A stretch of DNA of 31,389 nucleotides, taken from positions 1 to 31,389 of the IMG/VR virus record IMGVR_UViG_3300031851_000107; one strand, written 5' to 3'. The translations under genes and the position numbers were made by a program. The notes under the pieces were generated by a model. The model saw nothing but the letters and a program-made list of their open reading frames with translations, had not been told where the DNA came from and ran no database searches. Origin of the DNA: a virus. Shown in pieces: positions 1-31,389 of the stretch (its first letter is position 1; every line of letters begins with the position of its first letter).

Positions 1-683
1 TTATTGTTTCAGCTGGCGCAACAGTAATCAGCGGAACAGACGCTAATTCAAATGAGTTATCTTTTACTGGAAATAACATTTATGTAAATCTTAATGGAGT
101 CATGGTATTACCAACATTAGATTATACAATAGATAGTCCAAATAATACAATAACGTTTTTAAACGCTTTATCCAATAACGATCAAGTTCACATTACAACT
201 TTTAATCCAGCATCTTCTTCCAATTTAACTGATATTTTTGATTCTAATTATCTAACTTCTAGACTAAGCACAATATATCCTGCAGAAATGACAAAGAATG
301 AATATGTCTATACTACAAGTGCCTCACAAACGGTATTTACAGGTGTTGATAGTGCGGGCAAAACGCTTTCATATGATTCAAACACAGTTGAAGTATTCGC
401 AAATGGGATTAGACTTTTTAAACCGGGAGATTATCTAGCATCTAATGGCACAAGCATCACATTAGACGATTCAATTGGAACGGGAAGTCAAGTTGTTGTT
501 GTAGATAGATCAAGTCTATTTGGTATAGCAACCGATGGACCTTTAAGACTGTCTAGTGTAAGTGCACCAGCAAGTAACACTTCAACAGGGATAAAAGGTG
601 ATGTTGTGACTGATGCAAGTTATTTGTATGTTTGTACTGCCGCAAATACCTGGATAAGAACTTCAATTGATACTTCTTGGTAG
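1..683 (+). CDS. Tail-fibre-like virion protein, 5' end missing
   Basis: The reading frame is open from base 3 with no stop before the first ATG at 102, and the residues before that ATG continue the same repeat, so the gene starts outside the window. Two copies of a roughly 65-residue beta repeat are visible: each has an FTG motif, then a stretch such as VFANGIRLFKPGDY, then a GxxxxL segment ending in a GSQVVVV-like strand. This repeat is common in fibre proteins of marine T4-like phages. The C-terminus (GDVVTDASYLYVC...W) resembles the short 'label plus Trp' module found near the N-termini of the next genes. It is followed after 9 nt by another fibre gene. The likely role is a structural part of the tail fibre; exact position in the virion is unknown. 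Confidence 0.75.
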   Translation, partial: IVSAGATVISGTDANSNELSFTGNNIYVNLNGVMVLPTLDYTIDSPNNTITFLNALSNNDQVHITTFNPASSSNLTDIFDSNYLTSRLSTIYPAEMTKNEYVYTTSASQTVFTGVDSAGKTLSYDSNTVEVFANGIRLFKPGDYLASNGTSITLDDSIGTGSQVVVVDRSSLFGIATDGPLRLSSVSAPASNTSTGIKGDVVTDASYLYVCTAANTWIRTSIDTSW

Positions 684-692
684 GATTTAATT

Positions 693-2207
693 ATGGGTAG
701 AAGTCTTGGATTTGACCTTTCAAAACTCTTAGAAGCAAACGGAAAAATAAAAGTTTCTAAGATGGAAGACGTATCTTCTTTACCACAAGGAAATATAGTG
801 GCATATGCAAATTTTGCTGCATTTCCTGCTAGTCCAAGTGCTGGACAAATAGCTTTCGATACAGCAAAAGACATTTATTATTTTTGGAATGAAAGTGAAT
901 GGCAAAGAATAGATACGGGCTTTGATAATACTGCACCGACATTAACTACGACTTTACCTAGTACACTAGAGTTAAATACAGATGGTACTACTAGCACACT
1001 TTCAATTGCCGGGACAGATGCAGACGCAGATAATTTATCATATTCTTGGGACATTGTTCAAGGTTCAAACTATTACAGTCCAGAAAGAAATAACGGTTTA
1101 CCAGATCAAATAGCATCAATCGCAAGTGGATATGAGACAACAGGTAATTTTGTGATAACTCCAACTTCAGTTGCTACTAATAGCGGAAGTTTTATTTTTA
1201 GAGCAAAAGCTACTGATGGAACAAAAATTGTTAGTTCTAGCACCACAGTAAGCATATCGTTTTATCTTTTCGATTTCACTGAAGCGTATTTTACTGTGTC
1301 GAGAAGTCTTACCAATAGCTATAATAGCACAGCACATAGATATGGTCCTAGCACAAGTCAAGTTAGAAGTTATTTGACAGGCCAAGGTCATTCTTGGGCA
1401 AATCAATATGTGACTTGTCATACAACTGGATATCAATCTTGGACAGTACCAAAATCAGGAAAATATAAATTTACTGCTAAAGGCGCAAACGCTGGAAAAA
1501 CTGACCAAAATTGGCGTGGGAGAGGATCTTTAGTGACTGCTTCTTTTAATTTGACTCAAGGTGAAATAATAACTATGGTCGCAGGCCAAGGAGTTCCTGA
1601 TTATAACGGCGATCATTGTAATGGTGCAGCTGGCGCATCATGGGTATGTAGAAATCAGTCAACATCAGCATCTATACCTTTAATTGTCGCAAGTGGCGCT
1701 GGTGGTGATACGTCAGATGGTCAGGCAAAACAAAATCAAAATACAAGTTTAGGTAGTAGTTTCACGATTACCAATCCGTCGGGAGTTAGTTTTACGGGAC
1801 GACAGACAACACCAACAAATTCAAATGCATCAGCTGGATATGCATCGACTACTGGAGATTCAAGGGGTGGTTCTTATAGAGCATCTGGCGGTGGTACAAC
1901 TAGTGGTGGAGGATATTGTAGTGGAAGTTTAGTTGGTGGTACTAGAAGTAATAGTACTGCTGGTTATGGTGGTTTTGGAGGCGGCTCTGGTGGTTACGAT
2001 GAACGTGGTAGTGCGGGCGGTGGATTTACTGGTGCTTATGGTAATGATAACAATTCCACTACTGGTCATGGGTCCTCTTATGTAAATGATACATATGTTT
2101 CTGATAGATCAGTTGGTTTAGCGCAAAGTACAACAACTTGGCAATCTGGAACATATTCAAGTCTAAATCAGTTTCAAGGCTGGGTAAAAGTTGAATTTGT
2201 GGAATAG
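693..2207 (+). CDS. Tail fibre/adhesin with glycine-rich tip
   Basis: 504 residues. The N-terminus (MGRSLGFDLSKLLEANGKI) is shared in style with the next gene and may be an attachment peptide. Residues about 51-76 carry the shared module GQIAFDTAKDIYYFW...EW. Residues about 79-195 form an Ig/cadherin-like module (TLELNTDGTTSTLSIAGTD...DGTKIV). From about residue 245 a glycine-rich region runs to the C-terminus, starting at W-x-VPKSGKYKFTAKGA and containing LTQGEIITMVAGQG and PLIVASGAGG. This pattern matches the ALK/LTK-type glycine-rich fold seen in phage adhesin tips. The likely role is host receptor binding. Assignment as a virion adhesin is strong; the receptor cannot be inferred. Unlike the 2817 gene, its tip contains several Cys. 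Confidence 0.8.
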   Translation: MGRSLGFDLSKLLEANGKIKVSKMEDVSSLPQGNIVAYANFAAFPASPSAGQIAFDTAKDIYYFWNESEWQRIDTGFDNTAPTLTTTLPSTLELNTDGTTSTLSIAGTDADADNLSYSWDIVQGSNYYSPERNNGLPDQIASIASGYETTGNFVITPTSVATNSGSFIFRAKATDGTKIVSSSTTVSISFYLFDFTEAYFTVSRSLTNSYNSTAHRYGPSTSQVRSYLTGQGHSWANQYVTCHTTGYQSWTVPKSGKYKFTAKGANAGKTDQNWRGRGSLVTASFNLTQGEIITMVAGQGVPDYNGDHCNGAAGASWVCRNQSTSASIPLIVASGAGGDTSDGQAKQNQNTSLGSSFTITNPSGVSFTGRQTTPTNSNASAGYASTTGDSRGGSYRASGGGTTSGGGYCSGSLVGGTRSNSTAGYGGFGGGSGGYDERGSAGGGFTGAYGNDNNSTTGHGSSYVNDTYVSDRSVGLAQSTTTWQSGTYSSLNQFQGWVKVEFVE

Positions 2208-2224
2208 ATATATGGAGAGTAATT

Positions 2225-2803
2225 GTGGGTAGACGTAAAGGAAAATTCAGCATATCTAGAATATTTAAGAAGAACAGTAGAAAATTTTCTGCTCCTGATA
2301 TAGTTGAAATTGAACAGCCTTCTGCTACATCTAAAACTGGTAAAAGAGTAACATTTGCTTCTGGTTCAAAGATAGGAGAATTAGCATATTCGGATACAAC
2401 TAAAAGACTTTATGTTTGGAATGGATCAGAATGGCAGTTCGTATCTTCTGGAAGACAAGATGCTCTTACAACTACAATTGCGACTTCCTCTGGAGATCCC
2501 GCGAATATCACATTAACGACTTCTGCTGGAACAATTACAATGACTGCAGCGAATGAAATTTATGCTACCGCAGATCAATCTATATTTTATTCATATTATA
2601 TGTATGATGCCGATAATAATTATTACAGTCCACAAAGAGGAAGTTTGCCCAATCAAATAGCTTCTATAACTGGATATGAGAGTTCCGGTATTTTTACGAT
2701 AACACCCAACAGTCCACATGATAATAAAGTATTTACATTTGTTGCAGTAGCCAGTGATGGTAGATCACAAGCAACTCATAACATATCTTTATCTATAAGT
2801 TAG
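2225..2803 (+). CDS. Short fibre paralogue without glycine-rich tip (GTG start)
   Basis: 192 residues. The GTG at 2225 is chosen because GGAG (in 'atggagagtaattgtg') lies just upstream and the protein then begins M-G-R-R-K, parallel to MGRS of the gene before. It carries the shared module GELAYSDTTKRLYVWNGSEW (about residues 55-80) and one Ig-like module with the signature NNYYSPQRGSLPNQIAS followed by GIFTITPNS, almost the same as in the 693 gene (NYYSPERNNGLPDQIAS). It stops where the neighbouring proteins continue into a glycine-rich tip. It may be a shaft or adaptor subunit, or a remnant that lost its tip. No stop or frameshift inside the module is seen. Confidence 0.7.
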   Translation: MGRRKGKFSISRIFKKNSRKFSAPDIVEIEQPSATSKTGKRVTFASGSKIGELAYSDTTKRLYVWNGSEWQFVSSGRQDALTTTIATSSGDPANITLTTSAGTITMTAANEIYATADQSIFYSYYMYDADNNYYSPQRGSLPNQIASITGYESSGIFTITPNSPHDNKVFTFVAVASDGRSQATHNISLSIS

Positions 2804-2816
2804 AAAGAGAATAATC

Positions 2817-4652
2817 ATGCCATCTAAAGCACTAAATTTAGCTAAGTTTTTTAGACCGACTGAAGATGGAAAAATAGATCCATTACTTGTAGATTTTACT
2901 GGTTCAGGCACAAGTCCGGGTATAGTTTCTGTGGAAAACATATCAAATTTAGGCAGCGGCACTGAAGGACAAAGTGCTTTTGTAACGTCTACAAAATCTC
3001 TATATTTACATGATGGAACAAAGTGGAATAGGGTTTCATCTGGAATAAATTCTGCTCCGATATTTAAAACTAATCAGCCGCCAGATACGCTTTCACTCAC
3101 AATTGACGGCAATCCTACTACATTAAACGCCACTGCAGTTGATCCAGAATATGATTCTGCTGTTTTTCCTATAGAATACTCTTGGGAAATTACAGATAGT
3201 TCTGGCGTTCATACTAATACCAGTGGTACATTTCCAGCGCAGATAACGAATATTAGTGGTTTTGAATATACTGGAGATTACGCTATAACACCGTCAACTA
3301 ATGTGTCCGATTATGGCACATTAACTTTTAAAGCTATAGCTTCAGACGGATCAGCATCTACAACAAAAAATGTTACTATTACTTTAGACAACACTGCACC
3401 TGCAGCAATTACTGGTGTGAATGATAATTATAGTTTAAGTACATCCGGTGTTGATACTGTAATCACTGCTATATCTTCAGATATAGATGGTGAAGCCTTA
3501 GGTTGGTCTTATACATTAATTTCGGGTTCTCTAAATGGGTGTACTATAAGCCAAGGACCTTCGATGAATGTTTTTACTATTACTCCACACTTAACAAATG
3601 CAGCTAATTTTGTACTGAGAATAAGTGTTACAGACGGTACAAGCACAACAACAAAAGATGTTACATTTGCTTTAACTAGAAGTGTTAGTGCTAGATTGCT
3701 TATAGTCGCTGGTGGCGGTGGCGGTGGCAGATATTATAGTTCGGGCTCATATAGTTGGAAAACAATCGGCGGTGGCGGTGGCGGCGGAATGGTTTTAAGA
3801 GGAACAACAGATTTAGTAACTGGACAAGCATTTTCGGTTACCGTAGGTGAGGGCGGTTCGTATGGTTCAGTTGGAAATAATTCAAGCCTGGGTTCATTTG
3901 TAGCATTAAGAGGTGACATAGGAGGAGGAAATCCATATTCAACAACTACGTCAGGTACTACGTGCGGCTGCGGCGGCGGCGGTGCGGGAATTGAATCACA
4001 CGAAGATAGACCTCATAATGTAGATTTTAATAGCGGTGGTGTTGCAGGCCAAAGTACTATTCCATGGTTAGTGTCAACACCAGCTTACGCAGGTGGTGAT
4101 GGAGGGTTTTATAATAGTTATCAACAAAGCGGTCTCGGCGGTGGTGGAGGTGGCGCTGGACAAAATGGTTCTAATGGAACAAACTCTAGTCAATATGTTA
4201 GTGGCTATGGTGGCCCAGGAGGAAACGGACGGGCAGATGATATAACAGGAACTTCAACTTATTATGGTGGAGGTGGAGGTGGCGGAGCGGGCGTTTCAAA
4301 AGTTTATGATCCGACTAATCCAAACTTTATATATTCTTATCGTGCAGCATGTGGCCCAGGAGGTTTAGGCGGTGGAGGAAATGGCTCTGGTTCTGGTGGT
4401 GGTTGGTCAGCACATTCTAGTAGAAATGGAACAAATGGTCTCGGTGGCGGCGGCGGTGGTGGTGCTGGCCAAGGATCTTATGGTGGTTCGCAACAAGGTG
4501 GTCCCGGTGGTTCTGGCGGACGAGGAGTCGTTATAGTTAGAGTTGCAAGTAGTATCTCTGTAACAACTACAGGAAATGTGACTACTACTACAGTAGGTAG
4601 CGACAAAGTTTATAAATTTACATCTGGCTCTGGAACAATTCAATTTGAATAA
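2817..4652 (+). CDS. Tail fibre/adhesin with large polyglycine tip
   Basis: 611 residues. Order: N-terminal peptide (MPSKALNLAKFFRPTEDGKI); shared module GQSAFVTSTKSLYLHDGTKW (about 50-75); two Ig/cadherin-like modules (about 78-190 and 195-290) ending in DGSASTTKNVTITL and DGTSTTTKDVTFAL; then, from about residue 295 (LLIVAGGGGGGRYY), a glycine-rich region of nearly 280 residues with many GGGGGG runs, a CGCGGGGAG cluster and tyrosines. The C-terminus VYKFTSGSGTIQFE is a typical ending for phage glycine-rich fibre tips. The tip resembles glycine-rich adhesins that form polyglycine-II sheets and bind host receptors. The GGN codons make the DNA of this tip locally G-rich and repetitive, unlike the AT-rich surroundings. 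Confidence 0.8.
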   Translation: MPSKALNLAKFFRPTEDGKIDPLLVDFTGSGTSPGIVSVENISNLGSGTEGQSAFVTSTKSLYLHDGTKWNRVSSGINSAPIFKTNQPPDTLSLTIDGNPTTLNATAVDPEYDSAVFPIEYSWEITDSSGVHTNTSGTFPAQITNISGFEYTGDYAITPSTNVSDYGTLTFKAIASDGSASTTKNVTITLDNTAPAAITGVNDNYSLSTSGVDTVITAISSDIDGEALGWSYTLISGSLNGCTISQGPSMNVFTITPHLTNAANFVLRISVTDGTSTTTKDVTFALTRSVSARLLIVAGGGGGGRYYSSGSYSWKTIGGGGGGGMVLRGTTDLVTGQAFSVTVGEGGSYGSVGNNSSLGSFVALRGDIGGGNPYSTTTSGTTCGCGGGGAGIESHEDRPHNVDFNSGGVAGQSTIPWLVSTPAYAGGDGGFYNSYQQSGLGGGGGGAGQNGSNGTNSSQYVSGYGGPGGNGRADDITGTSTYYGGGGGGGAGVSKVYDPTNPNFIYSYRAACGPGGLGGGGNGSGSGGGWSAHSSRNGTNGLGGGGGGGAGQGSYGGSQQGGPGGSGGRGVVIVRVASSISVTTTGNVTTTTVGSDKVYKFTSGSGTIQFE

Positions 4653-4663
4653 GGATATTTTAA

Positions 4664-5179
4664 ATGCCGTCAATAGGAAGAAATTTAGCGAATTTATTTG
4701 GAAATAGTTCGACACTTAACGATAGTGATATTGAATCTGCTGTAATGACAGTATATTCGACTATAGCTGAAGTGCCCTCAGTTGCAGAAAATGGCACACT
4801 AGTATTTGTTACCGCAAATAATAACATGTATCTTTGTATCAATAATAACTGGAGTAAAGTTACTTTAAGTAATACTGCGCCAAGTTCTATAACAGGAATA
4901 GATGCGACATATAATTTAGGAACATCACCTCAGTCTATAGTAGGAATTGCTACAGATGCAGATGAAACTCCTCTGACTTGGTCATACACGCTAACTTCAG
5001 GATCATTGACGAATGGTGGAGGAGTTACAGCTACGGTTCAACAGAATTTAAATGTTTTTGTTATAACTCCAACCACAGATCCAACTTACGCAGGAACATT
5101 TGAATTAACTTTTCAAGTAACTGATGGTTTTGCAAATGCGATCACTTTTGTATCATCGATTACTTGTAATGGAACATAA
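4664..5179 (+). CDS. Short fibre paralogue with Ig-like module
   Basis: 171 residues. The N-terminus MPSIGRNLANLFGNS parallels MPSKALNLAKFF of the preceding gene. The shared module appears as NGTLVFVTANNNMYLCINNNW (about 44-66), followed by one Ig-like module (APSSITGIDATYNLG ... WSYTLTSGSL ... FQVTDGF). That module is closest to the second Ig module of the 2817 gene (APAAITGVNDNYSLS ... WSYTLISGSL), so it probably arose by duplication. As in the 2225 gene, the protein ends without a glycine-rich tip. Probably a minor fibre or adaptor protein. It is the last gene before a late promoter box at 5186. Confidence 0.68.
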   Translation: MPSIGRNLANLFGNSSTLNDSDIESAVMTVYSTIAEVPSVAENGTLVFVTANNNMYLCINNNWSKVTLSNTAPSSITGIDATYNLGTSPQSIVGIATDADETPLTWSYTLTSGSLTNGGGVTATVQQNLNVFVITPTTDPTYAGTFELTFQVTDGFANAITFVSSITCNGT

Positions 5180-5185
5180 AAAATA

Positions 5186-5193
5186 TATAAATA
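5186..5193 (+). promoter_or_regulatory. T4-type late promoter box
   Basis: Exact TATAAATA in an AT-rich 51-nt intergenic gap, about 38 nt before the ATG at 5231. In T4-like phages this octamer is recognised by the gp55 late sigma factor with the sliding clamp, and needs no -35 element. It would drive the block of late genes from 5231 through the spanins. Confidence 0.65.
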
Positions 5194-5230
5194 ACACTAA
5201 CATAATAAAAATACTAAAGGAATAAATCCT

Positions 5231-5509
5231 ATGCCAACAGCAACAGATAAAAGACTTGATCGTATAGAGGAAAAAATAGACACATTATCTGATGCTATGG
5301 TTACATTAGCAAGATTTGAAGAAAAGATGGATTCATATAATAAATATAGGGATGATTCCTGGGCTAGAATGAATAAATTTTCAGAAAAGCTAGATTGTAT
5401 CGAAAAGAAAGTAGATGCGAATCATCATACTGTACAAATAATAAACAAATTATTTTGGTTGGCAATCGCTGCCGCCGCAACCGCTGTAGCAGCACAAGTG
5501 TTTATGTAA
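5231..5509 (+). CDS. Coiled-coil protein with C-terminal membrane segment (holin/XhlA-like candidate)
   Basis: 92 residues. Residues 1-70 are charged and helical, with heptad-like spacing (RLDRIEEKIDTLSDAM, FEEKMDSY, FSEKLDCIEKKVDANH), predicting a coiled coil. Residues about 72-92 (LFWLAIAAAATAVAAQVFM) form a single hydrophobic segment at the very C-terminus. This layout resembles XhlA-type proteins and small phage membrane proteins associated with lysis. It is the first gene after the late promoter box at 5186, and the RBS AAAGGAA lies upstream. No other holin candidate is visible, but a one-span tail-anchored protein could equally be a virion or membrane accessory protein. Confidence 0.6.
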   Translation: MPTATDKRLDRIEEKIDTLSDAMVTLARFEEKMDSYNKYRDDSWARMNKFSEKLDCIEKKVDANHHTVQIINKLFWLAIAAAATAVAAQVFM

Positions 5510-5519
5510 GGAGATAAAA

Positions 5520-7091
5520 ATGAGCACCGATGACATTAACAACAATATTGCCAAAGCATATGCAGAAATGTATAATAAGCCTGAGGCTCAAGAAATCGTA
5601 GAAGTAGATATCAATGAAGATAATACAAATGACGTATCTGATGACGGTGATGGAATGGACAAAGTCCAACCCAAAGCACTGAAAAAGAAATTCAAAGATC
5701 GTAAAGATAAAGACCTTGATAACGACGGTGATGAGGACGAGTCTGACGAATACCTACACAATCGCCGCAAAACTGTTAAAAAAGCTGTTGACAAAAAAGA
5801 CGATGGTAGTGTGTTAGAATATAGTAAAGAAAAACATACTAAGAAAGAAGGCATTATTGATCGTATGTTAGCGGGAAGAAACAAAGAAGGTTCTAAAAAG
5901 TGGGTAACTAAAAAACCGCAGACCAAAGAATCTGTTGAACCTGGATTTCTTATGAAACGCATTCAAGAAAAAGCTACTGCTAATAATGTATCAAAAGATG
6001 ATACAAGAGATAGTTTTGATAAACAACTAGCTGGTCGTAGAATTGACGATGTTGCTCCAGCATCCTCTGGCATGACAGAAGCAGAATTTGTAAAAATGCA
6101 TAGTCCAGAAAACGCAAATACTCCTGAGTTTGCAGATGCGCCAGTAGTATTCACTAAAACTTTACAAGATATAAAAAATAGTGTTAAATCAAAATCTCCA
6201 ATAAGACATAATGACAGTACTATTGGTGAGTCTGCTGAAATTAAAGAAAAGGAAAATGACATGAATGAGGGAATGACCCCAATGCAAAGAGCATTGGCTA
6301 AAGTTAAGGCTCAATCAAAAGATAAAGTGTCTGTGAAGAAAGCACCTTGGGACAAAGACGATGTGAAAAAAGAGTCTGTTGAACTTGATGAAGCAAAGGG
6401 AGAGAAGCCTTTTGTCGGTGCATCTGATGGTAAATCTTGGGCAGTTAATATAAGTGGCGTAAAGGGCGGAAATTTGCCTAGAAATCTTGGATGGCAAATT
6501 TCAAATCGTGACATAATTAGTGCCTTCAAAAAAGATGCAAAAAGTACTTATGCTGACGCTAAAGGTAAACCTACAATACCAGCAGTAAAAAAGCACTTAA
6601 AAATGTTAGGAGCAACAGAATATTATGCCAATTGGAAATCTGACTCCAGTTCTTACAAAGATGACTCCGTTCAAATTTGGTACAAAGACGATGCGAAAAA
6701 AGAGTCTGTTGAACTTGAGAATGTAAATGAAATGTATATTGGACAGCAGTGGCACAAAGGTAACCGGCGCTCAGATGGCATCGCTACAAACCTAAATTGG
6801 TATAGCGATTTGAATCGTCTACTTAAAAGGTTAGAAGATGATATGCAAGATAGAAAAAAAAGGCTGCGCCAAGAGTTGGGCGGCAGTTCAAATTCGGCTT
6901 ATGAGAAGGAAAATTCATTTGCGATAATAAAAGGTCACATTGATCCTACTATTAAAGCAATTGCTGATGTTAAAAAGACATTGCCGCCTGTAGTGAAAGC
7001 GTGGGCAAAGGCATATAATGAAGCCAAAGATGCTGATACAGCGGTGGACATTATAATGAGAAAAACTCCAGCAGAACGCGGTCACAAATAG
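5520..7091 (+). CDS. Large hydrophilic modular protein, candidate internal head protein
   Basis: 523 residues, very rich in Lys, Asp and Glu with little hydrophobic core in the first half, so largely disordered. Residues 65-76 fit an EF-hand loop (D65, D67, D69, G70, D71, D73, D76). Motifs KESVE(L/P) recur near residues 141, 284 and 394; the last two are encoded by a 37-nt near-identical DNA repeat. Between them lies a more foldable module of about 100 residues (KSWAVNISGV ... NLGWQISNRD ... QIWYKDD). Several sites fit the T4 prohead-protease consensus (I/L-x-E before A/G/S), e.g. L-D-E/A at residues 291-292. Proteins with a similar acidic 'DxDNDGDxD...YLHNRR' stretch occur in marine T4-like phages as virion proteins. 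Function otherwise unknown. RBS GGAG precedes the ATG. Confidence 0.65.
   Translation: MSTDDINNNIAKAYAEMYNKPEAQEIVEVDINEDNTNDVSDDGDGMDKVQPKALKKKFKDRKDKDLDNDGDEDESDEYLHNRRKTVKKAVDKKDDGSVLEYSKEKHTKKEGIIDRMLAGRNKEGSKKWVTKKPQTKESVEPGFLMKRIQEKATANNVSKDDTRDSFDKQLAGRRIDDVAPASSGMTEAEFVKMHSPENANTPEFADAPVVFTKTLQDIKNSVKSKSPIRHNDSTIGESAEIKEKENDMNEGMTPMQRALAKVKAQSKDKVSVKKAPWDKDDVKKESVELDEAKGEKPFVGASDGKSWAVNISGVKGGNLPRNLGWQISNRDIISAFKKDAKSTYADAKGKPTIPAVKKHLKMLGATEYYANWKSDSSSYKDDSVQIWYKDDAKKESVELENVNEMYIGQQWHKGNRRSDGIATNLNWYSDLNRLLKRLEDDMQDRKKRLRQELGGSSNSAYEKENSFAIIKGHIDPTIKAIADVKKTLPPVVKAWAKAYNEAKDADTAVDIIMRKTPAERGHK
6352..6388 (+). repeat. 37-nt direct repeat, copy 1 (copy 2 at 6682-6718)
   Basis: The stretches 6352-6388 and 6682-6718 match at 36 of 37 bases (the one difference is T6364 against C6694). 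They are exactly 330 nt apart, that is 110 codons, so recombination between them would remove or add a module in frame. Both encode KDDxKKESVEL. Confidence 0.85.
6682..6718 (+). repeat. 37-nt direct repeat, copy 2
   Basis: Second copy of the repeat described at 6352. After this copy the reading diverges to ENVNEMY, whereas copy 1 continues DEAKGEK, so only the KDDxKKESVEL linker is shared. Confidence 0.85.
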
Positions 7092-7113
7092 GGATAAGAT
7101 TGTATAAAACATA

Positions 7114-7488
7114 ATGAAAATATTTGATGAAGTAAATGAAGATAATTTTGTAATTTTTGCTGCAAGGCATTATTATAATCCTAAATGTGTTGATATTGAA
7201 GAATTTTATGAAGATTTGAACAGAGTCAAATATGCAAAAAGATTGGTGAACCGATACTTATCTAAAGAAGATAAAAAGCTATCGGTTCGCCTAATACTAA
7301 ATCATATTATAATTATATTTAATGTTTTTGGAGTTGAAGCTGCATTAAAGATAATGCAATTAAAATTTAGAGATGAGAATTGGTCAATTATAAAGCCATT
7401 TCTCATATATCTAAAATATATAGATTATGATGATTATAGTGATACATCTATGGATCAATTTGTCGTAAATGAATTAAGAAAGATATAA
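7114..7488 (+). CDS. Conserved marine T4-like phage protein, function unknown
   Basis: 124 residues with the pattern ARHYYNPKCVDIEEFYEDLNRVKYAKRL, then L-x-L-NHIIIIFNVFGVEAALK, then W-x-IIKPFLIYLKYI. I recognise this pattern from small conserved proteins of cyanophages and related phages (a DUF7207-type family, named from memory). It looks mostly helical, without a signal peptide or catalytic motif. It sits between the large hydrophilic protein and another conserved protein, one base apart from the next gene, so it is probably co-expressed late with head genes. A 9-11 bp inverted repeat (7246-7256 with 7280-7290) lies within it. Confidence 0.65.
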   Translation: MKIFDEVNEDNFVIFAARHYYNPKCVDIEEFYEDLNRVKYAKRLVNRYLSKEDKKLSVRLILNHIIIIFNVFGVEAALKIMQLKFRDENWSIIKPFLIYLKYIDYDDYSDTSMDQFVVNELRKI

Positions 7489-7489
7489 A

Positions 7490-8074
7490 ATGGGAATGAT
7501 AGCCAGAGCGGGCGATCTGCTCTATACTTTTAGATTTTTAACACTTCTAGTAACGCCTTTTAATAGAACGAAGGCTTATAAGTTAGGTATTATCGATAAG
7601 CAAGGAGATCGGCAAAAAGAAGTTGAACTTGATACAAGTGAAATGAAAGGTGCTTACACACATTTTCATAGATTAGTTTTTAATATCAAAAAAATAATTG
7701 GTAAAAGTCCTACCGGAAGAACTACAGTAGGTTCATATGCGGCAGCACTTTATTTAATTAAAGAGAAATTAGGACTTGATGATAGTTCAATCGAAAAAAT
7801 TGTTGACAAATGTAATTTTGATAAAGAAATTTTTGTTACAGAACATAATACTTGGTTTATTTTAGAAGATAATAAACTTTCAAGTGGAGTATATAAGATT
7901 AAAAATACCAAAGTTCTCAATAAAACTATTGAGGAAATTGTAAGAACTAAAGATAAAATTAGAGTTTCCAACGACTGCTATCCGGTAGGAGAAATTTTTG
8001 GTATATCAATATACGAAGCAACGCATATCAAAACAAATCAAAAAATTTATATTACATCAGAGGAAATAATGTGA
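7490..8074 (+). CDS. Conserved T4-like phage protein, function unknown
   Basis: 194 residues. The N-terminus (MGMIARAGDLLYTFRFLTLL, then TPFNRTKAYKLGIID) is a pattern I recognise from conserved proteins of marine T4-like phages, but no function is known to me. The middle (TSEMKGAYTHFHRLVFNIKK) and a segment GRTTVGSYAAALYLIKEKLG look helical, and the C-terminal part (about 110-194) looks like beta strands. It starts one base after the preceding stop and its stop (TGATG) overlaps the next ATG, so it is translationally coupled to the candidate internal head protein that follows. Confidence 0.65.
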   Translation: MGMIARAGDLLYTFRFLTLLVTPFNRTKAYKLGIIDKQGDRQKEVELDTSEMKGAYTHFHRLVFNIKKIIGKSPTGRTTVGSYAAALYLIKEKLGLDDSSIEKIVDKCNFDKEIFVTEHNTWFILEDNKLSSGVYKIKNTKVLNKTIEEIVRTKDKIRVSNDCYPVGEIFGISIYEATHIKTNQKIYITSEEIM

Positions 8075-9417
8075 TGAAAACTTTTAAAAACCAAATAGAG
8101 TCAAAAGATTTTAAACCACATATGATGTATGACCCGAAAACGGGCAAAGGTTACAAAGCCGAAAAAGAAAAAGATCATTTAAGAATGAAAGACATGGGAT
8201 ATACTCACGATAAACCAGAAGTTAAAGAAGCTGAAGATCCTGATATTGGTCATGAAAAAGGTAGTCAGCCTGCAGTATATTATAAGGGCGTTTCTAAATC
8301 TAAGAAAATGGCACGTAAACGACATTTTGATAAGCATGGTGATGCTCCTGATAATAAAAAATCTGCATATGAACCCGCACCGGGAGACGATGTTGATACT
8401 AAACCTTCAAAACACACTAAGAAAGCCGCCGCTATGGGTATGGGTCCAAAAGATGAAGGTAAAAGTCCTCATCCTAAAGGTTCAGAAAAGTACAAAGCAC
8501 ATATGGCAGCAAAACATGCAAACATGAAAGAAGGTGATGGTCTATGGCATAATATAAATAAAAAAAGAAAAGAAGGTCGTCCTATGAGAAAGCCGGGAGA
8601 AAAGGGCGCTCCTACAAAACAAGATTTTAAGAATGCTCGTGGCGAATCTGTTGAAATTAATGAGAGCGAAGGCTTAAAAAACAAAGCAGAAAAATCAGGA
8701 ATGCCACTTGGTATTTTAAAGCAAGTATATAATCGAGGTATGGCTGCTTGGAAAACTGGTCATAGGCCAGGCACTACTCCTCAACAATGGGGTATGGCGA
8801 GAGTTAATTCATTTATTACTAAATCTTCTGGTACATGGGGCAAAGCTGATAAAGACCTTGCATCAAAAGTCCGTAAAGAAGAAATTATACACAACTCTGA
8901 AATCACATTACTAGAAAAACAAATAGAAGAACTGTCAAAATTTTTAGCAACAAAAGTTAAAGGCGGTGGCGTAGGAAAGCATAGCGATAAGCTAAAAAAA
9001 CTACAGAGAGAATTAGATGCAATGCAAAAATCTAAATTCGGCAAATCTGCAGATAATTCTGATGAAGATGCTATTAATAATAAAAAAAATGCGAATAGAA
9101 AAGATTTGAGGTTTAAACCAGATTCTTATGATAAAATTGATTTAAAAAAATATCACAAGTATTCGGGCGCAAAGCGGCACGTAAATGCAGAGAGCAAAAC
9201 TTTCTCTGATTTTAAATCTTCATTATACGAAGATGCGCCCACTATGAGTATGGGTGGAGGACACATTGCATCTAGAGATATTCTTTTAGGTAATCCAAAT
9301 CATGATAAAATGATAAGAAGAAATATGACACCAATAGATACTGAAGATAAACGATATAAGAAGAAAAAAAGACAAGGTGAAACTGTTATGCTCAAGAGAT
9401 TTAAAGGCAATTTCTAA
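8074..9417 (+). CDS. Modular basic protein with DUF5824-like domain, candidate internal head protein
   Basis: 447 residues from the ATG at 8074, which overlaps the preceding stop as TGATG; GAGGAA lies 8 nt upstream. A GTG at 8071 is a possible alternative. Composition is strongly basic and low in hydrophobic residues. Visible pieces: MYDPKTGKGYKAEKEKDHLRM; repeats of K-x-SKHTKKAAAMGMG and KGSEKYKAHMAAKHANM; LWHNINKKRKEGRPMRKPG; then about residues 205-260, MPLGILKQVYNRGMAAWKTG followed by HRPGTTPQQWGMARVNSFI, which matches the DUF5824-type family of phage proteins (from memory). Possible prohead-protease sites are I-N-E/S at 197-198, just before that domain, and L-Y-E/D at 386-387. Probably a DNA-associated or scaffold-like virion protein. 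Confidence 0.65.
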   Translation: MKTFKNQIESKDFKPHMMYDPKTGKGYKAEKEKDHLRMKDMGYTHDKPEVKEAEDPDIGHEKGSQPAVYYKGVSKSKKMARKRHFDKHGDAPDNKKSAYEPAPGDDVDTKPSKHTKKAAAMGMGPKDEGKSPHPKGSEKYKAHMAAKHANMKEGDGLWHNINKKRKEGRPMRKPGEKGAPTKQDFKNARGESVEINESEGLKNKAEKSGMPLGILKQVYNRGMAAWKTGHRPGTTPQQWGMARVNSFITKSSGTWGKADKDLASKVRKEEIIHNSEITLLEKQIEELSKFLATKVKGGGVGKHSDKLKKLQRELDAMQKSKFGKSADNSDEDAINNKKNANRKDLRFKPDSYDKIDLKKYHKYSGAKRHVNAESKTFSDFKSSLYEDAPTMSMGGGHIASRDILLGNPNHDKMIRRNMTPIDTEDKRYKKKKRQGETVMLKRFKGNF

Positions 9418-9418
9418 G

Positions 9419-9886
9419 ATGATTAGTTTTTCTACATATATATCAGAAGCTTTTAATACCAAAGTACGATGGAAACAAACTCAAAGTAATGACTTGAGAG
9501 ATAGGTTTATGTCTAAAGTTGATGATAAGACCATAGAACTAACATATATGTGGGAAATGACACCTAATGCTCCTAAAACCAGAGTCAATATAGTATTTTC
9601 AACTCGAGGCGGCTCTGATCTAGCAGGTTCAGATAAAATAACTGGAACAGGTTCTCAAATGCAAATATTTGGTGCCGTGATTAATCATATTAAAGAATGG
9701 GTAAATAAAAATCCTAAAGTATTTTTTGTATCTTTTACAGCGTCTAAAAATGAAGATGAAGGTCCAAGTAGAGCAAATTTATATAGTAGATTAGTGAAAA
9801 GGTTTGCATCAAAGATGGGATTTTCTTTTGAAGAATTGGATGCGGGAAATATTGTATTATATATTTTAAAAAGGCCTGAGAAATGA
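9419..9886 (+). CDS. Conserved phage protein with T4 capsid-targeting-like N-terminus
   Basis: 155 residues. The frame is open back to a GTG at 9377, but that start would overlap the previous gene by 41 nt; the ATG at 9419, two bases after that gene's stop, is preferred. The first ten residues (MISFSTYISE, then A) match in length and shape the capsid-targeting sequence of T4 internal proteins (MKTYQEFIAE, then A), which the gp21 protease removes. The rest is a compact alpha/beta protein: RVNIVFSTRGG, FGAVINHIKEWV, PKVFFVSFTASK, then SRANLYSRLVKRFASKMGFSF. The 'SRxxLYxRLVxRFA' segment is seen in other phage proteins of unknown function. No catalytic motif is recognised. Confidence 0.6.
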   Translation: MISFSTYISEAFNTKVRWKQTQSNDLRDRFMSKVDDKTIELTYMWEMTPNAPKTRVNIVFSTRGGSDLAGSDKITGTGSQMQIFGAVINHIKEWVNKNPKVFFVSFTASKNEDEGPSRANLYSRLVKRFASKMGFSFEELDAGNIVLYILKRPEK

Positions 9887-10389
9887 TAAGAGTTTATATA
9901 GCAATTTTCATGATTACCATAGTTGGATCACTAAGTTTTGTTGCTTATAAGACTTGGAATAATATGCAGGAAAAAATAGAAATATTAAAAGAAAATAATG
10001 CTAAGTTAAAAATCTCAATTCAAACTCAGACTGAAACTATACATTCTATGGAAAAAAATATTCAAACAGTTAATGCCGAACTAGATATAACAAATACTGA
10101 ATTGCGTAGAACGCGAACTAGAAATAAAATATTAGCTAAAAAAATAGAACAGCATGATATAGGAATGCTCGGAGCAGTAAAGCCCGCACTTGTAGAAAAA
10201 GTTATCAATAGTGCTACTGCTAAATCTAATAGATGTTTTGAGTTAATATCGGGTTCTGAATTAAATGAAAAAGAAAGGTCTGCTAAAAATGCGAAATCGT
10301 TCAATAGCGAATGTCCTTGGTTGTATGATGATTATATTGCCTCTGGGCGGTTGTTTGTCATTGGGGAAGAGTCTACCACCACCGATTGA
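9883..10389 (+). CDS. i-spanin (Rz-like)
   Basis: 168 residues. A single N-terminal membrane helix (about residues 3-22, VYIAIFMITIVGSLSFVAY) is followed by a long periplasmic coiled coil (about 28-100: MQEKIEILKENNAKLKIS, then further heptads to NKILAKKIEQH). This is the layout of inner-membrane spanins, which with an outer-membrane lipoprotein fuse the two membranes at the end of lysis of Gram-negative hosts. The start overlaps the previous stop (ATGA). The o-spanin gene begins inside its 3' end in another frame, the classical Rz/Rz1 arrangement. Two Cys occur in the C-terminal part. Confidence 0.75.
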   Translation: MIRVYIAIFMITIVGSLSFVAYKTWNNMQEKIEILKENNAKLKISIQTQTETIHSMEKNIQTVNAELDITNTELRRTRTRNKILAKKIEQHDIGMLGAVKPALVEKVINSATAKSNRCFELISGSELNEKERSAKNAKSFNSECPWLYDDYIASGRLFVIGEESTTTD

Positions 10390-10693
10390 AATAAGTACTA
10401 GGCCCGTTGAAAAGCCTGAACTTGTGTTACCACAAGCAGATGAAATATCTACAAGAGAAATTGACTGGATATTAATTACTCCCGAAACATCCCAAGAAGT
10501 TTTCTCAGCACAGAAAAAAACTGGTAGACCTTTAGTTCTATTCGGACTAACAGATGATGGATATGAAAGATTGAGTTTAAATACATCTGAAATTCGTATG
10601 TACATATCTCAACAACAGTCCATAATAAACGCATACAAAAGATACTATATTGAAGCTAATGATGCTCTATCTAAAGCAGTTACTATTGATTAG
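10289..10693 (+). CDS. o-spanin lipoprotein (Rz1-like), overlapping the i-spanin gene
   Basis: 134 residues from the ATG at 10289, which has AAAGG ten bases upstream; an in-frame ATG at 10265 adds eight residues but lacks an RBS. The N-terminus is a signal sequence (MRNRSIANVLGCMMIILPLG) ending in the lipobox L-P-L-G-G-C, so Cys22 would be lipidated and the protein anchored in the outer membrane. After it come proline-rich residues (SLPPPIEISTRPVEKPELVLP), as in other Rz1 proteins. The remaining ~85 residues (EIDWILITPETS, LFGLTDDGYERLSLN, YISQQQSIINAYKRYY) form an extra C-terminal domain longer than in lambda Rz1. The first 101 nt overlap the i-spanin gene in a different frame. Confidence 0.75.
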   Translation: MRNRSIANVLGCMMIILPLGGCLSLGKSLPPPIEISTRPVEKPELVLPQADEISTREIDWILITPETSQEVFSAQKKTGRPLVLFGLTDDGYERLSLNTSEIRMYISQQQSIINAYKRYYIEANDALSKAVTID

Positions 10694-10766
10694 TATATAC
10701 CCCACTCACTAAGAAGAATCTTATTATAACAGATTCGTTAAAAGAGTCAATATAGATTATATGTCG

Positions 10767-10797
10767 CACTAAAGAAAGTTATTTTTTTAGTGATTTT
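10767..10797 (+). terminator. Possible weak terminator hairpin after the spanins
   Basis: CACTAAA (10767-10773) and TTTAGTG (10786-10792) form a perfect 7-bp AT-rich stem, with a T-rich loop and a short ATTTTA tail. A second inverted repeat, GAATCT (10716-10721) with AGATTC (10731-10736), lies just upstream without a T-tract. The gap between the spanin genes and the nrdB promoter is a sensible place for a terminator, but both hairpins are weak. Confidence 0.3.
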
Positions 10798-10802
10798 ACG
10801 TC

Positions 10803-10831
10803 TTTACATGGTAACGATTATACTATATAAT
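10803..10831 (+). promoter_or_regulatory. Host sigma70-type promoter for nrdB-nrdA
   Basis: TTTACA (10803-10808), a 17-nt spacer and TATAAT (10826-10831), 46 nt before the nrdB ATG. One mismatch from consensus in the -35 and none in the -10. It opens the early/metabolic block. Confidence 0.75.
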
Positions 10832-10877
10832 GTACTAAGAATAAAAGTAAAATCAAAATATAGACGGAGAAAGACGT

Positions 10878-11849
10878 ATGCTGTTTGAAGAACAAATTGC
10901 AAGGAAACCTGACCTTTACCCTTGGACAAAAGATTTCATTGAAGCTATTTGGAAAGGCTTTTGGACACCAGAAGAATTTAATTTTAGATCAGACTATTCG
11001 CAGTTCAAAACTGATCTGAATGAACAAGAACAACAAATGGTTGTTCGTACAATGTCTGCTATTGGACAAATCGAAATCGCAGTCAAAAGTTTTTGGGCTG
11101 ATGTTGGTAAGCACTTGCCTCATCCGTCAATCAAAGATTTGGGCTATGCAATGGCAAATTCCGAAGTTATACATAATATGGCATATGAGAAAATTCTTGA
11201 TGTTCTACATATGAACCATGTATTTGAGGAAAATATGAACGAGGAAGTTATTAAAGGAAGAGTCGAGTATCTTAGAAAGTATAACAATAAAGTGTATGAA
11301 GATGATAAGAAACAATATATTTATTCGATTATATTGTTTACTTTGTTTGTGGAGAATGTTAGTCTATTTAGCCAGTTCTATATAATGATGCATCTAAATA
11401 GAAATAGGGCAGTGATGAAAGATTGTGCCCAACAAGTACAATATACACGAAATGAAGAAATGCTTCACGCACAAGTAGGAATCAAATTAATTCAAACTAT
11501 GCGTAATGAGTATCCAGAATATTTTGATGAAGAAATGGTAGCAAGAATTAGGGAAGAGTGTATTGACTCACTAAAAGCAGAAAGTAAAGTTATTGATTGG
11601 ATTATGGGAGACTATTCTGTTAAAGGTTTAAATGCAGATATTCTAAAGTCGTTTATTGCATATCGCATGGCTGAATCATTAGATCAGATTGGATTTGATA
11701 GTAGTGAAATTAAATTTGACCAAGAATTAGTTGACGAAACATTTTGGTTTGAGGAAGAATTGTTAGGCGCAAACATGACAGATTTCTTTCAAAAGCGTCC
11801 TGTAGAATATGCTAAAGGACAAGGCATAACAGCAGACGATTTATTTTAA
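10878..11849 (+). CDS. nrdB: Class I ribonucleotide reductase, beta subunit
   Basis: 323 residues. Holds the metal cofactor and tyrosyl radical that start reduction of ribonucleotides to deoxyribonucleotides, giving dNTPs for phage replication. The ligand set is complete: E66 (in AIGQIEIAVKSFW), E96 and H99 (in ANSEVIHNMAY), E159 (in FVENVSLFSQF), E194 and H197 (in RNEEMLHAQ). The radical Tyr is present at Y103, four residues after H99 as in E. coli (H118, Y122). The first ligand is Glu where E. coli has Asp. The C-terminus is acidic with aromatic residues (VEYAKGQGITADDLF), as expected for docking on NrdA. GGAG lies upstream of the ATG. It precedes nrdA by 10 nt, so the two are made together. 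Confidence 0.93.
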   Translation: MLFEEQIARKPDLYPWTKDFIEAIWKGFWTPEEFNFRSDYSQFKTDLNEQEQQMVVRTMSAIGQIEIAVKSFWADVGKHLPHPSIKDLGYAMANSEVIHNMAYEKILDVLHMNHVFEENMNEEVIKGRVEYLRKYNNKVYEDDKKQYIYSIILFTLFVENVSLFSQFYIMMHLNRNRAVMKDCAQQVQYTRNEEMLHAQVGIKLIQTMRNEYPEYFDEEMVARIREECIDSLKAESKVIDWIMGDYSVKGLNADILKSFIAYRMAESLDQIGFDSSEIKFDQELVDETFWFEEELLGANMTDFFQKRPVEYAKGQGITADDLF

Positions 11850-11859
11850 GGAGTATATA

Positions 11860-13503
11860 ATGGGATTTGAATGGGCAAATGAAGACTCACGGACTTTTTT
11901 GAGTCGTGGATATATTGATGGTAATATGACTGTCGAAGAAAGGGTGCGTAATATCGCACAGACAGCAGAGACTATCCTCGATAAAGAAGGTTTCGCTGAT
12001 AAGTTTTATGACTATATGAGTAGAGGATTTTATTCTCTTTCATCTCCAGTCTGGTCAAATTTTGGCACTAAGAAAGGACTTCCTATCTCATGTAACGGCG
12101 TATTCGTTGATGATAATATGGAATCAATTCTTTTGAAAACTGCTGAAATAGGTATGCAAACTAAAATGGGAGCTGGTACATCTGCATACTATGGAGCATT
12201 GCGACCGAGAGGTTCCGAGATTAAAAGTGGTGGTACAGCAGACGGTCCAATTCATTTTATGAATCTAGCTGAGACTACAGTGGACGTTGTCGCTCAAGGC
12301 AATGTTCGTCGTGGCTCTTGCGCTGCATATCTTGATGTAGAATCTCCAGACATTATGGAGTTTCTAGAATGTCGTGAAGAAGGTTCATCAATCATTAATC
12401 TAAGTCTTGGCGTTTGTATCGGTGATGAGTGGATGGAATCTATGATTGCGGGTGATAATGATAAACGCACTATCTGGGCAAGAATATTGCGTAAGAGGCG
12501 AGAAAGTGGTTATCCTTATCTGTTCTTTAAAGATACAGTTAATAACAATAAGCCACAGGTTCTTAAAGATCAAGACATTACTATCTGGGCATCTAATCTT
12601 TGCTCTGAGATTTGTTTACCTTCAAGTGAAGAATGGTCTTTCGTCTGCAATCTCGCGTCTATGAACTGTGCAACATTTGACGATTGGGAAGAAACTGATG
12701 CAGTAGAAACTATGATTTGGTTTCTTGATGCTGTCATGGAAGAGTATTGTGAAAAGACTAAAGATATTCCTTTTATGAAGTCTGCATATAATTTTGCGTC
12801 ACATTGGAGAGCATTAGGTCTAGGACAATTAGGCTGGCATACATATCTTCAATCTAAAATGATACCCTTTGAATCATTTACGGCGCATATGTTAGCTACT
12901 AAAATTAGTAAATTTATTGACGATAAGTCTTTAGAAGCGTCGAAAGAATTAGCTATTGAGTATGGTGAACCAAAAGGCATGCTGGGTACTGGTGAGCGCA
13001 ATTTAACGCGCACTGCTATTGCGCCAACAACATCTTCCTCTTTTATTCTCGGTCAAGTATCTCCAGCTATTGAGCCTCTGGCATCTAATTACTTCACAAA
13101 AGATTTAGCAAAAGGTAAGTTTACTTATCGTAATCCACATCTGAAAGCTTGTCTACACGATCATGGAGAAAATAATGATGAAACTTGGAAGTCTATTCTT
13201 GTTCGTGGTGGATCAGTTCAACATTTAGAATTTTTGTCTCAAAATGAAAAAGATGTGTTTAAAACTTTTAGTGAAATTGTGCCCCTTTCGATTGTTCAAC
13301 AGGCAGGAGCAAGGCAGAAATATATTGACCAATCGCAGTCGCTAAATATACTCATACATCCAGACGTATCTGCTAAAGATGTAAATGCATTAATTATTGA
13401 AGGTTGGAAACTAGGAGTAAAAACTTTTTATTATCAACGTTCATCTAATCCAGCGCAGGAATTGGTCAGAGAAATTCTTACCTGTGCATCATGTGAGGCT
13501 TAA
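11860..13503 (+). CDS. nrdA: Class I ribonucleotide reductase, alpha subunit, compact form
   Basis: 547 residues, far shorter than E. coli NrdA (761). Catalytic residues are all visible: C78 (PISCNG) and C263 (FVCNLASMN) as the redox pair, N246-C248-E250 (SNLCSEICLP) with the thiyl Cys, Tyr pair Y524/Y525 (FYYQRSS), and a C-terminal C542-A-S-C545 that receives electrons from glutaredoxin or thioredoxin. The N-terminus begins directly with the catalytic 10-stranded barrel region, so the ATP-cone that senses dATP in E. coli-type NrdA is absent; overall dATP feedback inhibition through that domain is not expected. AAGGAG precedes the ATG. A glutaredoxin gene that could reduce it lies at 19077. 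Confidence 0.93.
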   Translation: MGFEWANEDSRTFLSRGYIDGNMTVEERVRNIAQTAETILDKEGFADKFYDYMSRGFYSLSSPVWSNFGTKKGLPISCNGVFVDDNMESILLKTAEIGMQTKMGAGTSAYYGALRPRGSEIKSGGTADGPIHFMNLAETTVDVVAQGNVRRGSCAAYLDVESPDIMEFLECREEGSSIINLSLGVCIGDEWMESMIAGDNDKRTIWARILRKRRESGYPYLFFKDTVNNNKPQVLKDQDITIWASNLCSEICLPSSEEWSFVCNLASMNCATFDDWEETDAVETMIWFLDAVMEEYCEKTKDIPFMKSAYNFASHWRALGLGQLGWHTYLQSKMIPFESFTAHMLATKISKFIDDKSLEASKELAIEYGEPKGMLGTGERNLTRTAIAPTTSSSFILGQVSPAIEPLASNYFTKDLAKGKFTYRNPHLKACLHDHGENNDETWKSILVRGGSVQHLEFLSQNEKDVFKTFSEIVPLSIVQQAGARQKYIDQSQSLNILIHPDVSAKDVNALIIEGWKLGVKTFYYQRSSNPAQELVREILTCASCEA

Positions 13504-13505
13504 AT

Positions 13506-13670
13506 ATGGCAAGAAAAGAAACATTTTATATTGATTGTCCGTTATGTCAATATCAAACTGAAATTGAAGTATTAAATGGAAATGACGATGCTGAACCAGA
13601 AGCTTGTCCTATGTGTGGATCTCCTGTAGATTTACACAATGGTATTACAGACGAAGAATACGAAGAATAG
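13506..13670 (+). CDS. Zinc-ribbon miniprotein
   Basis: 54 residues, beginning MARKETFYIDCPLCQYQTEIE. Two CxxC knuckles (C11/C14 in CPLC and C34/C37 in CPMC) make a four-Cys zinc-ribbon; the C-terminus is acidic (ITDEEYEE). GAGG at 13495-13498, inside the end of nrdA, is 7 nt before the ATG, and the stop (TAGTG) overlaps the start of the next gene, so it is translationally coupled on both sides. The fold suggests nucleic-acid or protein binding. Its place directly after nrdA suggests a role linked to nucleotide metabolism or early expression, but nothing in the sequence fixes this. Confidence 0.75.
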   Translation: MARKETFYIDCPLCQYQTEIEVLNGNDDAEPEACPMCGSPVDLHNGITDEEYEE

Positions 13671-14095
13671 TGTGGTTTTACAAAGATAAAGAATTTATTC
13701 CAACCCAAGAAGAACTATCGTCTTGGGTTGGTTTTGTTTATGAAATTACAGATAAACAAAATAATATGAAATACATTGGAAAAAAAGGTTTTTGGTCAAC
13801 AAGGAGACTTGCACCACTGAAAGGTAAGAAAAGAAAAAGAAAAGTCGTAAAAGAATCTGATTGGATGAAATATTATGGATCAAATGAAGAGGTTAAGTTA
13901 TTAGTAGAAAATTACGGTCCAGAAAGATTTGAAAGAAGAATATTAAAATTATGTAAAAGTAAAGGTCTAATGTCATATTTTGAGGCCAAAGAACAGTTCG
14001 ATAAAGAAGTCCTTTTTAAAGACGAATATTATAATGCATTCATAGGAGTTAAAATACATCAAAATCATGTAAGGGGGAAGATCGAAGATGAATAA
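13670..14095 (+). CDS. SegE-like GIY-YIG endonuclease
   Basis: 141 residues from the GTG at 13670, which overlaps the preceding TAG as TAGTG. The frame is open farther upstream (an ATG at 13604), but those residues would lie over the zinc-ribbon gene and look unnatural. The GIY-YIG core is GFVYEITD (21-28) with KYIG (34-37), then candidate catalytic Arg at W-S-T-R-R (45/46). The C-terminal half (KYYGSNEEVKLLVENYG, ERRILKLCKSKGLMSYFEAK, EYYNAFIGVKIHQNHVRGK) matches the SegE-type GIY-YIG family of T4-like phages, with the conserved Glu in YFEAKEQ. It likely cuts DNA as a free-standing homing-type or recombination endonuclease. A strong terminator-like hairpin lies in its first 60 bases. Confidence 0.75.
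   Translation: MWFYKDKEFIPTQEELSSWVGFVYEITDKQNNMKYIGKKGFWSTRRLAPLKGKKRKRKVVKESDWMKYYGSNEEVKLLVENYGPERFERRILKLCKSKGLMSYFEAKEQFDKEVLFKDEYYNAFIGVKIHQNHVRGKIEDE
13700..13739 (+). terminator. Intrinsic terminator-like hairpin inside the GIY-YIG gene
   Basis: CCAACCCAAGA (13700-13710) and TCTTGGGTTGG (13721-13731) form a perfect 11-bp stem with six G-C pairs and a 10-nt loop, followed at once by TTTTGTTT. It is a good intrinsic terminator shape, sitting 30 nt after the stop of the zinc-ribbon gene, but inside the coding sequence of the GIY-YIG nuclease (the stem encodes part of PTQEELSSWVG). Confidence 0.65.
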
Positions 14096-14222
14096 CATAA
14101 TAGAATTTCCAAAATTATCTGAGAATGATAAGTTGTTTTTAGAAATAGAAAAACAAAAAGAAATAATAGAAAAACAAAAAGAACTCATCGAAAAAATGAT
14201 TCAGGAGAAAAAAGATGTATGA
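14088..14222 (+). CDS. 44-residue coiled-coil miniprotein
   Basis: 44 residues beginning MNNIIEFPKLSENDKLFLEI. The second half is three heptad-like repeats (EIEKQKE, IIEKQKE, LIEKMIQ), a clear short coiled coil. AAGGGGG at 14071-14077 is a strong RBS. It overlaps the end of the GIY-YIG gene by 8 nt and the start of the SNase-like gene by 8 nt, which argues for a real, coupled gene. No family recognised; possibly a dimerising partner of a neighbouring protein. Confidence 0.55.
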   Translation: MNNIIEFPKLSENDKLFLEIEKQKEIIEKQKELIEKMIQEKKDV

Positions 14223-14679
14223 ATATAAATGTAAAATACTAAGAGTCGTTGATGGTGATACCGTTGATGTAGATATTGATCTTGGTTTTGGAATTTGGGT
14301 ACATAGAGAACGTGTGCGTATGATGGGAATTGATACGCCCGAATCTCGCACAAGAGACTTAACAGAAAAGGCATTTGGACTTGCTAGTAAAGCTAGATTA
14401 AAAGAGTTGTTGCCTGTAGGATCAGTTCAAATTTTGAAAACGGAAGTTGATAAAAGTGGTGAAGATAAGAAGGGCAAATTCGGTAGAATTTTAGGCGACT
14501 TTTTACTAGAACATAAAACTGCTAATAATGTTTATGAAATAAGAAAAGTTAGTAGTATTATGATTGAAGAAGGTTATGCAGTTAAATATTTTGGACAAAA
14601 TAAAGCCGACGTAGATAGAGACCATCTAGTAAATAGACAAAAATTATTGCATGAAGGAGTAGTAGTTCTTAATGAGTGA
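14215..14679 (+). CDS. Thermonuclease-like (SNase) protein
   Basis: 154 residues forming a staphylococcal-nuclease fold. Key residues are present: D13-G-D-T (VVDGDTVDVDID), R35 and E43 in RMMGIDTPES with D40 between them, and R90 in KGKFGRILGDF. These correspond to the calcium ligands and the two catalytic Arg plus the general base Glu of SNase. No signal peptide is visible, so it acts in the cytoplasm or virion. It would cut DNA or RNA; breakdown of host nucleic acid or processing during phage development are both possible. It overlaps the preceding miniprotein gene and the next gene by 8 nt each. Confidence 0.8.
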   Translation: MYEYKCKILRVVDGDTVDVDIDLGFGIWVHRERVRMMGIDTPESRTRDLTEKAFGLASKARLKELLPVGSVQILKTEVDKSGEDKKGKFGRILGDFLLEHKTANNVYEIRKVSSIMIEEGYAVKYFGQNKADVDRDHLVNRQKLLHEGVVVLNE

Positions 14680-14923
14680 TAAAGGCATTATAATTCCAGA
14701 AAAGAAACTTATTGACATTACAGATATTTATGACCAAAGAAGTCGCAAGAAAAAGGAACTTGAATTTTATACTATTGAAATGGAAAAGTTGATGCAAAAA
14801 TTAGCTAGACTTAATCATGAAATTGGGGTTACTGAAACAATAATTTCACTCATAGAGCAAGAAACTGTATTAGATTTTAAAGAAAGTATCGAAGAAAAAA
14901 GAAAATTACTAAAAGATAATTGA
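14672..14923 (+). CDS. Small helical phage protein, function unknown
   Basis: 83 residues. After a short N-terminal peptide (MSDKGIIIPEKKLIDITDIY) it is one long charged helix (RSRKKKELEFYTIEMEKLMQ, then KLARLNHEIGVTETII), likely a coiled coil, ending KRKLLKDN. It overlaps the nuclease gene before it by 8 nt. I recognise similar small proteins in marine T4-like phages, without a function. It ends just before the promoter of the RNase H gene. Confidence 0.55.
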   Translation: MSDKGIIIPEKKLIDITDIYDQRSRKKKELEFYTIEMEKLMQKLARLNHEIGVTETIISLIEQETVLDFKESIEEKRKLLKDN

Positions 14924-14948
14924 CTCTTTAAATAACATATGCTATGAT
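14920..14948 (+). promoter_or_regulatory. Host sigma70-type promoter for the RNase H gene
   Basis: TTGACT (14920-14925), 17-nt spacer, TATGAT (14943-14948), overlapping the stop of the previous gene. Transcription would begin near 14955, so a TTG at 14954 cannot be the start codon; the ATG at 14978 with GGAG nine bases upstream fits. Confidence 0.65.
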
Positions 14949-14977
14949 AGTTATTGAATAATATGGAGACTAAACAA

Positions 14978-15829
14978 ATGATTTTAATTGATTATAACGG
15001 TGTTGCTATTGGTATGATGTTGGCGCGAAAAGAGCCTATCGATGAAAATATTATACGACCTATGATCTTAAATCAGATCAGAATGTACCGTAAAAAATAC
15101 TTTAAAGAGTATGGAGAAATAGTTGTTGTTGCTGATGGTGGTGGTAACTTTCGCAAAGAAATTTATCCATATTACAAGTGGAGACGTTCTGAAGGTCGTG
15201 ACGAATCCAAGATTGATTGGGATGAAGCATTTCGAATTATTCATATGATTTTTGAAGAAATAGGTGAAAACTTTCCTTACAAGACAATTAAACAATGGGG
15301 TTGTGAGGCAGATGATACTATCGCACGTATAGCATTTGAGACACAAGAGTTTGGCAAACATGAAAATGTGATGATTATTTCAGGTGATAACGATTTCATT
15401 CAACTACAGAAAATGTCTAATGTAAAGCAATTCAGTCCCATTACAAAAAAGCTTGTAACTACAGATGATCCTCATAGATGGACAATGGAAAAAATATTTA
15501 AGGGTTGCGGCAGTGATGCTGTTCCTAATATACTTTCTCCAGATAATGCTATTGCTGAAGGTATCAGACAAAAACCTATGACTAAAAAGAGAATGGATGA
15601 TTGGTACAATAGCGAAGATCCTAAGATGGGTATGGATGAAGAAACTTATAAAAACTTTTGTCGTAATAAAAAACTTGTAGATTTAACAGAAACTCCTCAA
15701 AGTATAAAAGATGAAATTATAAATACATATGAAGCACAAGATCCTTGGAAAAACAAGAGTAAGGTGTTTCCCTATTTAGTAAAGAAACGATGCAGATTGT
15801 TGGTTGAAAACGTACAGGAGTTTATATGA
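14978..15829 (+). CDS. rnh: T4 RNase H-type flap endonuclease/exonuclease
   Basis: 283 residues from the ATG at 14978. A longer frame from TTG 14954 or ATG 14963 exists, but GGAG (14965-14968) is properly placed for 14978 and the protein then begins MILIDYNG, as family members do. The FEN/5'-nuclease acidic residues are visible: D5, D53 (VVVADGGGNFRK), E110-A-D-D113 (GCEADDTIA), D137 and D139 (ISGDNDF). A helix-3-turn-helix-like DNA-binding segment follows (GCGSDAVPNIL). In T4 this enzyme removes RNA primers and flaps from lagging-strand fragments. Its stop overlaps the next ATG (ATGA). Confidence 0.85.
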   Translation: MILIDYNGVAIGMMLARKEPIDENIIRPMILNQIRMYRKKYFKEYGEIVVVADGGGNFRKEIYPYYKWRRSEGRDESKIDWDEAFRIIHMIFEEIGENFPYKTIKQWGCEADDTIARIAFETQEFGKHENVMIISGDNDFIQLQKMSNVKQFSPITKKLVTTDDPHRWTMEKIFKGCGSDAVPNILSPDNAIAEGIRQKPMTKKRMDDWYNSEDPKMGMDEETYKNFCRNKKLVDLTETPQSIKDEIINTYEAQDPWKNKSKVFPYLVKKRCRLLVENVQEFI

Positions 15830-16239
15830 AACTAATTTATGAAGTATTTGATTTAGTAAAATCATCTAAAAATGTAGATGATAAAATCAATGTGTTGAGA
15901 AAAAATGAAACTTGGGCACTAAAAGATGTATTGAGGGGAACATATGACCCTAAAGTTAAATGGAATGTGCCAACAGGTAAACCACCATATGAACCAAACC
16001 AGGGACATAACGCTCCCGCAAATCTCTTAAAGCAAAATAAACAATTCAAATATTTTGTTAAAGGCTTAGATGGTGATAAGCTACTAAAACCGAGAAGAGA
16101 AATGTTATATATCAAACTGCTAGAATCTGTTCACCCTAAAGATGCGGAGATTGTAATTAACATGACCAGTAAAAAATCTATAACCGGAATTTCAAAATCT
16201 TTAGTTAGAAAGGCGTTTCCAAATTTGATAACAGAATAA
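15826..16239 (+). CDS. Conserved T4-like phage protein (DUF6433-type)
   Basis: 137 residues starting MKLIYEVFDLVKSSKNVDDK. The conserved pattern LKDVLRGTYDPKVKWNVPTG, then KPPYEPN, PANLLKQNKQFKYFVKG, RREMLYIKLLESVHPKDAE and GISKSLVRKAFP identifies a family widespread in T4-like and marine phages (DUF6433, named from memory), of unknown function. Its start is coupled to the RNase H gene (ATGA overlap), which links it to replication. A terminator follows 40 nt after its stop. Confidence 0.7.
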   Translation: MKLIYEVFDLVKSSKNVDDKINVLRKNETWALKDVLRGTYDPKVKWNVPTGKPPYEPNQGHNAPANLLKQNKQFKYFVKGLDGDKLLKPRREMLYIKLLESVHPKDAEIVINMTSKKSITGISKSLVRKAFPNLITE

Positions 16240-16281
16240 TATGAAGATCAATAATAAAAATACTATTTTATACACTACTGT

Positions 16282-16317
16282 AACTGGCTTTCCCTGGGAA
16301 GTCAGTTTTTACTTTTT
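16282..16317 (+). terminator. Rho-independent terminator
   Basis: AACTGGCTTTCC (16282-16293) pairs with GGGAAGTCAGTT (16296-16307), 11-12 bp including two G-T wobbles, followed by TTTTTACTTTTT. It closes the RNase H transcript. A new small gene begins 16 bases later. Confidence 0.8.
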
Positions 16318-16332
16318 ACTAAGGAGAATACT

Positions 16333-16509
16333 ATGCCTCAAACTCAAATTCAAAAACTTATGCAAGATAGCGCAGAACTAGAAAACTTTGCACAAAAGTT
16401 AAAAATTGAGGGAAAATTAGATTTAGTTAAAAAAGTAAAAGCCAAAAAGAAATATCTAGATGATTATATAACAGGAAAATCTCATGTAATTAAAGAAAAA
16501 GTTGCATAA
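16333..16509 (+). CDS. 58-residue lysine-rich helical miniprotein
   Basis: 58 residues starting MPQTQIQKLMQDSAELENFA, then a Lys-rich helix (LDLVKKVKAKKKYLDDYITG). A strong RBS (AAGGAG at 16321-16326) sits 6 nt before the ATG, immediately after the terminator at 16282-16317, so expression would need read-through or an unseen promoter. No family is recognised. The clear RBS and clean frame between a terminator and a promoter support it being real. Confidence 0.6.
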   Translation: MPQTQIQKLMQDSAELENFAQKLKIEGKLDLVKKVKAKKKYLDDYITGKSHVIKEKVA

Positions 16510-16513
16510 TGAG

Positions 16514-16542
16514 TTGACATAATCAAAACTCTGTTGTATAAA
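16514..16542 (+). promoter_or_regulatory. Host sigma70-type promoter for the HD hydrolase gene
   Basis: TTGACA (16514-16519), 17-nt spacer, TATAAA (16537-16542), about 31 nt before the ATG at 16574. The -35 is perfect and the -10 has one mismatch. Confidence 0.78.
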
Positions 16543-16573
16543 ATACATGTAATTCAACAGAGAAAGAATCATC

Positions 16574-17086
16574 ATGTCTATAGTAGATAATGCACAATAT
16601 TTTGCGATTGCTGCACACGGAGCAATTGGTCAAAAAAGAAAATATTCAAATGACGATTACATTGTTCATCCCCAAAGAGTTGCCAAAATTGTCGAAACAT
16701 ATGGCGGCACAAATTCTATGATTGCTGCAGCTTGGTTACACGATGTTTTAGAAGATACTCAAGTTTCATATGATACAATGTACGATGTGTTTGGAAGTGT
16801 TATCACCGGCATGGTTGTCGGTCTGACAGATGTTTCTGTTCCTAGCGATGGTAACAGAAAGGCGCGTAAGAATTTAGATAGATTGCACACAGCAAACGCA
16901 ACTGCAGATTCTCAATTCATCAAATGTGCAGACATAATGGATAATGCTTTTGACATTTATGATTGTGATCCTAATTTTTGGAAAGTCTATAAGGCTGAAA
17001 TGCTCATGGTATTAGATGTGATGAGAAAAGAAGTTAAAGAAAAAACAATCTGGAAAAGAGCGTTAGAGGTAGTTGAAAGAATTTGA
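16574..17086 (+). CDS. SpoT/MESH1-like HD-domain phosphohydrolase
   Basis: 170 residues forming a single HD domain of the RelA/SpoT hydrolase type. Metal and catalytic residues match the family: H15 and the GQKRKY region (AAHGAIGQKRKY), H32-P (YIVHPQRVA), H56-D57 with E60-D61 (AWLHDVLEDT), and D120 with N124 (KCADIMDN). There is no synthetase, TGS or ACT domain. Such small HD proteins remove the 3'-pyrophosphate of (p)ppGpp or related nucleotides, so it could lower the host's stringent alarmone during infection; action on another nucleotide is also possible. It has its own near-perfect promoter and is followed directly by another promoter, so it is made as a single early gene or short transcript. 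Confidence 0.8.
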   Translation: MSIVDNAQYFAIAAHGAIGQKRKYSNDDYIVHPQRVAKIVETYGGTNSMIAAAWLHDVLEDTQVSYDTMYDVFGSVITGMVVGLTDVSVPSDGNRKARKNLDRLHTANATADSQFIKCADIMDNAFDIYDCDPNFWKVYKAEMLMVLDVMRKEVKEKTIWKRALEVVERI

Positions 17087-17115
17087 TTGACAAAGAAGTG
17101 AAGATAAGCTATAAA
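17087..17115 (+). promoter_or_regulatory. Host sigma70-type promoter for the 17148 gene cluster
   Basis: TTGACA (17087-17092) begins on the base after the HD gene's stop; 17-nt spacer; TATAAA (17110-17115). The ATG at 17148 is 33 nt on. It likely drives the packed genes from 17148 to PhoH and beyond. Confidence 0.78.
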
Positions 17116-17147
17116 GTAATAGTAAAGAGAATCAAAGAAAGAAAAAA

Positions 17148-17450
17148 ATGACTAACCGTATCGCAGAAACAATCCTTTCACAAATCAAAACAATTGATCC
17201 TCGCGCACTTTGGGCTTGGGGTTCAAAAGAATATATGCGTACTTCTACAGACGGTATTATGTTCAAAACTTCAGGAATGGTTAAATGGAAAGGTAAAGTT
17301 CAAATCGAACTAAATGGTTCCGATCTTTATGATATTACTTTTATGCGTATTCGTAAAGTAAAAGGTCAACTCACTTGCATTACTGACAAAAAAGTGACAG
17401 ACGTTTTTGTCGAAGACCTTGTAAATACAATTGATATGCAGGTTGGCTAA
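17148..17450 (+). CDS. Small conserved phage protein, function unknown
   Basis: 100 residues: AETILSQIKTIDPRALWAWGSKEY, then beta-strand segments (GIMFKTSGMVKWKGKVQIELNG, SDLYDITFMRIRKVKG) and a C-terminus VFVEDLVNTIDMQVG. I recognise this pattern (WGA/S near the N-terminus, LNxxDxYD in the middle, xDLVxxID at the end) from small proteins in many phages, but no function is known to me. It is the first gene after a strong promoter, so probably expressed early and strongly. Its TAA overlaps the next ATG (TAATG). Confidence 0.6.
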   Translation: MTNRIAETILSQIKTIDPRALWAWGSKEYMRTSTDGIMFKTSGMVKWKGKVQIELNGSDLYDITFMRIRKVKGQLTCITDKKVTDVFVEDLVNTIDMQVG

Positions 17451-18010
17451 TGAATATATTCATCTTATCAGACGATCCCGTAGAGGCCGCTCGGCTTCAA
17501 TGCGATAAACACGTTGTTAAAATGGTCTTAGAAAGTGCCCAGATGCTTTCTACAGCACATAGAATGCTTGACGGAAATCTAGGAATTCGTGCGTCCAAAT
17601 CTGGTAAACGTATGGTAAAATACTGGACAATGCCGGATGATCGTGAGAATAGTTTATATAAAGCAGTCCATATGGCACATCCATGCACTGTATGGACTAT
17701 GGAATCTAAAGCAAATTACGATTGGCATTATCAACATTTTATTGCACTTTGTGAGGAATATACATACAGATATAATAAAGTTCATTTGACACAAACTAAA
17801 TTGCAAAATGTATTAGCTGAAGCGCCTAAAAATATTTCAAATATGTCACAAACTCCATTTAAATTGGCTATGAATAATGAGCCGCAATGTAAGTTTCCAA
17901 ATGATCCTATAAAGTCTTATAAATTATACTATCAGACCAAGCAAGAAAGGTTTAAAATGTCATGGTCCAAACGACAAATTCCGGATTGGTTTACAGTCGC
18001 AGTAAGTTAG
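17450..18010 (+). CDS. Conserved phage protein with CDKHVVKM motif, function unknown
   Basis: 186 residues. The N-terminal pattern MNIFILSDDPVEAARLQCDK followed by HVVKMVLESAQMLSTAHR is strongly conserved in phages of several families, as are the later segments HPCTVWTMESKANYDWHYQHF, LCEEYTYRY and the C-terminal YYQTKQERFKMSWSKRQIPDWF. Several conserved His, Cys, Trp and Glu residues suggest an enzyme or metal/nucleotide binding protein, and some annotations link relatives to DNA repair glycosylases, but I see no decisive motif here. It is coupled to the gene before (TAATG) and overlaps the next gene by 49 nt. Confidence 0.6.
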   Translation: MNIFILSDDPVEAARLQCDKHVVKMVLESAQMLSTAHRMLDGNLGIRASKSGKRMVKYWTMPDDRENSLYKAVHMAHPCTVWTMESKANYDWHYQHFIALCEEYTYRYNKVHLTQTKLQNVLAEAPKNISNMSQTPFKLAMNNEPQCKFPNDPIKSYKLYYQTKQERFKMSWSKRQIPDWFTVAVS

Positions 18011-18180
18011 TAAAATATGAATATGATAATCTACAGAGAGCAAAAAAGTTGCCTAGAGACCATAAAAACAAATTTGCAATAGTTAGACATTGGGAATTAG
18101 AATTACATAAACAGAAATTAGCAATACAAATGGATATGAATGATGCCACTCTATACAATAAAAAATACTACAACAGATGA
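17962..18180 (+). CDS. Small basic phage protein, function unknown
   Basis: 72 residues from the ATG at 17962, with AAAGG 11 nt upstream; it overlaps the end of the preceding gene by 49 nt in another frame. A shorter start at TTG 17986 is possible. The body (YEYDNLQRAKKLPRDHKNKF, then AIVRHWELELHKQKLA) is charged and helical, reminiscent of short proteins in cyanophages. No function can be inferred. Its 3' end overlaps the next gene by about 40 nt. Confidence 0.5.
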   Translation: MVQTTNSGLVYSRSKLVKYEYDNLQRAKKLPRDHKNKFAIVRHWELELHKQKLAIQMDMNDATLYNKKYYNR

Positions 18181-18379
18181 AAGTTGGGAAGTATCTTGTA
18201 GCTGGAATGAGTTACAGGAAAAACTATCAAAAAATTCTGATTTAACACAAGCACTTTCCACTGCTGGTTTTATTAGCGGTAGAAAAGATATGATTGGTCA
18301 AACGCCTTCTGGTTTTAAAGATCATTTGAACAGAATTAAAGCGGGTTCTGGAAGAAATAATACTATTAGGACAGTTTAA
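18140..18379 (+). CDS. Small phage protein resembling FmdB-like regulatory proteins without Cys
   Basis: 79 residues. Two adjacent ATGs (18140 and 18143) could start it; starting at the second gives MPLYTIKNTTTDESWEVSCS. The pattern MPxYxxxxxxxxE at the start, then GFISGRKDMIGQTPSGFKDH and LNRIKAGSGRNNTI at the end, matches a family of small phage proteins related in shape to FmdB. The zinc-binding CxxC pairs of FmdB proteins are missing, with only one Cys left. Function unknown. The phoH gene starts 3 nt after its stop. Confidence 0.6.
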   Translation: MMPLYTIKNTTTDESWEVSCSWNELQEKLSKNSDLTQALSTAGFISGRKDMIGQTPSGFKDHLNRIKAGSGRNNTIRTV

Positions 18380-18382
18380 TAA

Positions 18383-19066
18383 ATGAAGAAAAATAATTCT
18401 CTTACAGTGAATATTGAAGAATTAATTGAAATTGATCCCATTACAGATAATCAAAAACTGGCATTTGATTATTGGGACGATGATTCAAATTTAGTTATGT
18501 CAGGTTCTGCTGGCACTGGCAAAACTTTTATTGCATTATATCTTGCTTTAGAATCCATGCTAAATGATCCTGACGTATACAGAAAAATTATATTGCTTCG
18601 GTCTGCGGTAACTACACGGGATCAAGGATTTTTACCAGGAACAAAAGAAGAAAAAGAAGCTTCATATGAGGCTCCTTATAGATTAGTATGCTCTGAATTA
18701 TTTGGTTTTGACGGAGCATATAATAAAATGAAAACTGCCAACAAAATTCAGTTTGAAACGACTTCTTTTCTAAGAGGATGCACCTTCGATCAATCTATTG
18801 TTATTGTAGACGAAATGCAAAACTTGAATTTTCATGAATTAGATTCCGTCATTACACGAATAGGTAAAGATTGTCGTATAATTTTTTGCGGTGATCATAA
18901 ACAAACTGATTTTAAATTTAAAGATGAGAGTGACGGAATTATAAAATTTATACAGATCATTGAGCAAATGAGATTCTTTAGAATTGTAAATTTTGGCTGG
19001 GAAGATATTGTTCGGTCTGATTTAGTTCGTGACTATATAATGACGAAAGAGATATTAAACTTCTAA
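18383..19066 (+). CDS. phoH: PhoH-family P-loop ATPase
   Basis: 227 residues. Walker A is GSAGTGKT at residues 41-48, Walker B is VIVDE at about 140-144 followed by MQN, and later segments FCGDHKQTD and RSDLVRDYI are typical of PhoH. The Q-motif-like TDNQKLAFDYW precedes Walker A. PhoH-like genes are very common in marine phages; the protein is an ATPase linked to RNA or to stress in bacteria, but its role in infection is not settled. It lies in the tight early gene run after the promoter at 17087, 10 nt before the glutaredoxin gene. Confidence 0.88.
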   Translation: MKKNNSLTVNIEELIEIDPITDNQKLAFDYWDDDSNLVMSGSAGTGKTFIALYLALESMLNDPDVYRKIILLRSAVTTRDQGFLPGTKEEKEASYEAPYRLVCSELFGFDGAYNKMKTANKIQFETTSFLRGCTFDQSIVIVDEMQNLNFHELDSVITRIGKDCRIIFCGDHKQTDFKFKDESDGIIKFIQIIEQMRFFRIVNFGWEDIVRSDLVRDYIMTKEILNF

Positions 19067-19076
19067 AGAGGAAAAT

Positions 19077-19331
19077 ATGATAACGATTTATGGAAAGAGT
19101 AATTGCAATTTTTGCACCAAAGCTGTTGAATTGGTGGAAACATATAAAATGAAATATGAATATAAAGATGCAGAAGAATTTGAAAACTTTGAAGAACTAC
19201 AAAAAAGAATAAATTCACATTCTATATCTACAGTTCCTCAAATATTTTGGTTTGATAAACATATCGGAGGCTATCAAGAGTTAGTCTCTACAATAGAAAA
19301 CACAAGGGAGTTCGGACAAGATGGATTTTGA
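19077..19331 (+). CDS. grx: Glutaredoxin
   Basis: 84 residues with the redox motif C10-N-F-C13 (KSNCNFCTKAVEL), the cis-Pro segment STVPQIFWF, and the C-terminal GGYQEL. It would supply electrons to the C-terminal cysteine pair of the phage NrdA, as T4 NrdC does. The CNFC sequence differs from the usual CPYC in lacking Pro, as is common in phage glutaredoxins. GAGG at 19068 region is the RBS, and its 3' end overlaps the endolysin gene by 11 nt. Confidence 0.85.
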   Translation: MITIYGKSNCNFCTKAVELVETYKMKYEYKDAEEFENFEELQKRINSHSISTVPQIFWFDKHIGGYQELVSTIENTREFGQDGF

Positions 19332-20181
19332 TTTTACAGAAGAACATGTTAAGACAATTTTACATAAAGACGATGTAGCCGATTGGTACAATGCAATGGT
19401 AGAATTGTTTCCAAAGTATGAGATTACCACACCAAATCGCGTAGCAGGCTTTATTGCCCAAACTGCACATGAAAGCGCAAGCTACAAAACTATTACTGAA
19501 AATTTGAATTATAGCGCAAAGGCACTAGATGCTATTTTTGGGAAATACTTTAAACGTGCAGGTGTTGATGCTCAAGGATATCATAGACAACCAGAAAAGA
19601 TTGCTAATCGCATTTATGCAAATCGTATGGATAATGGCGATACTGCATCAGGTGATGGTTGGACATTTAGAGGTGGTGGCATTCTACAATTAACAGGTCG
19701 CTATAATTATACTGAATTTGGTAAGACTGTTGGAATGACTGCTGAGGAAGCAACTGATTATGTACGCACTCCTAAAGGTGCTATTGAAAGTGCATGTTGG
19801 TTCTGGAAAACAAATAATATTAACAGATATTGTGACGCAGATGATATTCTTCGAATGACAAAGCGTATCAATGGAGGCACAATTGGACTTGCAGATCGTA
19901 AGAAACATTATGCACACGCTCTTGAGGTTCTTGGTGGTAAGGTAAAATTTCCAGCACATATTACATCAATTGAAGATGATAATGACGATATAACATATAG
20001 CCTTATTAGACGAGGATCTAAAGGCGACACAGTAAAGAAGCTTCAGGAAGCTTTGGGATTAGATGCTGACGGCGATTTTGGTCCTGGAACAGAAGCAGCA
20101 TTAAAAGCGTGGCAAGTTGAACACGATTGTACTCCAGACGGAATCGCTGGACCTCAAACATTAGGTAAAATTTTCTCATAA
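19321..20181 (+). CDS. Endolysin: GH19 glycosidase with C-terminal peptidoglycan-binding domain
   Basis: 286 residues. The catalytic GH19 domain covers about 1-205: AHES (H50, E51) and a second Glu in TITENLNYSA (E60) form the expected acid pair, and FRGGGILQLTGRYNY (116-130) is the family's substrate-binding signature. Residues about 224-286 (SLIRRGSKGDTVKKLQEALG, then DGDFGPGTEAALKAWQ and DGIAGPQTLGKIF) are a PG_binding_1 domain. It would cut peptidoglycan glycan strands at lysis. No signal peptide or membrane segment is seen, so release would need a holin. Placed in the early block behind glutaredoxin, far from the spanins at 9883. Confidence 0.88.
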   Translation: MDFDFTEEHVKTILHKDDVADWYNAMVELFPKYEITTPNRVAGFIAQTAHESASYKTITENLNYSAKALDAIFGKYFKRAGVDAQGYHRQPEKIANRIYANRMDNGDTASGDGWTFRGGGILQLTGRYNYTEFGKTVGMTAEEATDYVRTPKGAIESACWFWKTNNINRYCDADDILRMTKRINGGTIGLADRKKHYAHALEVLGGKVKFPAHITSIEDDNDDITYSLIRRGSKGDTVKKLQEALGLDADGDFGPGTEAALKAWQVEHDCTPDGIAGPQTLGKIFS

Positions 20182-20202
20182 AATAAGGATGAAATAAGAA
20201 CA

Positions 20203-20388
20203 ATGGCTAAATTCAGTCGATACGATCCTAAGAATAAAAAACGTAATAAGCATAAGTCGCAGTCTCAGAATAAAGATTTAAGAATACGTGATGTAGAAGA
20301 AAGCGGAACTTCTTTTAAATTAAAAGGTCACCAAGTTGATTACGTTTTACTTGACGGATTAGACGATTATGATGTGGATGAAAGTTAA
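20203..20388 (+). CDS. 61-residue protein with basic N-terminus, function unknown
   Basis: 61 residues: a strongly basic N-terminal half (KFSRYDPKNKKRNKHKSQSQ) and an acidic C-terminal half (YVLLDGLDDYDVDES). The contrast suggests binding to nucleic acid or to a charged partner. It is in a small-gene run after the endolysin; AAGGA lies upstream. No family is recognised with certainty. Confidence 0.5.
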   Translation: MAKFSRYDPKNKKRNKHKSQSQNKDLRIRDVEESGTSFKLKGHQVDYVLLDGLDDYDVDES

Positions 20389-20391
20389 ATC

Positions 20392-20961
20392 ATGGACAAA
20401 ATTATATTAACAGATTGTGACGGCGTTCTTATGAATTGGGAACAAGCGTTTAATGAATGGATGATCAGTAATGGTCATTCAGTTCAACCCAATTACTCGA
20501 CTTCATACGATATGGCCAAAAAATATAATATAACTGAAATTAAAAAAAGAGAGTTAGTAAAAAACTTTAATGAATCTAGTAGGATTGGATGGTTACCTCC
20601 TCTTAGAGATTCTATTAAATATGTTAGAAAACTCCATGAAGAACATGGATACGTTTTTCATATGATAACCTCACTATCAAAAGATCCTTGGGCAGGCAAA
20701 CTAAGAATAGAAAATACTGAAAAACTTTTTGGTAAAACTGCTTTTGAAAAATACGTCTTTCTTGACGTAGGCGCAGATAAAGATGATGCATTAAAGCCAT
20801 ACGCAGATAGCGAACTTTTATGGATAGAAGATAAGCATGAAAATGCTGTTACTGGAGAGAGATTTGGATTAAACTCTGTTTTAATAGCGCACGATCATAA
20901 TAAAGATAGTTATATTGAAAGATACGATACTTGGAAACAATTGTATGAGGAAATCACATGA
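20392..20961 (+). CDS. HAD-family 5'(3')-deoxyribonucleotidase-like protein
   Basis: 189 residues. HAD motif I is D8-C-D10-G-V (ILTDCDGVLMNW), with the Asp nucleophile and the second Asp. A motif II-like Thr/Ser is in MITSLSKDPWAG, Lys follows in that region, and the acidic motif is LLWIEDKHENA. The size and motif spacing match the NT5C-type 5'(3')-deoxyribonucleotidases found in T4-like phages. It would remove phosphate from nucleoside monophosphates, adjusting the dNTP pool alongside NrdAB. Other HAD phosphatase roles remain possible. Its stop overlaps the next start (ATGA). Confidence 0.72.
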   Translation: MDKIILTDCDGVLMNWEQAFNEWMISNGHSVQPNYSTSYDMAKKYNITEIKKRELVKNFNESSRIGWLPPLRDSIKYVRKLHEEHGYVFHMITSLSKDPWAGKLRIENTEKLFGKTAFEKYVFLDVGADKDDALKPYADSELLWIEDKHENAVTGERFGLNSVLIAHDHNKDSYIERYDTWKQLYEEIT

Positions 20962-21170
20962 AATCTATTGCAGAACTATTAAATCTACGATATGAATTTG
21001 AGACTCGCGCATTAAATCTTAATATCCCAGAAAATAGAAAAGTGAGTTGTATAAATAACATTGAATGGTTTAAAGAAAACGGCCACATTAAAAATAGATT
21101 TAAGTGTGGCTACAAAGAATGCCTAGAAATTTGTGATATTTTATTGAAGGCATATTATAAGAGGGAATAA
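20958..21170 (+). CDS. Small conserved phage protein, function unknown
   Basis: 70 residues: SIAELLNLRYEFETRALNLN, then NIPENRKVSCINNIEWFKEN and HIKNRFKCGYKECLEICDIL. Mainly helical with four Cys, two of them near the C-terminus. It is coupled to the nucleotidase gene (ATGA overlap) and stops directly before the next ATG (TAA then ATG), linking the early block to the structural block. No function inferred. Confidence 0.5.
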   Translation: MKSIAELLNLRYEFETRALNLNIPENRKVSCINNIEWFKENGHIKNRFKCGYKECLEICDILLKAYYKRE

Positions 21171-21443
21171 ATGGCTAGATCAAAATCAAGTTATGTAGCA
21201 AAAGCCTTTGGAAGCAAAGGAGTTTTCTCTACCGCTATACCAGAAAGAACAGCATCTGGAGTAGTGACTAAAACAGCAGCAACTTCTGGAGCACCGACAT
21301 TATCAGCAACAGCGCCCACTTCTCCCAAGCACGGCGATTTTTGGTATAATACTACCTCAGATGTTTTACATGTATACAACACAAATGAGTGGGTATTAGC
21401 AACAAAAGATATGGCTGTTCCTATGGCAATAGCGTTAAGCTGA
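21171..21443 (+). CDS. Small virion-associated protein with shared fibre module
   Basis: 90 residues: a basic, Ser/Lys/Ala-rich N-terminus (MARSKSSYVAKAFGSKGVFS), a low-complexity Ala/Thr stretch, then SPKHGDFWYNTTSDVLHVYN...EW (about 51-75), which is the same short module found in the fibre genes at 693-5179 and in the 727-residue protein at 27426. It begins immediately after the stop of the preceding gene and precedes the giant structural gene by 20 nt. Probably a small virion structural protein or fibre linker. Confidence 0.6.
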   Translation: MARSKSSYVAKAFGSKGVFSTAIPERTASGVVTKTAATSGAPTLSATAPTSPKHGDFWYNTTSDVLHVYNTNEWVLATKDMAVPMAIALS

Positions 21444-21463
21444 AAAGTAAAGGTTAGAGAAAA

Positions 21464-24400
21464 ATGGCAAAAAAGGTTATTAATTCGTACTATGAATTTG
21501 ATCCTGTACTAGGAACCGTATCGGTATTAGGTTATCATAAACTTTCAGATTTTTTTCTGATAACAAATGTTACTACTAATACAATAATTTATAATTTTTC
21601 AGATGCGAATCTTGGCGGTACTATATCGTTTGAGCATACATCTGAAAAAAGTATTGTAAATTTAACACTTGATACTAATTCTTTAGGAACCATGGCAACA
21701 ACAGATGTTCTTCAAATCATTGTTGACACGGGTGAAATGAAAGTAGAAGTTGCGGACTCTTTACTTGATCCAGTACATAAAGTTAGAGTTTCTACGCCAG
21801 AAAATTTGATCGATACAGATTTTGAATATGGCCTTCAGCCAACAAAATGGGAAACACTAGAACTATCTAATAATGTTCCTTCTTTTTATACATCAGATGG
21901 AGATTTATCGTTAAGTATTGTAGATACTGTAGAAACAGTTTCCAACTCAAATATCGTAACAGTTTATTGTTCTGAAGATCATTCTCTACCTGTAGGTACT
22001 CCGATTGACGTACAAGGACTATCATCTAGAACAGCCGAAGGTAAATTTCTTATCGCTGCTGTTCCAACAACTAAATCATTTACATACACTGCAAATTCTG
22101 TCCAGAGTAGTACTGGTGAAATCGGTAGCATTTATACAACTATAACTCCTGGAACATTTTATACAGGATCTCAAATTCCCTTTGATCCCTCAACTGGAAT
22201 TGTCACTGATGAAGGTGATCCTAGTTCTACTATAACAGTGACTACTGAAGATCCTCATGGATTTGAAGTAGGAAATCAATTTTATATGCTGAATACCGTC
22301 GGTGGCAAAGGCATTAAAATGACTAACACAACAACAGTTTTAGCTCCTGATGGTAGACCATATGTAGATTATGAAGATGATTTGACAAAGACAATAACAC
22401 CAGATTTGACACAAACTGAAACTAAACAGATGAAAAGTAGATATTCTCATAAATTTAGTAGTACTGATGTTGATGTGGGTAATAATGAAATCACTTGGAC
22501 GAGCCATGGTTTAAAAAATAATGATGTTCTATTTTACATGCCAGCAGTTGGAGATACTGCTATTGGTGGTTTAGGTAGATTCCAGAGATATAGAGTTTAT
22601 TATGTAAATGCTAATACTATTAGATTAAGATCAAGTGAAGGTGCTTCTGCTATAAATTTCTCAAGTGCAGGTACATCTAATTATGGTAAACATTCATTGC
22701 ATCTTGCATATGAAATAAGAAGGCTCTATGTTCCTCGCAGAAATAGTTATTGCTATGCCTATTCAGCCCAAGGTTATTATGGTGGAAATCGTTCTGGTTG
22801 GGATTTAAGACAAACATTTGATGGTGGTTATGGACTAGGATATACTTCTGGACAAACTGTTAAATGGGTTTGTTTTTCTGATCGAAGTTCAAGCAGTCAG
22901 TACGATCCACATTATTATGTTGGGGTAGCATATACGCCAAGATACAGCAGTTACTTTAATTTTGTTAGCAGTGGTGGTGTAAATACGCCCAACAAATATA
23001 ATATTTTTGAAGATTTTACTAGATTTTCGACTCGAAATTATACTTATCTTACCTTATATTCTAGTACAGGACAAATAAGAGGTCAAAAATCTTATTACAG
23101 AGGAACATATAACTATTATCCTACAGCAAATACGGAATTTTATTGTCCTATGGTTGTAGATACTGATGGTGATAGTTTATATTCTTCTACTCATGGATTA
23201 ATCCAGGGCGGGTCTATTTCTATCACTACAGCATCTGGTAATCTACTAAAACAACATACTGGTAGTACATCAACAACGAACAGTACGAATGTTTCTAACC
23301 TAGCCGACGGTGATTATACTGTCGATGTAATATCACCAGATAGATTTAAATTGTCAGGCAAAAGATTATCTGAAGCGACCGGTACATATAATATACAAGG
23401 CGTGTCATCAAATCCAACAGCTAATACTTTTCATATATCTAAGCATGGATTAAATACAAATACAACAGTTATACCGACAGCTATAAATGGTGGTGTATTT
23501 CCAACAACAAATTCTGGTCAAATTCTGCCAAATTCTTCTTTAGCTTCATCCGGAACTAATGTTCAATCTTGGGGTGTTTTAAACACTAAAATTGCATCTT
23601 GGATGGGATCGAATACTGCAGGTTTGCAAAATATGGTAACAGCAAATAACGAAAATTCCACAAGAGTATTTAATACTGGAGTTTCGTCTGGCAATTCAAG
23701 TATGACTTATTATGATTTACACTATACCACAAATACTGCTTACTATAGTACACTAGGATCAGTAAATGCTCCTAATACCAATCTTTATGTCAAAAATCTA
23801 AAATCTACACGACCATATAATATTTTTTCTGGTACAACTGCTTCAGATAGAAATAACCTAGTCGTAGCAACGGACTGGTCACCAAATGTGAATCTACCTT
23901 ACTACTTTTGGACAAGAGAATCTGGTAGAGCAACCTCAAGTGAATATTGGTATGGATATTTCAGAGATGGATTTGGACTACCATCAGCGGGTTCTATGTC
24001 TTATTCAAATAATATAAATCAACAAACCCTTACTGTTGGCGGCAATACATACAAATATGCTTTAACTGTAATGAAACATGCTAGAAGTGGTTGTAATAGT
24101 ACTGTCGCTATCAGAGGATATTTTATGAATACTTCCGACTGGAATATTTACACAACTAATGCAGGTATGACTAGATCAACGAATAATAACACATACTGGT
24201 ATGGATACTGGAATGGAAGTTCTTCATACAGATGGAAAGATATTATTGAATTTGGTCTTGTTTTTAGTCTAGGTGAATCTGATACTAAATTTAATGTTAT
24301 AGGAGATTATACTGGATTTATGACTGATCTTCTAACAGATTTTGATACTAATTATCAGTATCCTAGTTTGGTAGCTGGAAATGAATATATCGCTGATGTT

Positions 24401-27391
24401 ATTAGTAATGATAGAATTGCATTAAAGTCCGGTGGAGTCACCGTAAATTTAACCAATTCTGGAACAAAAGATTTTCAATTTCAAACTAAAGCCGAACTAG
24501 GTATTATTGATGGTACATATTCGGCGGCTTCTGTCACAGAAAATAACTTTGCGTTTAACACAACATCAAAAGTATTCGGCACAACTATAGAATTGGATGC
24601 AACTACAGTTAATTCGGATTATCTAATTCAAGTAAATAATTCTGGAGCACATACTTTAATCACTGGAACACAGGTAACATATAATGTTAATTCAAATACG
24701 GCTCTCACTAATCTAACAGATGCTACAACCTATTATGTTGTTGCTATCGATGATCAGTGGATCGCACTTTGCGCTACCGCAGAAGATGCTATAAACAGAG
24801 ACAATTATATTCAGATTACAGCTGGAACAGGAGTACATAAAATATCAACTGCTAGTATTTTAGGTGTTGCTGAAGCTGATGGCACTGTTGCTGCTGAAAC
24901 TGGAAGTAATGTTCTTAAAGGTACAGGGACACTCTTTAAAAGATATTTTAAAACTGGCGATACAATTTATATTAAAGATGCTACTAATAGTCCAGGAGAA
25001 TTAATTCAAAGACAAGTTACGTCCATATCAGATGATAGTAAATTAACTATAAATCAAAATTTAGATTTCACTAATTCTGCAGCAAAGCATTTCTTAGAAA
25101 CTAAAGTTTACACTAAGCCTGACGGATTTTCAGTACATAGACCTTTTGATGGTGGTGTAGAAATCGCCGCAGGCACATCACCATATTCACAAGTTATGCG
25201 TCAAACTAGAAAATATTTTAGATATCAATCTGGTAAAGGTATTCAAACTTCGCTTGCTATCAACTTCAATCCTCCAGTGACTCTAGAAGGCTTGAGCGGA
25301 ACTGGTGGTTTGACGCCAAGTCCAGTAACAAGAGTTGTCACAAACGATGCAACTGGTGCATATGTATTCGATGCTGGTACACCTAATGATAATATAATAC
25401 TCTATCGCGGCGGCACATATACATTTACAGTAAACGCCACGGGACATCCTTTCTATATTACAACTGATGATGGTACAGGTTTTGTCGCAGGAAATTATGT
25501 CGGAGAATATACTTCAGGAGTAACCGGATCAAGAGTTGACAGCGGAACTTTAACTTTTGTTGTTCCTGCAGATGCTCCAGATACTTTATATTATCAATGT
25601 GGAAATCATCAAGCTATGTTTGGAACAATTCAGATAGAAAATTTCGCTACAAACCAAGCAACCGCAACTACAAAATATCCGCATAGACTTAAAGTGGGTT
25701 CAAATATAACAGTTTCAAATTCTAGCGACACTGCATATAATGGCGATACTACAGTAGATGAAATAGTGGATGATTTTACATTTAAATATGGTATGACTAG
25801 AAATATTACTACATCTGTTCCAAACGGAGTTATAAAATATAATATGAATGGTTATTCTGGTGCTGCAACACGCGCTGGCATGTACGATTTTCAAAATGGG
25901 TTTTTCTTTGAGTTTGATGGTAATATTCTTTACTCTTGCAGAAGATCATCAGTAACACAATTAAGTGGAACAGTATCTCTTGTAAATAATAGCGGCAAAG
26001 TTGTAGGAAACAGTAGTTCTAACTTTACGGGACAACTAACAAAAGGTGACTATATTGTATTGCGTGGACAGTCTTATAAGATTACTAAAATCTCAAGTAA
26101 AAATGAAATGTATATACAACCACAATTTAAAGGATTAAGTACTTCTGGTGCTATCGTAACAAAAACTGAAGATGTTAAAGTTGCTCAATCAGATTGGAAT
26201 CTTGATAAATGCGATGGTACTGGACCAGACGGATTCGTTTTAAATATAAATAAAATTCAGATGGCTTATATGGATTATTCTTGGTATGGCGCCGGTAAAA
26301 TTAGATTTGGCTTTAAAGATGCTCATGGTCATGTTAGATATGTTCATCAATTCGTGCATAACAATAGATTAGATGAAGCATATATGCGTTCTGGAAATAT
26401 TCCAGCTAAGTACGAAATTGAAAGTGGCGCGGCTCCAGATTATGCACCAACTCTGTTTCATTGGGGCACGTCTGTTATTATGGACGGAACATTTGACGAT
26501 GATAAAGCATATTTATTTACTGCTCCGTCTAAATCATTATCATTTACAAACGGCGAAACTAGTAGTGTGAATACTTCGGGTGCTTCATCATTATACTATC
26601 AATATAATTGGCAAAGACGTTCATACGATTGGTGGGTAAGAATTCCTGTTTCATCTGCTAATTCCGATAAATTTTATAGTGGATTGACATTGTACACTGC
26701 AGATGGTGTGCTGAATGGTCAAGAGATTGACTATACGCAATATTCTGGTGGAACATTCTACAACTATATCTATATAACAAGGTCAAGATCAACTCCAGCA
26801 TCATATCCTTCAGTAGCAAGCGGAACTGCATTGTCTTTGGGTGCACCAGCAGCAGGCGGATCAGATACAGATGTTAATCTAGGAACAGATATTATTCCAC
26901 TAGTTTCTTTGAGACTCGCACCATCTGTTGACGGTAATCTTAGTGGTAATCTTGGTGAAAGAGATATTATTAATAGAATGCAACTTCAACTAAATCAAGT
27001 CGGACTTATTTTGACGCATGATTGTGAAGTGAAGTTAATTTTAAACGGTGATGTTAGCAGTCCGATTTGGACAAATGTTGATAATCCATCGCTATCTCAA
27101 CTTATTAAACACACTGCTGGAGATACAATAACAGGCGGCACAGAAGTATTCTCATTTCGTGCAACTGGTGGTGCTACAGATGCGAATGGTAAGAAACTTT
27201 CAAATGCTTCCAATTTCGATCTTGGAGACATTATTGATATGGGCAATAGCATTTTAGGTGGTGACGGAACATTCCCGAATGGTCCAGACATTCTAACTGT
27301 TGCAGTACAAGTTGTTGATACGGGTGGTATTGGCGCAAGTAATCCATTTACCACATCTGGTCGTGTAACATGGTCTGAATCTCAAGCATAA
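21464..27391 (+). CDS. Giant virion structural protein (1975 residues) with cupredoxin-like domain
   Basis: 1975 residues, almost all beta, rich in Ser, Thr, Asn, Tyr and Gly. A repeated motif H-(G/R/S)-(L/F)-xx-(G/N) occurs near residues 171, 264, 346, 576, 660 and 1405 within modules such as EDPHGFEVGNQFYM and TSHGLKNNDVLFYM; each starts a short beta domain, usual in large fibre or baseplate proteins of marine T4-like phages. Residues about 1285-1393 are a cupredoxin-like domain with H1328, C1379, H1382 and M1385. The C-terminus (LRLAPSVDGNLSG, INRMQLQLNQVG, NSILGGDGTFPNGPDILTV) is a pattern conserved in marine phage structural proteins. Residues 425-560 are strikingly Tyr-rich. AAAGG precedes the ATG. 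Likely a tail fibre or baseplate-proximal protein. Confidence 0.75.
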   Translation: MAKKVINSYYEFDPVLGTVSVLGYHKLSDFFLITNVTTNTIIYNFSDANLGGTISFEHTSEKSIVNLTLDTNSLGTMATTDVLQIIVDTGEMKVEVADSLLDPVHKVRVSTPENLIDTDFEYGLQPTKWETLELSNNVPSFYTSDGDLSLSIVDTVETVSNSNIVTVYCSEDHSLPVGTPIDVQGLSSRTAEGKFLIAAVPTTKSFTYTANSVQSSTGEIGSIYTTITPGTFYTGSQIPFDPSTGIVTDEGDPSSTITVTTEDPHGFEVGNQFYMLNTVGGKGIKMTNTTTVLAPDGRPYVDYEDDLTKTITPDLTQTETKQMKSRYSHKFSSTDVDVGNNEITWTSHGLKNNDVLFYMPAVGDTAIGGLGRFQRYRVYYVNANTIRLRSSEGASAINFSSAGTSNYGKHSLHLAYEIRRLYVPRRNSYCYAYSAQGYYGGNRSGWDLRQTFDGGYGLGYTSGQTVKWVCFSDRSSSSQYDPHYYVGVAYTPRYSSYFNFVSSGGVNTPNKYNIFEDFTRFSTRNYTYLTLYSSTGQIRGQKSYYRGTYNYYPTANTEFYCPMVVDTDGDSLYSSTHGLIQGGSISITTASGNLLKQHTGSTSTTNSTNVSNLADGDYTVDVISPDRFKLSGKRLSEATGTYNIQGVSSNPTANTFHISKHGLNTNTTVIPTAINGGVFPTTNSGQILPNSSLASSGTNVQSWGVLNTKIASWMGSNTAGLQNMVTANNENSTRVFNTGVSSGNSSMTYYDLHYTTNTAYYSTLGSVNAPNTNLYVKNLKSTRPYNIFSGTTASDRNNLVVATDWSPNVNLPYYFWTRESGRATSSEYWYGYFRDGFGLPSAGSMSYSNNINQQTLTVGGNTYKYALTVMKHARSGCNSTVAIRGYFMNTSDWNIYTTNAGMTRSTNNNTYWYGYWNGSSSYRWKDIIEFGLVFSLGESDTKFNVIGDYTGFMTDLLTDFDTNYQYPSLVAGNEYIADVISNDRIALKSGGVTVNLTNSGTKDFQFQTKAELGIIDGTYSAASVTENNFAFNTTSKVFGTTIELDATTVNSDYLIQVNNSGAHTLITGTQVTYNVNSNTALTNLTDATTYYVVAIDDQWIALCATAEDAINRDNYIQITAGTGVHKISTASILGVAEADGTVAAETGSNVLKGTGTLFKRYFKTGDTIYIKDATNSPGELIQRQVTSISDDSKLTINQNLDFTNSAAKHFLETKVYTKPDGFSVHRPFDGGVEIAAGTSPYSQVMRQTRKYFRYQSGKGIQTSLAINFNPPVTLEGLSGTGGLTPSPVTRVVTNDATGAYVFDAGTPNDNIILYRGGTYTFTVNATGHPFYITTDDGTGFVAGNYVGEYTSGVTGSRVDSGTLTFVVPADAPDTLYYQCGNHQAMFGTIQIENFATNQATATTKYPHRLKVGSNITVSNSSDTAYNGDTTVDEIVDDFTFKYGMTRNITTSVPNGVIKYNMNGYSGAATRAGMYDFQNGFFFEFDGNILYSCRRSSVTQLSGTVSLVNNSGKVVGNSSSNFTGQLTKGDYIVLRGQSYKITKISSKNEMYIQPQFKGLSTSGAIVTKTEDVKVAQSDWNLDKCDGTGPDGFVLNINKIQMAYMDYSWYGAGKIRFGFKDAHGHVRYVHQFVHNNRLDEAYMRSGNIPAKYEIESGAAPDYAPTLFHWGTSVIMDGTFDDDKAYLFTAPSKSLSFTNGETSSVNTSGASSLYYQYNWQRRSYDWWVRIPVSSANSDKFYSGLTLYTADGVLNGQEIDYTQYSGGTFYNYIYITRSRSTPASYPSVASGTALSLGAPAAGGSDTDVNLGTDIIPLVSLRLAPSVDGNLSGNLGERDIINRMQLQLNQVGLILTHDCEVKLILNGDVSSPIWTNVDNPSLSQLIKHTAGDTITGGTEVFSFRATGGATDANGKKLSNASNFDLGDIIDMGNSILGGDGTFPNGPDILTVAVQVVDTGGIGASNPFTTSGRVTWSESQA

Positions 27392-27425
27392 ATAGAAATG
27401 AATAATAGCGTAGATAAGGTTTAAC

Positions 27426-29609
27426 ATGGCAAAAGTAGATTTTCCAGCAAATCCAGTGAATGGACAAACATTAACGGTGTCTGGAATAACTTACAATTAT
27501 AATTCAGCCAAAGGTATTTGGAGAGATACTGCTTCTGCTGTAGCAGTATCGACAGGCATGTTTATGTCCGATACTGCTCCAGTAAATCCTAAACAAGGTA
27601 TGATGTGGTTCGATACTTCAGTTCTTAAAACATTTCTATACTATGAAGATGTTGATAGTTCTCAGTGGATAGAAGTTTCTCCTGCGGGTCCTGCAGGTCC
27701 TTCAAGTCTAACTTTTATTGGTGATACTGCACCATCAAATGCAGTAGAAAGAGATTTGTGGTTCAATTCTACAGACATGTCAATGTATATCTATTACAAT
27801 GACGGAAGTTCATCTCAGTGGGTTGCAATGAGTGGTCCTGCAGGTGCAGATGGATTAGCTGCCAACGCTAGTTCTATTGATGCAAGTCTTATACCCGCTC
27901 AAGATTCGTCTTATGATCTAGGATCACCAACTAATAAGTGGCGATCTTTATATCTGAGCGCAAGTACAATATTTTTAGGTGATTCAGGTTCAATATCAGC
28001 CGGTGCTGGTGGTGCAATCTCTTTACCTGCAATTAGTATTGGTACTGGCGAAAATACTATTAAATTAGAAGCATCTTCAGATGGTAAATTAGAAACTAAA
28101 TCTACAGTCGGTGGTGTTGAACAAGCCTCGGTTCCTGCCGTTGAATCTATTGAACAACTAAGTAATGTCGATTTGACTATTGCACCAGAAGTATTAGAAA
28201 TTCAAGTTGCGGATCCAACAGCCGGTCATGGAACAGCTTGGCTCTGGACTTGGACGACAAGTTCTTTGCCTTATGCTAGAACATCTATAACGAATAGCAA
28301 CCAATTATCTGTGCCACTCTATATGCAAGGTACATATCAAATTAATAACTTTGCAAATACTCAATATGGAAGTATGACGCAATCGCATGACTTTAAATTA
28401 AAATGGATTGATGGTGCTAATAATCAAAATTTAGTAGATTGGCCAACAACTACAACAGTAGATCATACACATCCAGATATAAATGGCGGAGCGTCTACGT
28501 CAGTGCAAAGACTAGCGTTTACAGTACCTTCTACTATTACACCACCAACTTTAACTGCTCCAACTGTAACATATACTGTAGCTTCTGGTTCTGGCGTATA
28601 TACATTTAGCGGATCACAAATGGGAGATAATCCTGAAATAGGTCCATTGCGTAGAGGTGGCACATATACATTTGATTTGACTGCTACTGGACATCCGTTT
28701 TATTTAACAACAGATAATGGGACAAATTATGTCGCAGGTTCATATGTTGGAGAATATACGACTGGTGTAACTGGTTCTAGAAATGAAACAGGTCAGTTAG
28801 TAATTACTGTAGATGCAAATGCACCCGACACTTTGTATTATCAATGTGGTAATCACTCTGCAATGAGAGGCACTATTGTTGTTAAAGACTTAGCTGTAGA
28901 AACAAATGAAAATGGAAATTATGTTATATATGGACAACATAATCAAGAAGGTCATAAAACTCCAATTGAATTAAGACCTATTCCATCACTTGTGAATCAA
29001 ATGTGTATTGTATATGATGCAACAAATAGCAAATTTGTGCCGCAAGACTTAGCAACATATGTAGAAAATACGCCTTCATTTAAAAATAAAATTAAAGAAG
29101 TTGCTGGTACTGCAACATTGGTTGCTCCAGATGGAACATCATTGGTTGCGTCAGTGAAAATTTATGCAGACGCTACATATCTTCCAGCGATCGGTAATGT
29201 GAATGGTGATTTAGCTTTTGCTGAAGATACAAGCAACTTACATATTTTTAAAACTGGAACTGGATGGCAAATAGCAACTGCTTCACCTTCAGATTTTACA
29301 AATCTAGTTCAAACCGGTGCATTGACAGTTACGACCGGAACTAAAAGATGGTATGCTCCAAAAGCCGTGACAATAGATAGAATTGTTGCAAGAGTTAATA
29401 CTGCTCCAGTAGGAGCAGCAATAAATATAACTGTAAATAAGAATGGTTCATCTGGAGCAACTTTAGTAATTGCTGATGGTGGGACAAAGATTATAAATAG
29501 TTCACCGAGTATAACATTAGCGGAAGATGATTATTTAACAGTAGATATAACACAAATTGGTAGCACTACAGCAGGATCTGATCTTACTGTTACCTTTACA
29601 TATTCATAA
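27426..29609 (+). CDS. Virion fibre protein (727 residues) with collagen-like and cupredoxin-like segments
   Basis: 727 residues. The N-terminus (VDFPANPVNGQTLTVSGITY, then NSAKGIWRD) is a typical marine T4-like fibre head module. It is followed by two more 'GxxWF...LYxYY...QW' modules (GMMWFDTSVLKTFLYY and RDLWFNSTDMSMYIYY), each trailed by a short collagen-like stretch (PAGPAGPS, GPAGADG). YDLGSPTNKWRSLYLS at about 157-172 is a common phage fibre motif. A cupredoxin-like domain spans about 390-490 with H423, C474, H477 and M480. The C-terminal part holds another module (NGDLAFAEDTSNLHIFKTGTGW). Likely a tail fibre or baseplate protein, made with the gene before it. Confidence 0.75.
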   Translation: MAKVDFPANPVNGQTLTVSGITYNYNSAKGIWRDTASAVAVSTGMFMSDTAPVNPKQGMMWFDTSVLKTFLYYEDVDSSQWIEVSPAGPAGPSSLTFIGDTAPSNAVERDLWFNSTDMSMYIYYNDGSSSQWVAMSGPAGADGLAANASSIDASLIPAQDSSYDLGSPTNKWRSLYLSASTIFLGDSGSISAGAGGAISLPAISIGTGENTIKLEASSDGKLETKSTVGGVEQASVPAVESIEQLSNVDLTIAPEVLEIQVADPTAGHGTAWLWTWTTSSLPYARTSITNSNQLSVPLYMQGTYQINNFANTQYGSMTQSHDFKLKWIDGANNQNLVDWPTTTTVDHTHPDINGGASTSVQRLAFTVPSTITPPTLTAPTVTYTVASGSGVYTFSGSQMGDNPEIGPLRRGGTYTFDLTATGHPFYLTTDNGTNYVAGSYVGEYTTGVTGSRNETGQLVITVDANAPDTLYYQCGNHSAMRGTIVVKDLAVETNENGNYVIYGQHNQEGHKTPIELRPIPSLVNQMCIVYDATNSKFVPQDLATYVENTPSFKNKIKEVAGTATLVAPDGTSLVASVKIYADATYLPAIGNVNGDLAFAEDTSNLHIFKTGTGWQIATASPSDFTNLVQTGALTVTTGTKRWYAPKAVTIDRIVARVNTAPVGAAINITVNKNGSSGATLVIADGGTKIINSSPSITLAEDDYLTVDITQIGSTTAGSDLTVTFTYS

Positions 29610-29621
29610 GAGGATAGCAAA

Positions 29622-29900
29622 ATGGCATTGACTGATGCACAAAAATTAGAAGTTAGACAAAGGCATGGTCTTATTGAAGATTCTGCTCATGAAAACTATA
29701 TTACTGATTTTAAAGTTTACAAATATAAAGAAAATTCACCATTCAATAGCGCACATATGCATAGTGATTATATTGTCGATGACATAAATCACGATACGCA
29801 ATTGATAATGTCTTTACGCTCTCCATTAGAAATTGTTACTGTCGGAGTAAATTCATTAAAAGATGAAGATAATGTATGGACAGAATGGACAGGAGAATAA
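29622..29900 (+). CDS. Small virion-associated protein, function unknown
   Basis: 92 residues starting MALTDAQKLEVRQRHGLIED. The segment SAHENYITDFKVYKYKE looks like mixed alpha/beta structure, and the C-terminus is acidic with Trp (DEDNVWTEWTGE). It lies 12 nt after the 727-residue fibre gene and just before another structural gene, so it is probably a small virion or fibre-assembly protein. AGAGG precedes the ATG. No family is recognised. Confidence 0.55.
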   Translation: MALTDAQKLEVRQRHGLIEDSAHENYITDFKVYKYKENSPFNSAHMHSDYIVDDINHDTQLIMSLRSPLEIVTVGVNSLKDEDNVWTEWTGE

Positions 29901-29904
29901 CATA

Positions 29905-31074
29905 ATGGCATATGCAAAATTTACACCAAGGAACACCACTACAAACAATAGCTATGATGTTTACTACATGACAAAAAATATACAAGATTTTTTACAGGGA
30001 ACTAATTGGACAACCCAATCAGACGCCACTGGCTCACTGGGGTTTAATGGTTCTGCAGGAACAGTAGCGGGTACATACCCTACGAGTGGCATCTATAGCT
30101 CAATCTCAGTATCCAACCAATCAACTGGCGGTCAGCTAGAATTTTATAAAAAGCATTACGCACACTCACAATTTACTGGAGATCCACAATTAAAGGTAGT
30201 ACTAAGGATCAGTAGTTCCGATGGTTGGAGAATACACATATATGATAGAAATGGATCAAACATATCTCCTAATACTAATGTCAGTACTGGTATTGGGGGA
30301 AGTACCACTGCTTATATGAATGCTGTTCCTCCCGCTGGTGCGGACTACGGACAGGTTCTCGATTCAGTTCATGTAATCGCAAATGATACTACTTTTGCGA
30401 TTAAAATAGTAACTGGCGGTGGTGGCGCAGACAATACGCCAACTACTACAGATCATGGTTGGATGGTTCTTAATGATATTGAATATAATCCTACAATAGA
30501 CCTTTGGGCATATGGTATAGATAATACATATTGTCCTACTGTATATACTCATGCTGCAACTATGAATGTTATGAGCAATCCTCAGCATCCGGCGGCGGGG
30601 GGAAATTATGCTTGGTTTGGAGTTACACAACCTAGATATATAGATAGGACTGGTGTAGTAAGAACTGGTTATTCTTCAGCCGCTAATGGGTATAACCATG
30701 GTGGTTTGACTCATACAACAGATTATTATTATGCAACACTTAATCCTCAACCAAACATTAGACAAGATAGTTTTGCCATTGCTGGGTCAGATACTCCAGC
30801 GCACATGTTGACTCCTGTAACTTTTATTGGTCAACATAGATTATCACATCCTGATGGTGTAGACGCAAATGATTTATATAAAAATCCAAGGCGTGGTAGA
30901 CTTATGAATTTTTATAGAACAACGGATGATTGTGCTATTGATGGCGATGTTATATTAGAAGGTTCTACTAGATATAGAATAATGAAAGGTCATATGACAG
31001 GTAACGCATATCAATCTAGCGCAGAGAACAGGGCATGTTACGCATTTCCAGAAAATAATGTTCCATATGCATAG
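29905..31074 (+). CDS. Virion structural protein, function unknown
   Basis: 389 residues from the ATG at 29905, which has AGGAG at 29891-29895; an in-frame upstream ATG (29863) would overlap the previous gene and lacks an RBS. The N-terminus is MAYAKFTPRNTTTNNSYDVY, followed by Gly/Ser/Thr-rich beta stretches (GTVAGTYPTSGIYSSISVSN) and aromatic-rich segments (NYAWFGVTQPRYIDRTG). The C-terminal part has RRGRLMNFYRTTDDCAIDGD and RYRIMKGHMTGNAYQS. The style matches marine phage tail or baseplate structural proteins, but no domain is recognised. Confidence 0.65.
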   Translation: MAYAKFTPRNTTTNNSYDVYYMTKNIQDFLQGTNWTTQSDATGSLGFNGSAGTVAGTYPTSGIYSSISVSNQSTGGQLEFYKKHYAHSQFTGDPQLKVVLRISSSDGWRIHIYDRNGSNISPNTNVSTGIGGSTTAYMNAVPPAGADYGQVLDSVHVIANDTTFAIKIVTGGGGADNTPTTTDHGWMVLNDIEYNPTIDLWAYGIDNTYCPTVYTHAATMNVMSNPQHPAAGGNYAWFGVTQPRYIDRTGVVRTGYSSAANGYNHGGLTHTTDYYYATLNPQPNIRQDSFAIAGSDTPAHMLTPVTFIGQHRLSHPDGVDANDLYKNPRRGRLMNFYRTTDDCAIDGDVILEGSTRYRIMKGHMTGNAYQSSAENRACYAFPENNVPYA

Positions 31075-31091
31075 ATGCAGGATAGAGTAAA

Positions 31092-31307
31092 ATGGCAGCA
31101 ATATTAACTCATGTTTATACTGAACCTACACATAATACTGAAGGAATAGGTATTGCAATAAATGATCTAGGGACGGCGGTGCAAGTGTATAGTAATCCAA
31201 ATGATAATAAGGCTTTTAAAGTTTCGAATATTTTATTATATGGTCCACCTTCAGGTGGTGGTGCTGCACCAACAGGCGCCGAAGCGCAATCATGGTCTGA
31301 TGGATGA
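31092..31307 (+). CDS. Small virion-associated protein, function unknown
   Basis: 71 residues: MAAILTHVYTEPTHNTEGIG, then AINDLGTAVQVYSNPNDNKA and VSNILLYGPPSGGGAAPTGA. It looks like a few beta strands with a flexible Gly/Pro/Ala C-terminus. It lies between a structural gene and a late promoter box, and is likely a minor virion protein. No family is recognised. Confidence 0.5.
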   Translation: MAAILTHVYTEPTHNTEGIGIAINDLGTAVQVYSNPNDNKAFKVSNILLYGPPSGGGAAPTGAEAQSWSDG

Positions 31308-31335
31308 TTTAATAATATGTTGAGATAAAAAACTA

Positions 31336-31343
31336 TATAAATA
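31336..31343 (+). promoter_or_regulatory. T4-type late promoter box
   Basis: Exact TATAAATA in a 68-nt intergenic gap, about 32 nt before the ATG at 31376. A related palindromic box, CTATTTAAATAG (31353-31364), lies 20 nt downstream of CTATATAAATAG (31333-31344), matching at 11 of 12 positions; it may be a second weaker late element. Confidence 0.65.
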
Positions 31344-31375
31344 GTACAAAGACTATTTAAATAGGACGACTAATA

Positions 31376-31389
31376 ATGGCAATAAACTT
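31376..31389 (+). CDS. Start of a further structural gene, cut by the window end
   Basis: ATG GCA ATA AAC TT reads M-A-I-N-(F/L), with AGGACG upstream and the late promoter box at 31336. Marine phage fibre proteins often begin MAINF, so another fibre or structural gene is likely. Only four codons are present, so this rests on context. Confidence 0.4.

Follow-up and report, generated by a model that had tools for sequence, protein, structure and literature searches.

Hairpins and terminators in phage nuclease genes

In T4 I-TevI and segB, and in mobE of Aeh1, RNA hairpins sequester the ribosome-binding site (RBS) and restrain the homing endonuclease, I-TevI is also a transcriptional autorepressor that binds an operator, and the transcripts of T4 segB and segG are processed by RNase E (PMC2988022). 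The same source places terminators in the 5' coding end of T4 mobE and segF and reports that about 30% of transcripts end at the mobE terminator, which it describes as weak (PMC2988022). The segF structure can be read from the T4 sequence as GACGCC-GAAA-GGCGTC followed by TTTT, 47-62 nt past the start codon, and is found by a laxer form of the terminator rule given below; that of mobE, whose ATG overlaps the nrdA stop codon, is visible by eye about 40 nt into the ORF and fails even the laxer rule. A literature search, with subscription papers outside its reach, yielded no description of a terminator in the family of SegE-type GIY-YIG genes.

The window considered here is a 31,389 nt stretch of the record of an uncultivated virus, a marine virus of bacteria, in which such a gene lies behind the ribonucleotide reductase genes. 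It resembles T4 mobE in that a free-standing nuclease gene near nrdA has an intrinsic terminator, here predicted, within its 5' coding end (for mobE, PMC2988022), but mobE encodes an HNH nuclease and the gene in the window a GIY-YIG protein, and in the window, unlike T4, a zinc-ribbon gene is placed between nrdA and the nuclease gene. The U-tract of the window is better than that of mobE, and termination at mobE has been measured (at the frequency given above; PMC2988022) whereas that in the window is predicted from sequence. T4 segF shares with the window a GIY-YIG gene and a GC hairpin with a T-run after the start (for segF, PMC2988022), but its stem is of 6 bp with a 4-nt loop, compared with 11 bp in the window. 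The initial annotation had instead drawn the parallel with I-TevI, and this does not fit: the hairpins of I-TevI, segB and Aeh1 mobE hide the RBS (PMC2988022), whereas the stem in the window lies inside the ORF, 30 nt past the start codon. The closer and direct precedent is provided by mobE and segF of T4.

The nrd-nuclease locus and its hairpin

The genes nrdB and nrdA, the zinc-ribbon ORF and the GIY-YIG ORF all run in one direction. The features of the locus are as follows.

10878-11849, plus strand: nrdB, ribonucleotide reductase small subunit
11860-13503, plus strand: nrdA, ribonucleotide reductase large subunit
13506-13670, plus strand: zinc-ribbon ORF, 54 aa, its stop overlapping the GIY-YIG start
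13670-14095, plus strand: SegE-type GIY-YIG nuclease ORF, 141 aa, GTG start (PF19835, phrog_447)
13700-13710, plus strand: 5' arm of the hairpin, codons CCA ACC CAA GA(A)
13711-13720, plus strand: loop, 10 nt, with two inner pairs (13712-13713 / 13718-13719)
13721-13731, plus strand: 3' arm of the hairpin, codons TCT TGG GTT GG(T)
13732-13739, plus strand: T-tract, within the codons of the GFVY motif
14088-14222, plus strand: small ORF, its start overlapping the GIY-YIG end
14215-14679, plus strand: nuclease ORF (endonuclease, by match to phrog_452), downstream of the hairpin
16284-16305, plus strand: downstream terminator-like hairpin, intergenic

The TAG stop codon of the zinc-ribbon ORF (13668-13670) overlaps the GTG of the GIY-YIG ORF (13670-13672). 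The GIY-YIG protein matches PF19835 (SegE_GIY-YIG) with 119.5 bits against a cut-off of 25 (E 1.3e-34) and phrog_447 with E 2.9e-38; the family assignment makes homing activity putative, and the family labels carry no RNA element. The label 'NAD synthetase' that is attached to phrog_447 and to many phage annotations of SegE-type GIY-YIG proteins is probably a misannotation that has been carried over and has spread. In many diverged relatives a zinc-ribbon ORF with two CxxC-type motifs and a length of about 45-65 aa stands directly before the GIY-YIG gene, often separated by a few nt or overlapping it, and the two may form a two-gene unit.

The stem pairs CCAACCCAAGA (13700-13710) with TCTTGGGTTGG (13721-13731), and directly 3' of it stands the T-tract TTTTGTTT (13732-13739), with T at 7 of its 8 positions. 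Sequence and folding thus bear out what had been noted at the outset, namely a perfect 11-bp stem with a T-tract within the GIY-YIG frame. The stem begins 30 nt past both the zinc-ribbon stop and the GIY-YIG GTG, and hairpin and tract together span 30-61 nt past the GTG of the SegE-type ORF. Six of the 11 stem pairs are G-C, the loop shrinks to 4 nt if the inner pairs, which lie beyond one mismatch, are formed, and the local fold of 13696-13740 has an energy of -19.2 kcal/mol. Under a rule requiring a T-rich tail, at least 10 kcal/mol and a loop of at most 13 nt, the plus strand of the 31-kb window contains two terminator-like structures only, that at 13700, which is the stronger, and that at 16284-16305. 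A simple terminator scan that admits loops of up to 8 nt misses the 13700-13739 hairpin because of its loop limit; T4 terminators typically have a loop of 4 nt. The hairpin was also considered as a member of a known RNA family and this was rejected, since Rfam gave no match above gathering score in the window and, when 13400-14200 was searched permissively, sub-threshold matches only, none of them credible.

Chance and protein constraint in the window

An important consideration for any structure within a gene is whether it is a by-product of the encoded protein, in this case the residues P-T-Q-E followed by S-W-V-G-F-V-Y, which in an AT-rich genome could yield a hairpin and a T-run that have no function. 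Read from the codons, PTQE and SWVG dictate 8 of the 11 pairs, and therefore a control that varies synonymous codons is the fair test. Pairing at all 11 positions, G-U counted, was found in 1431 of 20000 synonymous versions (7%), 11 Watson-Crick pairs were found in 100 of 20000 (0.5%), and 25 of 300 synonymous versions folded at least as well by minimum free energy (MFE). The T-tract is likewise partly dictated by the amino acids F-V-Y. The threonine of the stem uses ACC, the codon of only 58 of the 871 threonines in the window and the one that the C-G pair with the fixed tryptophan codon requires. The expectation of the initial annotation that such a structure is unlikely to arise by chance is upheld against dinucleotide shuffles, none of 200 folding as well (z -5.5), but not against protein constraint in the window alone, where the extra pairing is only suggestive. 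The strong part of the case is provided by comparison among relatives.

Compensatory change among relatives

Relatives of the GIY-YIG gene were taken from five IMG/VR scans, four of which contributed their best 80 each (loci L002-L081 and L090-L325), and from phage records (L082-L089). With the window, and leaving aside L001, which repeats the gene region of the window, this gave 325 sequences, some contigs being present more than once. A motif search recognised the gene in 318 of them (L044, L087, L096, L170 and L172-L174 were dropped), comprising 191 different stretches of DNA that encode 144 different proteins, and after removal of L094, L222, L258 and L281, to which a start codon was not assigned, 140 representatives were used for the later counts. 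Two alignments were examined. The first (A1) consists of 32 sequences chosen for proline at the first stem codon and from hairpin-bearing groups, with some hairpin-less members included; the second (A2) consists of all 59 distinct sequences with proline at the first stem codon, hairpin-less groups included.

Paired cells made up 78.7% of A1 compared with 69.8% in shuffles, and paired cells with changes on both sides numbered 33 compared with 12.0 (0 of 500 shuffles), a count of sequences and not of events, so that independence is overstated. Covariation was 0.259 against 0.108 (0 of 500), and each of the stem registers slid along A1 scored lower on paired cells, two-sided cells and covariation. 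The same excess was seen in A2, with 56 two-sided cells, again counted as sequences, against 32.5 (0 of 500). Counting how many pairs show any two-sided change gave an unremarkable value in A1 (6 against 4.4, reached in 69 of 500), and the number of further pair types was not unusual in A2 (167 of 500). When codons were replaced by synonyms in A1, none of 2000 versions attained the 277 paired cells observed (237.2 +/- 6.1 expected), the 71 at those three pairs whose third base is free (41.2 expected) or the mean longest stem run of 8.4 (4.8 expected). The changes themselves include the wobble pair CCA:GTT, which has become CCC:GTG in L008, L009 and L069, the pair ACC:GTT, which has become GCC:GCT in the group of L029 with both amino acids altered, and CAA:TGG, whose counterpart in L069 is GAA:TTG with G-U pairing. 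When a synonymous control was slid along the 144 proteins, the deepest dip was at the hairpin site (mean z -1.88); taking one value for each of 28 protein clusters the signal is modest, with a mean z of -1.22 and 18 of 28 negative (p 0.009).

A comparison of synonymous-site pairing in relatives had been put forward as a check on the structure, and its outcome is that the pairing is conserved beyond the needs of the protein, both by the two-sided changes and by the synonymous null. For the family, chance or a by-product of the protein was rejected by shuffles, synonymous codons, slid registers and dealt-out letters alike. As an account of the hairpin in the window the by-product is very unlikely and largely refuted, the relatives' pairing and its restoration by two-sided changes standing against it, together with the building of unrelated arms at the same codon and the lack of terminator-like structures in the rest of the gene (see below).

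It is also conceivable that selection has acted on DNA, the GIY-YIG protein binding or cutting the palindrome in a form of autorepression, for which the operator bound by I-TevI (PMC2988022) offers a parallel. This is hardly credible, as arms, loop size and position are too variable for a sequence-specific site and G-U pairs, which are relevant in RNA only, are frequent (18 of 32 sequences at one pair in A1).

A second stretch, about 21-27 codons past the glycine of GFVY, also folds more strongly than its synonymous controls (28 clusters, p 0.002).

Different arms at one position

Several relatives have hairpins that are built from other bases, at the same glycine codon or up to about four codons away from it. 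These include L036 (arms CCTGACC/GGTCAGG), L060, L098, L214, and L145 with its kin, in which a 13-bp stem with a 4-nt loop has its arm moved over GFV, as well as Methylophilales phage Melnitz-3 and Flavobacterium phage immuto. The stems of L263 and L271, read by eye, are out of register by one base. The enrichment of such structures at this place is pronounced. Hairpins of at least 14.5 kcal/mol numbered 51 in 22.4 kb of GIY-YIG gene start, and the remainder of the gene (39.3 kb) had none; there were 53 over 666 kb of sense coding DNA elsewhere, and intergenic or edge DNA had 41 over 84 kb. The terminator rule gave 47 structures in 23.4 kb of GIY-YIG 5' coding end and none in the gene's remaining 35.4 kb. 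In other sense coding DNA (569 kb) it gave 19, about 10 of which by eye lie in over-long ORF starts that are really intergenic DNA, and in intergenic or edge DNA (81.6 kb) it gave 28. The density at the GIY-YIG gene start is thus about 60 times that in other coding DNA. Loops of these structures ranged from 4 to 13 nt.

The position of these stems bears on the question of whether the hairpin acts in translation, slowing ribosomes just after initiation or helping to hide the start region, as at T4 I-TevI and segB, with termination being incidental. The weak GTG start overlaps the preceding stop codon, a weak outer helix in the MFE fold of a longer piece reaches the start codon, and strong hairpins in some relatives lack a U-tract, all of which would suit such control. 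However, the in-gene terminator-like stems begin 17-42 nt past the start codon and leave the RBS region outside, the conserved stem in the window contains neither the ribosome-binding region nor the start codon of the GIY-YIG ORF, and a T-rich tail comes after most of the strong hairpins at the gene start, 47 satisfying the terminator rule and 51 the energy rule. Translational control is therefore unlikely, and less likely than termination. The initial annotation had allowed for both; termination draws support from the compensatory changes, the synonymous excess, the enrichment at one site, the T-rich tails and the T4 precedent, and translation is the weaker alternative.

Distribution among relatives

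By the terminator rule 53 of the 140 representatives have a structure in the gene start, three have one just before the gene (L194, L210 and L215) and 84 have none. Among 17 named phage records the structure is in the gene in three, Sinorhizobium phage phiM19 and the Melnitz-3 and immuto phages mentioned above, and in Stenotrophomonas phage BUCT608 (L330) a strong 15-bp terminator-like hairpin lies 80 to 37 nt upstream of the GIY-YIG gene and not inside it; the other 13, the examined cyanophages among them, have no terminator-like structure by the rule. In RHph_I1_18 complementary CCAACG and CGTTGG can be seen by eye, and are not counted by the rule. Strong hairpins of 14-17 bp occur at or just after the GFVY site without a T-tract in L234, L219, L116 and L141, which is a misfit with a simple terminator. 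The points that count against termination include these hairpins lacking a U-tract, the 84 of 140 representatives without a structure, a stem much of which the window's own protein supplies for free, a T-tract in part set by F-V-Y, the modest signal among clusters and the deviation of the second stretch downstream.

A stem that serves as a nuclease site, or that guards the 3' end of the nrd/zinc-ribbon message, and at which polymerase does not terminate, would be conserved in the same way, and the cutting of T4 segB and segG transcripts by RNase E (PMC2988022) is an example of such processing. Yet a processing or stabilising stem has no need of the U-tract that is present in most of the strong hairpins, and L194, L210, L215 and BUCT608, which are without the in-gene hairpin, place a T-tailed hairpin just before the gene. 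We regard this explanation as decidedly improbable compared with termination.

In the tail of the structure TAT is preferred to TAC, being used in 44 of 50 hairpin-bearing sequences and in 51 of 90 others (p 0.0001, kinship ignored); for TTT and GTT the tendency is in the same direction but not significant, kinship again ignored. A zinc-ribbon-like motif, detected with a loose regular expression in any frame, was present in the 330 nt before the start in 85 of the 140 representatives, and the in-gene terminator-like structure was found in 49 of these 85 compared with 4 of the 55 others (Fisher 4e-10, the representatives not being independent). On a tree made from the protein downstream of the hairpin there were five well-supported independent pairs, for which a sign test of the zinc-ribbon link was not significant, and the association is not claimed as causal.

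Proposed role of the hairpin

A GC-rich stem and a U-tract that lie just past the end of an essential-gene operon, at the start of the abutting nuclease gene, have the look of an intrinsic terminator. The hairpin has the stable stem and U-tract of that class and, as with the mobE/segF type, it occupies the 5' coding end of an ORF for a free-standing nuclease. We consider it probable that it is an intrinsic (Rho-independent) terminator, most probably a partial one, in the first codons of the SegE-type GIY-YIG gene, trimming the nrd/zinc-ribbon transcripts ahead of the nuclease. RNA polymerase passing through nrdB, nrdA and the zinc-ribbon gene would form the hairpin some 30 nt past the start of the nuclease ORF and, on the U-tract that encodes the GFVY motif, would stop in a share of cases, so that the nrd/zinc-ribbon message would gain a stable 3' end. 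The initial annotation had supposed that most transcripts could end at the hairpin; the share measured at T4 mobE is about 30% (PMC2988022). The nuclease gene and the genes up to the terminator-like hairpin at 16284 would be left to read-through or to promoters of their own, as would the ORF at 14088-14222. That polymerase stops at the hairpin, how often it does so and that a low dose of nuclease is the benefit are what we infer from the structure and its setting; on this account the terminator probably keeps the nuclease scarce. It is likely that this is the known intragenic terminator of phage nuclease genes in another family, the comparison of relatives pointing to its upkeep and rebuilding within coding sequence.

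A bolder proposal is that the codons of the catalytic GFVY motif and of the ten residues before it are under dual selection, for the protein and for the terminator, the latter having been rebuilt several times from different bases and even with paired amino-acid changes, and that the whole acts as a ribosome-gated attenuator. Polymerase would then pass only if a ribosome re-initiating from the zinc-ribbon stop covered the 5' arm in time, tying the dose of nuclease to translation of the zinc-ribbon ORF. This is offered tentatively and is, on balance, doubtful.

If the hairpin is a partial terminator, a scattered observation from T4 mobE and segF would be extended to a widespread family of marine phage nucleases, with the addition of comparative evidence, two-sided changes with altered amino acids among it, that selection maintains such a terminator inside a gene. 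The locus would offer a test case both for how compact phage genomes fit transcription stops into abutting genes and for how free-standing nuclease genes are held low behind essential ribonucleotide reductase genes. Searches for terminators that are confined to intergenic DNA, or that limit loops to 8 nt, overlook such sites. Terminator-like hairpins also lie 66 nt from the start of a 263-aa ORF in L191, L196 and L201 and 66 nt from the start of a 248-aa ORF in L063 and L068, and these are possibly further cases of the same kind.
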